Shown here: in pieces, positions 1 through 53,955 of the stretch
How positions within the stretch are numbered: the stretch's first letter is position 1
Layout: each line of letters opens with the position of its first letter
Source of the DNA: a virus
Virus record (IMG/VR): IMGVR_UViG_3300036398_000737
Span: 1-53,955 of that record
Length of the DNA: 53,955 bases
Direction: 5' to 3' (one strand)
The notes under the pieces: model-generated
Told to the model about the DNA's origin: nothing
What the model saw: the letters and a program-made list of their open reading frames with translations, nothing else
Database searches by the model: none
Translations under genes and position numbers: made by a program

Positions 1-101
1 ATCATACCAATCGTTTCATCGGTAATGTTAGAGAATTGATGCTCGGGAAAGTCATCATCCTCATCAAAATCAAACTCGATTGCGGTGACTTGAAACAACA
101 T
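1..101 (-). CDS. Small acidic protein, C-terminus outside window
   Basis: This open frame starts at ATG 99-101 and runs off the left edge after 33 codons. The visible part begins MLFQVTAIEFDFDEDD and is very rich in Asp and Glu. Its start overlaps the stop of the upstream gene (TGATG), so the two are probably translationally coupled. The beta-strand-then-acidic pattern resembles the 50-aa protein at 1936-2088. No family is recognised. Confidence 0.6.
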   Translation of the reverse strand, partial: MLFQVTAIEFDFDEDDDFPEHQFSNITDETIGM

Positions 102-229
102 CAGTAGTCGTAGTTTCCGTTGATGTAGTCATTGACATCGAACTTGTCATCATCCAGATCACGAAGTTCGGGAATGTCAAAGATCTCACCAGGAGCATCT
201 TGAATCTCTTGCCAGAGTTCATCAAACAT
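101..229 (-). CDS. Small acidic hypothetical protein, 42 aa
   Basis: The protein begins MFDELWQEIQDAPGEI and ends in an Asp/Tyr-rich tail (NGNYDY). The ATG at 229 is preferred over an upstream in-frame start because a promoter-like unit lies just before it: inverted repeat 290-313, then a weak -10 (CATACT) at 254-259, 25 nt from this ATG. The gene is coupled to the next one by TGATG. Function unknown. Confidence 0.6.
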   Translation of the reverse strand: MFDELWQEIQDAPGEIFDIPELRDLDDDKFDVNDYINGNYDY

Positions 230-289
230 GGTGTGTCTCTCAGGAACAAACGTAGTATGGCACGGGGGGAGGTGCTTAGCAAGCACCGA

Positions 290-313
290 TGTGGCACTTA
301 GGCGACTGTCACA
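290..313 (-). promoter_or_regulatory. 24-bp inverted repeat (copy 1), putative activator site
   Basis: Half-sites are TGTGGCA and TGTCACA with exactly 10 bp between. A -10-like CATACT follows 36 bp downstream on the minus strand, then the ATG at 229. The repeat overlaps the end of the 298-456 gene. Confidence 0.5.
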
Positions 314-456
314 CTCACCTCTTTAATGTTAAGACCCATTAACTGTTCAGTGACACGATTGCACACAACTTCGGTGGGATTCTTGACTCTGGACTTTTCA
401 TACCAAAATGTCACGCAACCGTCGTTAGTTTCGACCCGAACTTTAACCTCAGTCAT
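298..456 (-). CDS. Hypothetical protein, 52 aa
   Basis: The frame begins MTEVKVRVETNDGCVTFWY and ends in a Val-rich strand. It looks like a small all-beta fold. A TAAATT -10-like box (480-485) lies 24 nt upstream of the ATG, and inverted repeat 516-539 lies 36 bp beyond it. That is the same promoter layout as other left-arm genes. No family recognised. Confidence 0.65.
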   Translation of the reverse strand: MTEVKVRVETNDGCVTFWYEKSRVKNPTEVVCNRVTEQLMGLNIKEVSVTVA

Positions 457-465
457 GGCGAAATC

Positions 466-607
466 TCAGGAACGAATGTAATTTATCAGGGGGATCATCG
501 GATTGCAACCGATCTTGTACCACTTCACGAACTGGACCACAGGGGCTTGACAGTACTCAAAATATTGATTAGAATACCTTTGTTCCCATTGAAGATAAGA
601 ATCTAGA
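466..607 (-). pseudogene. Start-less ORF, possible gene remnant
   Basis: After a TAG stop, an open frame of about 47 codons reads through YLQWEQRYSNQYFEY and ends LINYIRS then TGA. It has no ATG and no good start. Its last 20 codons contain inverted repeat copy 2 and the -10 box of the next gene. The untranslated DNA before the genes at 1393 and 1676 can be read in the same way (KWHKGGCN, then RS and stop). It may be a remnant of a small gene, or a chance open frame in a repeated regulatory unit. Confidence 0.3.
516..539 (-). promoter_or_regulatory. 24-bp inverted repeat (copy 2)
   Basis: TGTACCA and TGGACCA half-sites are separated by 10 bp. A TAAATT box lies 36 bp downstream, followed by the ATG at 456. 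Confidence 0.5.
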
Positions 608-638
608 CTCTATAAGATATACTAAAGAGATGTGAAAC

Positions 639-657
639 AATACCCCGAAGGGGTATT
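639..657 (-). terminator. Hairpin with UUCG-type loop
   Basis: AATACCCC and GGGGTATT form an 8-bp stem; on the minus strand the loop reads TTC followed by G, so the C(UUCG)G tetraloop can form. It lies downstream of the 920-1393 gene and is followed only by a weak T-rich stretch. It could be a terminator or an RNA-stability hairpin. Confidence 0.45.
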
Positions 658-758
658 AGTCTAAGAATATAAAAAGCACATCTAGATGGTGTGGGAAGGG
701 GTGAGTGGGGTGAAGCACATATTCTTGCACATAAGGCGAGCTCACGTGGTGGGTGGGT

Positions 759-920
759 GTCGAGAATGTGTCACGTATTCTTGCACATCTCGATACGTAT
801 GTGTATGTGCGTCGAGATTATAATATCGTGTGTATATGTCGTCGAGATGTGTATATCGTATATGCGATCTCGACGAATTGTGTATGTCTCGTCGAGATCT
901 TGATATCATCTAGTCGAGAT
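759..920. repeat. Repeat cluster 1, CGTCGAGAT type
   Basis: Copies of the core (C)TCGTCGAGAT lie at 759-765 (partial), 787-793 (partial, inverted), 810-818, 839-848, 867-876 (exact inverted copy), 888-898 and 911-920 (TAGTCGAGAT). Spacing is 22-30 bp with TA/TG-rich DNA between. The core contains the palindrome CTCG-T-CGAG. The 457-919 interval holds no convincing intact gene besides these repeats, the hairpin and the promoter of the 298-456 gene. Confidence 0.75.
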
Positions 921-1393
921 TACCAATTCTTGCTGAACACGAAACCATCCACGAAATCATAGTCATAATAGAGACCCTGATCCCAAGTTGCTTGCCAGTC
1001 AATGATCACGAACGAAGGAACGTTCAAACCATAACAATCAGTGGTGATTTCCTCTGCAAATGCTGCCTCAGAATCATAACGACCCTGATAGGCATCTTCA
1101 AAATTACCCAGATCATTTTCATCATAGAGTTCCAGGAATGCATCGATTGCATCCGAACCATAACGGTTACACAGTTCGGCATACAGATCCTGATTCTCCT
1201 CAGAGATTTCATTCTCCAAAGTATCATTGTTCAGGATACCTTTGACAGTCAGCAACTCAGTGTAGAATTGAGTATACTTCAGTTTGCCTTCCAGTTCATA
1301 CCCACAGGCACGAACGATTTCAGACATCTTAGCAGGCGGGTTTTGTGCCTGCATTTCGTTAACCTTGATCAGCAGTGCGTTGCCAGTCAGCAT
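920..1393 (-). CDS. cyAbrB N-domain fused to ArdA-like antirestriction domain, 157 aa
   Basis: Residues 1-50 (LTGNALLIKVNEM, IVRACGYE, FYTELLTVKG) match the N-terminal pattern of cyanobacterial cyAbrB regulators. Residues about 70-157 resemble the C-terminal part of ArdA: acidic, with FEDAYQGRYDSE, a VIIDWQATW segment and a final DGFVFSKNW. ArdA proteins mimic B-form DNA and inhibit type I restriction enzymes. The predicted charge is strongly negative, which suits that role. Promoter: TACATT -10 at 1418-1423 and inverted repeat 1454-1477. The fusion is inferred from pattern resemblance; either half could be a diverged relative. Confidence 0.6.
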   Translation of the reverse strand: MLTGNALLIKVNEMQAQNPPAKMSEIVRACGYELEGKLKYTQFYTELLTVKGILNNDTLENEISEENQDLYAELCNRYGSDAIDAFLELYDENDLGNFEDAYQGRYDSEAAFAEEITTDCYGLNVPSFVIIDWQATWDQGLYYDYDFVDGFVFSKNW

Positions 1394-1453
1394 GGTCGGT
1401 GTCTCAGGAACGAATGTAATGTATCAGGGGATGGGGGGCATTGCAACCCCCCT

Positions 1454-1477
1454 TGTGCCACTTGTTAAACCGTCACA
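1454..1477 (-). promoter_or_regulatory. 24-bp inverted repeat (copy 3)
   Basis: TGTGCCA and CGTCACA half-sites are separated by 10 bp. A TACATT -10-like box lies 36 bp downstream and the ATG at 1393 a further 25 nt on. A G/C hairpin (GGGGGG...CCCCCC) sits between repeat and -10 and may end the upstream gene. Confidence 0.55.
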
Positions 1478-1676
1478 CCTCCACCATCTCACGCAATTGG
1501 TTTCTGATATCAAAAAGTTCCATATGATCCATATCTGCGCTATCCATATCAACTGGCGCAAATTCACCAAGATTTACACTACCATCAGCATAAATCGGAG
1601 CATAATACAATTCATCACCATCTTCCTGAGAAAGAGTAAAAACGCAACCGTAGTTTGTGGCAGTGAGAAGAACCAT
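1473..1676 (-). CDS. Hypothetical acidic protein, 67 aa
   Basis: The protein begins MVLLTATNYGCVFTLSQ. The middle is acidic and beta-like, and the end is a helix (LFDIRNQLREMVEV). The ATG at 1676 is chosen because a TATGTT -10-like box (1702-1707) and inverted repeat 1738-1761 lie at the standard distances upstream. Its stop lies inside inverted repeat copy 3. Function unknown. Confidence 0.65.
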   Translation of the reverse strand: MVLLTATNYGCVFTLSQEDGDELYYAPIYADGSVNLGEFAPVDMDSADMDHMELFDIRNQLREMVEV

Positions 1677-1737
1677 TGAGCAATCCCTCAGGAACGAAAC
1701 CAACATAACCCGCTCGGCGGCAGATTACAACCCCCCT

Positions 1738-1761
1738 TGTGCCACTAGGAGAACTGGCACA
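1738..1761 (-). promoter_or_regulatory. 24-bp inverted repeat (copy 4, perfect arms)
   Basis: TGTGCCA-N10-TGGCACA, a perfect 7-bp inverted repeat, 36 bp upstream of TATGTT and ahead of the gene starting at 1676. Confidence 0.6.
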
Positions 1762-1872
1762 ATTCCCCTTGATTTGGGATTAATGCTCTGCTATCTTATA
1801 AGAAATCTAATGAGGGGAAGGGTATCCCTGCTGACGACAATACATCGCCACTCCCCCTGCCATAAAATATTC

Positions 1873-1902
1873 ATTCTCAATAAGAAACCCCTTATTGAGA
1901 AT
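1873..1902. repeat. Perfect 12-bp inverted repeat, AT-rich
   Basis: ATTCTCAATAAG and CTTATTGAGAAT flank a 6-nt loop. An 11-bp version of the same arms recurs at 2579-2607. The 1677-1935 interval holds this, inverted repeat copies 4 and 5 and no gene that I can see. It could act as a terminator after the 1936-2088 gene. Confidence 0.6.
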
Positions 1903-1911
1903 AGGGGATCT

Positions 1912-1935
1912 TGTGCCAATTCAAGAACTGTCACA
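1912..1935 (-). promoter_or_regulatory. 24-bp inverted repeat (copy 5)
   Basis: TGTGCCA-N10-TGTCACA, directly after the stop of the 1936-2088 gene. No clear -10 box or gene follows at the usual distance; the AT-rich inverted repeat 1873-1902 lies there instead. It may be a relic promoter. Confidence 0.45.
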
Positions 1936-2088
1936 TTAATCGAATGGATCGAACTCTTTCACCCTACAATGGAGATCTTCATTCGGTTCGAGTTGTAATA
2001 GTTCTCGCCAATTAATATGATCTAGATCTAGATCATCATAACACATAATGTCTAGTGTAACCTGTACAATGCGCTTTTGTGCTAGCAT
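1936..2088 (-). CDS. Small acidic protein, 50 aa
   Basis: The protein begins MLAQKRIVQVTLDIMCYDD, continues with DLDLDHINW and ends KEFDPFD. A beta strand is followed by an acidic segment, as in the partial gene at 1-101. TATAAT (2114-2119) lies 26 nt upstream of the ATG with TTGCAT 17 bp before it. The DNA repeat CTAGATCTAGATCAT encodes the DLDLDH stretch. No family recognised. Confidence 0.6.
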   Translation of the reverse strand: MLAQKRIVQVTLDIMCYDDLDLDHINWRELLQLEPNEDLHCRVKEFDPFD

Positions 2089-2113
2089 AGGTGTCTAGAT
2101 GCGATGTGTCTAG

Positions 2114-2142
2114 ATTATATCATGCATAATGACGATATGCAA
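2114..2142 (-). promoter_or_regulatory. Sigma-70-like promoter for 1936-2088
   Basis: TTGCAT-N17-TATAAT on the minus strand; -10 at 2114-2119. It overlaps the last codons of the 2120-2272 ORF. Confidence 0.5.
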
Positions 2143-2272
2143 GTGATTCGTAATCTTGCCCATCTCGCGCATAATCCTCGTCGAGATCCTGTGTATCTCG
2201 TGCATAATACTCGTCGAGATCCGCGTAATCGTTGCCTGTGTATGTGTAGTCGAGATCGTAGTCGTCGTACAT
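2120..2272 (-). CDS. Asp/Tyr-rich repeat protein, 50 aa
   Basis: ATG at 2272 opens a 50-codon frame starting MYDDYDLDYTYTG. Asp, Tyr and Glu dominate, and an LDExYA-type motif recurs (DLDEYYAR, DLDEDYAR) wherever the DNA repeat CTCGTCGAGAT is read on the minus strand. An extended -10 (TGC TACAAT, 2303-2308) lies upstream. The coding reading explains only the left part of repeat cluster 2, so the ORF could be a by-product of the DNA repeats. Confidence 0.4.
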   Translation of the reverse strand: MYDDYDLDYTYTGNDYADLDEYYARDTQDLDEDYARDGQDYESLAYRHYA

Positions 2273-2424
2273 AAGCTCGTCGAGATTTGTGAACGCTTTC
2301 GTATTGTAGCATAAAACTCGTCGAGATGCAATCTAGTCTAGATATAGGTCTCGTCGAGATTCATACCAATATATATGATGTCTCGTCGAATTTATGTGCA
2401 TCTCGTAACATAACTCGTCGAGAT
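2177..2424. repeat. Repeat cluster 2, CTCGTCGAGAT iterons
   Basis: Exact CTCGTCGAGAT copies lie at 2177, 2210, 2276, 2317, 2350 and 2414, with variants at 2247 (TAGTCGAGAT) and 2382 (CTCGTCGAA). The typical period is 29-41 bp, often 32-33. Secondary ATCTCG(T/C)GCATAAT elements precede several copies. All cores are in one orientation. The 2273-2742 interval also holds the promoters and inverted repeats listed here; I see no other gene in it. Confidence 0.8.
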
Positions 2425-2451
2425 TCTATCACGAACTTATAAGATTGTCAA
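2423..2451 (-). promoter_or_regulatory. Consensus sigma-70 promoter reading through repeat cluster 2
   Basis: TTGACA (2446-2451), 17-bp spacer, TAGAAT (2423-2428) on the minus strand. Its transcript would begin near 2416 and run through the repeats into the small genes at 2120-2272 and 1936-2088, or make a noncoding RNA. Confidence 0.6.
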
Positions 2452-2502
2452 GGCATTATAAGTCTTGTGTGGGGTCTCGGGAAATTTTCGCGGGCGGCGG
2501 AC

Positions 2503-2531
2503 TTGACAAACTGCGCTCCTTATGCTAACGT
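2503..2531 (+). promoter_or_regulatory. Possible promoter towards the GIY-YIG gene
   Basis: TTGACA (2503-2508), 17 bp, TAACGT preceded by TG (extended -10). A CTTATGC...GCATAAG inverted repeat (2519-2547) covers the -10 region and could be an operator. The -10 is weak. Confidence 0.35.
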
Positions 2532-2578
2532 GCTAAGCTTGCATAAGATCTGGGTATTCTCAACATAATACCTAATTG

Positions 2579-2607
2579 ATTCTCAATAAACAATAATTAT
2601 TGAGAAT
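2579..2607. repeat. AT-rich inverted repeat, second copy
   Basis: ATTCTCAATAA and TTATTGAGAAT, 11-bp arms and a 7-nt loop. The arms are the same as at 1873-1902. A smaller GGTATT...AATACC repeat lies just left of it. Confidence 0.55.
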
Positions 2608-2742
2608 ATTATAAAACACACACAATAATTTAATATAACATTAACTACACCATACAATAATTTTAACTTTTTTAAATTCACCATTATGTATTATATTTTA
2701 ATCGTTATGTACAATATATAAAGAATGTAGCATATCATATCA

Positions 2743-3552
2743 ATGGCACAGGGAATCATCTACCTAATTATCAACAAGCAAAACGGGCACAAGTATGTTG
2801 GTCAGACCACCCAAGGAATGAATAAAAGGTGGCAACAACACATACAAGAAGCAATAAGAATGAGTGATAAACCCCTACATCGTGCCATGCGTAAATATGG
2901 CAATCACAACTTCATGATTAAAGAAATAGATGAATGTGATGAGAGTTTATTAAATGAAAGAGAAGAATATTGGATCAAACAACATAATACATTTAAAGAA
3001 GGATATAATGCTACAAGTGGTGGTGAACGTCCAATATTCAGTGAAGAAACAAAACAAAAAATAACAGAAAAAGCAAAGCAAAAGATACTTACATCAGAAC
3101 ATATTGAAAACATATCTATTGCATTAACTACAAAAGCAAAGATAGAACCTTGGGGTGCTCTTACAGAAGAGAACAGAGGTAATGGAAAACATTGTGGTCT
3201 TCCAATACGTGGAAAGAATTTAGAAACTGGAATCTGTACTGACTATGAGAATGCTCGTATGGCAGCATTATCTCTTACTGGTGATCCGAATAAAAATAGT
3301 AATATTCTACTTGCTGCCAGAAAAGATGGTACTGCCTATGGACACAAGTGGCAGATCTTAGAAGACAAATCTAAAAAGAAATCGGTATTTGCTGTAAATA
3401 AAAAAACAGGTGAAATAAGTGCCCGTTATGAATCTATTGCAGATGCTGTGAGAGTATTAGGTGGCTCTGGTAAAGGTACCGGATTGATTAAAAGTTTACG
3501 CAATCCTGGGCATTATAGTTGGAAAGGATATTACTGGTTTTATAACAAATGA
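2743..3552 (+). CDS. GIY-YIG endonuclease, 269 aa
   Basis: Residues 1-90 form a GIY-YIG nuclease domain: GIIYLI at 4-9, KYVGQT at 17-22, Arg29 in MNKRW and Glu in the NEREEYW helix are the expected active-site positions. A NUMOD3-like segment follows (SEETKQKITEKAKQK, about 100-115), and a NUMOD1/IENR1-like DNA-binding region ends the protein (about 213-269). This is the layout of phage homing endonucleases. It is the only plus-strand gene in the left half, is AT-rich with A-rich codon choice, and is flanked by AT-rich DNA, which suggests recent acquisition. No intron is visible, so it is probably free-standing. Confidence 0.88.
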   Translation: MAQGIIYLIINKQNGHKYVGQTTQGMNKRWQQHIQEAIRMSDKPLHRAMRKYGNHNFMIKEIDECDESLLNEREEYWIKQHNTFKEGYNATSGGERPIFSEETKQKITEKAKQKILTSEHIENISIALTTKAKIEPWGALTEENRGNGKHCGLPIRGKNLETGICTDYENARMAALSLTGDPNKNSNILLAARKDGTAYGHKWQILEDKSKKKSVFAVNKKTGEISARYESIADAVRVLGGSGKGTGLIKSLRNPGHYSWKGYYWFYNK

Positions 3553-3594
3553 ATGTAACAACAGCGGAGATTCCAATGTAGGTTTTGCGGTTAA

Positions 3595-3798
3595 TCAGGT
3601 ATTATAAACTTCTGCTTTTTTTCTGTCTTCCTTTTCTGCGGTCTGATTTAAGTGCATCGTCGTATGAAGACCTTGTTGATACTGACGCCTTCTGCGAAGA
3701 CGCTCTGAGGCAATGTTTGCTCTGGTCTTTGCGAGCGCAACTTCCGTTCGATTTACTGGACCATGAATCTGTTCCATTAATTGTGCAAACGTCTTCAT
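3595..3798 (-). CDS. Hypothetical basic protein, 67 aa
   Basis: From ATG 3798 the protein begins MKTFAQLMEQIHGPVNRT and is rich in Arg, Lys and Gln, with a helical core (RANIASERLRRRRQYQQG). A TTG start at 3840 would add 14 residues. It is the last gene of its operon and faces the GIY-YIG gene tail to tail. Function unknown. Confidence 0.55.
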   Translation of the reverse strand: MKTFAQLMEQIHGPVNRTEVALAKTRANIASERLRRRRQYQQGLHTTMHLNQTAEKEDRKKAEVYNT

Positions 3799-3823
3799 TG
3801 TTTCTTGGAAATCTTTTTTGTAT

Positions 3824-3976
3824 TTAGAAGATTGGTACAATCTCAGAATTTACATAACCTTGTTCCTTAATATGTTGCTCCCAGAGTGAGGCATCTTCAA
3901 TATTATAAAAGATTGCTTCTTGTTTCGCTTTCTTCTGGTCCTTCTTCAATTTGTAGTATACAACCTGGTATTTCAT
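3824..3976 (-). CDS. Conserved-type cyanophage protein, 50 aa
   Basis: The protein begins MKYQVVYYKLKKDQKK, continues with AIFYNIEDASLWEQHI and ends VNSEIVPIF. The aromatic, evenly spread composition and clean stop indicate real coding. It overlaps the end of the 3903-4148 gene by 74 nt in another frame. The pattern of a strand, an acidic Trp helix and an EIxPxF end is one I associate with small cyanophage proteins of unknown function. Confidence 0.6.
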   Translation of the reverse strand: MKYQVVYYKLKKDQKKAKQEAIFYNIEDASLWEQHIKEQGYVNSEIVPIF

Positions 3977-4148
3977 TTTTGTTCCAATGTCGAATTACGC
4001 CTGCAATAATGAATAGATTAGTAATGAGATAAGTACTGAATATAACAGTACGTATAATAGCAATGTGGTCTGATTCTTTGTCACATTTACTTGCCTTCTC
4101 TCCTAATGCTTTTGCCCACCATCTCCATACTGTTCTCTTCTGTTTCAT
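3903..4148 (-). CDS. Small membrane protein, 81 aa
   Basis: A charged N-terminus (MKQKRTVWRWWAKALGEKA) is followed by one hydrophobic helix (about 34-52, TVIFSTYLITNLFIIAGVI) and a short polar tail. It is likely a one-pass inner-membrane protein. Its last 25 codons overlap the next gene. ATG overlaps the stop of the upstream gene (ATGA). Confidence 0.65.
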   Translation of the reverse strand: MKQKRTVWRWWAKALGEKASKCDKESDHIAIIRTVIFSTYLITNLFIIAGVIRHWNKNEIPGCILQIEEGPEESETRSNLL

Positions 4149-4393
4149 ATGATTGTAGTTGAATACTGATCAACACGATGTCCGACATAAGTTAATTCAT
4201 TCCACTGTTCCTTGTAACAAAGTACCAATAACCTTTCATTCTTATGAATAGAACACGCCTGGACATTGAATTGATCTTTTGGGCGGACGTTGGTTTCGAT
4301 GGTGATATATTCTTTATCAACAAAATACACCCATCCTTCGACACCTTTCTTCCATTGAACATAATCATTCAGGCGTGGACTATACTTAGACAT
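4145..4393 (-). CDS. Hypothetical protein, 82 aa
   Basis: From ATG 4393: MSKYSPRLNDYVQWKKGVEG. It is rich in beta strands and aromatics and looks like a small SH3-like or OB-like barrel, but no family is recognised. It overlaps the upstream gene by 8 nt and the downstream gene by ATGA. Confidence 0.7.
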   Translation of the reverse strand: MSKYSPRLNDYVQWKKGVEGWVYFVDKEYITIETNVRPKDQFNVQACSIHKNERLLVLCYKEQWNELTYVGHRVDQYSTTII

Positions 4394-4664
4394 AAGCAAG
4401 TTCGAGAGGTGAGAGTTTAGGTATCATAGCAGAGTATGGAGTTGTTTGTTCAATGTTTACTTGATCACCGACTGTTTTGGCGTTGATAGGAGAGTGGAAG
4501 CACTTGGTTTTGAGATTGTAGAATCCCCAGATGCTACGAGTAATCCCACCGCCATTGTAAACAAACCTGTAATGATTATGAATCCAGATTGCAATAACAT
4601 TACGTTTAAATGGAACTTGTTCATAAGAATAACCTGCTGGTGGTTTATGAGGAAACTCAATCAT
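4386..4664 (-). CDS. Hypothetical protein, 92 aa
   Basis: The protein begins MIEFPHKPPAGYSYEQVPF. A middle segment, IWIHNHYRFVYNGG, suggests beta structure. Start and upstream stop overlap (ATGA at 4661-4664). Function unknown. Confidence 0.7.
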   Translation of the reverse strand: MIEFPHKPPAGYSYEQVPFKRNVIAIWIHNHYRFVYNGGGITRSIWGFYNLKTKCFHSPINAKTVGDQVNIEQTTPYSAMIPKLSPLELAYV

Positions 4665-4831
4665 TTTTGTGGATTGGGTACGGCACGTAATGTATTAGGA
4701 TTATAACCATCGGCAATCAGTTGATTTAAAACTTCCTGAGTGCGTTCTTTTGTCATATTAACATACTTTTCTTCAACCAGTTCCCAACCAGTTGTACAAA
4801 GTTCTTCAATGCGATAGAGTCTTTCTTCCAT
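4661..4831 (-). CDS. Hypothetical helical protein, 56 aa
   Basis: The protein begins MEERLYRIEELCTTGWELV. The GWELV-then-helix pattern (TKERTQEVLNQLIADGYNP) resembles small phage proteins with a DUF4177-like strand-helix layout, but the match is only suggestive. It is coupled to the next gene by ATGA. Confidence 0.65.
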   Translation of the reverse strand: MEERLYRIEELCTTGWELVEEKYVNMTKERTQEVLNQLIADGYNPNTLRAVPNPQK

Positions 4832-4836
4832 AATTA

Positions 4837-5067
4837 TCAGGTGGTAAATGCATCAATAATACCAGATTCATAATCATCCACAAGTTTGAACTTCTGTGCC
4901 TTGACGACATTGGGCATGATTAGATTCTGATAACTGTCATCAAAACCATCTTCATCGGCAAGGAGTTGGAATGCTTCCGTATCATTCTCAGCGATTAGTG
5001 ATACAACACCACCATATTCAGAAGAAGGAAACGGAACCCAGTAGTCAACAATGTAAAGTGATTTCAT
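4837..5067 (-). CDS. Hypothetical acidic protein, 76 aa
   Basis: The protein begins MKSLYIVDYWVPFPSSEYG and has a strand-helix-strand pattern (VVSLIAENDTEAFQLLADED). Such short alpha/beta proteins are common in T4-like cyanophage early regions. No known family. Confidence 0.7.
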   Translation of the reverse strand: MKSLYIVDYWVPFPSSEYGGVVSLIAENDTEAFQLLADEDGFDDSYQNLIMPNVVKAQKFKLVDDYESGIIDAFTT

Positions 5068-5080
5068 TAGTATTTCTAAA

Positions 5081-5251
5081 TTACTCCTTAATTTTAGAGG
5101 AATGAGTGAGATTTGTCAATTGCCTTTCCAGTTCAACTTTGATTGGAATGAGATGTGAAGCAAAGAACCTTTCATATTCATTTCCTGTGATGAGATTTGA
5201 AATGTTCTCAATCTGCATAAGTGCAAAAATGAATTTGGTTTGATCGTTCAT
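5081..5251 (-). CDS. Hypothetical helical protein, 56 aa
   Basis: The protein begins MNDQTKFIFALMQIENISN, is mostly helical and ends SSKIKE. The start overlaps the upstream stop by ATGA. Function unknown. Confidence 0.65.
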   Translation of the reverse strand: MNDQTKFIFALMQIENISNLITGNEYERFFASHLIPIKVELERQLTNLTHSSKIKE

Positions 5252-5430
5252 ACAAACTCCTGAATGTAATAATCAACAGTCACTTCCAGTTCTGCTGCTT
5301 TCTGCTCATAAAAATGATCAGTGTATTGTTTAGCAATCAACCAGGCATCATGATTAAATTGCTCAACCTCAGAATGCTTCATAAAATCATCAAATGCATT
5401 CATAAATTGTTGAATGTCTTCGTCGTTCAT
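5248..5430 (-). CDS. Hypothetical acidic helical protein, 60 aa
   Basis: ATG 5430 is preferred to the in-frame ATG 5445 because it makes an ATGA overlap with the upstream gene. The protein (MNDEDIQQFMNAFDDFM...) is predicted to be all-helical and acidic. Confidence 0.65.
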   Translation of the reverse strand: MNDEDIQQFMNAFDDFMKHSEVEQFNHDAWLIAKQYTDHFYEQKAAELEVTVDYYIQEFV

Positions 5431-5573
5431 TTGGAAAGATGGCAATGAGGATGAGAGGGAAGTTCGGCACAGACCTTATCATATGCCTTGAACAGTTCTT
5501 GATCACGTTTGATGATCATTCCGTTCCACATGAGAATGGCAATGATACCAAGAAACCAATAAGAAGTTTTCAT
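5427..5573 (-). CDS. Small membrane protein, 48 aa
   Basis: One N-terminal hydrophobic helix (SYWFLGIIAILMWNGMII, residues 4-21) is followed by a charged tail with two Cys and several His. It is probably an inner-membrane peptide. It is coupled to both neighbours by short overlaps. Confidence 0.6.
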   Translation of the reverse strand: MKTSYWFLGIIAILMWNGMIIKRDQELFKAYDKVCAELPSHPHCHLSK

Positions 5574-5833
5574 CAGCAGGCACCTGCCATCGGATTTCCA
5601 AGTTGGGGAAGATTGGAGTTATCACCCGTTTGATTGTAACCGTATGCCACACGCTCACGGATGTCCAACAGCATTTCTACTTTGTTGAGAAACTTCTTTG
5701 ACACTTGACCGTGAGGAGCAAAGGTGACTGTACGAAGTACCCAAGTTTCAGAAATATCACCATAAGGAGTCTTGACGGGATAGAAGTCAACCACCATATT
5801 GCCGTCCTTGCTGGTCAGTTGAGGCGTTTGCAT
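5573..5833 (-). CDS. Hypothetical protein, 86 aa
   Basis: The protein begins MQTPQLTSKDGNMVVDFYP and looks beta-rich. TATAAT lies 24 nt upstream (5858-5863), with a GGTAATC leader element at 5846-5852. A degenerate inverted repeat (5894-5917, TAGTCCA-N10-TGTCCAT) sits 36 bp from the -10. It is probably the first gene of the operon reading left. Confidence 0.7.
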   Translation of the reverse strand: MQTPQLTSKDGNMVVDFYPVKTPYGDISETWVLRTVTFAPHGQVSKKFLNKVEMLLDIRERVAYGYNQTGDNSNLPQLGNPMAGAC

Positions 5834-5845
5834 TGGGTGTGTCCC

Positions 5846-5917
5846 GATTACCTTTGTATTATAACCTCAGAAGGAGGGCACCACATCGTACCGTAGTCCA
5901 GTTTGCGATCTGTCCAT
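5846..5917 (-). promoter_or_regulatory. Promoter: TATAAT, GGTAATC leader, degenerate inverted repeat
   Basis: -10 TATAAT at 5858-5863 with no -35 match. GGTAATC lies in the leader (5846-5852). TAGTCCA-N10-TGTCCAT at 5894-5917 occupies the position where other promoters have the clear 24-bp repeat. Confidence 0.5.
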
Positions 5918-6076
5918 CTGCTCCCAGTAGGAATAGAGTTTATCATAAAGTGCTGGCACACTGCCATATTCTCTGGCAATACGATGTTCATCTGCATTTT
6001 CAAGATTTTGCAGTGCAGAAAGAATCACACCCATCTCATGTACATTTAAATTAACTGTTGCTTCTGTAATTTTCAT
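5867..6076 (-). CDS. Hypothetical helical protein, 69 aa
   Basis: The protein begins MKITEATVNLNVHEMGVIL. The pattern resembles small phage proteins in which a short strand precedes two helices (LSALQNLENADEH, LYDKLYSYWEQM). The promoter of the next gene lies in its 3' end. Function unknown. Confidence 0.7.
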   Translation of the reverse strand: MKITEATVNLNVHEMGVILSALQNLENADEHRIAREYGSVPALYDKLYSYWEQMDRSQTGLRYDVVPSF

Positions 6077-6079
6077 TAT

Positions 6080-6454
6080 TCAATCCCAACTTACGTTTTG
6101 CAAATAAAAACTAGGCATAACCTCAGACCAGACACCAAGTTCTCCAACCTGACCGATCTTATAGTCCCATTTATATTCATACTTATTATGAGAATCCCAG
6201 GTCATATAACCTTTCTGCTTATCAAATCTTCCTTTGATCGTCAGACTGAATCGATTTGAAAAGATATTACGAGTGCGAAGTGCTCCACCTTTTTCACGGG
6301 TTTCAATCACCACACACAGATCCGTCATTGGTTCACCCTCATACATCAGAGCACAAGATGTTTCATAACGAAATGGTTGATAATTCGTTGGTGACTGTTG
6401 TGCATAAACTGGTGCAGAGAACAGAATCGCAGCAGCAAAAAGAAGTTTTTTCAT
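6080..6454 (-). CDS. Secreted or periplasmic hypothetical protein, 124 aa
   Basis: ATG 6454 gives a textbook Sec signal peptide (MKKLLFAAAILFSAPVYAQQ, cut after YA). The mature part is beta-rich with two Cys (residues about 34 and 47), perhaps a disulfide, and many Trp/Tyr near the end. It is coupled to the RlpA-like gene by ATGA, so both products may act in the host periplasm. Confidence 0.7.
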   Translation of the reverse strand: MKKLLFAAAILFSAPVYAQQSPTNYQPFRYETSCALMYEGEPMTDLCVVIETREKGGALRTRNIFSNRFSLTIKGRFDKQKGYMTWDSHNKYEYKWDYKIGQVGELGVWSEVMPSFYLQNVSWD

Positions 6455-6762
6455 CCGATTACACGATAACAAATAGTGGCGTTACCCTTGCGGGGAGATT
6501 GAATATGTGCAAATGCAGCATAGGATAGATCTAGATCTGCATGAGAATATGGACCACGATCATTCACTCTCACAATCACTTGTTTGAGATTATCCTGATT
6601 GGTTACCCGAATCCTCGTACCCATAGGAAGATAAGGATGAGCTGCAGTCCAACGATAAGCATCAAACCGTTCACCATTAGCGGTTGTTTGTCCATGGAAA
6701 CCATCACCAACACCGTAGTATGTAGCGATTCCACACGTCAAACCAGCGATCAATCCAATCAT
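6451..6762 (-). CDS. RlpA-like double-psi beta-barrel protein, 103 aa
   Basis: The core matches RlpA: CGIATYYGVGDGFHGQTTANGE, then TAAHPYLPMGTRIRVTN, VIVRVNDRGPY and a DLDLSYAAF helix near the end. RlpA proteins bind or cleave denuded peptidoglycan strands; the conserved Asp in NDRGPY is present. A hydrophobic N-terminus (MIGLIAGLTCG) could be a short signal peptide or anchor. The length fits a single barrel without a SPOR domain. Likely role: acting on the host wall during infection or lysis. Confidence 0.82.
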   Translation of the reverse strand: MIGLIAGLTCGIATYYGVGDGFHGQTTANGERFDAYRWTAAHPYLPMGTRIRVTNQDNLKQVIVRVNDRGPYSHADLDLSYAAFAHIQSPRKGNATICYRVIG

Positions 6763-6989
6763 TGAAGTCCTCCTGGATAAGTTTCAGAATTACTTACTTC
6801 ATTGTTTTTGATTTCCCAAATATAACGACTCAATGCTTCAACAGCACTTGAAATATCACTGTCTATTTGTGCTACTTGATATTGCATTCTACCAAGTTGA
6901 AGATACAAATTCAGGCACATTCCTAAGTTGAGAATAGTGCTCACAACAACGGCATATTGAATTACTTTGTTTCGTTGCTCGTTCATCAT
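6759..6989 (-). CDS. Membrane-anchored hypothetical protein, 76 aa
   Basis: A hydrophobic helix near the N-terminus (IQYAVVVSTILNLGMCLNLYL, about 10-30) is followed by a helical region. It is probably an inner-membrane anchor with the C-terminus outside. It is coupled to neighbours by ATGA overlaps at both ends. Confidence 0.65.
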   Translation of the reverse strand: MMNEQRNKVIQYAVVVSTILNLGMCLNLYLQLGRMQYQVAQIDSDISSAVEALSRYIWEIKNNEVSNSETYPGGLQ

Positions 6990-7189
6990 TTCAGTTCGAT
7001 CCGATCAAAGATTAACATACCCAGTTCAAAAAGTAAATCCTCATCCATATCTCCCATCGCATTGCGAATACCCTCTACCACGGCAGTTTGCATATATTCA
7101 ACAAATCCTTCATCTTCATAAATGTAATCAATGACTGCTGGTTTGAGAGCATCAGCAATCTTGGTGACAGAAGTAGTAGAAAGTTTCAT
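6986..7189 (-). CDS. Hypothetical helical protein, 67 aa
   Basis: The protein begins MKLSTTSVTKIADALKPAV and consists of amphipathic helices (ADALKPAVIDYI, VEGIRNAMGDM). No family recognised. It follows the 7193-7351 gene by 3 nt. Confidence 0.65.
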   Translation of the reverse strand: MKLSTTSVTKIADALKPAVIDYIYEDEGFVEYMQTAVVEGIRNAMGDMDEDLLFELGMLIFDRIELK

Positions 7190-7192
7190 GAA

Positions 7193-7351
7193 TCAGTTCT
7201 CAGGGTAGAGTTTCCAACCATCAGGGCGAATGCCCAGTTCTTCACAACGAACCTCATAGGCAATTCGTTGCAGAAGGCGAAGATCCATGCCGCTCACCGA
7301 TTTAATGATAGAACGGCGGATCTGGGCATCCTGTGCGGTGTCGGTGACCAT
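7193..7351 (-). CDS. Hypothetical protein, 52 aa
   Basis: The protein begins MVTDTAQDAQIRRSIIKSV and ends IRPDGWKLYPEN. The ATG follows AAGGGAA (ribosome site) and a GGTAATC element. TATAAT is at 7376-7381, with a perfect 24-bp inverted repeat 45 bp from it. First gene of an operon. Confidence 0.65.
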   Translation of the reverse strand: MVTDTAQDAQIRRSIIKSVSGMDLRLLQRIAYEVRCEELGIRPDGWKLYPEN

Positions 7352-7375
7352 TGTGGTTCCCTTGATTACCTTGTA

Positions 7376-7444
7376 ATTATAGCGCCACCATCAGGCGGTT
7401 CGGGAAGAACTGTGCCACTTTGGTAGGTGGCACACAGTTCTTCT
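7376..7444 (-). promoter_or_regulatory. Promoter with 24-bp inverted repeat one turn further upstream (copy 6)
   Basis: TATAAT at 7376-7381. A perfect TGTGCCA-N10-TGGCACA lies at 7421-7444, 45 bp from the -10 instead of 35-36, so about one helical turn more. GAAGAACTGTG...CACAGTTCTTC extends the dyad outwards. It lies inside the 3' end of the SprT-like gene. Confidence 0.6.
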
Positions 7445-7853
7445 CAATCAGATACCTCAGATATAAGGTTTCTTCTTGCTCTCGTGCTTCTATTTCATGT
7501 GGTTGATGCCAATAGTCATAAAGTTCGACTTGAACTTTACCATAACACATTTTTCCACGTCGCATCCGCAGCGAACCTAGCACCCACTGCCGCAGGTGGA
7601 CCAGTTCATGCAAAAGAGTTTTTATATACAACTCCTCCTCCATATGAGTTTGAAGTTCAATCAAAAACTCACGGGGACGATACGATTCTTCCACGTAGTC
7701 ACAATAACCATAAACCTGCTCACGTTTCAGTCCACGATGCAGGATCTCTACTTCAATCTTATGACGTGGTAAAAACTTATTCAGAAACCAAGTGGTAACG
7801 TCCTCACAGAGGAGTTTAGAATAACCATATCCAGACATTTCAAGGTAATGCAT
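7377..7853 (-). CDS. SprT-like zinc metalloprotein, 158 aa
   Basis: The zinc motif HELVHLRQW lies in the middle, preceded by a hydrophobic helix (YIKTLLHEL), with a later HEIEAREQEE segment supplying a possible third ligand. This is the SprT/WSS1 type of gluzincin active site. Start ATG 7853 has a GGGGAC site upstream; a TTG at 7874 would add 7 residues. Such cyanophage proteins are often called SprT-like or metallopeptidase; the substrate is unknown. The next gene's promoter is embedded in its last 25 codons. Confidence 0.7.
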   Translation of the reverse strand: MHYLEMSGYGYSKLLCEDVTTWFLNKFLPRHKIEVEILHRGLKREQVYGYCDYVEESYRPREFLIELQTHMEEELYIKTLLHELVHLRQWVLGSLRMRRGKMCYGKVQVELYDYWHQPHEIEAREQEETLYLRYLIEKNCVPPTKVAQFFPNRLMVAL

Positions 7854-7901
7854 TGTCCCCAGTGAAGAAACCAAATGAACGAAGAGATAAAGATTAGTTT
7901 G

Positions 7902-8003
7902 TTAGTTGTCGTCATCGTTGTCAGTGAATTGCATCAATGCATAATTAACAAAACAAGCACCAATAAGAGCGATAAACCACCAGAAGAAAATAGAAGAAAT
8001 CAT
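7902..8003 (-). CDS. Membrane peptide, 33 aa
   Basis: Begins MISSIFFWWFIALIGACFVN, one membrane helix, then an acidic tail (TDNDDDN). It overlaps the upstream gene by ATGA. Too short to assign further. Confidence 0.5.
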   Translation of the reverse strand: MISSIFFWWFIALIGACFVNYALMQFTDNDDDN

Positions 8004-8359
8004 CTTGCGTAAAGATAACCTCCTGCCCAATCTGCTTTCTCAAACAACCATTCACGCTGTTCAATGATGCGGAGATCGTAGCGAACACCTTTGGCGGGTG
8101 CTTTCCAAGATGCAGACTTGTAAACCTCACCAGTCTTCTTATCAATGAAGCAGTGGACAGAGCGAGCACCACTGGAATCAATCATAATGACCTTGTGATA
8201 CTTCTTACCAGACTCGAAGATGTAATCGTAACCATCAGGAGCACCGCCACGCAGAGCATCACAGAACATCCAAGTCCACTTAACAACATTCAGTTGAATG
8301 GTGTTCTTGGCATCACGCTCGGCACAGAAGGCGCTGAACTCTTTGTTGAGGGTAGGCAT
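8000..8359 (-). CDS. Conserved-type cyanophage hypothetical protein, 119 aa
   Basis: ATG 8359 (MPTLNKEFSAFCAERDAKN) is preferred to a start 14 codons upstream because TATAAT (8381-8386) lies within that extension. Composition is mixed alpha/beta with several Trp. A SHxFIDKKTGEVYKxASWK-like segment appears late in the protein. I recall similar proteins in many T4-like cyanophages; function unknown. Confidence 0.72.
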   Translation of the reverse strand: MPTLNKEFSAFCAERDAKNTIQLNVVKWTWMFCDALRGGAPDGYDYIFESGKKYHKVIMIDSSGARSVHCFIDKKTGEVYKSASWKAPAKGVRYDLRIIEQREWLFEKADWAGGYLYAR

Positions 8360-8380
8360 CGGTTGGTTGCGTATGTGCTT

Positions 8381-8440
8381 ATTATAGGGGCACCTAGGCA
8401 CCCCTGACAGGGTTAGTATGCCAGTTCCTCATCTGGCACC
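8381..8440 (-). promoter_or_regulatory. Promoter, hairpin and 24-bp inverted repeat (copy 7)
   Basis: TATAAT at 8381-8386 is preceded by a GGGGTGCC...GTGCCCC hairpin (8385-8402) and TATGCCA-N10-TGGCACC at 8417-8440, 36 bp from the -10. Drives the gene starting at 8359. Confidence 0.6.
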
Positions 8441-8538
8441 CAGTAGTCGTCAGAACCCAAATAACCCATCCAGTCTGCTGGATCAGAACCATAGATTTCA
8501 ATCTCACGGATTTCTTCAATCAACTCAGTCAGATTCAT
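8413..8538 (-). CDS. Acidic hypothetical protein, 41 aa
   Basis: The protein begins MNLTELIEEIREIEIYGSD and ends VPDEELAY. TATAAT lies 25 nt upstream. The last codons encode inverted repeat copy 7, so coding and regulatory signals overlap here. Confidence 0.6.
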   Translation of the reverse strand: MNLTELIEEIREIEIYGSDPADWMGYLGSDDYWVPDEELAY

Positions 8539-8562
8539 GGAGAGTTCCTCAACTACTTCTTT

Positions 8563-8621
8563 ATTATAGCAAAAAACCCGCCTTATGGGGCGGGTCGTGT
8601 GCCAGTTATTAAAGTGTCACT
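8563..8621 (-). promoter_or_regulatory. Promoter with 24-bp inverted repeat (copy 8)
   Basis: TATAAT at 8563-8568. TGTGCCA-N10-TGTCACT at 8598-8621 is 35 bp from it. The terminator 8571-8594 lies between. Drives the gene starting at 8538. Confidence 0.65.
8571..8594 (-). terminator. Rho-independent terminator
   Basis: CCCGCC...GGCGGG stem followed by TTTTTT on the minus strand. It ends the operon of 8617-9644 and sits between the inverted repeat and -10 of the next promoter. Confidence 0.8.
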
Positions 8622-9024
8622 TATTCATTTGAAGTGTGGGAACAGGCATTCCACCCTCAGTAGGAACGTAGATCGTTACGTTACCTTTATTAGATCCTTC
8701 TTCCAGTCCAGTGATATAAAGATATTGAAGATACTCACGGTTGTCTTTCAGCGAATCACCGATGATTTGGTTTGCCTTAGCAACACCAGTAGCACGGATG
8801 ATTTCAGCATCAGCAAGTTGTTGGGCACTATCTTTCTTTGCTTGTGCTTCCAACACTGCTACCTGTCGCGTATATTCTGCCTTCTGCAATTCTGCTTTAC
8901 CAGCAAGAGATTGCTGCCACACATTGTATTGTGGACCACCAATAAAGATGAGACCACCAATTACAACGACACCAACTGCTACGAGAGCAACACCAGAATC
9001 AATAAAACCGTTTTGATTTTTCAT
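8617..9024 (-). CDS. Membrane-anchored SPFH-like protein, 135 aa
   Basis: A membrane helix near residues 10-30 (GVALVAVGVVVIGGLIFIGG) is followed by an Ala/Gln/Lys coiled coil (KAELQKAEYTRQVAVLEAQAKK) and an ANQIIGDSLKDNREYLQYL stretch. That resembles the C-terminal part of SPFH/HflC-type membrane proteins, without the full SPFH domain. It is coupled to the 9021-9212 membrane gene by ATGA, so the two may form a membrane complex. Confidence 0.6.
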   Translation of the reverse strand: MKNQNGFIDSGVALVAVGVVVIGGLIFIGGPQYNVWQQSLAGKAELQKAEYTRQVAVLEAQAKKDSAQQLADAEIIRATGVAKANQIIGDSLKDNREYLQYLYITGLEEGSNKGNVTIYVPTEGGMPVPTLQMNK

Positions 9025-9212
9025 TTTGAAGAAACTCCAGTATTTTTAAAGATAAGATTAGCAAGAAAAACGATAGCAAGATTTTGCCAAATGGTCAAAA
9101 AGACACCAAACCATGACAGAATCAGTCCAAGCAATGCTGCTTCAAAGAATAGTCCAGCAACAGCAATTACAATGACACCAAAAGCAAAACCAAGAGCAGT
9201 AGAAGATTTCAT
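9021..9212 (-). CDS. Two-helix membrane protein, 63 aa
   Basis: Two hydrophobic segments (ALGFAFGVIVIAVAGLFF, about 5-22, and LGLILSWFGVFLTIWQNLAI, about 28-48) with short polar ends. Adjacent to and coupled with the SPFH-like gene. Confidence 0.65.
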   Translation of the reverse strand: MKSSTALGFAFGVIVIAVAGLFFEAALLGLILSWFGVFLTIWQNLAIVFLANLIFKNTGVSSK

Positions 9213-9215
9213 AGA

Positions 9216-9644
9216 TTAAACAGCAAGAGCACCAGAAGGGATTTCAACGATTTCAGGAAGTTTAGAATCATCAAACTGGTGCATATTATAGCACACCCAC
9301 TCACCAGCACGGAAAACATATGCAAACTCTTCGCTGTTATCAGGCAGAAGATATTCACACAGGTCAGCATCAAGGCGAGGAGGGCAGTTATCACCACGCT
9401 GAGAATAGTATTGAGGACCATATTCTTGAACTTTCCAACCGTGTGTGGGATCAATACTAAAACGATCCTCAGTCCAAGGAGAACTCATATCACCACCATC
9501 AATCAATTCAGCGACTTTCTCTTTGGTGTTGTAATGAGTGCGAAGAATGCGACCCATCCATTCAGGATAACCATCCCAGTGGGAATATGCAGACAGAATC
9601 GAACCATCACGAAGTTCGATACCAATGCGAGAGCGGGTTGCCAT
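9216..9644 (-). CDS. Conserved-type cyanophage hypothetical protein, 142 aa
   Basis: The protein begins MATRSRIGIELRDGSILSA and continues YSHWDGYPEWMGRIL. I recognise this pattern from many T4-like cyanophages, but no function is known. The ATG follows GGGTAATCAAC and TATAAT (9670-9675). First gene of an operon ending at terminator 8571-8594. Confidence 0.78.
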   Translation of the reverse strand: MATRSRIGIELRDGSILSAYSHWDGYPEWMGRILRTHYNTKEKVAELIDGGDMSSPWTEDRFSIDPTHGWKVQEYGPQYYSQRGDNCPPRLDADLCEYLLPDNSEEFAYVFRAGEWVCYNMHQFDDSKLPEIVEIPSGALAV

Positions 9645-9669
9645 TAGGGCGTTTGTTGATTACCCACAT

Positions 9670-9729
9670 ATTATAAGGGGTCCCCAGTGCCCTGAGAACC
9701 CCCTGTGTGCCAGTTTTTAAAGTGCCACT
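9670..9729 (-). promoter_or_regulatory. Promoter with 24-bp inverted repeat (copy 9)
   Basis: TATAAT at 9670-9675; TGTGCCA-N10-TGCCACT at 9706-9729, 36 bp away. A wobble-paired hairpin (9676-9703, GGGGTTCTCAG...CTGGGGACCCC) fills the gap and may end the upstream genes. GGTAATC follows in the leader. Confidence 0.65.
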
Positions 9730-9875
9730 CAATCCATTGTGAACTTTTTCTTAGATGCTTTGCTTACTTTTTCAGTCTTAGTTTCCGCAACTTTCTCAAC
9801 TTCCACAGATTCTAGTGCAGCGGTTGGTTCTGGTGCAGGAGTTGGTTCCTGGAAAAGATCAGTAAATCTAGACAT
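9729..9875 (-). CDS. Pro/Glu/Lys-rich protein, 48 aa
   Basis: The protein begins MSRFTDLFQEPTPAPEPTA and ends in a Lys-rich tail (SKASKKKFTMD). It is low-complexity and probably unfolded. A late-type box (AAATAAATA) lies at 9897-9905, so it may be a late or structural accessory protein. Confidence 0.6.
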   Translation of the reverse strand: MSRFTDLFQEPTPAPEPTAALESVEVEKVAETKTEKVSKASKKKFTMD

Positions 9876-9896
9876 TTTTATTGGAAGTAACTAAAT

Positions 9897-9905
9897 GTAT
9901 TTATT
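9897..9905 (-). promoter_or_regulatory. T4-type late promoter box
   Basis: AAATAAATA on the minus strand, 22 nt before the ATG at 9875. Confidence 0.4.
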
Positions 9906-9907
9906 TT

Positions 9908-10120
9908 TCAGTCTTCGTAAACTCTACATTCCAAAGCATTTGGATTAGCGTCACAGTAAAGTTCTAGTGGAGTAGGATCGTGTGAATCTTCTGGATGGTT
10001 TTCCTTGTATGCTTTAAGTGCTTCAAGTTCTTCTTCAGTATGTCTCCTAGATTGTGGAGAAATCATAGGATCACTCAAAAGATCTTCATCCTTTTGAATA
10101 TGTTGATCGATGTTATCCAT
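9908..10120 (-). CDS. cp12: CP12-type protein, 70 aa
   Basis: The C-terminus (YCDANPNALECRVYED, Cys56 and Cys65 with eight residues between) matches the GAPDH-binding end of CP12. In cyanobacteria, oxidised CP12 ties GAPDH to phosphoribulokinase and switches off the Calvin cycle. Cyanophage CP12 is a known auxiliary metabolic gene thought to push host carbon towards the pentose phosphate pathway for nucleotide supply. The N-terminal Cys pair of full CP12 is missing; residues 1-50 form a charged helix (HTEEELEALKAYKE). An ATAAATA late-type box lies about 20 nt upstream. Confidence 0.8.
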   Translation of the reverse strand: MDNIDQHIQKDEDLLSDPMISPQSRRHTEEELEALKAYKENHPEDSHDPTPLELYCDANPNALECRVYED

Positions 10121-10139
10121 TGTTTTGTATCGTGATGAT

Positions 10140-10150
10140 AATATTTATTT
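10140..10150 (-). promoter_or_regulatory. T4-type late promoter box before cp12
   Basis: AAAATAAATATTA on the minus strand, just upstream of the CP12 start at 10120. Expected for late transcription; not tested. Confidence 0.35.
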
Positions 10151-10153
10151 TTA

Positions 10154-10360
10154 TTATTCACTTAAAGAATTTCCACGCCAATTCTTTGGTGGTGGTGGGT
10201 CACATTTACCTTCAAGTGAGCGAACCATCAATTCAGTAAATTTCTCCATTTTTTCAGCAGAAACTGTTTGTGGAGCATAAGTAATTGCATCTTTGAGGGC
10301 AACAAGTTCATTCCACTCTTCTTTTGTAAGAACTTCTGTTCCAGTTTTTGCTAGGGTCAT
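10154..10360 (-). CDS. Hypothetical protein, 68 aa
   Basis: The protein begins MTLAKTGTEVLTKEEWNEL. It is helical with a Pro-rich end (CDPPPPKNWRG). The 85 bases upstream (10361-10444) hold no gene that I can see. Confidence 0.65.
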   Translation of the reverse strand: MTLAKTGTEVLTKEEWNELVALKDAITYAPQTVSAEKMEKFTELMVRSLEGKCDPPPPKNWRGNSLSE

Positions 10361-10444
10361 AAGTTTCTTGCGTTGTTTCTCAATGTTAGCATTTCAATAC
10401 CATACTATCTAGAAACTTAATGATTTCTTTGGGATCACGTTACA

Positions 10445-10807
10445 TTAGGACATAAATTTATCAAGATTATCTAAGTCATCTTTAAGTTCTTTTTCTTGTT
10501 TCTTATCGTGATAATAAGACCAAAGAGCATTGTGAACGTCCATCAGTTCACTTACCCAGAAACCAGCAGGATAAACTCCCAGAGCGTCTTGAAGACCACG
10601 ATGACTGGTTCCTTCACTTTCTGCCTTACACATAATATAGCACATTGCTTGGATCATATCAATCTTATCAGACTCAGAAAGCATAAAATACTTTCCGACT
10701 GCTCTTTCTAGACTTTCTTGGTGAGACTTCTGCATCTCTTTGTATGCATCAGAATCCCACCATTCTTGAAGTGCCTTACCAAGTTCGTTAGGTTGTTGGT
10801 CGGTCAT
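10445..10807 (-). CDS. Hypothetical helical protein, 120 aa
   Basis: The protein begins MTDQQPNELGKALQEWWDS. It is mostly helical, with a SESDKIDMIQAMCYIMCKAESEG-type middle and a charged C-terminus. It overlaps the upstream stop (10807) by 1 nt. Cyanophage-type protein of unknown function. Confidence 0.72.
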   Translation of the reverse strand: MTDQQPNELGKALQEWWDSDAYKEMQKSHQESLERAVGKYFMLSESDKIDMIQAMCYIMCKAESEGTSHRGLQDALGVYPAGFWVSELMDVHNALWSYYHDKKQEKELKDDLDNLDKFMS

Positions 10808-11031
10808 TATTCCCCAAACATAGTTCCAAAAAATCCTTTATCGCCTGGTTTGCGATTCTCCAATTTATCAAGAATAGAATCAGTTGTTTGTAATGTTTCA
10901 ATGCGACTGATAAGATCTGCAATCACGCTACAAACCATTGGTCGTTCTTGACGGGCAGCATATGCTAATGCATTGCGAAGGGATGCTTCTGCTTCTTTTA
11001 GACTATTTTCAACAGATTCACTTAGTGCCAT
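10807..11031 (-). CDS. Hypothetical helical protein, 74 aa
   Basis: The protein begins MALSESVENSLKEAEASLR. Two long amphipathic helices suggest a small helical bundle. It overlaps the 11018-11137 gene by 14 nt. Confidence 0.68.
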   Translation of the reverse strand: MALSESVENSLKEAEASLRNALAYAARQERPMVCSVIADLISRIETLQTTDSILDKLENRKPGDKGFFGTMFGE

Positions 11032-11137
11032 TTAATCGATCCTCACATTTAGTATAGAAAACACCATTAACGTAGCAAGATTTGCCTGGTTCATAGTATT
11101 TTACCACAGGTGGTTGATGGTTTTGATATTCTATCAT
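11018..11137 (-). CDS. Small Cys-containing protein, 39 aa
   Basis: MIEYQNHQPPVVKYYEPG, then a GKSCYVNGVFYTKCED segment. The C-x9-C spacing could form a disulfide hairpin. It overlaps the next gene's start. Confidence 0.5.
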   Translation of the reverse strand: MIEYQNHQPPVVKYYEPGKSCYVNGVFYTKCEDRLNGTK

Positions 11138-11184
11138 ATTTTTTACGTGACAGAATATATTATAACCACATACAAGAGTTTCAA

Positions 11185-11742
11185 TCATTCTTTGATCCAG
11201 AAACCATCATCAGTCATAGACCAACCACCTTCCATTGCTTGATCCCAAGTCATATTATCGGGACTAACTTTTTCAGTTCTCTTTTCAACTTTTTTGAGAA
11301 GATAAGAACCATCACCACGATCAACCCACTGAATTGTATCACCTTCTTTCAGACTTGATGCTTCTAACAAATCATCAGGAAATTGAATAAAGTATTCTCC
11401 ACTTACACCATCAACCTCAACAGGAAGTTGCCACTTAACTACTTTATCTTGCTTAGAATCAAGTTCTACACGTTTGTTGTAGTATTCTGCTTCACGCAAA
11501 TTATATTCACGGCATTTATTCTTTTCTTCATCTGCCTCACTATGTCCATTACCATTCAAAAGTGCCAGAAGGTCATAACAACGACCAGTGTGATGTTTGA
11601 AGCAATAGTATTCTTCTTCAACAACACGTTTGATAGTATCGTAAATTTCTTGTGGAGATGCTTCTGCGCTTGTTAAAGCATCTGTTACCCAAGTTTTAAG
11701 TTGTCCAAGAGAATACTTTTTATAATCAAACTCGGAGGTCAT
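11185..11742 (-). CDS. Protein with AbrB/MazE-like barrel in the middle, 185 aa
   Basis: Residues 1-90 are helical, with a His/Cys-containing segment (YYCFKHHTGRCYDLL). Residues about 100-150 read VKWQLPVEVDG, YFIQFPDDLLE, LKEGDTIQWVDRGDGSYLL, which is a SpoVT/AbrB-type swapped-hairpin barrel pattern (strand, FPDDLL turn, LKEGD, strand). The end is acidic and Trp-rich. The barrel may bind DNA; the long N-terminal helical part is unusual for that family. It overlaps 11726-11914. Confidence 0.62.
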   Translation of the reverse strand: MTSEFDYKKYSLGQLKTWVTDALTSAEASPQEIYDTIKRVVEEEYYCFKHHTGRCYDLLALLNGNGHSEADEEKNKCREYNLREAEYYNKRVELDSKQDKVVKWQLPVEVDGVSGEYFIQFPDDLLEASSLKEGDTIQWVDRGDGSYLLKKVEKRTEKVSPDNMTWDQAMEGGWSMTDDGFWIKE

Positions 11743-11914
11743 TGAGATAATCCTTGATTGCTTGATCCATAATAACCTGAACTTCTTTGGATGTCAACCC
11801 ATTCAACCATTTCCAATTTGGGTCTTGTGGGTCCCAATCCATTGTAAAAGACCCATCTTCATTTTGCGTTATTTTCAGAGAATCATTCTCTGGGTTTAGG
11901 TTTGGAGCATTCAT
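11726..11914 (-). CDS. Acidic hypothetical protein, 62 aa
   Basis: The protein begins MNAPNLNPENDSLKITQNE and continues FTMDWDPQDPNWKWLNGL. This Asp/Trp-rich pattern (DWDPxDPxW, then a helix and a short tail) recurs in cyanophage proteins of unknown function. It overlaps both neighbours. Confidence 0.7.
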   Translation of the reverse strand: MNAPNLNPENDSLKITQNEDGSFTMDWDPQDPNWKWLNGLTSKEVQVIMDQAIKDYLNDLRV

Positions 11915-12086
11915 TGCAGTAATAACTAAATCCGTCTCTAAAATACTTTACTTTTTGAAAATTATCTTCATTGAGTGGTTTTATTGTACCACATTTATCA
12001 CAAATCCTTGTCTTTTTTGATAGACTTTCTGATTTTTTTGAGTTCTTTAAGTTCAGTCTTAATATTTTTGTAAGCAGTGTCAGCAT
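11883..12086 (-). CDS. Zinc-ribbon protein, about 67 aa
   Basis: A CDKCG ... CNEC pair (C-x2-C, 22 residues, C-x2-C) makes a clear zinc ribbon. The ATG at 12086 is preceded by GGGAGGAAAA, a strong ribosome site, although this overlaps the previous gene by 89 nt in another frame. A shorter form starting nearer the first Cys is possible, but no ATG is present there. Such ribbons occur in HNH-like and transcription-related phage proteins. Confidence 0.55.
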   Translation of the reverse strand: MLTLLTKILRLNLKNSKKSESLSKKTRICDKCGTIKPLNEDNFQKVKYFRDGFSYYCNECSKPKPRE

Positions 12087-12177
12087 CTAATTTTCCTCCC
12101 ATTTCAAGGGCAATGATTATATCAACTCTAGTTCCAAAATGTGCAAGTGCTTTTTCGAAGTCGTCTAAGTCATACAT
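11998..12177 (-). CDS. Hypothetical helical protein, 59 aa
   Basis: ATG 12177 (MYDLDDFEKALAHFG) overlaps the upstream stop by 8 nt. The protein ends in a Lys-rich helix (KKIRKSIKKDKDL). The zinc-ribbon gene overlaps its second half. Confidence 0.6.
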   Translation of the reverse strand: MYDLDDFEKALAHFGTRVDIIIALEMGGKLDADTAYKNIKTELKELKKIRKSIKKDKDL

Positions 12178-12388
12178 CGTAATTAATTCTACAATGCTCG
12201 GCAAGAATATCTATACGAGCATCAAGAGAATTTTCAAGACGATAGAGTTCATTAGTGGTTTCTACATTTTCTGCTTCTAAAAGTTCAATGCGATTTTCTA
12301 ATTCAATGAGTTTGGCGTAAAGATCTATGTGATCTTCTACTATTGTTTTTTCTGTTGGAGAAAATAACCAATTTAAAATTTTTATCAC
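12170..12388 (-). CDS. Coiled-coil protein, 72 aa, GTG start
   Basis: GTG start overlaps the upstream stop (GTGA). Residues about 20-60 are heptad-like (LIELENRIELLEAEN, NELYRLENSLDARI), so a coiled-coil dimer is likely. Confidence 0.65.
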   Translation of the reverse strand: MIKILNWLFSPTEKTIVEDHIDLYAKLIELENRIELLEAENVETTNELYRLENSLDARIDILAEHCRINYDV

Positions 12389-12549
12389 AATACCCCAACC
12401 TCTTTCAAATAATTTCTATATCGCATAAAACGATTCCAGTTTGGTTGCCCTTTAATATCTAACTGATGACAGATTTCACAATAACACAACCACTCATACC
12501 AAGGAGTGGTTGGATCTAATACGTGATATGGATAATCAGAGTTTTCCAC
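12385..12549 (-). CDS. Cys-containing hypothetical protein, 54 aa, GTG start
   Basis: The GTG at 12549 directly follows an in-frame TAG, so no other start is possible upstream. MENSDYPYHVLDPTTPWYEW is followed by CYCEICHQ (C-x-C-x2-C-H), a possible metal site. It overlaps the upstream gene by 14 nt. Confidence 0.6.
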   Translation of the reverse strand: MENSDYPYHVLDPTTPWYEWLCYCEICHQLDIKGQPNWNRFMRYRNYLKEVGVL

Positions 12550-12748
12550 CTACTGTACCTTCATGAACTTTTTCGGGTTCAGGGAAACCCTCTTGCCGTC
12601 CCTTAAGATAAAAACGGGTTGCTGATATACATTGCTCTTCAGTGAGAGACGTGATAAGTCCATTGCCTTCAAGATCAGTTGAGTCCCAGAGTCCATACTT
12701 TTTTTGATTAACGTAAAAGCAGTCATCAATTAGTTTCTTTTCGGTCAT
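12536..12748 (-). CDS. Hypothetical protein, 70 aa
   Basis: The protein begins MTEKKLIDDCFYVNQKKYG, with mixed structure and a GTVGGKL end. It overlaps both neighbours, consistent with a tight operon. Confidence 0.65.
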   Translation of the reverse strand: MTEKKLIDDCFYVNQKKYGLWDSTDLEGNGLITSLTEEQCISATRFYLKGRQEGFPEPEKVHEGTVGGKL

Positions 12749-12857
12749 TTACTTGCTTTACAGTTTCGTGAAGTTGTTTCAGTGCTTCAATGGTTTCAGG
12801 AGTTTCTTCCCAAAACCAGGAATTTCCATTTTTATCGACAAATGTGCGTTCAGTCAT
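12726..12857 (-). CDS. Hypothetical protein, 43 aa
   Basis: MTERTFVDKNGNSWFWEET is followed by a helix. Short DKNGNxWxWEETP proteins of this kind are frequent in T4-like cyanophages. Overlaps both neighbours. Confidence 0.6.
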   Translation of the reverse strand: MTERTFVDKNGNSWFWEETPETIEALKQLHETVKQVNDRKETN

Positions 12858-13023
12858 ACTTATAACTCAGTTGAATGTCTTTCTTTTTAAGATTGTAGCG
12901 TTCAATGTGCTTTTTACGATGCTCTTCTGTTTGAAAGTAACACTTACGTGTTTCTTTTCCATCTTTGTGAATCAGTTTCCAGGGGAATTGATCAAACGGA
13001 AATTCTTCTTCGTTAGTTGCCAT
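12850..13023 (-). CDS. Conserved-type cyanophage protein, 57 aa
   Basis: MATNEEEFPFDQFPWKLIH, then TEEHRKKHIERYNLKKKDI and a final SYKYD. The pattern of an acidic start, KLIHKDGKETRKC and a basic helix suggests a small nucleic-acid-binding protein, but that is an inference. The stop overlaps the next gene's start region. Confidence 0.65.
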   Translation of the reverse strand: MATNEEEFPFDQFPWKLIHKDGKETRKCYFQTEEHRKKHIERYNLKKKDIQLSYKYD

Positions 13024-13184
13024 TAGGTTGGTTGCTCTACGTTCTGAGTATAAACGTATTTGAAGAGTTCGTCAAGTACCTCGTTGCACTGCTGATATTC
13101 TTTACTATTCAGGAGTGTTTTTTCAATCTGCCATCTACGTACAGAATTGAAGATCAGTTTATACTGTTCTTGTGTAAAGTTCAT
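13023..13184 (-). CDS. Hypothetical helical protein, 53 aa
   Basis: The protein begins MNFTQEQYKLIFNSVRRWQ and is all-helical. Its TAA shares a base with the next ATG. This strand-free layout is common among phage proteins of unknown role. Confidence 0.62.
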   Translation of the reverse strand: MNFTQEQYKLIFNSVRRWQIEKTLLNSKEYQQCNEVLDELFKYVYTQNVEQPT

Positions 13185-13378
13185 TAGTCGTAAAGGTTTT
13201 GTTCTTGTTGGATTCTATCTAAGTAATGATAAATTGTTTCCTGCGAGTATTTAAACTCTTCAAATCTTTGTGGATTGTTTTTTTGCATTTTTGAAAGCAT
13301 ATTAATCCAATCGTAGTGTTTATCTACGACCCACCCATATTTTCTTTCATCATGAAATAAATTAAAAATTGATACCAT
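13184..13378 (-). CDS. Hypothetical helical protein, 64 aa
   Basis: Start ATG 13378 overlaps the upstream stop (TGATG). The protein (MVSIFNLFHDERKYG...) is rich in Asn, Gln and aromatics. No family recognised. Confidence 0.62.
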   Translation of the reverse strand: MVSIFNLFHDERKYGWVVDKHYDWINMLSKMQKNNPQRFEEFKYSQETIYHYLDRIQQEQNLYD

Positions 13379-13578
13379 CACTTGAATCCTTTACTCTTTT
13401 TCTTTTCAATAACTTTATCCAAAACTTCAACGTGACTCAAAAATCTTCCACCACACTGGAACCAAGACACCTGAATGTCTTCATAGTTATCAAAAATAAA
13501 TTCTCTACCATCTTCACAAATTAACTTATAATCGTGGCGATCATAAGGTTTATCACAGGTTTGTTTAAAGGTTTTCAT
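13378..13578 (-). CDS. Hypothetical protein, 66 aa
   Basis: MKTFKQTCDKPYDRHDYKL is followed by a strand-rich middle and a Lys-rich end (EKKKSKGFK). Start overlaps the upstream stop by ATGA. Confidence 0.66.
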   Translation of the reverse strand: MKTFKQTCDKPYDRHDYKLICEDGREFIFDNYEDIQVSWFQCGGRFLSHVEVLDKVIEKKKSKGFK

Positions 13579-13751
13579 TTCAAATAATGAGGTTTGTCAG
13601 TATCAAATTGATAGAACTTAACATCTTTCATGTTTAAGCACATCAATATTGTATCATGCTCTCTCTGCTCTCGAGGTGTGCCACGATACAATCCCCTGCG
13701 TTGATAAGCACAACACCAAATATTGTAAAAGATTTTAGATTTTTCATTCAT
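13575..13751 (-). CDS. Hypothetical protein, 58 aa
   Basis: MNEKSKIFYNIWCCAYQRR, then a basic region and a C-terminal YQFDTDKPHYLK. It is coupled to the next gene by ATGA and overlaps the previous gene by 8 nt. Confidence 0.6.
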   Translation of the reverse strand: MNEKSKIFYNIWCCAYQRRGLYRGTPREQREHDTILMCLNMKDVKFYQFDTDKPHYLK

Positions 13752-14091
13752 TATCCCAAGGTGCTTTGCGGTTCATAAGTTCTTTAATTCTTTCCACCAC
13801 AGCAGGATCTGGTGGTTCATTGATTCGTCGCACAAGTTCATCATATGCTTCTGCGGATACAATAATCCTTTCTGGTTCTTCTGACAATCGCAACCTGCGT
13901 TCTGGACTGATAGTTATATTGTAGGGGTCATCATAAGGATAGATGTATTCTTGAAACCAACCAATACTCAAACTCTCCCAGAACTCACCATATCCCCATT
14001 CATCACCGTCATTATAACAGTCAAGAATATACAGGATGTTGTGGAAACCATCAAGAAAGATTTCCCATTTTGTTGGTTCTTCAAATCTCAT
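13744..14091 (-). CDS. Hypothetical protein with antitoxin-like C-terminus, 115 aa
   Basis: ATG 14091 (MRFEEPTKWEIFLDGF) makes an ATGA overlap with the secreted-protein gene. The acidic, aromatic first half is of unknown type. The end (IIVSAEAYDELVRRINEPP, then LMNRKAPWDNE) resembles the C-terminus of DUF1778/TacA-type antitoxins, where a PP-containing helix neutralises a GNAT toxin. There is no DNA-binding ribbon-helix-helix and no toxin gene next to it, so this is only a resemblance. Confidence 0.6.
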   Translation of the reverse strand: MRFEEPTKWEIFLDGFHNILYILDCYNDGDEWGYGEFWESLSIGWFQEYIYPYDDPYNITISPERRLRLSEEPERIIVSAEAYDELVRRINEPPDPAVVERIKELMNRKAPWDNE

Positions 14092-14255
14092 TTTTCTTTT
14101 ACAACACAGGATGATCCAGAACAATTCAAATCGCCAGATGTTCCAGAAACGGTAGATGTGTGTTGTGATGTCTTTTCTGAAGTAGTATTAGCATACACCA
14201 TACCAGCAACACAAACACCAATAAGTGAGAAAAAGATAAGATTGCAAAGTTTCAT
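14088..14255 (-). CDS. Small secreted protein, 55 aa
   Basis: MKLCNLIFFSLIGVCVAGM is a signal peptide, with likely cleavage after VYA. The mature part is Ser/Thr-rich with two Cys (LNCSGSSCVV). It is probably exported to the periplasm. Confidence 0.6.
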   Translation of the reverse strand: MKLCNLIFFSLIGVCVAGMVYANTTSEKTSQHTSTVSGTSGDLNCSGSSCVVKEK

Positions 14256-14277
14256 TTTAGTGTTCTCCCTTTGAGTT

Positions 14278-14463
14278 TTAGATTGTTTCGTTACTCCAAT
14301 AGTATTTAAGTTTATCACCATCTGCGTGAATATTCAAGTGGTAAGTCTTGCCGTTTTGTGTGTAAATCCCCACCCACAGACTCCGTTCGTTCATACTTTC
14401 CAGATGAAACAAATCCACACCTTTCAGTACAATTTCGTCTGGGTTTTCAGTAAATCTACTCAT
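14278..14463 (-). CDS. Hypothetical beta-rich protein, 61 aa
   Basis: MSRFTENPDEIVLKGVDLF and a WVGIYTQNGKTYHLNIHAD segment suggest a small beta sheet. Start overlaps the upstream stop by ATGA. Confidence 0.66.
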   Translation of the reverse strand: MSRFTENPDEIVLKGVDLFHLESMNERSLWVGIYTQNGKTYHLNIHADGDKLKYYWSNETI

Positions 14464-14675
14464 TTTGCCTCCCAGAACTTACCATCAGGTCCACAAGCAT
14501 AATCAAGAAACTCCCATCTGGTTGACCTCAACATATCACAAAATCGTTGCTTACGACCAGTTACAAGGTCATCAGTAGTATTTGGAGAGGCACACATATC
14601 AAACCTATTGTCCCTAAAAAAGATATGTTCAAACCAGGATTTACGATACCATTTACAGTCCTTACAGAGTTTCAT
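14460..14675 (-). CDS. Cys-rich, probably zinc-binding protein, 71 aa
   Basis: MKLCKDCKWYRKSW opens with C-x2-C. Later Cys at MCASP, FCDM and ACGPDGKFWEAK could complete one or two metal sites. The CKDCKWY...CGPxGKFWEA pattern is one that I associate with small phage and bacterial proteins of unknown function. Confidence 0.68.
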   Translation of the reverse strand: MKLCKDCKWYRKSWFEHIFFRDNRFDMCASPNTTDDLVTGRKQRFCDMLRSTRWEFLDYACGPDGKFWEAK

Positions 14676-15129
14676 TATTCTTCCTCACTCTTGCAAGAAA
14701 CTCATCACTCTGTTGATACAATCGTGCAATCAAATCCTTAATATCATCAATTGCAATCACATTATACTCTACATTCAGGTTTTCGCACATAAGAGCATCA
14801 ACAGCACAGTCCAGTGCCATTGCCTGCATATGTTCTGGTGTGATTGGTGTCCCATGAGGCATACCAGAACATTCTTCATTATAGAAGTGATTATATCGTC
14901 TCAGCACAGTATCACTGCGTTCTTTGCGTTCCCATTCTTGTTTTGCAAGTTCTCTGTTTGCTGCTTCTCTTCTTTCAGCTTCCTCAAACATTTCGTCGGG
15001 ATACGGTTCTTGGTTTCTCATAAGTTCCTTTAACCTCTGTTTGCCGTATTCAGTGAGTTCGTGTTTTTTGTTGCGGAGTTCTTCTACTTCTTCTTGTGTG
15101 AGATTAACCCACGGCATATCTTCATTCAT
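14662..15129 (-). CDS. Hypothetical charged helical protein, 155 aa
   Basis: MNEDMPWVNLTQEEVEELR, then a long highly charged helix (about 10-75) and a smaller helical domain with two Cys and a CAVDALMCENL segment. Probably a coiled coil. Overlaps both neighbours. Confidence 0.68.
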   Translation of the reverse strand: MNEDMPWVNLTQEEVEELRNKKHELTEYGKQRLKELMRNQEPYPDEMFEEAERREAANRELAKQEWERKERSDTVLRRYNHFYNEECSGMPHGTPITPEHMQAMALDCAVDALMCENLNVEYNVIAIDDIKDLIARLYQQSDEFLARVRKNNETL

Positions 15130-15295
15130 CTTTATACTGTTGTGCGTTAAGTGTTCTCCACATTACAATCTGTTCAAAACATTCTCCAAGAGAACGACAG
15201 ACAAAACTATCTTCATCAATTCCATCAGGACCATCCCAAATTGTTGCAGTATATCCTTTGGTTGGATGTGGAGTATAAGTGATTTCAATCTTCAT
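15122..15295 (-). CDS. Hypothetical protein, 57 aa
   Basis: ATG 15295 (MKIEITYTPHPTKGYTAT) gives a small alpha/beta protein of the HicB-like strand order (two strands, IWDGPDGIDEDSFVCRS, then a helix). The resemblance to a partial HicB fold is weak. Overlaps both neighbours by 4-8 nt. Confidence 0.62.
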   Translation of the reverse strand: MKIEITYTPHPTKGYTATIWDGPDGIDEDSFVCRSLGECFEQIVMWRTLNAQQYKDE

Positions 15296-15474
15296 TGTTC
15301 CCAAGCATAAGATTTTAGAAGTTCATTGTCCTTCTCCAATTGTTCTATTCTATCACACAACTCGGTGATAATACCAATCAAAGCATCATAATCAATCGTC
15401 TCCGTATCCCTCCCATATTCCATATCAATATAGGAAGAATACAGAAGTTCTTTCTTGAAGTTTCGTTCAGTCAT
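15292..15474 (-). CDS. Hypothetical coiled-coil protein, 60 aa
   Basis: MTERNFKKELLYSSYIDME is followed by a heptad-like helix (IGIITELCDRIEQLEKDNELL). ATGA coupling at both ends. Confidence 0.64.
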   Translation of the reverse strand: MTERNFKKELLYSSYIDMEYGRDTETIDYDALIGIITELCDRIEQLEKDNELLKSYAWEQ

Positions 15475-16079
15475 CGTAGCATCCCTTTAATTTTTTCAAG
15501 ACAATGATTAAATCCATCTACAAGTAATTCAGTATTTACATTCTGACTTCCTGCTGCTGATTGTTCTTTCGGCAACCAATCTTCTACCAAATCTACAACA
15601 TCATTACAAGCATCAAAATCATAACCAAGTTCATCTACCAATCTATTAAAAAGTTTTTGTGCTTCGTATTTTTTCACCAACCTATTCACAACCTCATCCA
15701 TAGGTTTTGGATTATCCTTCTCATCCCACTCTACTTCATCATAATAATCTGGTTCATCAACCACATCAAAGACACCATCTTTCTTTGCTTGTTTCATCGC
15801 ATCACGAAGTCCTTCTGCAACTTGTTCTGGTGTTTGTGGAGTTGGTTGATATTCAGTCATTGTGGTAGAGCATCTCCCAGTATTATAACCCGTCAAGAAG
15901 GCAGAGTGCAACCACTTGATCAAGATTTCCTTTCGTTGTTTCTCATCAGATTCTTCACAATCTCCATAGAACCATTCACAACGATGAGAATAAGGTCCAT
16001 AGAGTTCATTGAACCACTCCTGAAATGCAACCTCAGCAGTCTCTTCCCATTCCCAATCATTCGCAGGATGTTTAATCAT
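15471..16079 (-). CDS. Hypothetical protein, 202 aa, possibly two fused genes
   Basis: Residues 1-73 (MIKHPANDWEWEETAEVAF...) look like one small acidic, Trp-rich protein. Residues 74-202, from MTEYQPTPQTPEQVAEGL, look like a second, acidic one. Between them the DNA reads TATAAT (15882-15887), then a GGGAGA ribosome-site-like sequence and the ATG at 15860. The promoter spacing is that of other promoters in the region. Either a stop was lost between two genes, or the second part is also made alone from the internal start. Confidence 0.6.
   Translation of the reverse strand: MIKHPANDWEWEETAEVAFQEWFNELYGPYSHRCEWFYGDCEESDEKQRKEILIKWLHSAFLTGYNTGRCSTTMTEYQPTPQTPEQVAEGLRDAMKQAKKDGVFDVVDEPDYYDEVEWDEKDNPKPMDEVVNRLVKKYEAQKLFNRLVDELGYDFDACNDVVDLVEDWLPKEQSAAGSQNVNTELLVDGFNHCLEKIKGMLR
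15882..15887 (-). promoter_or_regulatory. Internal -10 box (TATAAT)
   Basis: TATAAT followed after 21 bases by ATG 15860, inside the 15471-16079 frame. No 24-bp inverted repeat or -35 is visible at the expected place. Confidence 0.4.
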
Positions 16080-16342
16080 CGTTCATTATAAAATACAAAT
16101 CCTGTTGCTGTTTTTTCACAGTAGTAATAATACTCTTGGAATACACCATTCATAAAGTCTTCAAGTGTTTCCAGTTCATCACTACCAGTTGAATGATAAC
16201 AGTCTAACACAAAATCCCGATACTCACCAACAAATCCACAACACCTATCACCAAACTTTGATACATTCTTATCTGGGAACAGTTCGTAGTATGTGTCTAA
16301 TACTTCCTGTCCGTATTCTTCTAGGATTTCTTCAAGAGTCAT
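16076..16342 (-). CDS. Acidic hypothetical protein, 88 aa
   Basis: ATG 16342 (MTLEEILEEYGQEVLDTY) overlaps the upstream stop. The protein is acidic, with a CCGFVGEYRDFVLDC middle and an aromatic end (EYYYYC...GFVFYNER). The end faintly resembles ArdA C-termini, but I do not assign it. Coupled to the next gene by ATGA. Confidence 0.62.
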   Translation of the reverse strand: MTLEEILEEYGQEVLDTYYELFPDKNVSKFGDRCCGFVGEYRDFVLDCYHSTGSDELETLEDFMNGVFQEYYYYCEKTATGFVFYNER

Positions 16343-16517
16343 AAGGTTGTTGGGGGTCTTTTTTCCAGATATCAGTATAACACAACCATCTCTCTTCGTG
16401 TGGAGACATTTCGGCAGTCCAATGGTATCCATTCTCATCAACAGCATCAAGATAATGAATGCGTGTCTTTGGGTCAATCACTCGTGTGATAGTTTTGAAT
16501 TTTGCTCGTTCAGTCAT
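16332..16517 (-). CDS. Hypothetical protein, 61 aa
   Basis: The protein begins MTERAKFKTITRVIDPKTR. A beta-hairpin-like first half (IHYLDAVDENGYHWTAEM) and a Pro-rich end. Overlaps both neighbours. Confidence 0.64.
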   Translation of the reverse strand: MTERAKFKTITRVIDPKTRIHYLDAVDENGYHWTAEMSPHEERWLCYTDIWKKDPQQPYDS

Positions 16518-16726
16518 AGTGCCTCCACATCATAAGAAAGTTCATAAAGTTTTTGAGCATCAACTACCATATCTTCTACACCTTCATCTTTACAACACTG
16601 ATAGTATTGATATTGATTAGCAATCTCACGAATAGCAGTAGCAAGTGCTTCTTTCATATCATCTGTGGGTTCAACAATCAATTCTGCTTTGAATGCTTCC
16701 CAAACTTTGTATGCTGCGTCAGTCAT
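16514..16726 (-). CDS. Hypothetical helical protein, 70 aa
   Basis: MTDAAYKVWEAFKAELIVE, mostly helical, with an ATAIREIANQYQYYQCCKDE segment typical of small phage proteins of unknown role. ATGA coupling to 16332-16517. Confidence 0.66.
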   Translation of the reverse strand: MTDAAYKVWEAFKAELIVEPTDDMKEALATAIREIANQYQYYQCCKDEGVEDMVVDAQKLYELSYDVEAL

Positions 16727-16934
16727 AGTTATAATCAGTAGGATAAGAGGAGTTCAGGGATACACTTTCTTGGTGACTTTCCCAACCATTTTCACTACCC
16801 ATTTCGTAGATTGCTTGGGCAAACTCAATAAAATCTTCGGGAGTTCCGAAATATTCAGAACAACTACCATCGTCTCTCAATCCACCCTCTTGAAAGTGAA
16901 ATCTCACAAGTTCAAGGATTTGTTCGTTAGTCAT
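16719..16934 (-). CDS. Hypothetical protein, 71 aa
   Basis: ATG 16934 (MTNEQILELVRFHFQEGG) overlaps the upstream stop by ATGA. Acidic, with a GTPEDFIEFAQAIYEMGS helix. Unknown function. Confidence 0.65.
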   Translation of the reverse strand: MTNEQILELVRFHFQEGGLRDDGSCSEYFGTPEDFIEFAQAIYEMGSENGWESHQESVSLNSSYPTDYNYD

Positions 16935-17191
16935 TCTTCCCACCCATCAAAGTATTCTGTGAAAAAATTGAGACTCAAACCAACTTTACCAACTTGAAAA
17001 TCTACTCCAAACAAAGAAGAAGAAGTAAAAAATGAGAGAAGGATGTGAAATCCACCATTACTATGGACTAAACTACTAGGATTTTCATAATTCACCCAAA
17101 GTAATGAACGATTGTTGATGATACCAAACTGCCAAGTACGGTCAGTTTCATCATTTTCCCAAACTTTTTTATCGTATTGAAAGAGTTTCAT
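16931..17191 (-). CDS. Hypothetical beta-rich protein, 86 aa
   Basis: MKLFQYDKKVWENDETDRT followed by several strands rich in Phe and Ser. The pattern of a W-rich start and LLWVNYEN suggests a small beta domain; no family. Coupled to both neighbours. Confidence 0.66.
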   Translation of the reverse strand: MKLFQYDKKVWENDETDRTWQFGIINNRSLLWVNYENPSSLVHSNGGFHILLSFFTSSSLFGVDFQVGKVGLSLNFFTEYFDGWEE

Positions 17192-17364
17192 TCTTCATCC
17201 TCCACAGGGAACATTTCGTTGTATGCTTCATCAGTCAGCACAAGATACTCTACATTTTCAGCATCTTTGTGGTCTTCGTAATATACCATACGATAATGAT
17301 TGAATTGGTTGAGGTCTGTGCTGCCGTATTCTACGACACCATCAACAAGGCAGAGGTAGTTCAT
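17188..17364 (-). CDS. Hypothetical protein, 58 aa
   Basis: ATG 17364 (MNYLCLVDGVVEYGST) is chosen because TATAAT (17386-17391) lies 22 nt upstream; a longer frame would read through the terminator. Acidic C-terminus (FPVEDEE). Confidence 0.66.
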   Translation of the reverse strand: MNYLCLVDGVVEYGSTDLNQFNHYRMVYYEDHKDAENVEYLVLTDEAYNEMFPVEDEE

Positions 17365-17385
17365 CGGGTTGTTGTGTATGAAGTC

Positions 17386-17444
17386 ATTATAAACCAAAAA
17401 GGGCACCTGTGGAGCTGCCCTGTGCCAGTTCTTCAAGTGTCTAT
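17386..17444 (-). promoter_or_regulatory. Promoter with 24-bp inverted repeat (copy 10)
   Basis: TATAAT at 17386-17391. TGTGCCA-N10-TGTCTAT at 17421-17444 is 35 bp from it. Terminator 17393-17420 lies between. The right half-site is degenerate. Confidence 0.6.
17393..17420 (-). terminator. Rho-independent terminator
   Basis: GGGCA...TGCCC stem followed by TTTTT on the minus strand, after the 17441-17701 gene. Confidence 0.7.
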
Positions 17445-17701
17445 TTCAGTTCCTCTTCAATCCTTTCAATCTCAAAGATTTCATTTAGAAACTCCAAACC
17501 ATACTTACCTACGACCCAGGCATCTTTATCCTCAAAAAATCGGTCTCCAATAGTTCTCATATCATAACACTCTGAACCTTTATCAAAGAAAGCAATCACA
17601 TAACAAGTCTCTTCTGCGGAACCATTGCGTTGATTCCACTTGACGAGTTCATATTTGTTGTTGCATTTGCTCCAACGGAACTCAATGTTACGAAATCTCA
17701 T
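17441..17701 (-). CDS. Hypothetical beta-rich protein, 86 aa
   Basis: ATG 17701 (MRFRNIEFRWSKCNNKYEL) with GGAGA 10 nt upstream. The FRNIEFRWS...YELVKW pattern is common in T4-like cyanophages and suggests a small beta barrel followed by a helix. Last gene before a terminator. Confidence 0.7.
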   Translation of the reverse strand: MRFRNIEFRWSKCNNKYELVKWNQRNGSAEETCYVIAFFDKGSECYDMRTIGDRFFEDKDAWVVGKYGLEFLNEIFEIERIEEELK

Positions 17702-17915
17702 TGTCTTCAATCTCCATAATTTCAATGATAGATTTAATCTTTTGTAAATCTTCTAATCGTGCTTCAATCTCATCATATTCTTCACAGAATTGATCCATTC
17801 GTTCTTGATGTCCTTCATCATCATAGTTAGTTTCTTCACGGATTTCCCACTCAATATCAGAAAGTCGTGCTCTGGTATCATCAATGAAGTATTCTAGAGT
17901 ATCAAGGAGTGTCAT
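17688..17915 (-). CDS. Coiled-coil protein, 75 aa
   Basis: MTLLDTLEYFIDDTRARLS, then an acidic helix (MDQFCEEYDEIEARLEDLQK). Likely a coiled coil. Overlaps both neighbours by 14 nt. Confidence 0.66.
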   Translation of the reverse strand: MTLLDTLEYFIDDTRARLSDIEWEIREETNYDDEGHQERMDQFCEEYDEIEARLEDLQKIKSIIEIMEIEDNEIS

Positions 17916-18174
17916 TTTCAGGAACAGGGGGAGGTGGTGTTACTGGTGGTAGTATAACAGGTTGTGGTGCAGTTATTTGTGGAGGTGGTGCCACTTGCTG
18001 AACTGGTTTTTGTGTTGTTGCTTCTTCAAGTTGCTTTTCAAGTTGTTGAATTTTTTCTTCAAGAGGATTAGTTTGTTCTTTTTTAATCTCTTCAGACATT
18101 TTCCAACTTGCCACACCAACACTAAAAATACTTGCAAGTGCGGCAACAACAGAAACAGTCTTAGAAAAACTCAT
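17902..18174 (-). CDS. Membrane-anchored coiled coil with Pro-rich tail, 90 aa
   Basis: An N-terminal hydrophobic helix (VSVVAALASIFSVGVASW, about 7-24) is followed by a coiled coil (PLEEKIQQLEKQLEEATT) and a Pro/Val-rich tail of about 30 residues (PPPQITAPQPVILPPV). It resembles a small periplasm-spanning anchor. Coupled to the upstream gene by ATGA. Confidence 0.65.
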   Translation of the reverse strand: MSFSKTVSVVAALASIFSVGVASWKMSEEIKKEQTNPLEEKIQQLEKQLEEATTQKPVQQVAPPPQITAPQPVILPPVTPPPPVPENDTP

Positions 18175-18386
18175 TCAATAACCTCCCAATGTGCGTCAGA
18201 TTTGTCACCAAAACGGTTAGTACCAGTACGAGTGCTAACCCAGAAAAAGTATTTACGATTTTCTGATGCTAAGAACAACTCACCACCAGTGTCCTGTTCT
18301 ACAATACAGACAGGATTACCTTCCATTGTATTAGCAAGGCGGTTCTTTGCCTTGCTGCTTTTGGGTTTGACGATTACTTTTCTCAT
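18171..18386 (-). CDS. Hypothetical protein, 71 aa
   Basis: The protein begins MRKVIVKPKSSKAKNRLAN. It is basic at the start and beta-rich later (FLASENRKYFFWVSTR). Its start lies 56 nt inside the upstream zinc-finger gene. Confidence 0.66.
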   Translation of the reverse strand: MRKVIVKPKSSKAKNRLANTMEGNPVCIVEQDTGGELFLASENRKYFFWVSTRTGTNRFGDKSDAHWEVIE

Positions 18387-18621
18387 TTTGAATTTCCAGT
18401 TTCAGTTTGCGAATACCAGTGATAAAATAAGCAAAGTCACGACTTTCAGTTACACGTTTGTCTTCGCCACAAACACCACACTTACCATTCCAGACAGATG
18501 AACAACCGACTGAATAGACACCATACTTGTGTCCACAATCCATACAGGTTGTACCTGTCTGTTCAAGTCGTTTGAGTAGTGCCTTCTTCTCTTTGAGAGT
18601 CATAGGGGATGGAAAGTCCAT
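18331..18621 (-). CDS. Zinc-finger-like protein, 96 aa
   Basis: Two Cys pairs, CMDCG and CGVCG (C-x2-C ... C-x2-C), make a zinc ribbon between two helices; an extra Cys lies in VGCSS. The ATG at 18621 is preferred over 18603 because TATGAT (18644-18649) lies 23 nt upstream, as in other promoters of this type. Confidence 0.65.
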   Translation of the reverse strand: MDFPSPMTLKEKKALLKRLEQTGTTCMDCGHKYGVYSVGCSSVWNGKCGVCGEDKRVTESRDFAYFITGIRKLKLEIQNEKSNRQTQKQQGKEPPC

Positions 18622-18643
18622 AGGGGTTGTTGTCTATGAGGTA

Positions 18644-18703
18644 ATCATACAGCATCTTGGCGAATCCGTAGTGGGGTCTTGTGCCAGTTTCGATACTGGT
18701 CGA
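18644..18703 (-). promoter_or_regulatory. Promoter with 24-bp inverted repeat (copy 11, degenerate)
   Basis: TATGAT at 18644-18649. TGTGCCA-N10-TGGTCGA at 18680-18703, 36 bp from it. The leader resembles that of 17364 (a shared ACAACAACCCC stretch). Confidence 0.5.
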
Positions 18704-18740
18704 GGTCGCCACCGTCCACATAATATCCAGTGCTTTCTTA

Positions 18741-19088
18741 TCAGGTAAAGTCTTCATCATTTAACTCCACACCATCAGTAAGTTCTTTTATTCTATCAAA
18801 GAAATCTTCATCTAATGGAATCAATTTCTCTTCACCCCGATCAATTCTGTCACACATTTCCATCAGATATTCTAGAAATTCTTTTGGATATGTTTCATCC
18901 ATATTGATGCTGCACCAGAACCACTGATAACATTCTTCATACGGATCATCACTACTCAGTAGAGCATAATCAGCGTAGTTACCACTGATAAGATCTCTCC
19001 ACATCTTAAAGTTATTCCAGATTTCTCTCCAACCAGTCTGGAAACAATGACCAAAGTAATATTCAAACCAGTTCAGTTTCGTCTTCAT
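18741..19088 (-). CDS. Hypothetical acidic protein, 115 aa
   Basis: MKTKLNWFEYYFGHCFQTG is followed by an acidic helical body (LLSSDDPYEECYQWFWCSI). Several Trp/Cys. Overlaps the upstream gene by 26 nt. Unknown family. Confidence 0.68.
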   Translation of the reverse strand: MKTKLNWFEYYFGHCFQTGWREIWNNFKMWRDLISGNYADYALLSSDDPYEECYQWFWCSINMDETYPKEFLEYLMEMCDRIDRGEEKLIPLDEDFFDRIKELTDGVELNDEDFT

Positions 19089-19362
19089 CTAGTTCCTCCA
19101 AATGATCCCAGTTCCAAGTGCGAGAGATAAAATCAATATCAAATCCAAACTTATATGCCCAAAATAGAATACTCAAAACATCACCAGATCCAGACTTGAT
19201 TTGTAGATAAGGCCAAGATGGATAATCATTCCAACTTACAGATGCTTGAAGCAAACTCCAACGCTTGATATTGAAAATCTGAACATACCATTCGTGACCA
19301 AAATCTTCACGATGATTGTACTTAATCAAAAATTTGCGTTTATTAAATTTAATTAAATTCAT
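19063..19362 (-). CDS. Hypothetical protein, 99 aa
   Basis: MNLIKFNKRKFLIKYNHRE and a beta-rich middle (EWYVQIFNIKRWSLLQASV) then an acidic end. Similar in composition to its downstream neighbour. Unknown function. Confidence 0.66.
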   Translation of the reverse strand: MNLIKFNKRKFLIKYNHREDFGHEWYVQIFNIKRWSLLQASVSWNDYPSWPYLQIKSGSGDVLSILFWAYKFGFDIDFISRTWNWDHLEELDEDETELV

Positions 19363-19553
19363 TGCGTAAGTTCCTCTGCAAGTTGTAGCAGATCAATCTT
19401 ATCCAAGACTATCATATCGTTTTGAGCATTGTAATATTTCACTGCTTCTGCTGCAAGAGAAAGGATTGCAGCAACCAATTTTTCCTCAGTATCAGCACCT
19501 TCGTTTCTACGCTGCCATACCGCATTCATAAACTCTTGCGCTCTATCAGACAT
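19359..19553 (-). CDS. Hypothetical helical protein, 64 aa
   Basis: ATG 19553 (MSDRAQEFMNAVWQRRNE) overlaps the upstream gene's stop by 8 nt. All-helical with an AILSLAAEAVKYYNAQ core. Confidence 0.64.
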   Translation of the reverse strand: MSDRAQEFMNAVWQRRNEGADTEEKLVAAILSLAAEAVKYYNAQNDMIVLDKIDLLQLAEELTQ

Positions 19554-19731
19554 CTTTAAACTCATCCTCAAAGTCAAACCATTCGTATATAGAATTCATA
19601 GCACCCTCAACCACACAATCAACAACAGCATCTTCGTGTGGATTCTCTACGTGTTTATGAGCACGATTATACCCATAACGGACACCTTCTTCCAGTGCCA
19701 TTTCTAATACTTTACGAAAGTTGGGTTTCAT
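19546..19731 (-). CDS. Hypothetical helical protein, 61 aa
   Basis: The protein begins MKPNFRKVLEMALEEGVRY, then GYNRAHKHVENPHEDAVVD. Helical with a His-containing loop; the layout resembles other small cyanophage proteins. Confidence 0.64.
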   Translation of the reverse strand: MKPNFRKVLEMALEEGVRYGYNRAHKHVENPHEDAVVDCVVEGAMNSIYEWFDFEDEFKDV

Positions 19732-19732
19732 A

Positions 19733-19936
19733 TCAGTAAGGAAGAGATTTCAAACCATTCAGAACTTCCTGAAAGCGTTCGGCACGACTCTTATGATTCT
19801 CTACATTTTCTTCTAATACACTTACAATATCATCCAAAACCACATCCAAAGATGCGTCAGTGTCAAAATACTGTTGGATTGCTTCGGCAAGATATCGCCG
19901 TCTACTCCATTCCATTGAGTATGGTTTGTAGTTCAT
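19733..19936 (-). CDS. Hypothetical helical protein, 67 aa
   Basis: ATG 19936 (MNYKPYSMEWSRRRYLAEA) is chosen because a consensus promoter (19959-19987) sits inside the longer frame. Helical, acidic. First gene of an operon running left. Confidence 0.66.
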   Translation of the reverse strand: MNYKPYSMEWSRRRYLAEAIQQYFDTDASLDVVLDDIVSVLEENVENHKSRAERFQEVLNGLKSLPY

Positions 19937-19958
19937 GATGAAAGGTTTACGTAAAGGT

Positions 19959-19987
19959 ATTATAGGGGATTTGTCAAGTGTTGTCAA
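19959..19987 (-). promoter_or_regulatory. Consensus sigma-70 promoter
   Basis: TTGACA (19982-19987), 17 bp, TATAAT (19959-19964). No 24-bp inverted repeat nearby. Drives 19733-19936 and the genes after it. Confidence 0.75.
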
Positions 19988-20177
19988 TATCCAGGCACTT
20001 CTCAAACTTGTCTCTTAACTCATTTAACTTAACCTGATGCTGAAACTCCATAATATGATCTTTTATTTCTTTTTCTTCTTCCGTGAATTCCATACGATAT
20101 TTGAGTTTAACATCAACAAGACGCACCATTTCCATGTAGAATTCAGTGCCCTTGTTTACAAACTCGTTGTATGTCAA
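19974..20177 (-). CDS. Hypothetical helical protein, 67 aa, TTG start
   Basis: The TTG at 20177 has a perfect GGAGG 8 nt upstream and overlaps the previous stop (TTGA), which favours it over a TTG five codons earlier. The protein (MTYNEFVNKGTEFYME...) is helical and charged. Confidence 0.6.
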   Translation of the reverse strand: MTYNEFVNKGTEFYMEMVRLVDVKLKYRMEFTEEEKEIKDHIMEFQHQVKLNELRDKFEKCLDIDNT

Positions 20178-20494
20178 TCCCGAGTCCTCCAATCGTCTGG
20201 GCGATCCTCAGTCCACCAGTCAATCATATCATCAACACTATCAAATCCACGCTTACCAAAGCGTTCATTACCAAATCCACCAAGATCAAGTTGATTCATA
20301 AAATCATCAAGATCACCATCCTGCATATCAGGATTCTCCGATTTTCTCCTTGCTTGGCGTAATATTGTAGCAGCAGTTCTATTTGCTTTTGCAAGCTTCT
20401 CTGCCCAAATCATATCTTCTAAACTTACCTCTTCGTGAAGCACGATCCTTTCACAGATTGCCTCTAAACGAAGACGATACTGGGTTGATAACAT
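20174..20494 (-). CDS. Conserved-type cyanophage hypothetical protein, 106 aa
   Basis: MLSTQYRLRLEAICERIVL, then helices with WAEKLAKANRTAATILRQAR and an acidic Trp-rich end (DDMIDWWTEDRPDDW). I recall this layout in T4-like cyanophages near baseplate or early genes; function unknown. Confidence 0.72.
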   Translation of the reverse strand: MLSTQYRLRLEAICERIVLHEEVSLEDMIWAEKLAKANRTAATILRQARRKSENPDMQDGDLDDFMNQLDLGGFGNERFGKRGFDSVDDMIDWWTEDRPDDWRTRD

Positions 20495-20513
20495 AACCTA
20501 CTCCAAGTATGTG

Positions 20514-20747
20514 TTATTTATTTTCGTATTCGTTCATCAACTCTTTTGCAAGTTTCATAGAACGACGCCACATTAAATATTTTACCACGGGATTGCGTGG
20601 ATTATTCAATAACCACCACTTTTGCTTCTCAAAGTTAGATTTTGCTAACTTAGAAACATAATAAAAAGCAGCGGCAACGCTATTATCTGTTGCAATCAGA
20701 TAAGCGACCACTGCAAAAAATAATATCCATATGTAATAAGAAGTCAT
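20514..20747 (-). CDS. Membrane-anchored hypothetical protein, 77 aa
   Basis: An N-terminal membrane helix (YIWILFFAVVAYLIATD, about 4-20) is followed by a basic, helical soluble part. Coupled to the upstream gene by ATGA. Confidence 0.65.
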   Translation of the reverse strand: MTSYYIWILFFAVVAYLIATDNSVAAAFYYVSKLAKSNFEKQKWWLLNNPRNPVVKYLMWRRSMKLAKELMNEYENK

Positions 20748-20923
20748 TGTCCAAACTCCTGAGATCTACGGGAGTTTAGATATTCTAACACTTCTTCTCT
20801 CCATTCAAGGAGTTCATTGTAACATTTTTGATTATGGGCACACTGTCTAAGTTCGTGATCTGGTTTTAAAACACTCTCTACAAAAAGTCCCAGAGCACGG
20901 TGACGTTTTTCTGCTTTGTCCAT
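20744..20923 (-). CDS. Hypothetical helical protein, 59 aa
   Basis: MDKAEKRHRALGLFVESVL with two Cys and several His (CAHNQKCYNE). Helical. ATGA overlap with the next gene. Confidence 0.62.
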   Translation of the reverse strand: MDKAEKRHRALGLFVESVLKPDHELRQCAHNQKCYNELLEWREEVLEYLNSRRSQEFGQ

Positions 20924-20946
20924 AATTTTCGTTGTAGTTGTACTAT

Positions 20947-21183
20947 TTAATAAGGGTCACAAGGAACTCTTACAACTTCTGTCCACCTCCTAACATAACC
21001 AGATCTCCACCGATTACCAGGAACATATTCTTCGTGAAGAATGCGTTCTCTACAAATTGGAATGTATTCTCTATAATTATAATAGGGTCTTTCATAGACA
21101 AATGGTTCCCAAAATTCTTGCCAGGTGATTGCTTGTGCTGGTATTGGAAATAAAGTAAGTAGAAAAATTGGTATGAGTTTCAT
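20947..21183 (-). CDS. Secreted Tyr/Arg-rich protein, 78 aa
   Basis: Signal peptide MKLIPIFLLTLFPIPAQA (cleavage after AQA). The mature part is rich in Tyr, Trp, Arg and Glu with two Cys. Probably periplasmic. ATGA overlap with the upstream gene. Confidence 0.66.
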   Translation of the reverse strand: MKLIPIFLLTLFPIPAQAITWQEFWEPFVYERPYYNYREYIPICRERILHEEYVPGNRWRSGYVRRWTEVVRVPCDPY

Positions 21184-21428
21184 AGAAACTTTTCTAACGT
21201 ATTTGTTACATTTTTTGCTGCTTTAATCTCTTTTGAGATGTAAGTTCTTGCCGATTTATAGTTGTTAGCAACATGAACTTGCTGCCCATTATGTATAATG
21301 GCAAACTTTTTTCCAAAAGGAACTGCTGCCCACATTCCATCCTTGGTTACATATCCTTGTGGATCTCCTGGTTTAGGATCTAAAACACCAGGACGGGGAA
21401 TAAAAGGTTTTAAAAACTTTTCAGTCAT
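21180..21428 (-). CDS. Hypothetical protein, 82 aa
   Basis: MTEKFLKPFIPRPGVLDPK, a Pro-rich start, then a strand-helix domain ending in a basic helix (SKEIKAAKNVTNTLEKF). ATGA coupling at both ends. Confidence 0.66.
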   Translation of the reverse strand: MTEKFLKPFIPRPGVLDPKPGDPQGYVTKDGMWAAVPFGKKFAIIHNGQQVHVANNYKSARTYISKEIKAAKNVTNTLEKFL

Positions 21429-21568
21429 CCAAATACCGCAGTTACTCCAATTACTTTTGCACTAGGATTACGAGCGAGTGCAGTTCTTTTTGCATCCTGA
21501 TAATCACGTGCTTCCACGATCTCATCAAAGACCTTACCAGCAACGTAGAGTTGAACTTTGCAACGCAT
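21425..21568 (-). CDS. Hypothetical protein, 47 aa
   Basis: MRCKVQLYVAGKVFDEIVE is followed by ARDYQDAKRTALARNP, a strand then helix as in small phage YcaR- or DUF-type proteins. TAAAAT (21593-21598) lies 25 nt upstream with GGTAATC and AGGAGA in the leader. Confidence 0.65.
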   Translation of the reverse strand: MRCKVQLYVAGKVFDEIVEARDYQDAKRTALARNPSAKVIGVTAVFG

Positions 21569-21590
21569 TGGATTTCTCCTGATTACCTGT

Positions 21591-22409
21591 TTATTTTAAT
21601 GCAGAAAGCAGAGGGTTCATGATGGGTTGTGCCACTTCTTCATCCGTCACAAAGGGATCGATTTTATCGTAGGAACCCACCCACTCCCGTGCTTTTTCAA
21701 AATATTCTGAATCGTTCTCAATTCCGATGTATTGACGATTAGTATTCTTACAGGCAATGATAGTTGATCCAGAACCCATACAATTATCTAGGATAATGTC
21801 ACCTTCATTGCTGTATGTCTTGATGAAGTATTCAATTAGAGGCACAGGTTTCTGTGTTGGATGAAACTTTAACGGATCATCGTTGTTAATGACAGGAAAT
21901 TGCAGAACATCACGGGGATATCTTGTCGTTGAACCACCAGGATTGCCCAGGCGCCTCTCAACATGGTTATAATTGCGTTTTCTGTCGGGAGGGGGCAACT
22001 GGTCCTTCGGCAGCACCGCATTCATGGGTTTATGCCCATGTGTCATTTGGGGATTGTATGTTGGCAACTTACGATAAAACACCAGCACATTTTCGTGTGC
22101 CTTCATAGGCATCTTCTTTGCATTCAGGTGCCCAGTTGCCTTGTTCTTTTCCCAGATCCACTCATATTTGAAATATTTCAAGTTAGAACAGGCAAGAACC
22201 TTATCAAAAGGTGGTTGTGCAGTGAGAACAATTGCACCATTTTCCTTTACGACACGATGATACTGTTCCCACAGTTGATCAAATGGAATCAAACAATCCC
22301 ACTCGTTCATAGTGGTTCCGTAAGGGAGGTCAGCAAAGACCATATCCACACAACCCTCAGGAAGTGTGGACATAATCTCAATACAATCTCCTTGAAATAA
22401 TTGATTCAT
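21591..22409 (-). CDS. Beta-class N6/N4 DNA methyltransferase, 272 aa
   Basis: The catalytic motif IV (DLPYG, residues 27-31) comes first, then a target-recognition region, then FHPTQKP and the SAM-binding motif (DNCMGSGST) near residue 215. This order defines beta-class amino-methyltransferases. DLPY instead of DPPY is a small change seen in some phage enzymes. It probably methylates adenine (or N4-cytosine) in phage DNA, for example to avoid host restriction. Its ATG overlaps the helicase stop by ATGA. The promoter repeat for the next gene is in its 3' end. Confidence 0.85.
   Translation of the reverse strand: MNQLFQGDCIEIMSTLPEGCVDMVFADLPYGTTMNEWDCLIPFDQLWEQYHRVVKENGAIVLTAQPPFDKVLACSNLKYFKYEWIWEKNKATGHLNAKKMPMKAHENVLVFYRKLPTYNPQMTHGHKPMNAVLPKDQLPPPDRKRNYNHVERRLGNPGGSTTRYPRDVLQFPVINNDDPLKFHPTQKPVPLIEYFIKTYSNEGDIILDNCMGSGSTIIACKNTNRQYIGIENDSEYFEKAREWVGSYDKIDPFVTDEEVAQPIMNPLLSALK
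21593..21651 (-). promoter_or_regulatory. Promoter with 24-bp inverted repeat (copy 12)
   Basis: TAAAAT at 21593-21598. TGTGCCA-N10-CGTCACA at 21628-21651, 35 bp from it, inside the methyltransferase gene. Drives the 21425-21568 gene. Confidence 0.55.
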
Positions 22410-23635
22410 CGCTTCACTACCGAAATTGCAGGTTGACCTTGATTGAACACGGTGTCCACCACCGCTTGCACCTTCTTAGCGGTGCTGATGCCCACAGAAG
22501 AGTACACAGGGATGCAGACCAACCCAAAGGACTTAGTATACTCGGAAAGGTTTCCAGGGGCAATAGCGCCGCTCCTGAGTGCCGCTGCGTCGCTCTGGTG
22601 GAGGCGAATCACACGACCGATGGTTTGGGAGACGCCAATGTAATCCATCGAACGCATAAAGAGAACTGCTTCCAGACCAGAAACATTGATTCCCTCAGAA
22701 AGAATGCTGTGATGAAGAACCACAAACTTCTTAGAGTCATCCTTACCCCAAGCACTGAGAGTATCAAAAAACACCTCACGGTTGACCTTCTGCCCATCGA
22801 TGATAGCGCCAGTCTTGCTGGTGATATACATCCAAGAGAAACCACGATCTTCCAGTTGAGTGCAGAAATCAGTTTGAGAAACCAGATTCTGAATCTGTTT
22901 GGTTGCTTTTGCACAAATCAGAACCTTCTCCACTTCCTGAGCATCGATGGTAGCAATCAGGTTCTCACAGTCAACATCAGCAACAATCTGATCCTTAGAG
23001 AGCATCTCAAACTGCTGCACAACAACCTTAGGAGGAACAATGAAACCACCTTCTACCAGTTCAGGAGCAGGTACGTTGCAGATCACGTTGCCATAAACGG
23101 CAGCGTCGTTCATCCCAGGTTTGGAAATAGTAGCAGAATGCTTAGGAGTAGCAGTGAAGAAATAGCAGCGGTCAGCAGTAGAAGCGAAATGCTCGGTGGC
23201 AGGGAAGAAATGGCGCTGGACAGAGTTGTGTGCTTCATCGAAGTAAATGGTATTGACGTGAACGTCTGCCTGTTGCAGGCGTTGCAGAGAGTTGTAGGTG
23301 GTGAAGATCAGTTTGTTACCACGAGTCTGATCCACCCAGTTACGAATCTCATTCGGGCGAGTGGTGCTCTGGTGATGAGTTTCACCACTGTGAACGTGCA
23401 GCACAGAAGCATTGGTGATGAACTCCAAGAACTCACTGGACAATTGCTCTGCCAGGAGGATGCGCGGTGCCACGACCACGATAGTCTGGGGAATATTCTT
23501 AAGAAACTCACGAATAGCATCAAAGATAGCAACATTAGTCTTGCCGCCGCCAGTGGGGATAATCACTTGCCCTTTCAGGTACTTGGCAAGGGCATCCAGA
23601 GCACGTTGTTGGTGAGGGCGAAGTTGGAACATCAT
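22406..23635 (-). CDS. DEAH-box SF2 helicase, 409 aa
   Basis: Start at ATG ATG 23635. Q-motif-like FQLRPHQQRAL opens the protein, then Walker A (PTGGGKTNV, about 31-39), motif Ia (VVVAPRILLAEQ), DEAH (YFDEAHN), motif III (FTATP) and, in the second RecA domain, the arginine-finger region (QTIGRVIRLHQ). It resembles the helicase part of type III restriction enzymes and UvsW-like proteins. Similar phage helicases are common in cyanophages. Here it is coupled to a methyltransferase. Promoter: TATAAT 23655-23660 with inverted repeat copy 13. Confidence 0.85.
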   Translation of the reverse strand: MMFQLRPHQQRALDALAKYLKGQVIIPTGGGKTNVAIFDAIREFLKNIPQTIVVVAPRILLAEQLSSEFLEFITNASVLHVHSGETHHQSTTRPNEIRNWVDQTRGNKLIFTTYNSLQRLQQADVHVNTIYFDEAHNSVQRHFFPATEHFASTADRCYFFTATPKHSATISKPGMNDAAVYGNVICNVPAPELVEGGFIVPPKVVVQQFEMLSKDQIVADVDCENLIATIDAQEVEKVLICAKATKQIQNLVSQTDFCTQLEDRGFSWMYITSKTGAIIDGQKVNREVFFDTLSAWGKDDSKKFVVLHHSILSEGINVSGLEAVLFMRSMDYIGVSQTIGRVIRLHQSDAAALRSGAIAPGNLSEYTKSFGLVCIPVYSSVGISTAKKVQAVVDTVFNQGQPAISVVKR

Positions 23636-23654
23636 CTTGCGTTTCAATACAGTT

Positions 23655-23714
23655 ATTATACAGCAAAAAACAGGGGAACCAAAGCCCCCCTGTGACAGTT
23701 ATGAAAGTGGATCA
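23655..23714 (-). promoter_or_regulatory. Promoter with 24-bp inverted repeat (copy 13)
   Basis: TATAAT at 23655-23660. TGTGACA-N10-TGGATCA at 23691-23714, 36 bp from it. Terminator 23665-23692 lies between. Drives the DEAH helicase. Confidence 0.6.
23665..23692 (-). terminator. Rho-independent terminator
   Basis: CAGGGG...CCCCTG stem followed by TTTTTT on the minus strand, after the ParB-like gene. Confidence 0.75.
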
Positions 23715-24749
23715 GAGTTTAACCAGTTCTTCCCCATCCATCCCACAAATCTGAGGAGCACGGTATCCAAATTCAAGATAATCGCGCAAAGAAGAATTGT
23801 GAGTGTTAAAAGTTTCAAGAGAAGAGATCACACGATATGCTTCTTGCTTGCGTGTTTCTACAACTTTGCGAAGATCATTACCATCTTTTACGTTAGAGGT
23901 AGTCACATAGAAGTGGACAACAGTCTTGATTCCCTTAGAAGCAGCATCAAAGAAGATAGGCAAGAAATCGCGGAGGAAAACCTTTTGACTTGCCTCATAA
24001 AGGCGATGTACAACTTTTACATCATCTTCAAGTTTGAAATCACATTCACGAATTACAAAACCCTTGTCTAAAATAAGCATATCAATAACTTCATTTCGGG
24101 AAATAGAAGCAAGAAATGCGCTCTTTCCAGTGTTATTGAAGATTGCTTTTTTGAGATTGCTGCGGGAGAGTTTGGTCTCATTAGGAGCAAACTTTTCTAC
24201 CCAAGCACTCACAAGTTCGGAAGTAACTTCTACACCCTCATTTTTCTTTCGCTCAATGAAAAGAATACCACGTGCTTTGTAGTCTTCGAAACAAGCAGCA
24301 GTTCCATCAGGTTGGGGTTGGTGAAGTAGACCAATCTCATCGATTACGTCACCAACACTATAATTTTCTTTGGGGCGGAAGATATCAACAGGCATCCAGG
24401 TATAACCATTTTCCTTATACCAACGGAGACGATGATTACCATTCAGCAACCAATCTTCACCTTCAAGCATACAGGCAGGTCGCTTACCAAACTTCCAACC
24501 CTTCGACATCGAACGGTCAACAGTTTCATAAGAAGTTTTGGTGATACCACGAAAGCGACCAACGTTTGCTTTACCAGGTTTTTGAACGGTATTTACATTA
24601 ATAGCACGAGTTTCCACATATTCCAGAGTTTCGTATTGGTCAGGAATAGGATAGGAACGAATTTCTTCTACAAGACGCAGAACAGCATCATCTTGCGGAT
24701 GCGGTTGATAGTCAGAAGGAATATTGATGTTAAATTCAGTGAAAGTCAT
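23712..24749 (-). CDS. ParB-like protein, about 345 aa
   Basis: A ParB/sulfiredoxin-type motif, LLNGNHRLRWYKENGYTWM, lies near residue 100. The C-terminal half is helical and mixed. Start ATG 24749 (MTFTEFNINIPSDYQ) is preferred because a promoter (24805-24833) covers the longer frame; ATG 24770 is an alternative. ParB-like nucleases occur widely in phages with unclear roles, and some act with methyltransferases. The adjacent methyltransferase genes fit that. Confidence 0.72.
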   Translation of the reverse strand: MTFTEFNINIPSDYQPHPQDDAVLRLVEEIRSYPIPDQYETLEYVETRAINVNTVQKPGKANVGRFRGITKTSYETVDRSMSKGWKFGKRPACMLEGEDWLLNGNHRLRWYKENGYTWMPVDIFRPKENYSVGDVIDEIGLLHQPQPDGTAACFEDYKARGILFIERKKNEGVEVTSELVSAWVEKFAPNETKLSRSNLKKAIFNNTGKSAFLASISRNEVIDMLILDKGFVIRECDFKLEDDVKVVHRLYEASQKVFLRDFLPIFFDAASKGIKTVVHFYVTTSNVKDGNDLRKVVETRKQEAYRVISSLETFNTHNSSLRDYLEFGYRAPQICGMDGEELVKL

Positions 24750-24804
24750 AAGATTCGGCAATTTGTCCATTTCGGTTTTGGCAGTGTGCCTCAACCACCC
24801 GCTT

Positions 24805-24833
24805 AATATACGATGGATCTCCCTTGCCGTCAA
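24805..24833 (-). promoter_or_regulatory. Sigma-70 promoter for the ParB-like gene
   Basis: TTGACG (24828-24833), 17 bp, TATATT (24805-24810). Confidence 0.6.
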
Positions 24834-24844
24834 CCCCCGAATGA

Positions 24845-25246
24845 TTAGAAAAACTTTTCAATACCGATAAGTTCTCCAAATGAGTAATCATATTCCAGAG
24901 CATCGGCACAAACATAGTGTGGATGATCAACAGATACTCCAAGTCTAGTGCATAACTCTTTATGATTATCTTCCATCATCTCAACAGCATAAAGCATATG
25001 ATTCAAAACATATTCTTCACTATGATATTGACACAAACGATTCTTTAATCCTAGAAGAAAATTACCAGACCCTGCCGAGTTATCGATGAAAGTACTGCTC
25101 GGATCTTGAAGTAATTCCAAAGGAATTTCATCAATCATATTCTCGACAAGTTCTTGTGGGGTAAAAACTTCTTGTGTTTCTTTAATTCTTTCATCGGATC
25201 TTTCAATCGTAGATCCAACTTCTAGATTATGTTTATTCTTTGCCAT
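24845..25246 (-). CDS. SAM-binding half of a split DNA methyltransferase, 133 aa
   Basis: Motif X (KETQEVFTPQELVENMI, about 23-39) and motif I (FIDNSAGSGNFLLGL, about 53-67) are those of N6-adenine methyltransferases of the HsdM/type IIG kind. There is no NPPY. The catalytic half is in the upstream, overlapping gene (14-nt overlap). Together they would make a beta-like order (IV-recognition-X-I), opposite to normal HsdM. The protein is presumably active only as a complex with its neighbour. Confidence 0.75.
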   Translation of the reverse strand: MAKNKHNLEVGSTIERSDERIKETQEVFTPQELVENMIDEIPLELLQDPSSTFIDNSAGSGNFLLGLKNRLCQYHSEEYVLNHMLYAVEMMEDNHKELCTRLGVSVDHPHYVCADALEYDYSFGELIGIEKFF

Positions 25247-25817
25247 TTTTCTCTTCTAGACACCTCACATACGTCGAGATTAGATCGTTCTTACCAAAAT
25301 GATACCGTCCATTGCACTGATTTGCAACCTCTCTAAACACAGGCGCAAACTCAACGAGATTTTGTATTACATCTGGTGAACGAACTTTGAGAAAGTGATG
25401 TCCCTTTGCATAATGAGTAAAGTTCTCAGTTTTAACTCTACCACTGGGTCCACAACCATACTCACCCACAAACACATCTGCTTCAAATCTTCTCTCATAA
25501 GAAAGAAACTCAAAGTCAGAATGCTCACGCATCATCGGAATTTCTCCGACTCCAACCCTAAATCTAGACGTATTTCTAACTTCCCAGTACTGTTTTACAG
25601 CACTAATCCCACCAGGAAATGTGGAAGGATCTAAATCTTCATCAACAACACAATGAAGGTGACCTTTAATTTTATTCAAAGAAGAAGGTTTGCGTACAGA
25701 AGTTGGTAATACAAACCTTATGTCATCAGTAATCTCAGCAGTCTTATTCAAGAACTTTATAGCAAGATTACCACCAACACCATATGGAGGATTACCAATA
25801 GCTAAGCTGAATCTCAT
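25233..25817 (-). CDS. Catalytic half of a split DNA methyltransferase, 194 aa
   Basis: The catalytic motif NPPYG (residues 9-13, IGNPPYGVGG) lies at the very start, followed by a region that looks like a target-recognition domain. There is no SAM-binding motif I. A good promoter (25844-25873) precedes it. The stop overlaps the start of the SAM-binding half. If both pieces derive from one enzyme, the gene order is permuted relative to the usual gamma class. Confidence 0.72.
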   Translation of the reverse strand: MRFSLAIGNPPYGVGGNLAIKFLNKTAEITDDIRFVLPTSVRKPSSLNKIKGHLHCVVDEDLDPSTFPGGISAVKQYWEVRNTSRFRVGVGEIPMMREHSDFEFLSYERRFEADVFVGEYGCGPSGRVKTENFTHYAKGHHFLKVRSPDVIQNLVEFAPVFREVANQCNGRYHFGKNDLISTYVRCLEEKNGKE

Positions 25818-25843
25818 TCCTTCTCTTCAACGGCAACAAAGCG

Positions 25844-25873
25844 ATTCTACTGTGATTTGAGGGGTTCTGTCAA
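25844..25873 (-). promoter_or_regulatory. Sigma-70 promoter for the split methyltransferase
   Basis: TTGACA (25868-25873), 18 bp, TAGAAT (25844-25849). It lies in the short gap after the fibre genes. Confidence 0.65.
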
Positions 25874-25878
25874 GTCAT

Positions 25879-27933
25879 TTAATATAAAACAAGGGAAGTT
25901 GATCCAACTCCTGGAACAGTGAAGAAAATTCTGTTCCCAACTGTGGTTATTTTGACAGCAGTTCCTATACCACTATTAAATCCATTTGTTGCAGTAACAA
26001 TTCCTGAATTTACTGTTACACCTGTACCAACTTTAATTTCATCAGAATTTATTCTTGATGTCTGAATACCAAGATTGACCCAACTGCTTCCTGCTCCAAC
26101 AAATCCCTCAAAAGTATTTGTTGAAGAATTGAAAACAATACCACCTTGTACATCTACATCATCATTTTCAGAATTTATAGTTGTTCTAACAGAACTGGTA
26201 ATAGTTGGAAGACGTAGGAATCTTCCTGCGGTATTGACACCAACTCCTGCAAGAGCGAAATCAACAGAACTTACTGGGAAATCTGTCCCAAGACCAATAG
26301 ATTCAAATAATCCTATTGTATTCCTTGCATCTAATCCAATTCCAATAGGAATAGATGTTGTTCCAATTCCTATTCCACCACTACTAATGACAACAGATCC
26401 CTCACCAATTCCAATTTGAATGTCTGAGGTTGGTTGTGTTGTTCCAATACCAATCGAAGAATTAAATGGTAAGAATAATCTACTACCAGAGACATCTAAA
26501 TTAAATGCTGTTGATACACCTGAGGTTAAATTAAAGTTCTCTGTAATTGTTGTTCCACCAGAAGAAGTGGTTAACCCAGGAATTGATGCCGTTCCAGTTA
26601 CATATAAATTGTTGACAGTTAAACTTGAACCAACAGAAACATTATCATTAGCGTTTAAAGTACCACTAATTGAAGCATCACCAACTACATCTAACTTAAC
26701 TGTTGGATTTGTATTACCTAAACCTAAATTTCCGGTATAGGTCAAAGTCATTAATGTATTTGTTGAATCTTTTCCATAGATCCAATTAAATCCACCTGTC
26801 GAGATGCCAGTTGATACTCCGAGATGAATATAGTTGTTTACATTTCCAGCATCATAGTTTATAATATCAAGAGAGTTAATCGTGCTGTATGGGTAAATGC
26901 CAATTTGATTTCCATATTTAAATGCTGCAGCATTTAAATTTTGATTGAATCCTCTACTTAAAGTAATATAAGATTCTGAGTTTTGGGAAGAAATTTGAAT
27001 AGATGATATTCCTGTTCTGGAAACGTGAATGTCACTTTGATAACCAGAAGCACCACTAGTTCCTACGCCAACAGATCCAATTACATCTAGTCTCGTTCCT
27101 ATTGTTGATACACCAATATTTGAAACGTTACAGGAAATACTGTTAATATTCAATCTAGCATCAGAAGTTAAATCTCTTGCTGTTGAGGCAATACCAACTA
27201 GATTACCAGTTACGTTTCCTGTTAAATTACCAATAAATCCACCAGAAGCAGTAATTATTCCAGATGAATTAATATTTAAAGGTAATTTACTGTTTGGTAA
27301 TTGCGGAATTCTGTCAGTACTAATAGTACCAGAAGAAATATTATCAGCATTAATGAGAGTTAAATTTGAACCAATTCCGACAAATTTTGAAGCAGTAACT
27401 ATGCCAGTGGCATAAATTTCACCCAAATTATTAATACCTACACCATTTTCGAACGATGATACTAAGTTATTTCCACCAACTTGGAAAGCAAATCTAGGAT
27501 CATTTGTTGCAACACCAACAAATCCCTGAGCATATATGCTGGTAAATCCTAAACCAACATCAACATCCAACCATTGTGAAGTTGGTAGGTTAAGTAGTTT
27601 TCCACCATCACCATAATAAGTTACGATTCCAGATACAGAAGATGCGGTTACAATTCCGCTTGATAAACTTAAACCTGCACCAAGAATACTATTTACAGAT
27701 AAACTATTAATTGAAACATTAGTAGCAGTTAATGTAGGAGTATAAATTTGATTTGCAGTTACCAATCCAACTACTTTTACAGTCGCTTGTGCTGGACTAA
27801 TCCCACGAATGTCTAAGGTTTCTGTTGGAATTGTCGTGCCAATACCAACCAAACCAGCTGGACTTATAACTAAATTATCATCATCAACTTGTAGTCCATT
27901 GCGAAAGTTAAACTGCTTTCTAATATTTGACAT
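25879..27933 (-). CDS. Tail-fibre or structural protein with short repeats, 684 aa
   Basis: The N-terminus (FNFRNGLQVDDDNLVISPAG) is of the cyanophage fibre type. The body has repeats of the kind GVGTxxPxxxLDVxG and SISGTLNANDNVSVGSSL, also found in the 1850-aa protein, which suggest a beta-structured trimeric shaft. The end is a short Gly/Val-rich segment. No chaperone domain is visible. Late-type box ATAAATAAC at 27952-27960. Confidence 0.72.
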   Translation of the reverse strand: MSNIRKQFNFRNGLQVDDDNLVISPAGLVGIGTTIPTETLDIRGISPAQATVKVVGLVTANQIYTPTLTATNVSINSLSVNSILGAGLSLSSGIVTASSVSGIVTYYGDGGKLLNLPTSQWLDVDVGLGFTSIYAQGFVGVATNDPRFAFQVGGNNLVSSFENGVGINNLGEIYATGIVTASKFVGIGSNLTLINADNISSGTISTDRIPQLPNSKLPLNINSSGIITASGGFIGNLTGNVTGNLVGIASTARDLTSDARLNINSISCNVSNIGVSTIGTRLDVIGSVGVGTSGASGYQSDIHVSRTGISSIQISSQNSESYITLSRGFNQNLNAAAFKYGNQIGIYPYSTINSLDIINYDAGNVNNYIHLGVSTGISTGGFNWIYGKDSTNTLMTLTYTGNLGLGNTNPTVKLDVVGDASISGTLNANDNVSVGSSLTVNNLYVTGTASIPGLTTSSGGTTITENFNLTSGVSTAFNLDVSGSRLFLPFNSSIGIGTTQPTSDIQIGIGEGSVVISSGGIGIGTTSIPIGIGLDARNTIGLFESIGLGTDFPVSSVDFALAGVGVNTAGRFLRLPTITSSVRTTINSENDDVDVQGGIVFNSSTNTFEGFVGAGSSWVNLGIQTSRINSDEIKVGTGVTVNSGIVTATNGFNSGIGTAVKITTVGNRIFFTVPGVGSTSLVLY

Positions 27934-27951
27934 CTTATATGGGATTTTCTA

Positions 27952-27960
27952 GTTATTTAT
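27952..27960 (-). promoter_or_regulatory. T4-type late promoter box
   Basis: ATAAATAAC on the minus strand, about 20 nt before the ATG at 27933. Confidence 0.5.
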
Positions 27961-27971
27961 CCTTATACACA

Positions 27972-29978
27972 TCAATACAATATTGTGTTGATATCGCTAA
28001 GAGTTCTTCCAAATATTTGTCCATAGTTTTGAAGAGTAACAGAAACACCAGGAGCTGTTGTAATTGCTGCTCCATTTTCACCACCTGCTGCACCATTAGG
28101 ACTTGCTCCGGGAGATCCTGGTCTTCCATTACCACCAGGGCTAGCATTGGTTCCACCTCCACCACCAGATCCTCCACTACTTAATGATCCAACACCACCA
28201 GATCCTCCAGTAGTTCCACTTGGACCGTATGCACCTCCGCCAGCAGCACCACCAGTTCCCGCAGGATATCCTCTACCTCCACCTCCTCCACCACCGGTAG
28301 AGTAGTTTGCATATGTTGTACAACTAGTTACTGTTCTTCGATTTCTACCAGTACCAACTGTTCTTGATGTACAAACTTGTGTAGTGAAAGAAGCACCATT
28401 TCCACCACCACCTCCTCCATATCCTTGAACAATCAGACCATAATTTCGAAGTGTGCAAGATGTTTGTGCTGAAAATGCACATCCTGCTGGTTCTCCTGAT
28501 ATTGCTGGACCAAAAGATCCACCACCTCTTCCCCCAATTCCACCATATCCATATATTTGACCACTTGGACCAACATTAACTATTAATTCTGTACCAGAAT
28601 CCCATATTCCTGTTCTAAACGCTGCTGTTGTAGTTCCTGTTCTTTGTGTGCTATTGTAAATTGTTGTATTAACATCTGCCCATACTTTTGTTCCAGAAGT
28701 TGAAGATGGTTTTCCTTTAAATCCACCAATAACTCGAGTTGAATTTGCTAGATTATTATATCTAGATTTTAATCCACATTTATCTATTGCCGATGATGAT
28801 AATGATGGAGTGCTAGTTGCCGTATCAATTGTTAATGCAAAATAGGATAAATTTCCCCCTGATATTGGACCATTTGGACCCTGACGGTATGTGACACGTA
28901 TATCATAAGTTCCTGCTGATATGAAAGTTGTATTGTCGTAAGCATTGAATATACCAGGAGAACCTATTGGATTAAATCCTGCATTAAAAGTAAATACACT
29001 ACCAATAGTAATGGTTGCATTATCATCTACTACACATTTAATTCTATAATAAGTATTTGATGGGAATGTTACTCTTGCATAAGTCCAGGTAAATTCACCA
29101 GCAGGTGTTGGATTATTAATTACAGCATAATTATTCGAAGTATCATAAACATTATAATAAGTAACTGCATATCTGGACACAAAATTTGCATCTGATACTT
29201 CTGCGTTTGCTGGATAACGATAAGGATCTGGTTTATATGGATACAATTGTCGATCAGCAACTCTGGTATTGTTTCCACTTACAGCAGATGCAGTTCCAAT
29301 TGTTATTTTTGTTTTGGCATCACTACCACCTCTATCTCTTAAAGCCAAACCTTTCGCAAGATTTGGTAATGCACTATCTCCTGGTGGGGGAGATATTACC
29401 AAACTATTCTCAGTTACCATATCAAGAAATCTTAAATTTTCTATCAGTCCTGAAAAAGTAACTACTAGTGGAGAATCACTTATTTGAACATTAATAGTTG
29501 TATCTAGACCATTCGAAAAATTTACAGTGATGTTACTTGCATTATGTTGTTGAAATGTTATACTTCCAAAAGAAGATCCTTGAGATGATGGATCATCATT
29601 TATTCTAATTCTAATAGGAACAGTAGCAACACCAGATCCAAATGACTCCAAATATACTGTTGGAGTTGTTGATGAATTATCAACTCTAAACCATACATCT
29701 CTTAAACCAGTTTCAAGTGCTTGCATCGTGTCGAAATGAAACTGAGATGGTATTGAACCAGAACTACTAAAACAATCGACAACCATATTAAGTTTTTTAT
29801 TATAAAAATCACTAAAATTAATTCTACCAGATTGTGGAATTCCATCATCAAGTGGCATATTTGTAAGTCCACTAAATGATTCACTAACTCGATAAGCCCC
29901 AATATTTCTATTTGGGGGAGTTCCAAATTCATTAGTGATATCAGAAAACCTTATTGTGCCAGAGCCTTGTAAAGTCAT
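27972..29978 (-). CDS. Tail-fibre / tip adhesin with Gly-rich C-terminus, 668 aa
   Basis: The N-terminus (LQGSGTIRFSDITNEFG ... INFSDFYNKK) is a typical cyanophage fibre attachment region. The last 200 residues are Gly-rich blocks (GGGGGGGRGYPAGTGGAAGG and similar), like the polyglycine sandwich of gp38-type receptor-binding tips. A ribosome site AGGAG lies upstream. The Gly-rich tip probably contacts the host surface. The Cys/Thr-rich segment (CTSRTVGTGRNRRTVTSC) is unusual. Confidence 0.75.
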   Translation of the reverse strand: MTLQGSGTIRFSDITNEFGTPPNRNIGAYRVSESFSGLTNMPLDDGIPQSGRINFSDFYNKKLNMVVDCFSSSGSIPSQFHFDTMQALETGLRDVWFRVDNSSTTPTVYLESFGSGVATVPIRIRINDDPSSQGSSFGSITFQQHNASNITVNFSNGLDTTINVQISDSPLVVTFSGLIENLRFLDMVTENSLVISPPPGDSALPNLAKGLALRDRGGSDAKTKITIGTASAVSGNNTRVADRQLYPYKPDPYRYPANAEVSDANFVSRYAVTYYNVYDTSNNYAVINNPTPAGEFTWTYARVTFPSNTYYRIKCVVDDNATITIGSVFTFNAGFNPIGSPGIFNAYDNTTFISAGTYDIRVTYRQGPNGPISGGNLSYFALTIDTATSTPSLSSSAIDKCGLKSRYNNLANSTRVIGGFKGKPSSTSGTKVWADVNTTIYNSTQRTGTTTAAFRTGIWDSGTELIVNVGPSGQIYGYGGIGGRGGGSFGPAISGEPAGCAFSAQTSCTLRNYGLIVQGYGGGGGGNGASFTTQVCTSRTVGTGRNRRTVTSCTTYANYSTGGGGGGGRGYPAGTGGAAGGGAYGPSGTTGGSGGVGSLSSGGSGGGGGTNASPGGNGRPGSPGASPNGAAGGENGAAITTAPGVSVTLQNYGQIFGRTLSDINTILY

Positions 29979-29995
29979 TTGATATTTACTCCTAA

Positions 29996-32900
29996 TTATT
30001 TGGAAGATTTTAATTCTTCGATTTCTTTTTTAAGTTCTTTAATTGCCTCAATAAGTAGGGGAACCAACTTATCATATTTTACAGTAATATATTCAGAATT
30101 AATTGGAGCTGGTCCTGTTACTTCTGGAAGAACTTCATAAACCTCTTGGGCAGAAACACCGACGTGTGTTTCTTCTGTATTCAACCCAAACTGGCCAGCA
30201 AGATCATTGAATCTGTAGGTAAATCCATTTAAAGAACATACTTTTTCAAGAGCATTTGCAATTATAACTCTATCGGTTTTCAGTCTATCATCAGAAACAA
30301 ATGCACTTATGTCACCAGTTGCTTGAATAGATCCATTAACTGTTAAAGGACCTACGGTAGCTGAACCTGAAATTGATAATGAAGATCCAGAGATAGATCC
30401 ACTAATCGAAGCATCACCAGAAACTGTGATTCCAGAAGAAGATGTTTGAAGTCTAGAAACATTATCATAGTATAGTGCAACAGCATCATTTTCTGTTGCA
30501 GTAAGTAATGTTTCTGATCCTGCTGCGTTTTTGATTTGTAGAGCACTGGTGTTTATTTGTAGTGCTCCTGAACTAGATTCAGTAATATAACTGTTTGTAT
30601 TATCAGTATAAATTTGAAGTTGCTGTGAATCTCCTAATATAATTTTTCGGTCAGTTTTGACGAAAATATCAGCGCCTACACTTAAAGTACTTCCTATGCC
30701 AACACCACCACTAACAACAAGCGATCCAGTTGTAATTGATGTAGATTCTGTTGTAGAGTTAAATTTAACGTCACCGCAAACATTTAATCTCTTTGAAATG
30801 CCAACTCCACCAGCAACAGTAAGAGCACCAGTTGTACAACTCGTAGATTCTGTGTCATTTTTTACTTCAATGTGCCCAGAAACTCTTAAATTGTCATTGA
30901 GAATAAGTTGTTGATTCATTCTCACGTCACCATTAAATGTGACTGGTCCGTCAAATTGTGAAAGAATCTGACCAGAGTTTCCACCCTCTACAAGAATTCT
31001 TTCTTTAACGATAACTTCATCAAATACAACACTTAAACGATTTGGATCTTCACCAGTAATTGTTGGTGTAGGAACGTCAAAAGTTGTTTGCTCACCGGAC
31101 TGTGCTGAATATTTGGTGTTTCCAATGTAGAAATCACCATCACTATTCATACCAGTGTAAAGAACAGATCCGCACGATGTTTCTTGTGCTTGTGCAAGGA
31201 AATCTTCTTTTTCGCTTAAAGTTTTAACTTGAACTTGTGGAAGACCAGTTGAATAGTTACCAGGACCGTATCCAAGGTATTCGAATGTGTGACCAGAGGC
31301 ACGAACAATCGATGGTCTGCGGAATTCGATTGGGGTTAGTCTAATTTTTTTAATTAATGCACCACTATTATGAGATTCAATAATAGTTCCCATTGAACCA
31401 CGAATTACTTGAAGTTCATTTGAACCAGCACCAGTAAGAGTATTACTCTTAACTCGCATAATTTCATTGTCAATTTGAATATAAGAACCTAGTGGGAATC
31501 TTGCTGCAGTTCCAATACCAGCACCTGGAAGATCTACGATGAATTCTTCATCACTTGTAATTGTTTCACCAAGAATTAAAAGTTCATTATCATAAATTGC
31601 AAGAGATCTTACACCAAGATTTTCTCCAAGATTATCTGCACTTGCACTATTTGCAGACATACCATGTTTTAATGACCATCTAGCGTCTGCCAATGAAATT
31701 GGTGTTTTTACTGTGAATTCATTAACACTATTGACGTTATTGACAATATAATCACCTAGATTATTATTACTACTATCTAATATTCTAAGTGCATTACCAG
31801 CAAGCAGTCCGTGAGGAGAACTGAGTGATTGATAAGTTGCAATACCAATTGTACTATCGTATTCGGTTTGTCTAATCGTAATTGCTGGACCAATATTAAG
31901 AGCATATTGATTTGCAACAATTAATGGATCACCTGCTGTTTTTGCGATAGAAATTGCACTCTTGTTTGATGCAGAAGTAATTCTAAAATATCCACCAGCG
32001 GTCGTTCCAATACCAGTAACTTGAACATAATTATCAACTGCTGTTGAAATACCGACACTATTAATTACAACATTTGCCTGAGGTGTTCCACCAATTACAC
32101 TACTATCAAAATAAAGTTGTTCGCCATCAGTATATCCCGAACCTGCTTCAACAAGAGTTGCAGCAGTAACAGCACCACCACTAACTGTTACATTTGCAGT
32201 GGCTCCATCCCAAACTGCTGATGATGGTGCAGCATTACTATTAAATAATCTTACATTATAATATGTACCATTTGTATGTCCAGATCCACCATTGAGTGTG
32301 GTGTATGCTTTAATACCACCAAGTTGATGCTCTCCATCAAATGTCAGTGTTGCAGCAGTTCCAGAATCTGAAACACCAGTAATTTTTCTACCGTGAGAGA
32401 ATGTATCAACAAATTTATCAAGTGTTTCTCTTGTTATACTTCTCTTTAAATCATTTGTGGAAACATCTCCCTTTGGATGTCTTTTAGTAAAGCTTTTCGC
32501 TGCTGGTGGATTATCTTCGTGATTATCTCTATCTTGTTGTGGATATAGATCAGATACTCTTTGTGAACATTTAAAATCTGTAAATTCAACAGGAATTGCA
32601 GTTCCAGAATTTAGGACATATAAGTAATAAACACCATCCTGAACATTGTAAATGTATGGTGTAACAACTTCTGATCTGTAAACATAGAAATTGTCAATTA
32701 CATCAGATCTAGTGAATCTGGGAAGATCTTTTGTTCTGGTATTAGTATTACTTGTAAATGTTCCAGGATTATGAGTTACTCCGAATATGTCGGTGGAGCT
32801 GTATGAGAAAGTTTTATCATCAGTAATTGCAGAAACTGCAAATGTTCCATTATACCCAATATTCTTTGTTCCAGACGTATTAGTAGTGCTCTGGGCGTTT

Positions 32901-35548
32901 GTGACAATAATTTTATCACCAACTCTCAAATCGTGAGTGGAGTCTGCTCTAACAGTGACTGTTGCAGTTCCAGAATTAAATGTGCAAGTTGAAATAAATC
33001 TTGGATTACGATCATAATCATAATCTGATCTTGTCAGTGATGTTAAAGAGAAGTCGGAGTTTTCTCTAACCGAAGTAGAACTTGATTCTTGTATGACAAA
33101 TCCTTCGCTAGGAGCTCTACCATTTGAAAGTTCTTTTGGAATTACATAACGAAGTTTATAAATTTTTTCATCTAAACTTCTATCGTCTTCTTTTCTTAAA
33201 ACATAAGAAATATCTGTTTCCGGAATTGTAAGACCATTAATATAAGTATAAAGTTCACTATTAGCACTTACATGAACAAACCACTGATTTTGATTTGGAT
33301 CCCACTGAATAGGATGACCTAGTTCCCCAGACTCTTTGTCAGAAACTCTACTTTCAATTCTAAGTTGTTGCCCACCATAAGCAGTAATTGTTAATGGTGT
33401 TTGTGATGATGCATTTGTTCTTGAAGAAGCAATTTGAATTTCAGTGGCACCTAATGTGGTTTTCTTTTCCGAAGTTACTGCATAATATAACGTATTCTCT
33501 TCAATGCCTTCGGGTAGATCACCAGTTTCACTGAAAATACGAATGGATTCACCGTTTCTCAGTGAATGTCCTGTGGGAATCGTATAAACTGTCCCGTTAG
33601 AAGTATTTGATAGTGTTGTTTTATAAACTTTGGCAGAACTATCTGATCCAGAAATCGTTGTAGCAGGAGAAACGATCGGACCATTGGTCATTAAAATATT
33701 TGCTTTATATGTTGAAACATATACAGCATCATTAACTCTTGCACCAATTCTATAACCCTGAGAAATAATCGGAGGTGCAATATCTAGTTTGTTGTATCCT
33801 AATAAGTATAGATGATTGCTAATTCCAACTGATTTTGTTTTGCTTACATCAAATTGAACCCATTCGATTTGGGATTCATCCTTAACAATTGCTCTTGGAG
33901 AAACAATTGATGTAATATATCCCTTGTTATCTTTTGTAAATGCTTCTGCTTTAAATCCATCAGCAAGAAGTGATACTTGACCAAAGTTAGAGTTAGAGTT
34001 TGTAATCGAAGCATCACCACCACTACGAGTATCGAAATGATAAGTAAATCCAATAGCAAAGACGGAAACGATTTGAATAAACGCATCGTTTGACATCTTA
34101 ATGTGACTAATCTCCCAACCTTGTCTATAAATTGCGTCGGGATCAAGGTGATAAACAAATGCCTGATTAATTGATGATGATTCTGATGAAAGAGCTTCAC
34201 CAGTTACTTTTGTAATCCCAATGCTATCATACGTTCTATTTGATGGATTATATTTTACAAAAGCACGGTCATCTTTTTGTAGAGATACAGCAGTAAACTG
34301 TGCGACGACCATTGAACGGAAACCTGATGCTTTTGCACCATCAGCGTGCATTCCATTCATACCCCATACAGAGCGTAAGGATACGTTGAATACGTATGGG
34401 GAAGCACCAGATACAGTGTCAGTTTCAATAATAACTGCTGCGGTTGGACCAGGTGCCAATCCTGCTGCTGGACCTGCTGGTAAGTTCGCTCTTACGTTTG
34501 ATAGTGAATAAGTGAATGTAGTGCTACTAATAACAGAAGAAACTTTTGTTGAAATATTATAATCATTAACGTTAATTCCACGGATCTTAATTGGAGTTCC
34601 ACCAGTCAATCCGTGTGGCGTTTGTGTTGTAACTGTGACAACTGTTCCTGGTGTTGCACCATCACCAGAAATGATTGAAGAAATGGTAATTGGATCAGCA
34701 GCAAATGCTCCAACAATTTCCCATTCTGGTCTTTGCTTAGCAAATGAATTTGGTTCAGATGGATATTTTTGATCAATTTCCCTTCCAGATGCTCTATTAA
34801 AAGCATTACCGACCTTGCTATAATACATATCAAGATCTGTAATGGCATAACCACTTGGTAAATTTACACCATCAGCATATTCGAAACAAGTCAGCTTATG
34901 GTGTGAAAATGTTGGTCTGGACTGATTATTCGCAGAAAAATCAGACGGGTCAGTATAGACAAGACCAAGTTCATTTCCATCAAAAATAGAAAACTGCCAA
35001 AAATAACAAGCACCAGTAATTCTAAAAATGGCACTAGTCGGTGCGTTAGAATCCGTGGGATTTGGAACGTATTTTGGTCGAATTTTAGTCTTTCTTAAAT
35101 CAAGACCAACGATTGAAGTTCCTCTTGGAACAACTGCTCCACCGTAAATACTATTAAACTTATAGAGAATATTGTCCGATTGTGTAAGATCAAAGTTAGA
35201 ATTAAGTGTTAAAGTTAATTCTGCACCAGCAAAAGATTCTGCACCTGTTGGAGAAACTGCCGTTGCAACTCCACCATTATCTTTGATTGCATAACCAGGT
35301 CTATTATCAACTAGGTGTTCGCCAGGAAATAAAAGAATTGTTGTTTTTTCTGTAATATCATTATCATTTCCTCTTAGATACGAGAATCTAGCAGACTCAA
35401 TTAATGCTCTCTGAATCGTTTTAAATGGTTTTGTTAATGAGTTACCCTGATTCTCAATACCATCAGTAGCATCAAGATCATTGGGGTTAACATAAAGAAT
35501 ACGACCTTCTGTATTCTTGATAAAATTCTCTAGCTTATTAAGAGGCAT
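29996..35548 (-). CDS. Long tail-fibre protein with S74 chaperone, 1850 aa
   Basis: N-terminus (GRILYVNPNDLDATDGIENQ, PFKTIQRALIES) looks like the start of a right-handed beta-helix or fibre. The middle is long, repetitive beta structure. Near residues 1540-1650 an ESTSxTTGALxVxGGVGI repeat occurs several times. The last ~100 residues (DDRLKTDRVI ... THVGVSAQEVYEVLPEVTG) are a Peptidase_S74 / endosialidase-type chaperone that folds the trimer and cleaves itself. Final coiled-coil KKEIEELKSSK. A late-type box (GATAAATAAAG) lies at 35578-35588. Confidence 0.85.
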   Translation of the reverse strand: MPLNKLENFIKNTEGRILYVNPNDLDATDGIENQGNSLTKPFKTIQRALIESARFSYLRGNDNDITEKTTILLFPGEHLVDNRPGYAIKDNGGVATAVSPTGAESFAGAELTLTLNSNFDLTQSDNILYKFNSIYGGAVVPRGTSIVGLDLRKTKIRPKYVPNPTDSNAPTSAIFRITGACYFWQFSIFDGNELGLVYTDPSDFSANNQSRPTFSHHKLTCFEYADGVNLPSGYAITDLDMYYSKVGNAFNRASGREIDQKYPSEPNSFAKQRPEWEIVGAFAADPITISSIISGDGATPGTVVTVTTQTPHGLTGGTPIKIRGINVNDYNISTKVSSVISSTTFTYSLSNVRANLPAGPAAGLAPGPTAAVIIETDTVSGASPYVFNVSLRSVWGMNGMHADGAKASGFRSMVVAQFTAVSLQKDDRAFVKYNPSNRTYDSIGITKVTGEALSSESSSINQAFVYHLDPDAIYRQGWEISHIKMSNDAFIQIVSVFAIGFTYHFDTRSGGDASITNSNSNFGQVSLLADGFKAEAFTKDNKGYITSIVSPRAIVKDESQIEWVQFDVSKTKSVGISNHLYLLGYNKLDIAPPIISQGYRIGARVNDAVYVSTYKANILMTNGPIVSPATTISGSDSSAKVYKTTLSNTSNGTVYTIPTGHSLRNGESIRIFSETGDLPEGIEENTLYYAVTSEKKTTLGATEIQIASSRTNASSQTPLTITAYGGQQLRIESRVSDKESGELGHPIQWDPNQNQWFVHVSANSELYTYINGLTIPETDISYVLRKEDDRSLDEKIYKLRYVIPKELSNGRAPSEGFVIQESSSTSVRENSDFSLTSLTRSDYDYDRNPRFISTCTFNSGTATVTVRADSTHDLRVGDKIIVTNAQSTTNTSGTKNIGYNGTFAVSAITDDKTFSYSSTDIFGVTHNPGTFTSNTNTRTKDLPRFTRSDVIDNFYVYRSEVVTPYIYNVQDGVYYLYVLNSGTAIPVEFTDFKCSQRVSDLYPQQDRDNHEDNPPAAKSFTKRHPKGDVSTNDLKRSITRETLDKFVDTFSHGRKITGVSDSGTAATLTFDGEHQLGGIKAYTTLNGGSGHTNGTYYNVRLFNSNAAPSSAVWDGATANVTVSGGAVTAATLVEAGSGYTDGEQLYFDSSVIGGTPQANVVINSVGISTAVDNYVQVTGIGTTAGGYFRITSASNKSAISIAKTAGDPLIVANQYALNIGPAITIRQTEYDSTIGIATYQSLSSPHGLLAGNALRILDSSNNNLGDYIVNNVNSVNEFTVKTPISLADARWSLKHGMSANSASADNLGENLGVRSLAIYDNELLILGETITSDEEFIVDLPGAGIGTAARFPLGSYIQIDNEIMRVKSNTLTGAGSNELQVIRGSMGTIIESHNSGALIKKIRLTPIEFRRPSIVRASGHTFEYLGYGPGNYSTGLPQVQVKTLSEKEDFLAQAQETSCGSVLYTGMNSDGDFYIGNTKYSAQSGEQTTFDVPTPTITGEDPNRLSVVFDEVIVKERILVEGGNSGQILSQFDGPVTFNGDVRMNQQLILNDNLRVSGHIEVKNDTESTSCTTGALTVAGGVGISKRLNVCGDVKFNSTTESTSITTGSLVVSGGVGIGSTLSVGADIFVKTDRKIILGDSQQLQIYTDNTNSYITESSSGALQINTSALQIKNAAGSETLLTATENDAVALYYDNVSRLQTSSSGITVSGDASISGSISGSSLSISGSATVGPLTVNGSIQATGDISAFVSDDRLKTDRVIIANALEKVCSLNGFTYRFNDLAGQFGLNTEETHVGVSAQEVYEVLPEVTGPAPINSEYITVKYDKLVPLLIEAIKELKKEIEELKSSK

Positions 35549-35577
35549 CGGATTATATTCGCCAAGATATTTCTATG

Positions 35578-35588
35578 CTTTATTTATC
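35578..35588 (-). promoter_or_regulatory. T4-type late promoter box
   Basis: GGATAAATAAAG upstream of the 1850-aa fibre gene. Confidence 0.5.
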
Positions 35589-35886
35589 CCATTAAATCCT
35601 CCTCATCATATTCAATAACATCATCAGGCATATCTTCTGGATTCTCTAACTCAACTGGAAAAAAGCAAGGATGGACCTCTTCGTCTATCAAATAGAATGA
35701 GTTTCTGTATAAATCTTCGGGTTCAAATGTACGATTTTTATCTGCTGCTCTACAAAGATCTTGATCATATAAGTGACCATCTGGAAGTTCGTCAAACGTA
35801 AAAGGAATGTGATTGATAAAATACATCTTCACAATCATACTGCCATTATTGTACCAGCAGTATGCGTGATCGATACGATAAGACAT
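35584..35886 (-). CDS. Acidic hypothetical protein, 100 aa
   Basis: ATG 35886 (MSYRIDHAYCWYNNGSMIV) is required because a longer frame would run into the tRNA-Leu gene. Acidic end (VIEYDEEDLMG). Late-type box AAATAAATA at 35906-35914. Confidence 0.66.
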   Translation of the reverse strand: MSYRIDHAYCWYNNGSMIVKMYFINHIPFTFDELPDGHLYDQDLCRAADKNRTFEPEDLYRNSFYLIDEEVHPCFFPVELENPEDMPDDVIEYDEEDLMG

Positions 35887-35905
35887 AGGGTTTTCCCATA
35901 TCTTA

Positions 35906-35914
35906 TATTTATTT
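35906..35914 (-). promoter_or_regulatory. T4-type late promoter box
   Basis: AAATAAATA between tRNA-Leu and the 100-aa gene. Confidence 0.4.
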
Positions 35915-35917
35915 TTA

Positions 35918-36001
35918 TGCGAGTAGGGAGACTTGAACTCCCACGAGGTTGCCCCCAACAGATTTTAAGTCTGGTGTGTCTACCGATTCCACCATACTCG
36001 C
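35918..36001 (-). tRNA. tRNA-Leu (anticodon TAA)
   Basis: Acceptor GCGAGTA pairs with TACTCGC, discriminator A. The anticodon loop of CAGACTTAAAATCTG reads TAA. The T arm GGGAG-TTCAAGT-CTCCC is standard, and the long variable arm fits class II. The 3' CCA is not encoded. Confidence 0.92.
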
Positions 36002-36091
36002 TTGTTTGATGCCGTGTGTTTGTGAGACTAAATCAAAACCGTTTGATAGATGCCCCACTGGATTCTATCATAAGTTATGAACCACGGCAAG

Positions 36092-36164
36092 TGCTCGTTG
36101 TGGGGAACGATCCCACCTATGCCGATTTATGAGATCGGTGCATTCACCAGATTGCTAAACGAGC
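36092..36164 (-). tRNA. tRNA with CAT anticodon (Met or Ile2)
   Basis: Acceptor GCTCGTT pairs with AACGAGC; anticodon stem CCGAT / ATCGG with loop CTCATAA. T stem GTGGG / CCCAC is fine but the T loop ATCGTTC lacks the usual TTC-A pattern. Could be elongator Met, or Ile2 after lysidine modification of the wobble base. Confidence 0.82.
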
Positions 36165-36166
36165 AA

Positions 36167-36238
36167 TGGGAACACTGGGAGTTGAACCCAGACTAACCCG
36201 TTATAAGCAGGCCGCTCTGACCATTAAGCTATGCTCCC
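36167..36238 (-). tRNA. tRNA-Ile (anticodon TAT)
   Basis: Acceptor GGGAGCA pairs with TGTTCCC (one G-T). Anticodon loop CTTATAA reads TAT, for the codon ATA. T arm CTGGG-TTCAACT-CCCAG. It would help translation of AT-rich phage genes using ATA. Confidence 0.87.
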
Positions 36239-36244
36239 TTGCTT

Positions 36245-36418
36245 TTATGATGCCTCGTTATTTAACTCAGTGTGTATTCGTATGAGGTCATCATCCGCAG
36301 GTATCATAACTGCTGCTTTACCATTTTCATCCACGATTCCTATATGCTCTCCGTTTTCCACTCTTTCAATCAGTTCATCAAATCTTTCTTGAAATTCTTG
36401 CACCGTGAAAATTTCCAT
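36245..36418 (-). CDS. Phd/YefM-type antitoxin, 57 aa
   Basis: MEIFTVQEFQERFDELIER and GEHIGIVDENGKAAVMIPA match the Phd/YefM fold: an N-terminal strand, a helix, then the central beta segment that binds DNA and precedes the toxin-binding tail. The tail is short (HTELNNEAS). No toxin is adjacent. A perfect T4 late box, TATAAATA, lies at 36433-36440. Orphan Phd-like genes occur in cyanophages near tRNAs. Confidence 0.75.
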   Translation of the reverse strand: MEIFTVQEFQERFDELIERVENGEHIGIVDENGKAAVMIPADDDLIRIHTELNNEAS

Positions 36419-36432
36419 TGATTTCTTTCGGA

Positions 36433-36440
36433 TATTTATA
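36433..36440 (-). promoter_or_regulatory. Exact T4-type late promoter box
   Basis: TATAAATA on the minus strand, about 15 nt upstream of the antitoxin ATG. A TATAAT also overlaps it, so early expression is possible. Confidence 0.6.
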
Positions 36441-36448
36441 TTATAGCA

Positions 36449-36649
36449 TCACTCACCATAAATTGCAAGATCAGCATACTCAATCTGCTCAGGATCAAGT
36501 TGAGCAGTGACAACTTCCAACACGTTCATAAACTCTTGAACAGTCTCACACTCAACCAGGCGCTCACTGCCCTGATCACTGAGAAGGAGGAAAGTGCGGG
36601 TGCAGACATCAATCACAATACCCTGTACGGTTTCTTGTGCGGTGCTCAT
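36449..36649 (-). CDS. Hypothetical protein, 66 aa
   Basis: MSTAQETVQGIVIDVCTRT and LLSDQGSERLVECETVQEF, a small alpha/beta protein. Strong promoter 36675-36703 upstream, GGTAATCAAC in the leader. Unknown function. Confidence 0.7.
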   Translation of the reverse strand: MSTAQETVQGIVIDVCTRTFLLLSDQGSERLVECETVQEFMNVLEVVTAQLDPEQIEYADLAIYGE

Positions 36650-36674
36650 TTGGTGTTCCGTTGATTACCCCCAT

Positions 36675-36703
36675 ATTATAGGGGGTCTTGGGTCTGGTGT
36701 CAA
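36675..36703 (-). promoter_or_regulatory. Consensus sigma-70 promoter
   Basis: TTGACA (36698-36703), 17 bp, TATAAT (36675-36680), GGTAATC in the leader. It overlaps the end of the chaperone gene. Confidence 0.8.
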
Positions 36704-37161
36704 GAGGGTGGCGTGGGCCAGTCTGGATGGTTTTTATCAAGCATTAAAGGTTGTGGATCTTCAATATTTTTTGGTAGATCTCTTAATTCTTGTCGATAAA
36801 CTTTCCACTCCTCATCATTTTCAAGGAAAATATCTCTACACTGTGTCCAGTCTGTCATTTGTAAAATGTAATTTCTTCTATTTCTAAGTTCTCTCCAATA
36901 ATCAACTTCTACTGGTTTTATTGTTACTCTTTCATATTCAATTCTTTGCAATTCTGTGTAAAAAACATCCACACATTGTTGAAAAATTTCAAATTCTGTT
37001 GTGTTTTCTTTCCTATCTTCATACTCTATTTCTCCATAGTCATTATACCATTCTAAAGATATAATTCCAGAAGGAATCCAGGATAAATCCGTTTTTATAT
37101 TTGAAAGATATTGACCATCTATTGAGATATAATTATCTTCAACTCTTACGGTAATTCTCAT
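36700..37161 (-). CDS. Tail-fibre assembly chaperone-like protein, 153 aa
   Basis: The C-terminal half (LRNRRNYILQMTDWTQC, then EEWKVYRQELRDLPKN) matches phage tail-fibre assembly proteins (Phage_tail_APC type: RN..L..TDWT...YR..LRD.P). The first half is an SH3- or Ig-like strand region. These chaperones help fold or attach fibres. The Gly-rich adhesin gene just upstream is a likely client. Confidence 0.78.
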   Translation of the reverse strand: MRITVRVEDNYISIDGQYLSNIKTDLSWIPSGIISLEWYNDYGEIEYEDRKENTTEFEIFQQCVDVFYTELQRIEYERVTIKPVEVDYWRELRNRRNYILQMTDWTQCRDIFLENDEEWKVYRQELRDLPKNIEDPQPLMLDKNHPDWPTPPS

Positions 37162-37196
37162 AGTAAGAAAATTTTTAATTATTTATTTTTAATATA

Positions 37197-38015
37197 TTAA
37201 TATTGATATGTAATTTTTACAACGATTAGTCCTGGCGATCCAGGTTGTCCAGGACCTCCTGATGAAGTATTTCCATCATATTCAGCACCGCCGCCGCCTC
37301 CACCGCCGCCTCCACCATATCCAAAACCACCATCTCCTCCTTCACCGCCAGTACGAATAGCATTTCCACCAGCACTGACTACGTAGTTTCCATTTGAACC
37401 TTTTGTACCCTGAACGAACGGTATTTCTGGTACTAAAGGTGCTGGTTCAGAAGTTGATTTATTAAAGGCAACTCCTCCTGCACCACCAAATCCACCATCT
37501 CCTGCAAAACCACCTTCACCGTAACCAGTTGCTGCTGTTGGAAATGTGTTTATACCATAACTAGAAAATACAGTTTTTATTGATTGTGGAACTGATAACA
37601 CAGATCCTCCTGGTCCAGGATTTGGACCTGAGACAGGTGTTGGAAAATTAGATCCAACACTTACTGGTATAGTTCCTGGAGAATATGGTGCTTTTGGAGC
37701 GTTTAAGTAAACTGTAATTGTTCCACTAGATCCACCAGTTCCACCCGCGCCCCCATCTGCTGACCTAGGAATTCCAGGAGCTCCAGAACCTCCACCGCCA
37801 CCACCAGTAACTCCAAAAAAATCTATTCTTGATATCTTTGGATAGTATGATGAAACATCAATTGATCCAGGAGAAGTAAAATAATGATATCTAGATTGAG
37901 TATCCCAATTTGAACTTCTATTTAAATATTCCTGAGAGAATAAATTAAAAATTCCCGATTGAGATAGTGCATTAGTTACTGAACTTCCAATCCGATTTCC
38001 TATAAATTTAACCAT
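37197..38015 (-). CDS. Gly-rich tail-tip adhesin-like protein, 272 aa
   Basis: A 60-residue N-terminal domain (RIDFFGVTG) is followed by Gly-rich blocks (GGGGGGSGAPGIPRSADGGA and similar) and a strand at the end (LIVVKITYQY). The pattern resembles the last part of the 668-aa fibre protein and gp38-type adhesins. It lies beside a tail-fibre chaperone gene. Confidence 0.72.
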   Translation of the reverse strand: MVKFIGNRIGSSVTNALSQSGIFNLFSQEYLNRSSNWDTQSRYHYFTSPGSIDVSSYYPKISRIDFFGVTGGGGGGSGAPGIPRSADGGAGGTGGSSGTITVYLNAPKAPYSPGTIPVSVGSNFPTPVSGPNPGPGGSVLSVPQSIKTVFSSYGINTFPTAATGYGEGGFAGDGGFGGAGGVAFNKSTSEPAPLVPEIPFVQGTKGSNGNYVVSAGGNAIRTGGEGGDGGFGYGGGGGGGGGGAEYDGNTSSGGPGQPGSPGLIVVKITYQY

Positions 38016-38023
38016 ATTTTTTA

Positions 38024-38395
38024 TTACGATATTTCTTCATATGAAATGATATATTTTAAATCAGAATTTGCTGATGCAAGACCTGTAATTGATCTATCTT
38101 CTTGTAAATAAATTGAAGAATCTTTTCCTAAAACAACTAATGTAGAGTCCGGTAAAACCGCAATTGTTGATGCAATTTCGTAATTATCTCCACCACCTTC
38201 CTCTGCGGTATTGTATGAGATTGTTACGTTAGCACTATTTGTTCCATCAACGTTTGTTACAATAATTGTATTTACTCTATATAACTTTCCACTAGAAGTC
38301 GCATTAGAAAGCAAAGAAACAGTTGATGTTGTTAATTCACCAGCAGTTGTCACACCATATATGCTGGTTGTAGATACAATATTAGGAGATGTCAT
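38024..38395 (-). CDS. Virion structural protein of beta-sandwich type, 123 aa
   Basis: The protein begins MTSPNIVSTTSIYGVTTAG, then Ser/Thr/Asn-rich strands (GKLYRVNTIIVTNVDGTNSA). Small head- or tail-decorating proteins of this type are frequent beside cyanophage fibre genes. Late-type box TAATAAATA at 38420-38428. Confidence 0.65.
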   Translation of the reverse strand: MTSPNIVSTTSIYGVTTAGELTTSTVSLLSNATSSGKLYRVNTIIVTNVDGTNSANVTISYNTAEEGGGDNYEIASTIAVLPDSTLVVLGKDSSIYLQEDRSITGLASANSDLKYIISYEEIS

Positions 38396-38419
38396 TAGTT
38401 AAAAACAATGATATTTTTT

Positions 38420-38428
38420 TATTTATTA
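38420..38428 (-). promoter_or_regulatory. T4-type late promoter box
   Basis: TAATAAATA on the minus strand upstream of the 123-aa gene, overlapping the end of the 38426-38662 gene. Confidence 0.45.
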
Positions 38429-38662
38429 GGTGGATAAAATCCAAGTTACTGCACTAAATCCACCATTAGATCCTGATGGTAAAGATCCACCTCCACCACC
38501 ACCTCCTCCTCCACCACCAGAAGATGGAGAAAGTTGAGCGTTATTGTAAAATAAAGTTCCAGAAACTACAACGTTTTTGTAGAATCTGACATCTTCATTA
38601 AACCAAACTTCATCATTAAAAACTTTTAAATCTGATAAGTTTTCTGAATCTGTAAATGCCAT
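38426..38662 (-). CDS. Small fibre protein with oligoglycine tract, 78 aa
   Basis: MAFTDSENLSDLKVFNDEV and YKNVVVSGTLFYNN (fibre-shaft-like repeat) are followed by an uninterrupted Gly tract and a short end. AAGGAG lies upstream. Perhaps a linker or tip piece of a fibre. Confidence 0.62.
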   Translation of the reverse strand: MAFTDSENLSDLKVFNDEVWFNEDVRFYKNVVVSGTLFYNNAQLSPSSGGGGGGGGGGGSLPSGSNGGFSAVTWILST

Positions 38663-38673
38663 TTTTTAACTCC

Positions 38674-39216
38674 TTATAAGAAACCACCAAGAGTTCCTAA
38701 CGCTTTATCTGCTACATAAGTTCCTCTAAACACACCATTCATAAAGGTTGCATTCTCTGGTGCCAAATTACCCGAAAGAGCATCACAGTTTGCAATATTT
38801 GATTTAAGATCTATTTTATTGCCTGCTTCAATTTTAACACTATTTCCTGCTTTTAACGTTAGATTTTCATCCGCATCTACTACAACATTTGCTCCACGAA
38901 TTCTAACTTGTCCATTTTTCTCAGCAGTAATCCAGATATCACCATTTTTTCCAGTAATAATAATATCAACTCCAGTTGTGGTACTTTTTTGACCACCTAT
39001 AATTTCAATCGATTGATCATTGTAAATATGAAACATTCCACCAAAAGACATTCCTACAAGAGAAACATCTCTTTCATCATTTACACCATATAAATTATAA
39101 ACATCACTACCATTTAAACCCATTTGAGGGTTACCAGTATCAATTCTGAAATGAGGACTAAAAGAATGATACTTTCTTCTTTGCCAATTTTGTTTTTCGA
39201 AAGGTCTTTGTGCCAT
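38674..39216 (-). CDS. Baseplate needle-like beta-helix protein, 180 aa
   Basis: The middle (GDIWITAEKNGQVRIRGANV, then NLTLKAGNSVKIEAGNKI) is a regular triple-stranded beta-helix pattern like the gp5 C-terminus / VgrG spike. It follows gp5 (39218-41335) directly, so the spike shaft that in T4 is the C-terminal part of gp5 appears to be a separate gene. The end may cap the spike or receive a tip protein. Confidence 0.7.
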   Translation of the reverse strand: MAQRPFEKQNWQRRKYHSFSPHFRIDTGNPQMGLNGSDVYNLYGVNDERDVSLVGMSFGGMFHIYNDQSIEIIGGQKSTTTGVDIIITGKNGDIWITAEKNGQVRIRGANVVVDADENLTLKAGNSVKIEAGNKIDLKSNIANCDALSGNLAPENATFMNGVFRGTYVADKALGTLGGFL

Positions 39217-39217
39217 A

Positions 39218-41335
39218 TTACTTACCGATACAATCTATTTGTTGTTTAACTTCACCTTGATATTGTTTTCTCGGTTTTAGTCTTGCTTTGAGAGTTGCTC
39301 CATAACCAGTTTCACTTATCACTTTAAGAACTGGCAAATCATTAACTTCTAAAACATTATTCAATTGACTATTTATTGGGAATACTTTAGTAATCTCTCC
39401 ATTATCACCAACCTGTATTTTATATGAAATAGGACTCGTAGTGGAAATACCAACAGCATCAAGAGTAGATACATTTATAACTGTATCGGTATTCGTATAT
39501 CCAGTTCCAGGTTCAATAATAACAATATCATCAATAACATACGGTGGTTCTGGACTCGTTGCTTCAACTGTTCCACTAACAGGATAATTTTCACCCTCAG
39601 AAACAATGTAAATTTCAATCACTTGTCCATAAGTTGGAGACTCTTCATCATAATCTATGACTGATCTTGCCACAGCCCCATATCCTTGTTTGCAATCATC
39701 AATAATTTCTACAAATGGTGGGAAATCATAATTAGACCCACCATCATCTATTTCAAATCCAACAATACTTCCAGTTACAATTGGTCCATCACCAACTAAT
39801 GAACCAATAATTGCTCTTGCAGATGCTCCTGATCCATTGCTTCCAAATATCTTAACTTTAACTCCTCCACAATTTAATGGTGGACCACCATAACAATCGG
39901 AAACGAGACCTTTGAATCCTGGATTTGAGAATCCTTTTCCTAAGAAGTCAAGAGATCCAACATCTTTTACAAAGTCATCTATTGCTTCTCCCGTATTGAT
40001 GAAAGATTCTGCTATCGATGCTGCTAGATTAGCAGATTCTAAAATAGCGTTTATAGGAATACCAGGTTCTTCTTTTGCACCTTTGCCAATAACCCACTGA
40101 TTTGTTGGGGAATTATAATTTGGAGCAATTTCATTACAAGAGCGTCTGAAATTTCTACTTAATAGTCCTTCTGCACTTGATCTCAAAAATGAAATTAGAT
40201 TAAATCCCATTAAAATCTTTTCAACTCCACCAAGAAGAGGTGTAAGTATTGAATCTATTCCACCAATGATATGATTTAATAACCCGCCAATAAATTGTTC
40301 TGAAATACAACTCACAAAATTAGCAACATTATCTGCAACTGAACTTAAAAGATTTTTAATTACATTACCAATAGATCCTAATATTGAATTGGCAATGCAA
40401 GGCAACGCTTCTTCAATTGCTTGAACTGGTGCGATCATTGCTGCTTGTGCTGCAACTCCTGCCTGATGTGCTATTGGATCATTTTGAGTTGCGGCAAAAA
40501 CAATTGCATAAACTGTTTTATAAAGCAATTTCAATCCAGCGTTTAATACTGGTTCTAATGCTTTATATAAATTGTTAATTACATTATTAACAATTCCACT
40601 TGCAATTTTTTGTATTTTTGCTGTTATGTTTGCAATTTCTGCGTTAATTAATGCTTTTGTTTTTCCAATTGCTCCGGTTACATTATCAGAAATTGATTGT
40701 ATTTTATTTACAAAGTTATCAACTTCAGTTGATATTTTTTCAATTGTACTTGAAGTAGATCCAGTTGCTGCTTTTATAGTGTCTCCAATTGCACTATAAT
40801 AAGATCTTTCATCTGGACCAATTTTCTTTGCTTGATTTGGTGATACGTGTCTTGGTGATTTTTGCGAATTCGCATTATTTTCATTTGCCTCATTTTTTAT
40901 GAGGTTAGCACCATCATTATCAACCTTATTTGTATATCCAGTATAGGGTTGAAAAGGTGCTATGTATTGATTAGTTCCAACTAGTGATGTTCTGCCAAAT
41001 ACACCAAGGATTACTGGTAAACTATAATCTGGTGATCCATCTAAGAAAAATCCAAAAACCCAATCACCTGGCGAGATTGAGACAGTTGTTGCCTGGTTTG
41101 CTGCACCAGATCCAGCGGTTGTTGGGAGCATAACTTGCGCCCAACGAAGTTCATCATTTGAAAGTTCTGATGTTCTAGGAGAATCATATCCTAAAATGCG
41201 AACTTTATATCTGTGTCCCCAACCAGCACCATTAATTTGTCCTTGATGATTTTCCTCTGGTGGAATTTGTCCAATCCACCATATAAATCCATCTTTTCCT
41301 ATAAAATTACTTTTTATTAGAGACTGATCTAACAT
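39218..41335 (-). CDS. 5: Baseplate hub protein gp5-like, 705 aa
   Basis: The N-terminal OB-fold (GHRYKVRILGYDSPRTSEL, then SPGDWVFGFFLDGSPDYSLP, PVILGVFG) is the gp5 signature. No lysozyme domain follows. Instead comes a long Ala/Ile-rich helical region and repeated Gly-containing segments (PGTGYTNTDTVI, GYGATLKARL). It should sit at the centre of the baseplate, with the hydrolases supplied by the 640-aa protein. Confidence 0.82.
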   Translation of the reverse strand: MLDQSLIKSNFIGKDGFIWWIGQIPPEENHQGQINGAGWGHRYKVRILGYDSPRTSELSNDELRWAQVMLPTTAGSGAANQATTVSISPGDWVFGFFLDGSPDYSLPVILGVFGRTSLVGTNQYIAPFQPYTGYTNKVDNDGANLIKNEANENNANSQKSPRHVSPNQAKKIGPDERSYYSAIGDTIKAATGSTSSTIEKISTEVDNFVNKIQSISDNVTGAIGKTKALINAEIANITAKIQKIASGIVNNVINNLYKALEPVLNAGLKLLYKTVYAIVFAATQNDPIAHQAGVAAQAAMIAPVQAIEEALPCIANSILGSIGNVIKNLLSSVADNVANFVSCISEQFIGGLLNHIIGGIDSILTPLLGGVEKILMGFNLISFLRSSAEGLLSRNFRRSCNEIAPNYNSPTNQWVIGKGAKEEPGIPINAILESANLAASIAESFINTGEAIDDFVKDVGSLDFLGKGFSNPGFKGLVSDCYGGPPLNCGGVKVKIFGSNGSGASARAIIGSLVGDGPIVTGSIVGFEIDDGGSNYDFPPFVEIIDDCKQGYGAVARSVIDYDEESPTYGQVIEIYIVSEGENYPVSGTVEATSPEPPYVIDDIVIIEPGTGYTNTDTVINVSTLDAVGISTTSPISYKIQVGDNGEITKVFPINSQLNNVLEVNDLPVLKVISETGYGATLKARLKPRKQYQGEVKQQIDCIGK

Positions 41336-41338
41336 TCC

Positions 41339-42706
41339 TTAATCTACCTTATTATTAGTTCCGAATTTTCCAAAAGTATCTCTAATTAGTTTCAAAGATG
41401 TATATGATCCAGTGGTATCAAAATGATGACACAATGCTTTAATCATATATAGACCACTTTGTTCCTGATCAAATTCTTTCTTTTTAGAAATAGTTGTTTT
41501 TGGAAACTGGCACTCAATAATATCTCCTGCTCTCAAATTTGTATTTGATGGAATAGTTGCATTTAATACTTGCGTAAACAATGTATTATATCTCATTAGA
41601 GATTGTGCCTGATAATTTATTGAGTTTGCATTTTGATTTAATGAAACTTCTGGATCAAATGTTCCAATGTCTGCAATCGTTGCAACTATTCTTGATGTAG
41701 TTTCTCCGAGATCTAGATCAACCGCATCTGAAAAAGAAATCTTAGGAGGTTCTATCTTTGTTCCAAGATTTTTTGATTTTCCAGCATATTGATTTTTATC
41801 AAAGTTTATAATGGTTGTTCTAAAAGTTGAAGGATCAAAAACAATTCTTTCAGACGCAAATGCCCCCATTCTTAGATTTTCTAATAATTTTTGATTTTTA
41901 CTTGTAGTATATGATAAGATATTAAAATCATTATTTCTTTCGGAAGAATGTTTGTTAATTTCAGTATAAGTGTAAGATGCCTTTGGTTCTTGTGTAATTA
42001 AACTATCCAAGGATTTAAAAAAGAAACCGTCTTTTGTTTGAAAGAAAACAAATCCAGCAGTTGAATTTTCTTTTGATATCTCTGGAACTGACTTTGATGC
42101 TAAAGTTACTAAAAGACTAAATGGTTTTTTTGAATTACCTACAAATCCATACTTATTTGAGGTTTGATCAATTTGAACTGGTTTATTGGTTCTAATATAT
42201 TCTTTAATTATATTTTCGGCAGATGCTGATATTGGGGATGAAGTTGGATACTTTTTAGTAACATTTTGAGTTTCATTTATAATTGCTTCTTTTGAAGATA
42301 GGTATAAAACAAATGTCTCCCTTTGGTTTTCACTAATAACATTCCCAATACTCGAAACATAAAGATTATCTTCTGGATTAGTTGCGAAATCTAATCCAGG
42401 ATTAGTTGGAGAATTTCCTGCTATTTTAATAGAAACCTTTTCACCACCTCTTAGAGGAAGACCCTGATAAATTGATTGCATTTCACCATCAGGTGTCATA
42501 CAAACGAGATCTGGATTGCCTTGATTATCTGATTTTGGAACAGAGTTACCAGAGTTTGTAATCACTATTGTTGCGGTAACTGTTGGTGAAAAAATGTCCT
42601 CATAATAATCGATAGATACTGTTCCTAATCTAACATCGACAGTTTTTTTGCCATCTCTTGACTCGAGAATAAGTGTTTCGTATATTGACCTGTCGATTGC
42701 TGCCAT
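41339..42706 (-). CDS. Baseplate hub protein, gp27-like position, 455 aa
   Basis: MAAIDRSIYETLILESRDG and VDVRLGTVSIDYYEDIFSP (a tube-like domain seen in hub proteins), with LRAGDIIECQFPKTT in the last third. Gene order (directly before gp5) and length suit a gp27 equivalent, though the sequence itself is far from T4 gp27. Confidence 0.65.
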   Translation of the reverse strand: MAAIDRSIYETLILESRDGKKTVDVRLGTVSIDYYEDIFSPTVTATIVITNSGNSVPKSDNQGNPDLVCMTPDGEMQSIYQGLPLRGGEKVSIKIAGNSPTNPGLDFATNPEDNLYVSSIGNVISENQRETFVLYLSSKEAIINETQNVTKKYPTSSPISASAENIIKEYIRTNKPVQIDQTSNKYGFVGNSKKPFSLLVTLASKSVPEISKENSTAGFVFFQTKDGFFFKSLDSLITQEPKASYTYTEINKHSSERNNDFNILSYTTSKNQKLLENLRMGAFASERIVFDPSTFRTTIINFDKNQYAGKSKNLGTKIEPPKISFSDAVDLDLGETTSRIVATIADIGTFDPEVSLNQNANSINYQAQSLMRYNTLFTQVLNATIPSNTNLRAGDIIECQFPKTTISKKKEFDQEQSGLYMIKALCHHFDTTGSYTSLKLIRDTFGKFGTNNKVD

Positions 42707-42712
42707 TTATAA

Positions 42713-44635
42713 TTACGCTAGGGAAAGATACTGACTTTGTTCGATATATCTATTTAATCCACTTTTATCAGAACTTGATCCACTTAAACCACTACCACCT
42801 CTGGAAGATGGTGCAGGTGCCTGTGCAACTTGTGTTGGTTCTTGCATTGGTACTAATATAGTTTGACCCTTTCTTTCTGGTGTGACTTGTGTTGCAGTTT
42901 GAGTCGATGCTGGTGTTGCACTAGCAATTTGTATTCCTGTTGGAGTTGCTGGTTTTGCAGCAGTTTGGGGTGCAATAGTCTGTCTTCCAATATCTAAGAG
43001 ATTTAAATATGGTTTTGGATCAATTGGTCTTCCATTTGGGCGAACTTCATAGTGTAAGTGTATTCCATAACCAGAACCAGTATTTCCAATTTCTCCAATC
43101 ACTTCTCCATTATAGGGTCCAAGTTTAACAAAGATTCTTGCAAGGTGTGCAAAGTAATATTCAGTATTACCAGATTTAATGATGACTAGATTTCCATATC
43201 CACCACCTTGACCAGCATAGGTTACTACTCCAGATGATTTAAAACCAACTAACCATCCTTTCTGTCCGCTAGTTCCTATGTCAATACCTGCATGACTTCT
43301 TGTAGATGATCTATATGCTCCATAATTACCACCACCTCCCGAAAGACCAACAGAGGGTGTTCCACCAGAAGGACCAGATACATTAATCTCATCCTTGACA
43401 CGAGATCTTGGTAATGGAGTAGATGGTGTTGGTGTTGTTGCTGGTGTAGTAACTGCCTGAGAAAATGCTTTTCTTAGTCTATCAACAGAAATTGTCGATC
43501 TATTTCCATTATAACCTTGATAATAACTATCTCCGACTTTTCTTGCGTATGGGCCTGAAACTTTCAACATTGGAAGACCTGCCCATTCAGCACTCAAACG
43601 AACCGATGCTTCTTCTGGATTATTCTTGATCATATCAAGAGTAACACCCCTTGATTTTATTAAGTGAAGTGCTATCTTATCTTGATTTTCTGGACTAAAC
43701 AAATCTTTATCAGGATTTAGACCTGCTGCCCTTGCTTGACCTATTGGGTTTGTAAGTTGATATCTACCAATTGCACCTCTACCACCTTTAACACCAATTG
43801 CCTTATTTGCTTCTGCAATTGTCATTTTTGTAAGATTTGGATTATAATCTCCGGGTGCAATTGCAGTATATCCCTTTCCAGGGGATTCTGCATCACCAAT
43901 TACATCTAATATTGCCTGCATACCACCAGCACCAGTAGGAACATCTTCTGGTGCAGCAGGTGGTGCTTCACCCCTTTCTTCTGGAATATCTAGTTCATCA
44001 AATCCAAGATCAAGTGGTTGAGAAAGAAGATCTATTGCTCTATTAAAGTCCATTTCAATACCTAACATTCCATTTTGAATTGTAGACAAACTACTATCAA
44101 TTAATTGCTTCTGAGTACTGAAATCAAAAGCAATTAAATTTCTAAAAGTTCCCGTTAAAAGACTTCCAAATCCAGAAAGTATAGTTGTAACGTTACCCAC
44201 AAAAGATCTTAAAACAACATACAATTTACCCATTCTCGTTATGAGTTGTTCACCAAGTCTAATAATTGTTGGAAGATTATTTAATAACCAACCAACCATT
44301 AAAGTTCCAATAAAATCTAATATTCTACCAAGAAAACCTTTTGTGCTAGATGATATTACTTTACCCTGTCTTCTAATTGCCCCACTAATTCCAGATGCTT
44401 CAATTATATCTTCTCTTTCTCTTCTTCTAACTGCTTCTCTCCTTTTCTGAAAGTTGGATACGGAAAGTCTTATTGATTGTTGTTTTTGGCGATTACTATT
44501 TGACAGTGAAGTATTAATCTTCATTGCCGTTTTTTGAGTAGTGTTAATACTCTTATTAAAAGTCATTACAGACTTTTTAATTTTATCTACACCTATTGTT
44601 GATTTTATTAAAGTCCCTTGAAGATTTTGTGCCAT
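42713..44635 (-). CDS. Hub/tape-measure-like protein with muramidase and M23 peptidase domains, 640 aa
   Basis: Residues 1-170 are basic helical with a hydrophobic segment (FLGRILDFIGTLMVGWLL, 101-118). Residues about 240-375 look like a phage muramidase (ILDVIGDAESPGKGYTA with Glu250; GAIGRYQLTNPIG). Residues about 445-545 are a LytM/M23 endopeptidase: HAGID (His448, Asp452) and HLHYE (His526, His528). The protein likely digests host peptidoglycan during DNA injection, taking over the role of the lysozyme domain absent from gp5. Confidence 0.8.
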   Translation of the reverse strand: MAQNLQGTLIKSTIGVDKIKKSVMTFNKSINTTQKTAMKINTSLSNSNRQKQQSIRLSVSNFQKRREAVRRREREDIIEASGISGAIRRQGKVISSSTKGFLGRILDFIGTLMVGWLLNNLPTIIRLGEQLITRMGKLYVVLRSFVGNVTTILSGFGSLLTGTFRNLIAFDFSTQKQLIDSSLSTIQNGMLGIEMDFNRAIDLLSQPLDLGFDELDIPEERGEAPPAAPEDVPTGAGGMQAILDVIGDAESPGKGYTAIAPGDYNPNLTKMTIAEANKAIGVKGGRGAIGRYQLTNPIGQARAAGLNPDKDLFSPENQDKIALHLIKSRGVTLDMIKNNPEEASVRLSAEWAGLPMLKVSGPYARKVGDSYYQGYNGNRSTISVDRLRKAFSQAVTTPATTPTPSTPLPRSRVKDEINVSGPSGGTPSVGLSGGGGNYGAYRSSTRSHAGIDIGTSGQKGWLVGFKSSGVVTYAGQGGGYGNLVIIKSGNTEYYFAHLARIFVKLGPYNGEVIGEIGNTGSGYGIHLHYEVRPNGRPIDPKPYLNLLDIGRQTIAPQTAAKPATPTGIQIASATPASTQTATQVTPERKGQTILVPMQEPTQVAQAPAPSSRGGSGLSGSSSDKSGLNRYIEQSQYLSLA

Positions 44636-44636
44636 A

Positions 44637-46244
44637 TTATGTCATCGGTACATTGTACACTGAGTGAGCATAAACAACATAAAAATTATTATGATTTTCT
44701 GGATCAATACTTGGAACATTGTTTGCTGGTCCAGTATTTTGACCAGATGCTCCTTGTTTTGCGGCAACTTGTGTTCCGCCCATTGGTAATGGAATAATTG
44801 TCGGTGCTGGTTCTGGTAAAGGACCAACACTTTCTGCCTTCATTGTTGCTTCCTGTTTTATTGGAGTTATATCAGCAATGGGAGTCTTTAATGTAGAAGA
44901 ACTAAATGCATCTTGTAAGTTAATTCCTTCTACACCCATCAACTGAGCAACATTAATTTCTCCATATTGTGCTGGTTTGCTAAAATCTTGATTTTCAGAT
45001 TGTGATGCAACATCGGAAGTTTGTTTTCCATCACCCATTAAATTATTAGATCCAAAAGCAATATTTGTAATTTTGTTTTGTGATGTTTGTGATAGTAAGT
45101 TTTTATCTACACCTGGACCACCAAATGCTCCACCACTAAACATTTCAGTTGACTTATCATAAAATCCTTTGAACAAATCTGTTGCTGGACCATAACTAAA
45201 AAATCCAGCAGCGAGAGCAGCGGGAAGTTTAAGAGGACCTGGTGCAAATCTTGAGAATAGATTTGCTGCACCTGCTGCCATAGTGGCACCACCAAGATTA
45301 CCTGCTGCTGCTCTTGCAGGATCTTCTCCTCCAGCAATGTCTAAACCAGTCCCTAATGCGGCACCAGTAAGTATAGAAGTCAATCCAAATCTGTTTATTC
45401 CTTGCCCCGAAACTCTTTGTTCTGCTTCTGCTACTGTTCTTGCTGGTCCAGCAGGAGGTGGATTTCCACCAGCAGGAGGTGGATTCCCCCCACCACCAGA
45501 TCTTGAAAATCCAGGAAGAATATTTTTTATTTTAGGTATAATTCTATTTGCTGCACCTTTAACACCATCAAGAAGTGCTTGAACTGGTCTTAAAAATAAT
45601 CCAACTGCAACAGCAGTTGTAACCCTAGCAGCAACTCTTGTTAGTATATTGAATACAGAAGTTAATCCAAACCTAATTCCAGCATATACTCCACCAATAA
45701 TGCCAAGATTTTTAATGACACTATTTTTAATTTCTTCTAACTTTTGCCTATTTCCGTCACCAAGAGCCTTGATAGTCTCTATACCTTGCTGCAATAACCA
45801 ACCACCCAGAAGAGTGGTAAAAAATTGCATCAAACGAGAAAGAGTAAATGATGCTTTCGCTGCAACTTTTTGTACAGGATATACAAGAGCATTTTGTATC
45901 TTTCTTTCAATAATACTCTCTTTTCCTTCTCTTAATTGTTGCTCAGCAAGTCTTCTTTCTTGATCTTGTTCCTGAGCAGTTTGTCTTCTTTCTAATGCAG
46001 CACTTTGGATAACATTCCCATAAACATTCTGCATCGCAACGTTTAATGAGTTAACTTGTTGCGTTAATGCAGATAACTGTTCAGAAACCGTGTTTAGTGC
46101 TAATGAGTTTCTTTGTATTAATGATGTTGTAACTGGATCTGGCTGAGCAGGAGGTGGCGCTGCTGCTGCTCTGAAAGCATCCGCAGACACCGTTTTTCTA
46201 GCAACTCTTAATCCTCCCGATAGTGGCGATTTTATCTCAGCCAT
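44637..46244 (-). CDS. Tape-measure/hub-like protein, 535 aa
   Basis: N-terminal coiled coil (about 45-115), then a hydrophobic stretch (LSRLMQFFTTLLGGWLLQQG) that resembles the one in the 640-aa protein. The middle is Ala/Gly-rich, with likely membrane-active segments; the end is Pro/Gln-rich. It overlaps gp51 by 8 nt. It may correspond to gp29 or be a paralogue of the hydrolase protein without the enzyme domains. Confidence 0.62.
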   Translation of the reverse strand: MAEIKSPLSGGLRVARKTVSADAFRAAAAPPPAQPDPVTTSLIQRNSLALNTVSEQLSALTQQVNSLNVAMQNVYGNVIQSAALERRQTAQEQDQERRLAEQQLREGKESIIERKIQNALVYPVQKVAAKASFTLSRLMQFFTTLLGGWLLQQGIETIKALGDGNRQKLEEIKNSVIKNLGIIGGVYAGIRFGLTSVFNILTRVAARVTTAVAVGLFLRPVQALLDGVKGAANRIIPKIKNILPGFSRSGGGGNPPPAGGNPPPAGPARTVAEAEQRVSGQGINRFGLTSILTGAALGTGLDIAGGEDPARAAAGNLGGATMAAGAANLFSRFAPGPLKLPAALAAGFFSYGPATDLFKGFYDKSTEMFSGGAFGGPGVDKNLLSQTSQNKITNIAFGSNNLMGDGKQTSDVASQSENQDFSKPAQYGEINVAQLMGVEGINLQDAFSSSTLKTPIADITPIKQEATMKAESVGPLPEPAPTIIPLPMGGTQVAAKQGASGQNTGPANNVPSIDPENHNNFYVVYAHSVYNVPMT

Positions 46245-46410
46245 TTATTCCTTGTTTTAGATTTTCCTCTTCAATATACTGTTTGAGAAGAGAAAGATAA
46301 ATTTCTCTCTCCCAAGGTATCATATTTTCTAACTCTGTCAAGCTATATTTATGATGTTGCATTAAGGCAAAATTAACCTTGTAGTATGACTCAAGATCTT
46401 CGTGAGCCAT
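46237..46410 (-). CDS. 51: gp51-like baseplate hub assembly protein, 57 aa
   Basis: MAHEDLESYYKVNFALMQH then a KYSLTELENMIPWEREIYL stretch is the short cyanophage form of gp51, between gp26 and the hub genes as in other cyanophages. T4 gp51 is longer and acts catalytically in hub assembly. Too short for ordinary ORF cut-offs. Confidence 0.72.
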   Translation of the reverse strand: MAHEDLESYYKVNFALMQHHKYSLTELENMIPWEREIYLSLLKQYIEEENLKQGING

Positions 46411-46412
46411 AC

Positions 46413-47132
46413 TTACCCGAAAAAAGAAGTAAGTCCCTCCAATACAACTTCACTTTCAACATCGGTTTTTGGATTTTTAACTTTAATAGTATGAGAAAGT
46501 TTTGGCATCGTGTCAAAGAAAGTTTCAATTTCTTTAAATTGTTTTGAACTCAATTGTTCAATAAATTCTAAAAGTTCTTTTTTAGTACAATCTTTTGCAG
46601 ACCAAGATTCTTCTTCAGAATAAACCTGTTCAATACAAGAAGCAATAAGATCAAAAGTTTCTGTTACACCAATTTCAGTTCCAGCAGTGAAATTACTCTT
46701 AATAAACTCATCCATTGAAGGATATTTCATTCTTAGGATTAGATTATCGTCTAGTTTAATATCTCTTGAATGATCATCAGAAACTTGAACTTTAATCTCA
46801 TCAAGATTGATTAATGTGGGAACCTGAGTAATATTATCATCTGGACAAGTAATTAAAACTTCTACATCTTCACCAACAGATTTACCACGAATGTTTAGAA
46901 AAAGATATTCAATATCAAAAGTAGAAAGTTCTTCTACTTTTACACCTCTTGTTAAAATGCAAGCAGAAATAACTTCTTTAACTGCGTTTGCAATCTGCTT
47001 ACTATCTTCACTTTCCATTGCAATAATTAAAACCTTTTCTTCTTTAACAAGAAAAGGTCTATATTTAATCGTCTTTTTTGACGAAGGAATTTCCAACTCA
47101 TAAGTTGGTGTGGAAATTTTGGGTAAAGGCAT
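46413..47132 (-). CDS. 26: gp26-like baseplate hub assembly protein, 239 aa
   Basis: MPLPKISTPTYELEIPSSK, YRPFLVKEEKVLIIAMES and DIEYLFLNIRGKSVGEDVE match the gp26 family. Needed for assembly of the central hub. It is followed 2 nt later by gp51. Confidence 0.85.
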   Translation of the reverse strand: MPLPKISTPTYELEIPSSKKTIKYRPFLVKEEKVLIIAMESEDSKQIANAVKEVISACILTRGVKVEELSTFDIEYLFLNIRGKSVGEDVEVLITCPDDNITQVPTLINLDEIKVQVSDDHSRDIKLDDNLILRMKYPSMDEFIKSNFTAGTEIGVTETFDLIASCIEQVYSEEESWSAKDCTKKELLEFIEQLSSKQFKEIETFFDTMPKLSHTIKVKNPKTDVESEVVLEGLTSFFG

Positions 47133-47161
47133 AATAATCCTTACAATTCAGATAAAAATAT

Positions 47162-48040
47162 TTAGATCACTCTTCTAGTTCCAATTACCGAATTAGTCGA
47201 ACTTGATTTACTGGAACTGAAATATCCGTTTGAAATTCCTCCCGAAAGAGTATTATAAAGTTGACCAGTAACTATTGCTTCACCAGTTGAAACATTGACT
47301 GGTCTAAATCTAACTCCACTTGCAGACGCTGCACCAGGAGATACTGGAACATAAACTGGTTTATTTAAATTTGTTTCATTTAAGAAATTAGTTGCCAACT
47401 CTGGTACTAAGTTATTATCTGCATTTCTAGCAATATCAATGCTATAAGTTCTCCCACAAACATATCTTTCATAACTGAAAGAAGCACTTGCCTTTAAAAT
47501 TCCAGACGATTCATAAGATATAGCAGTAGAATTTAAAGTTAATGGAAATAATCCATAGAAAGTATATTCAATATAATTTTTATAATCTCTGTCAAATTTT
47601 ACAATTCTTGTTGCATTACATTTATATTCATCAGGATATCTCATTCTAAAATAATATCCATCTTGATATGGTTGTTCTCTTGATCCACTACTCACAAATT
47701 CCATCCAGTGCTCTAAAAATTTTATAGTTCTATAAGATCTGTCAACATAAAATTCTAAATCAATTTGGGTAAATGTTCTGGTATGTGCCATTTTTTCGGC
47801 AACTCCAGTATAATTACCAACAATATCTGCTGTTGCAAAAGAACTTCCTGGCAAAGAAGCAGAATTGCAAAGCAATCCAACGGATTCTCCAATAAAACGA
47901 GAATCAACTCCTCTTAGTCTAAGATAAGATCTTAATGAACCAGATAATCCACCAAAAATTACCTGATAATGTGAGGTTTGTGCAAGATTGGTAAAAAGTG
48001 GTTTAAACTCTGATATTTTCCTTGGTCTTGGTGCAGGCAC
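47162..48040 (-). CDS. 54: gp54-like tail-tube initiator, 292 aa, GTG start
   Basis: GTG start at 48040 after a late box. The tube-type pattern (LLCNSASLPGSSFATADIVG, then DLEFYVDRSYRTIKFLEHW, FYGLFPLTLNSTAISYESS) fits gp54/gp19-type tube proteins, and the place beside gp26/gp51 and opposite gp48 fits gp54, which starts tube polymerisation on the baseplate. Confidence 0.72.
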   Translation of the reverse strand: MPAPRPRKISEFKPLFTNLAQTSHYQVIFGGLSGSLRSYLRLRGVDSRFIGESVGLLCNSASLPGSSFATADIVGNYTGVAEKMAHTRTFTQIDLEFYVDRSYRTIKFLEHWMEFVSSGSREQPYQDGYYFRMRYPDEYKCNATRIVKFDRDYKNYIEYTFYGLFPLTLNSTAISYESSGILKASASFSYERYVCGRTYSIDIARNADNNLVPELATNFLNETNLNKPVYVPVSPGAASASGVRFRPVNVSTGEAIVTGQLYNTLSGGISNGYFSSSKSSSTNSVIGTRRVI

Positions 48041-48041
48041 T

Positions 48042-48048
48042 CTAAATA
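48042..48048 (+). promoter_or_regulatory. Late promoter box towards gp4
   Basis: CTAAATA on the plus strand, 28 nt before the gp4 ATG. Confidence 0.55.
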
Positions 48049-48068
48049 CCTATTATGAGTATTTTAGT

Positions 48069-48075
48069 TATTTAG
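48069..48075 (-). promoter_or_regulatory. Late promoter box towards gp54
   Basis: CTAAATA on the minus strand, 28 nt before the gp54 GTG. Together with 48042-48048 it makes a face-to-face pair. Confidence 0.55.
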
Positions 48076-48513
48076 ATGTCATACAAGGGAAAATATAAAC
48101 CATCTTATCCACAAAAATACAAAGGAGATCCAACAAACATCATATATCGTTCTTTATGGGAAAGAAAGTTTTGTGTTTATTGTGATTTAAATGAAAAAGT
48201 ATTAGAATGGGCATCAGAAGAGAAATGTATTCCATATAGATCACCAATAGATGGAAAAGTTCATAGATATTTTCCCGACTTCATTATTAAGGTAAAAGAA
48301 GAAAATGGTTCAATTAAAAAATATGTGATTGAGATCAAACCAAAAAGACAAACTGTTCCTCCACCAAAACAAAAAAGGCAAACAAAAGGATATATCAGTG
48401 AAGCATATGAATATGCTAAAAATCAAGCAAAATGGGAAGCAGCAAGAGAATGGTGTGCAGATCGTGGTTATGAATTTAAAGTTCTAACAGAAAACGAACT
48501 AGGTATCAAGTAA
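48076..48513 (+). CDS. 4: gp4 head-completion protein, 145 aa
   Basis: MSYKGKYKPSYPQKYKGDP, SLWERKFCVYCDLNEKVLE, FPDFIIKVKE and YVIEIKPKRQ match gp4, which has a TnsA/PD-(D/E)XK-like core (PDF...EIKP are the catalytic-site motifs). gp4 completes full heads. One-base overlap (ATGG after TA) with the next gene. Confidence 0.88.
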   Translation: MSYKGKYKPSYPQKYKGDPTNIIYRSLWERKFCVYCDLNEKVLEWASEEKCIPYRSPIDGKVHRYFPDFIIKVKEENGSIKKYVIEIKPKRQTVPPPKQKRQTKGYISEAYEYAKNQAKWEAAREWCADRGYEFKVLTENELGIK

Positions 48514-48953
48514 TGGCAGAAAAGAGAGAGACTCTTCTCCAATCCCAAAAAAGAAAACTTGCCGAACAAAAAGCAAAGAAACAACCAACAGACACTGATA
48601 GCAATCAAAACCGAGTTCGTTCTGTTCTTAATGGAATCACAGGAAAAGAAAGCGGTGATGATTTAATGTTGGAACTTCTGGAAGTAGTTTCGGAAAGTGG
48701 AAAAGTTCCTCAGGCAGGTAAATTTTATATTTTTGTTTATAACGCGAAAACACCACAACTAAGATACGATCAAAATCCATTAGTTGCAGTAACGGATGTC
48801 TTTCAATGGGGATTCAAAGGGTTGAATATGCATTGGGGAGAAGTACGCCAATACACTTGGAATGAAGTGGTAGGGTCTTTGTATGAAGTTTACCCATCAG
48901 AAATAAAAGACTTACAAGCAATACCTTTTGCAAATTTCCGAATAAATAACTAA
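48513..48953 (+). CDS. Hypothetical structural or assembly protein, 146 aa
   Basis: A charged helix (1-60) is followed by a compact domain (GKFYIFVYNAKTPQLRYDQ, DVFQWGFKGLNMHW). It sits between gp4 and gp48 in the same operon, a conserved position in cyanophages. Function unknown. Confidence 0.75.
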   Translation: MAEKRETLLQSQKRKLAEQKAKKQPTDTDSNQNRVRSVLNGITGKESGDDLMLELLEVVSESGKVPQAGKFYIFVYNAKTPQLRYDQNPLVAVTDVFQWGFKGLNMHWGEVRQYTWNEVVGSLYEVYPSEIKDLQAIPFANFRINN

Positions 48954-48966
48954 AAAAGTATTATAA

Positions 48967-49968
48967 ATGCCACTCAATGTCGGGGCTCCAATAGGGAGTG
49001 AAGCATCTACTATCGCATCCACTCAAAATGCATATGCAAATGCTTATGCAGGTGCAACCACATCACAAAACAAAAGTGGTGGTAAAACAACTTTTAGATA
49101 TCCACTAAAAAGATTAGATAATACTTCTGATTACTTAGAGATTAAAATATTTGATTATATTGGTGGTAGTTTTGAACTTGGTCCGCCAGTTCAAACAAAA
49201 ACAATGCAGCAACGACAAAAAGCAAATAAAGTTAGTCCAACTCATTATATTATTTTACCAATACCACAGAATATTAGTGATACAAACTCAGTAACTTGGG
49301 GAGATGATACTATTAATCCTATTGAAGGTGCATTAATAGCATTGGGTGAATCTGGTATTAAGGAAGGACCATCAGCCGCTTTTACCAAAGCAGTTAACAA
49401 TTTAAAAAATTTACCAAATATTACTACCGATCAAAAAAATGCTTTAAGCGCATATGTTACTGCCAGAGCAGTTAATGTGCTTGGCACTAACGTTAGTCCA
49501 GAATCTTTAATATCAAGAGCAACTGGCCAAGTTTTAAATTCAAACTTAGAATTGCTTTTTCAAGGTGTTAATTTAAGATCTTTCCCATTTATATTTGACC
49601 TTGCTCCTAGATCTAGACAGGAAGCAGAAGAAATCAAAGGTATAATTAAAGTTTTAAAGCAAACAATGTCTGCCAGAAATGGTGGTGCAGGAACGGGCAG
49701 TAATACAAATGCTGGTCTTTTTATTAGTGCTCCAAGCGTTTATCAACTGACTTATAAAACAGGACCTGCAAAACATAGTTTTTTAAATACATTCAAACCT
49801 TGTGCATTAACTGACATTTCTGTAAATTATACAGCATCAGGAACTTATGCAACATATGAAGATGGAGCACCAGTTCATTTGCAAATGTCTTTAACGTTTA
49901 AAGAAATTAATCCTGTTTACAGTGAAGATTATGATCAACCAGAAGCAATGGATGGAGTAGGTTACTAA
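48967..49968 (+). CDS. 48: gp48 baseplate tail-tube cap, 333 aa
   Basis: GKTTFRYPLKRLDNTSDYL and YLEIKIFDY near the N-terminus, DTNSVTWGDDTINPIEGAL in the middle, and FEFDLAPRS/IKVLKQ-type segments (FIFDLAPRSRQEAEEIKGI) fit cyanophage gp48. gp48 caps the baseplate dome and nucleates the tube with gp54. Confidence 0.8.
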   Translation: MPLNVGAPIGSEASTIASTQNAYANAYAGATTSQNKSGGKTTFRYPLKRLDNTSDYLEIKIFDYIGGSFELGPPVQTKTMQQRQKANKVSPTHYIILPIPQNISDTNSVTWGDDTINPIEGALIALGESGIKEGPSAAFTKAVNNLKNLPNITTDQKNALSAYVTARAVNVLGTNVSPESLISRATGQVLNSNLELLFQGVNLRSFPFIFDLAPRSRQEAEEIKGIIKVLKQTMSARNGGAGTGSNTNAGLFISAPSVYQLTYKTGPAKHSFLNTFKPCALTDISVNYTASGTYATYEDGAPVHLQMSLTFKEINPVYSEDYDQPEAMDGVGY

Positions 49969-49969
49969 A

Positions 49970-50671
49970 ATGCCATATTTCAGAGAACTACCAGATTTAG
50001 AATATCAGTCTCCACTCCCTCATAAAAACTCTTCACAAGATTATGTAAGGGTTAAAAATTTATTTCGTAGAGTTAAACTTTTAGACTGGTTACAAGATAA
50101 AGCAACTCTGTTTAATAAATTTCAAATTCAAGAAGGTGGTAGACCAGATACTGTTGCTCAATTAGTTTATGGTCAAGCAGATTATGATTGGGTTGTTCTG
50201 TTAACTGCTGGAATTATAAACGTTAGAGATCAGTGGCCACTATCAAATCGTGATCTATATGTTTATGCAGAAAACAAATATACTACTCAAAATTTAAATG
50301 CGATTCATCATTATGAAACAATAGAAGTTAAAGATCAAAAAGGTAGACTCATTCTACCAAAAGGACAAAAAGTTGACTCTAATTTTAAAATAACCGTTTC
50401 TTCTGGATCAACTTATATTGGTGTTGGTGCTTATGATAATCAAGTTTTTACACCAGACTCTACTGGAGAAATAAATCCAGTTATAGGAGTCACAAATTAT
50501 GAATATGAAATAAATTTGAATGAAGATAAAAGAGAAATTTATATTTTAAAATCTGGATATTTACAACAATTCTTAAATGATATGAGAGTGATTATGCATT
50601 ATGATAGAAGTTCTCAGTATGTTGACAAGAAACTAATCCGCACTGAGAACACTCGTCTCATCGGTCCATAA
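49970..50671 (+). CDS. 53: gp53 baseplate wedge protein, 233 aa
   Basis: MPYFRELPDLEYQSPLPHK, FNKFQIQEGGRPDTVAQLV and YGQADYDWVVLLTAGIIN are gp53 hallmarks, with a LysM-like C-terminal part (REIYILKSGYLQQF). The 3' end overlaps the Mom-like gene tail to tail by 39 nt. Confidence 0.87.
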   Translation: MPYFRELPDLEYQSPLPHKNSSQDYVRVKNLFRRVKLLDWLQDKATLFNKFQIQEGGRPDTVAQLVYGQADYDWVVLLTAGIINVRDQWPLSNRDLYVYAENKYTTQNLNAIHHYETIEVKDQKGRLILPKGQKVDSNFKITVSSGSTYIGVGAYDNQVFTPDSTGEINPVIGVTNYEYEINLNEDKREIYILKSGYLQQFLNDMRVIMHYDRSSQYVDKKLIRTENTRLIGP

Positions 50672-51250
50672 GAGTTTTAGATTCTTATCAAACATCATCA
50701 CATATCGGTGCTTGCGGGAGCGTTCTCTCCACTCTCCTGCAGCACCTTTCATTTTACCTCTTGAATGTTTGGTGCCGTCTGCATAATAGAAATCTTTTTT
50801 TGCATCTGTAAGACCACAATACTTAAAGTTACAAGCGCGATAGATTGTGCCAGTATGAAAATCGTTATCAGCGTAAGAGATGATTGCTTTAACTTCTGTA
50901 TCCTTTCGTAACTGTTTAATCGCTCTTGAAACGAACCAAGAAGTGATATTATACTCTCCCTGTTGGGTGTCAGGGTGTATGCAAAGTCGTGAAAGTTCAA
51001 AGAGTCCTTCTTGTTCATTTCTTGCTAGTCCAAATGCTCCTTGTGCTACTTCTGGAACTGGAAGTCCAGTAAAAATACAAACGCCGACTGGTCCTCCAAT
51101 ATTCAAGGGAGAAAAGTCATTCTTTCGGAACAAACCATAGTTATATCCTGATTTGTAACCTTTTGAAAAATCTTTTAGATAATGATAGGTCAGTAGAAGT
51201 TCTTTCGCATCCTTCTTAGAAATCCTATCAATATAGTAATCAGATTTCAT
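50633..51250 (-). CDS. Mom-like acetyltransferase-fold DNA modification protein, 205 aa
   Basis: ELLLTYHYLKDFSKGYKSG, GVCIFTGLPVPEVAQGAFG and LFELSRLCIHPDTQQGEYN follow the GNAT-type fold of the phage Mu Mom family, which modifies adenine in DNA to block restriction. Start ATG 51250 lies at the end of the terminator T-run after gp32; ATG 51280 is upstream inside the hairpin. Another GNAT role is possible. Confidence 0.6.
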   Translation of the reverse strand: MKSDYYIDRISKKDAKELLLTYHYLKDFSKGYKSGYNYGLFRKNDFSPLNIGGPVGVCIFTGLPVPEVAQGAFGLARNEQEGLFELSRLCIHPDTQQGEYNITSWFVSRAIKQLRKDTEVKAIISYADNDFHTGTIYRACNFKYCGLTDAKKDFYYADGTKHSRGKMKGAAGEWRERSRKHRYVMMFDKNLKLLWTDETSVLSAD

Positions 51251-51279
51251 AAAAAAAGAGGGGAGGTCCACTCCCCTCA
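51251..51279 (-). terminator. Rho-independent terminator after gp32
   Basis: GAGGGGAG-TGGAC-CTCCCCTC stem (8 bp, 5-nt loop) followed by seven T on the minus strand. It directly precedes the Mom-like ATG and would hide any ribosome site (GGGGAG). Confidence 0.9.
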
Positions 51280-51292
51280 TTATAGCACCTGA

Positions 51293-52228
51293 TCAGTCTT
51301 CTGCCAAGCGGGCGAAGTAACTGAGTGCATCATCGTCCTCATCTTCCTCAACCACAGGAGTAGAAACTCGGCGGGTGGGTTGAAGGTTGTTGAGTTCACT
51401 GCGAAGATCGTCATCAAGATCCTTGACAGAACCGCGAGTGTTATCTTCTTCATCAAGATCTTCAGGATCCTGATAACGAGGAGTGCCCTTGTTACCAACA
51501 ACATAGTCTAGACGCTTTTTCAGTTCATCATAAGTCTTGAACTGATCAGCAGCAACAAGTTCAGCAAGAGAATATTGCTTCTTCCAGATTGCTTCCATTG
51601 CATCATCATCGTCTAGTAGAGTAGAAGCAGCGGCAAACTCACTGGAATCATAGTTACGATAACCAGCAACGTTCTTTGCTTTCAGTTTGAAATTAGCACC
51701 CTGCCAAAAATCAAACGGATCAATTGCTTCCTCATCTTCAAACTCAGGTTGCATTGCAGCGGTGAGTTTGTCAAAGATCTTCTTACCATACTTAAACAAG
51801 AAGACTTTACCTTCGTTGGAGGGATTAGCAGGATCTTTCACAACGTAGATGTTAGAAATGTAAGTCAGTTTACGCTTCTGCTTACGTGCCAGTTCCTTAC
51901 CAGCATCGGTTCCGTTGTTCCACAGTTCGGAGTTCAGTTCCGAAACTGGATCCTTCTGACCCAGAGTAGTTAGAGAGTTCTCAATATACCAACCACCAGG
52001 ACCTTGGAATGCGTGACTGTAAAGTTTCACGAATGGCAGGTCCTCACCATTCGGAGCAGGCAGGAAACGGATAACGGCATAACCATTGCCACTCTTATCA
52101 CATTCCAGTTTCCAGAGACGGTCATCAGAAGAACCGCCACCTGCATTATTCATTTTTTCAACTTCTTTAACCAGTTTGGCAGTAAGATTGCCAAGTTTAG
52201 ATTGCTTTTTAAGGTCGGAAAACGACAT
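51293..52228 (-). CDS. 32: gp32 single-stranded DNA-binding protein, 311 aa
   Basis: N-terminal LAST-like basic motif region (MSFSDLKKQSKLGN), OB-fold core (YAVIRFLPAPNGEDLPFVKL ...), a zinc-type region that lacks most Cys/His of T4, and an acidic C-terminal tail (VVEEDEDDDALSYFARLAED) for protein contacts. It coats ssDNA in replication, repair and recombination. Confidence 0.92.
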   Translation of the reverse strand: MSFSDLKKQSKLGNLTAKLVKEVEKMNNAGGGSSDDRLWKLECDKSGNGYAVIRFLPAPNGEDLPFVKLYSHAFQGPGGWYIENSLTTLGQKDPVSELNSELWNNGTDAGKELARKQKRKLTYISNIYVVKDPANPSNEGKVFLFKYGKKIFDKLTAAMQPEFEDEEAIDPFDFWQGANFKLKAKNVAGYRNYDSSEFAAASTLLDDDDAMEAIWKKQYSLAELVAADQFKTYDELKKRLDYVVGNKGTPRYQDPEDLDEEDNTRGSVKDLDDDLRSELNNLQPTRRVSTPVVEEDEDDDALSYFARLAED

Positions 52229-52231
52229 TTG

Positions 52232-52271
52232 GATTACCTCGGATTAATTGGATTCGGGGGATTACTCGGAT
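52232..52271 (-). promoter_or_regulatory. Direct repeat in the gp32 leader
   Basis: ATCCGAGTAATCC (52259-52271) and ATCCGAGGTAATCC (52232-52245) lie in the 5' leader of gp32, 14 nt apart. The second copy includes the ribosome-site region before the ATG. T4 gp32 represses its own mRNA by binding the leader, so these copies might be an autogenous operator. Confidence 0.5.
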
Positions 52272-52300
52272 AGTATAACAGGGATTTCCTCAGCGGTCAA
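52272..52300 (-). promoter_or_regulatory. Sigma-70 promoter for gp32
   Basis: TTGACC (52295-52300), 17 bp, TATACT (52272-52277). Confidence 0.75.
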
Positions 52301-52622
52301 TATATTGCTTGAGGGATTCGATTGTTTTGTTCATACTACTGAATAAAACTTGCAGATCAGTTTCTGGTGGAAAACCCATCAGGGCAACTGATTTGCGTAG
52401 ATTCTCTTTCATTTCGACCGCTGTTGGGTCGTCTGAAAGGGATAACCTAGTATACATCACTCTCTGCTTTTCTAGCAAGAGCTCCAGTTTTTCAATATGT
52501 TCCAGTTTTGTTTCACGGTCCATCATACCAAAAGTGAGAATACTTCCGTAAATCTCCTCTTGCAACTTGTTGATTTCTTTCAGTTCTTCTTGAATAATAT
52601 CGGAGTCAAAAAAGTTACTCAT
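52290..52622 (-). CDS. DUF1825-type cyanobacterial protein, 110 aa
   Basis: MSNFFDSDIIQEELKEINK, FGMMDRETKLEHIEKLELL, KQRVMYTRLSLSDDPTA and an MGFPPETDLQVLFSSM segment resemble the small, helical DUF1825 proteins conserved in cyanobacteria. It lies between gp59 and gp32. The gene just upstream of gp59 is the better match for gp33, so this protein is an extra member of the replication cluster. Confidence 0.65.
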   Translation of the reverse strand: MSNFFDSDIIQEELKEINKLQEEIYGSILTFGMMDRETKLEHIEKLELLLEKQRVMYTRLSLSDDPTAVEMKENLRKSVALMGFPPETDLQVLFSSMNKTIESLKQYIDR

Positions 52623-53211
52623 CTATGATTTCCCGTAAAATCTTTTTAAAAGAGAACACATCAATATTTAGGAATGGCATATATTTTTTTAATTTCAAAC
52701 TTACGGTTTCCCACACAGGATCATCAAGTTTCTTATCAAAAGTTTTTGAGAAACCAAATATTTTTTCGTATATTGTGAAAGTTTCTAGCGACAATTGCCC
52801 GCTTAGAAACTTTTTGAGAACTTTCGGATGTCCTTTGGAACAGTTGAAAACATCCTGTAATTCGTTCTCCGAGAACAATTCGTTGCTTTGTTCTTTGAAC
52901 AAGTAAGTCAAACTCTGTTGTCTCCGCATCCATTCTGCGTAAGTTCTTTCGCCAGAATTGATAATTTCTCCAATCCATAAGTTACTAGGGGAATCTGATG
53001 CTACAAAGTTTGATACTAAAAAATCTACGACTTCTTTATCAGAATACTTGCGTGAAGTCTTTTCGAACCAGTATTTATCACGCCTTTTGTTAAAGGATGT
53101 AATACTGGCGCGAGTTTTCGCGCCATATTTAAAGAAGTCGTATTTTGGATTTGTGAAATGATTTTTGAGTGACAAATAATGTTGATAAGTTTCAAATGGA
53201 GTCACAATCAT
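52615..53211 (-). CDS. 59: gp59 helicase loader, 198 aa
   Basis: MIVTPFETYQHYLSLKNHF, FSKYGAK-type segment (DFFKYGAKTRASITSFNKR), RRDKYWFEKTSRKYSDKEV, and an AEWMRRQQSL motif match gp59. It loads the gp41 helicase onto gp32-coated DNA. Overlaps gp33 by 4 nt and the DUF1825 gene by 8 nt. Confidence 0.85.
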   Translation of the reverse strand: MIVTPFETYQHYLSLKNHFTNPKYDFFKYGAKTRASITSFNKRRDKYWFEKTSRKYSDKEVVDFLVSNFVASDSPSNLWIGEIINSGERTYAEWMRRQQSLTYLFKEQSNELFSENELQDVFNCSKGHPKVLKKFLSGQLSLETFTIYEKIFGFSKTFDKKLDDPVWETVSLKLKKYMPFLNIDVFSFKKILREIIDE

Positions 53212-53468
53212 AAAGGCAATTTTGCTCTCGAAGTTCTCTTCATAAAGTTAAGACGAGTTGCGTCCCACTTTAACTTTTCTTTTAGTGGTTTTGAAATAAG
53301 TTTCGTAACCGATTCTACCTCAAGTGAATTGATTTCACAATAGTGGCAGATTGCATCAATATAATTAAAACCTTCTAATGCAACAATGTTCTCAATTTCA
53401 AGAGCAAATTTAGAAGGTGTTAAAAACTTATTTTCTATTGCCTGTTCTAGTTCTTTATTTGGTTCCAT
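53208..53468 (-). CDS. 33: gp33 late-transcription coactivator, 86 aa
   Basis: Start ATG 53468 (MEPNKELEQAIENKFLTPS) gives the usual short cyanophage form. KFALEIENIVALEGFNYID, VTKLISKPLKEKLKWDATR and the LPL end match the gp33 family. gp33 links host RNA polymerase to the sliding clamp and the late sigma factor gp55. An in-frame ATG at 53567 would overlap the nuclease gene much further. Confidence 0.85.
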   Translation of the reverse strand: MEPNKELEQAIENKFLTPSKFALEIENIVALEGFNYIDAICHYCEINSLEVESVTKLISKPLKEKLKWDATRLNFMKRTSRAKLPL

Positions 53469-53955
53469 AGAGTTCCAGTTTATCTCTAACAAACTTTCTA
53501 ATGTATTCTGTGAGAAGTTTGATGTACTTTGATTTGTCTCTTTCTTCATAAACGACGCATTCTCCATTTTCGCAAGCCATAATGATTACAAGTTTTTTAA
53601 CTGAAATACCAGTCAGTTCGTAAAGCATACATCCATATGCCATACATTGAACAAAATAATGTTCGATCCACTCTCGTGGTTTTGGTTTTTTAGAAGTTTT
53701 AAAGTCAATTATTGCTAACTCGCCGTCATATTCAGCGATACAATCAACTGTCCCAGCAATACCTAATTGCTTACTATATAGGGACCCTTCTAGGGCGTAA
53801 ATATTATTTATACGGTTCAGGTCTGTTTTTGCAATTTTAAAAAGAAAATCTGAGATTGGTTGAACTTCTGGAAGACTTTCATTTTTAAGATGATGTTCTA
53901 CTAGAAGGTGCATATCAGTTCCACGACTTGTTGCCGCTTTTGTAACACGCTCTGC
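53455..53955 (-). CDS. PD-(D/E)XK nuclease, N-terminus outside window
   Basis: The last 166 codons are present and the frame is open to the right edge. GIAGTVDCIAEYDGELAII then DFKTSKKPK is the RecB/MGME1-type active site (Asp, Asp, Lys). Cyanophages usually have such an exonuclease beside gp33. It overlaps gp33 by 14 nt. Confidence 0.82.
   Translation of the reverse strand, partial: AERVTKAATSRGTDMHLLVEHHLKNESLPEVQPISDFLFKIAKTDLNRINNIYALEGSLYSKQLGIAGTVDCIAEYDGELAIIDFKTSKKPKPREWIEHYFVQCMAYGCMLYELTGISVKKLVIIMACENGECVVYEERDKSKYIKLLTEYIRKFVRDKLELYGTK

What the first reader, a model, noticed from the sequence alone, without database searches (positions are those of the whole stretch)
759..2424. 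Two clusters of CTCGTCGAGAT iterons flanking the AbrB-ArdA gene
Cluster 1 (759-920, about 7 copies, including one exact inverted copy) and cluster 2 (2177-2424, 8 copies, period about 32-33 bp) share a core holding the palindrome CTCG-T-CGAG. They lie in gene-poor, TA/TG-rich DNA with inverted repeats and a strong outward promoter (2423-2451). Regularly spaced palindromic iterons next to AT-rich DNA are typical of replication origins or of arrays bound by a regulator.
Basis: partly seen in the sequence, partly recalled or inferred. Interest (0 to 1): 0.7.

Follow-up and report, generated by a model that had tools for sequence, protein, structure and literature searches.

The report
Cyanophage operator array with hidden microprotein
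The repeated 9-11-base palindromes are regulatory sites packed into the promoter, leader and coding sequence of an overlooked 50-residue protein gene in a virus of photosynthetic bacteria; the same arrangement recurs in hundreds of related viruses, so they look like binding sites of a still unidentified switch protein for early virus genes rather than a replication origin.

Summary
The repeats are real. All 7 exact copies of CTCGTCGAGAT in this 54-kb T4-like cyanophage fragment lie at 888-2424. Cluster 2 is not gene-poor: on the minus strand it is the promoter, leader and first part of a conserved, mostly unannotated acidic microprotein gene (2120-2272) with at least 539 relatives in IMG/VR. 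In 57 loci chosen without regard to the DNA word, 55 have a sigma70-type promoter before the gene; its spacer holds the full palindrome in 42 and a half-word in 10. A further copy sits just before the ATG in 46 of 57. Copies inside the ORF read in frame as L-D-E but are written CTCGACGAG 75% of the time (0.7% expected), while the protein is under purifying selection (pN/pS about 0.1). Some phages have changed the word everywhere in concert. Arrays like cluster 1 precede a tRNA-Leu gene in relatives. Best reading: an operator array for a dimeric DNA-binding regulator of early promoters. A linked MazE/AbrB-like protein (phrog_661) that co-occurs with the microprotein is the best, unproven candidate. 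A replication origin is not supported. New variant of a known kind.

The parts
2120..2272 (-). Conserved acidic microprotein gene, 50 aa (MYDDYDLDY...LAYRHYA)
   Evidence: homologues, indels in threes, pN/pS about 0.1
2303..2331 (-). Core promoter TTGCAT-17-TACAAT of the microprotein gene; palindrome CTCGWCGAG at 2317-2325 fills the start of the spacer
   Evidence: same layout in 52 of 55 promoter-bearing unbiased loci (42 full word, 10 half-word)
2276..2284 (.). Palindrome copy 3 nt before the ATG
2177..2254 (.). Three in-ORF copies (2177-2185, 2210-2218, degenerate 2246-2254), read in frame as L-D-E or L-D-Y
2333..2422 (.). Upstream copies: 2333-2341 (degenerate), 2350-2358, 2382-2390 (one mismatch), 2414-2422
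2423..2451 (-). Distal promoter-like site TTGACA-17-TAGAAT reading into the array
2114..2142 (-). Promoter-like TTGCAT-17-TATAAT overlapping the end of the microprotein ORF, in front of the next gene
1936..2088 (-). Next gene, 50 aa (MLAQKRIVQVTLDIMCYDD...), phrog_12516, conserved neighbour in 19 of 20 loci compared
920..1393 (-). ArdA-like gene between the clusters
759..920 (.). Cluster 1: palindrome-like words at 808, 838, 869, 888 and 910; counterpart of arrays that precede tRNA-Leu(UAA) in relatives
817..845 (-). Promoter-like TCGACG-17-TATAAT inside cluster 1, with the word at the -35 place (weak)

Best explanation
Cluster 2 is an operator array of an early phage promoter. SHOWN by sequence: a conserved microprotein gene lies on the minus strand; its sigma70-type promoter carries the palindrome CTCGWCGAG in the spacer; more copies lie upstream, just before the ATG and inside the ORF; adjacent spacings favour about 2, 3 and 4 helical turns; the word is kept at synonymous sites and has been exchanged in concert in some phages. 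INFERRED: a dimeric DNA-binding protein binds the word, several molecules on one face of the helix, and so blocks or times transcription of this gene; the same protein controls sister arrays before two other small genes and, in relatives, a tRNA-Leu gene (the counterpart of cluster 1). GUESSED: the protein is the linked 57-63-aa MazE/AbrB-like protein; repression is likelier than activation because the word fills the spacer of a promoter that already has good -35 and -10 boxes.
For: Word in the promoter spacer in 52 of 55 unbiased promoter-bearing loci (42 full, 10 half) against 13% and 16% in random slices of the same leaders; promoter in 91% against 5.8% of shuffles; helical spacing R=0.42, jitter null at most 0.21; CTCGACGAG in 75% of LDE words against 0.7% expected, with pN/pS 0.08-0.13; concerted word switch in leader, spacer, ORF and second array; the same layout at tRNA-Leu promoters; array and microprotein present in the same 4 of 16 reference phages; out-of-sample confirmation in AG-345-F15; linkage of the MazE/AbrB-like gene.
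Against: No binding protein has been shown. The candidate is strongly acidic (net -8 to -11), has no array at its own gene, and its residues do not clearly change with the word. Sf-CH5 has the candidate and the microprotein but no array. Arrays before the other two small genes lack a good promoter. The spacing statistics are not corrected for phylogeny.
Confidence: 0.75

Rival explanations
1. Replication origin: the palindromes are iterons bound by an initiator.
For: Regular, helically phased repeats; one main cluster per genome in the early region of reference phages.
Against: No skew extreme at the array in three of four complete genomes (in S-T4 the minimum is 2.6 kb away), AT content not raised; several arrays per genome, each directly before a gene or tRNA; core copy placed to the base in a promoter spacer.
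Confidence: 0.06
2. MotA-like activation: the word replaces the -35 box at some promoters, so the binder activates middle genes while repressing the spacer-type promoters.
For: Cluster 1 has TCGACG-17-TATAAT; arrays before the other small genes show TCGACG-17-TAGATT or TACAAT; cyanomyoviruses lack motA and asiA (PMC2984593).
Against: Over 241 non-redundant sites outside the microprotein array the 20-bp offset holds only 8 -10-like hexamers against a mean of 2.9 per offset.
Confidence: 0.1
3. RNA-level regulation: the word in the mRNA leader near the start codon is bound by a translational repressor such as RegA, or pairs with another copy.
For: A copy sits 2-8 nt before the ATG in most loci, and arrays lie before start codons of two further genes.
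Against: The spacer and upstream copies lie outside a transcript started at the conserved promoter; the core is a DNA palindrome and both central bases occur; no Rfam match.
Confidence: 0.08
4. Host-encoded regulator: the word is the site of a cyanobacterial transcription factor.
For: The promoter is of host sigma70 type.
Against: Scan of 84,980 species genomes for doubled words found 76 records, none labelled cyanobacterial (single host sites would not be found); phages of the same host WH7803 differ in having it (S-T4, S-SKS1 yes; S-PM2 no); the word has switched in some phages.
Confidence: 0.12

Closest known systems
MazE/AbrB-type operators at core promoters (e.g. MazE6-operator, PMC9477884)
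   Same: A small protein of the swapped-hairpin kind is linked here; MazE6 binds an 18-bp operator bearing the -10 TANNNT motif (abstract)
   Different: Here there are multicopy 9-bp palindromes in the spacer, leader and ORF; no toxin gene; no operator at the candidate's own gene
T4 MotA box / middle promoters
   Same: Phage-controlled sigma70-type promoters with a short box near -30 (from general knowledge of T4)
   Different: The main promoter keeps a -35 box and has the word in the spacer; cyanomyoviruses lack motA and asiA (PMC2984593)
Multi-operator phage repressor systems (e.g. lambda operators, stoperators of mycobacteriophage L5; from general knowledge)
   Same: Repeated, oriented palindrome-like words at promoters and elsewhere in a phage genome
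   Different: Virulent T4-like phages, operators overprinted on a coding sequence with synonymous constraint, and also at a tRNA promoter
Iteron origins
   Same: Helically phased direct repeats of a short word
   Different: No AT-rich tract or skew shift at the array, no initiator identified, several promoter-linked arrays per genome

Membership tests
Promoter operator array | Repeated word placed at a fixed position in a promoter | tested here: met
   in the spacer, centre 12-13 bp upstream of the -10 hexamer
Promoter operator array | A protein binds the word | not testable with these tools
   No binding data
Promoter operator array | Word conserved beyond coding need | tested here: met
   CTCGACGAG in 73 of 97 LDE words against 0.7% expected
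Iteron replication origin | Skew extreme or AT-rich unwinding element at the repeats | tested here: not met
   by composition in four complete relatives; S-T4 skew minimum lies 2.6 kb away
Iteron replication origin | Initiator protein and replication start at the site | not testable with these tools
   Needs read-depth time course
T4 MotA-box middle promoter | Box replaces the -35 element upstream of a sigma70 -10 | tested here: not met
   Main array keeps a -35 box; -35 placement elsewhere only weakly enriched
MazE/AbrB swapped-hairpin protein (the candidate binder) | Sequence or fold match | tested here: inconclusive
   Pfam MazE E=0.0015, below cut-off, for one member; first three Foldseek hits MazE or MazEF but E at least 0.4 on a pLDDT 66 model
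MazE/AbrB swapped-hairpin protein (the candidate binder) | Autoregulation through its own operator | tested here: not met
   Nearest palindromes at least about 1 kb, mostly 1.5 kb or more, upstream of its gene

The most novel reading that the evidence does not exclude
A phage-encoded early-gene control circuit of T4-like cyanophages that lack MotA and AsiA: an acidic MazE/AbrB-like regulator, an acidic microprotein that antagonises or accompanies it, and a palindromic word written into promoter spacers, leaders, coding sequence and tRNA promoters, regulator and sites having switched together at least once.
Probability: 0.3. Interest if true: 0.78.

Novelty: new variant of a known kind. Interest (0 to 1): 0.6.

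Why it matters
How cyanomyoviruses time early and middle transcription without MotA and AsiA is described as unresolved (PMC2984593). This gives a concrete cis-element, present in isolates with sequenced genomes (P-SSM2, S-SRM01, S-T4, S-SKS1) and in hundreds of environmental genomes, with a testable regulator candidate. It also adds a conserved microprotein family that gene callers missed in S-T4 and S-SRM01, and a case where operator DNA and protein sequence are constrained together in the same codons.

Tried and rejected
Replication origin by GC skew and AT content: not supported. Host regulon by scan of genome contigs: no record labelled cyanobacterial. MotA-like -35 replacement: weak. ArdA-like neighbour as binder: set aside, because relatives of it were not seen among the annotated neighbours in S-T4 or S-SRM01 (not tested by search). 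Covariation of the MazE/AbrB-like protein with the switched word: inconclusive. Sequence search of solved structures for the candidate: only chance hits. Structure of the microprotein: pLDDT 60, uninformative. Literature: no description of the word or the microprotein was found in this library; of 87 papers holding the 9-mer as a string only 20 were listed, none about phages.

Full report
WHAT THE WINDOW IS. The window is a 53,955-base virus record, a fragment of a T4-like cyanophage: tail fibre, gp5-like baseplate hub and helicase genes match PHROGs, and DNA similarity is to Synechococcus and Prochlorococcus phages such as S-SRM01, DSL-LC03 and S-T4.

THE OBSERVATION. CTCGTCGAGAT with up to one mismatch occurs 10 times in the window, all at 838-920 or 2177-2424, against 0.28 expected. 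All 7 exact copies lie at 888-2424. Aligned copies from many phages show conservation of the word and little beyond it (these copies were collected by the word, so the core is enforced). The core CTCG-W-CGAG is an odd palindrome.

IT IS WIDESPREAD. Of 16 complete reference cyanophages, four carry the word: S-T4, P-SSM2, S-SRM01 and S-SKS1. It is clustered mainly in one early-gene region upstream of the baseplate genes (S-T4 shows the cluster at both ends of its record).

CLUSTER 2 CONTAINS A GENE. Reading the minus strand gives a 50-codon ORF (2120-2272) whose homologues share MYDDYDLDY at the start and LAYRHYA at the end. The gene is unannotated in S-T4 and S-SRM01 and annotated in S-SKS1 (SWZG_00191) and P-SSM2 (PCMG_00098). 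The window protein has no Pfam or PHROG match; the S-T4 form has one weak PHROG hit, E=0.018. In the 57 loci chosen by peptide or by the ArdA-like gene, pN/pS is 0.13 over the N-terminal 11 codons, 0.08 over the C-terminal 22 and 0.00 over LAYRHYA, so this is a protein-coding gene. Profile search finds it in exactly the four reference phages that carry the array; P-SSM2 is weak at E=0.03 and E=2e-4 with a larger profile.

WHERE THE WORDS SIT. In 97 of 104 non-redundant loci a promoter with 16-18-bp spacer lies before the gene, its -10 hexamer about 28-45 nt before the ATG in nearly all. Its spacer holds the full palindrome in 80 and a half-word in 13. In the 57 word-unbiased loci the figures are promoter 55, full word 42, half-word 10; random 20-nt slices of the same leaders give 12.6% and 15.8%. 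The word centre is mostly 12-13 bp upstream of the -10 hexamer. Another copy ends 2-8 nt before the ATG; 46 of 57 unbiased loci have a word within 20 nt of the ATG. Further upstream centres cluster near -82, -114 and -147. Adjacent spacings in 65 divergent leaders peak at 22-24, 31-33 and 40-43 bp; R=0.42 at 10.5 bp against at most 0.21 when jittered. This is not corrected for a tree, and periods from 10 to 11 fit about equally.

DOUBLE CONSTRAINT. Inside the ORF the word is in frame as L-D-E; in the leader the frame varies. Among 97 LDE tripeptides in unbiased loci 73 are written CTCGACGAG, where the codon use of longer genes in the same loci predicts 0.7%; other Leu and Glu codons in the same ORFs are far more mixed.

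CONCERTED CHANGE OF THE WORD. A group of phages (L150, L151, L158-L163) has no CTCGWCGAG in the leader but 6-9 copies of ACGAGA; the promoter spacer reads e.g. TTGCAC-TCTCTACGAGATCGTGA-TACAAT, and ORF codons and the second array carry the same new word. This is what a change in the binding partner's specificity would leave.

SISTER ARRAYS AND CLUSTER 1. In longer relatives the same palindromes lie directly before two other small genes. Behind the ArdA-like gene, where the window has cluster 1, ten relatives have the array followed by a tRNA-Leu(UAA) gene. Its promoter carries the word or the switched word in the spacer in nine of the ten (e.g. L169 TTTACA-AATCTCGTCGAGATGTGG-TATAAT). In the window no tRNA follows cluster 1; a tRNA-Leu(UAA) lies elsewhere, at 35918-36001. 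Cluster 1 is best read as an array whose tRNA is absent here (inference).

CANDIDATE REGULATOR. Comparing four array-positive with five array-negative genomes gave few genes with the right distribution; the only one resembling a DNA-binding protein is a 57-63-aa protein 3-8 kb downstream. It matches phrog_661 (unknown function) and marginally Pfam MazE_antitoxin; a low-confidence model has MazE or MazEF structures as its first three Foldseek hits, none significant. Array-negative references have at most weaker relatives (E 1e-10 or worse). In IMG/VR 15 of 20 contigs with at least 9 kb of upstream sequence carry the microprotein upstream on the same strand. As a test on phages not used before, references matching this protein were opened: AG-345-F15 has the microprotein with TTGACA-ATCTCGACTAGATCTGC-TATAAT; Sf-CH5 has the microprotein ending LAYKHYAC next to it but no array; S-CAM7 and ACG-2014f, with weak matches, show neither in the stretches examined. 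Against it as the binder: it is very acidic, lacks operators at its own gene and shows no clear residue change with the switched word.

ALTERNATIVES. An origin is not supported: AT fraction is that of the genome or lower, and in three of four complete genomes the array is not at a skew extreme. A host regulon is not supported by the genome scan, which looked for doubled words only. MotA-like use of the word as a -35 substitute is weakly hinted at. RNA-level action is possible for the copies near start codons but does not explain spacer and upstream copies.

SHOWN AND INFERRED. Shown by sequence: coding microprotein, promoter with the word in its spacer, spacing pattern, synonymous constraint, concerted word change, linkage of the MazE/AbrB-like gene. 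Inferred: that a protein binds the word, that it regulates transcription, that repression is the likelier sign. Unknown: the binder, and what the microprotein does. Searches found no earlier description in the literature library available; PMC2984593 leaves early and middle transcription control of cyanomyoviruses open, and PMC3037559 searched for sigma70, T4 late, Pho and NtcA promoters.

Noticed in passing
window 288-313, 514-539, 1452-1477, 1736-1761, 1910-1935: A second family of palindromic elements, roughly GTGNCAGTTCNNGAACTGGCAC, between the small minus-strand genes (family D3; the core with two mismatches is found 37 times against 10 expected). Function unknown.
   Followed up: no
window about 2490-2560; Sf-CH5 L557 19360-19405: A conserved element mostly 180-280 bp upstream of the microprotein ATG, roughly CTTRTG..TTAGCGAGCGTANCATAAGACGCGCAGTTTGTCAAG, found by a crude pattern in 45 of 104 loci and also in Sf-CH5, which lacks the array; on the opposite strand it holds TTGACA.
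   Followed up: partly
window 676-736, minus strand: A conserved non-coding block (CGCCTTATGTGCAAGAATATGTGCTTCACCCCACTCACCCC..ATCTAGATGTGCTTT) behind cluster 1, repeated in many relatives with the ArdA-like gene; perhaps a small RNA or terminator.
   Followed up: no
window 2743-3552, plus strand: A GIY-YIG homing-type endonuclease gene upstream of the array, on the strand opposite to the early genes.
   Followed up: no
window 11185-11742, minus strand: A 185-aa protein whose C-terminal part weakly resembles the MazE/AbrB-like candidate (E=6e-5); similar longer proteins occur in relatives.
   Followed up: no
S-T4 record MH412654.1, 2748-2935 and 174317-174504: The array appears near both ends of the linear record with identical spacing, as expected of a terminal duplication left by assembly.
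   Followed up: no
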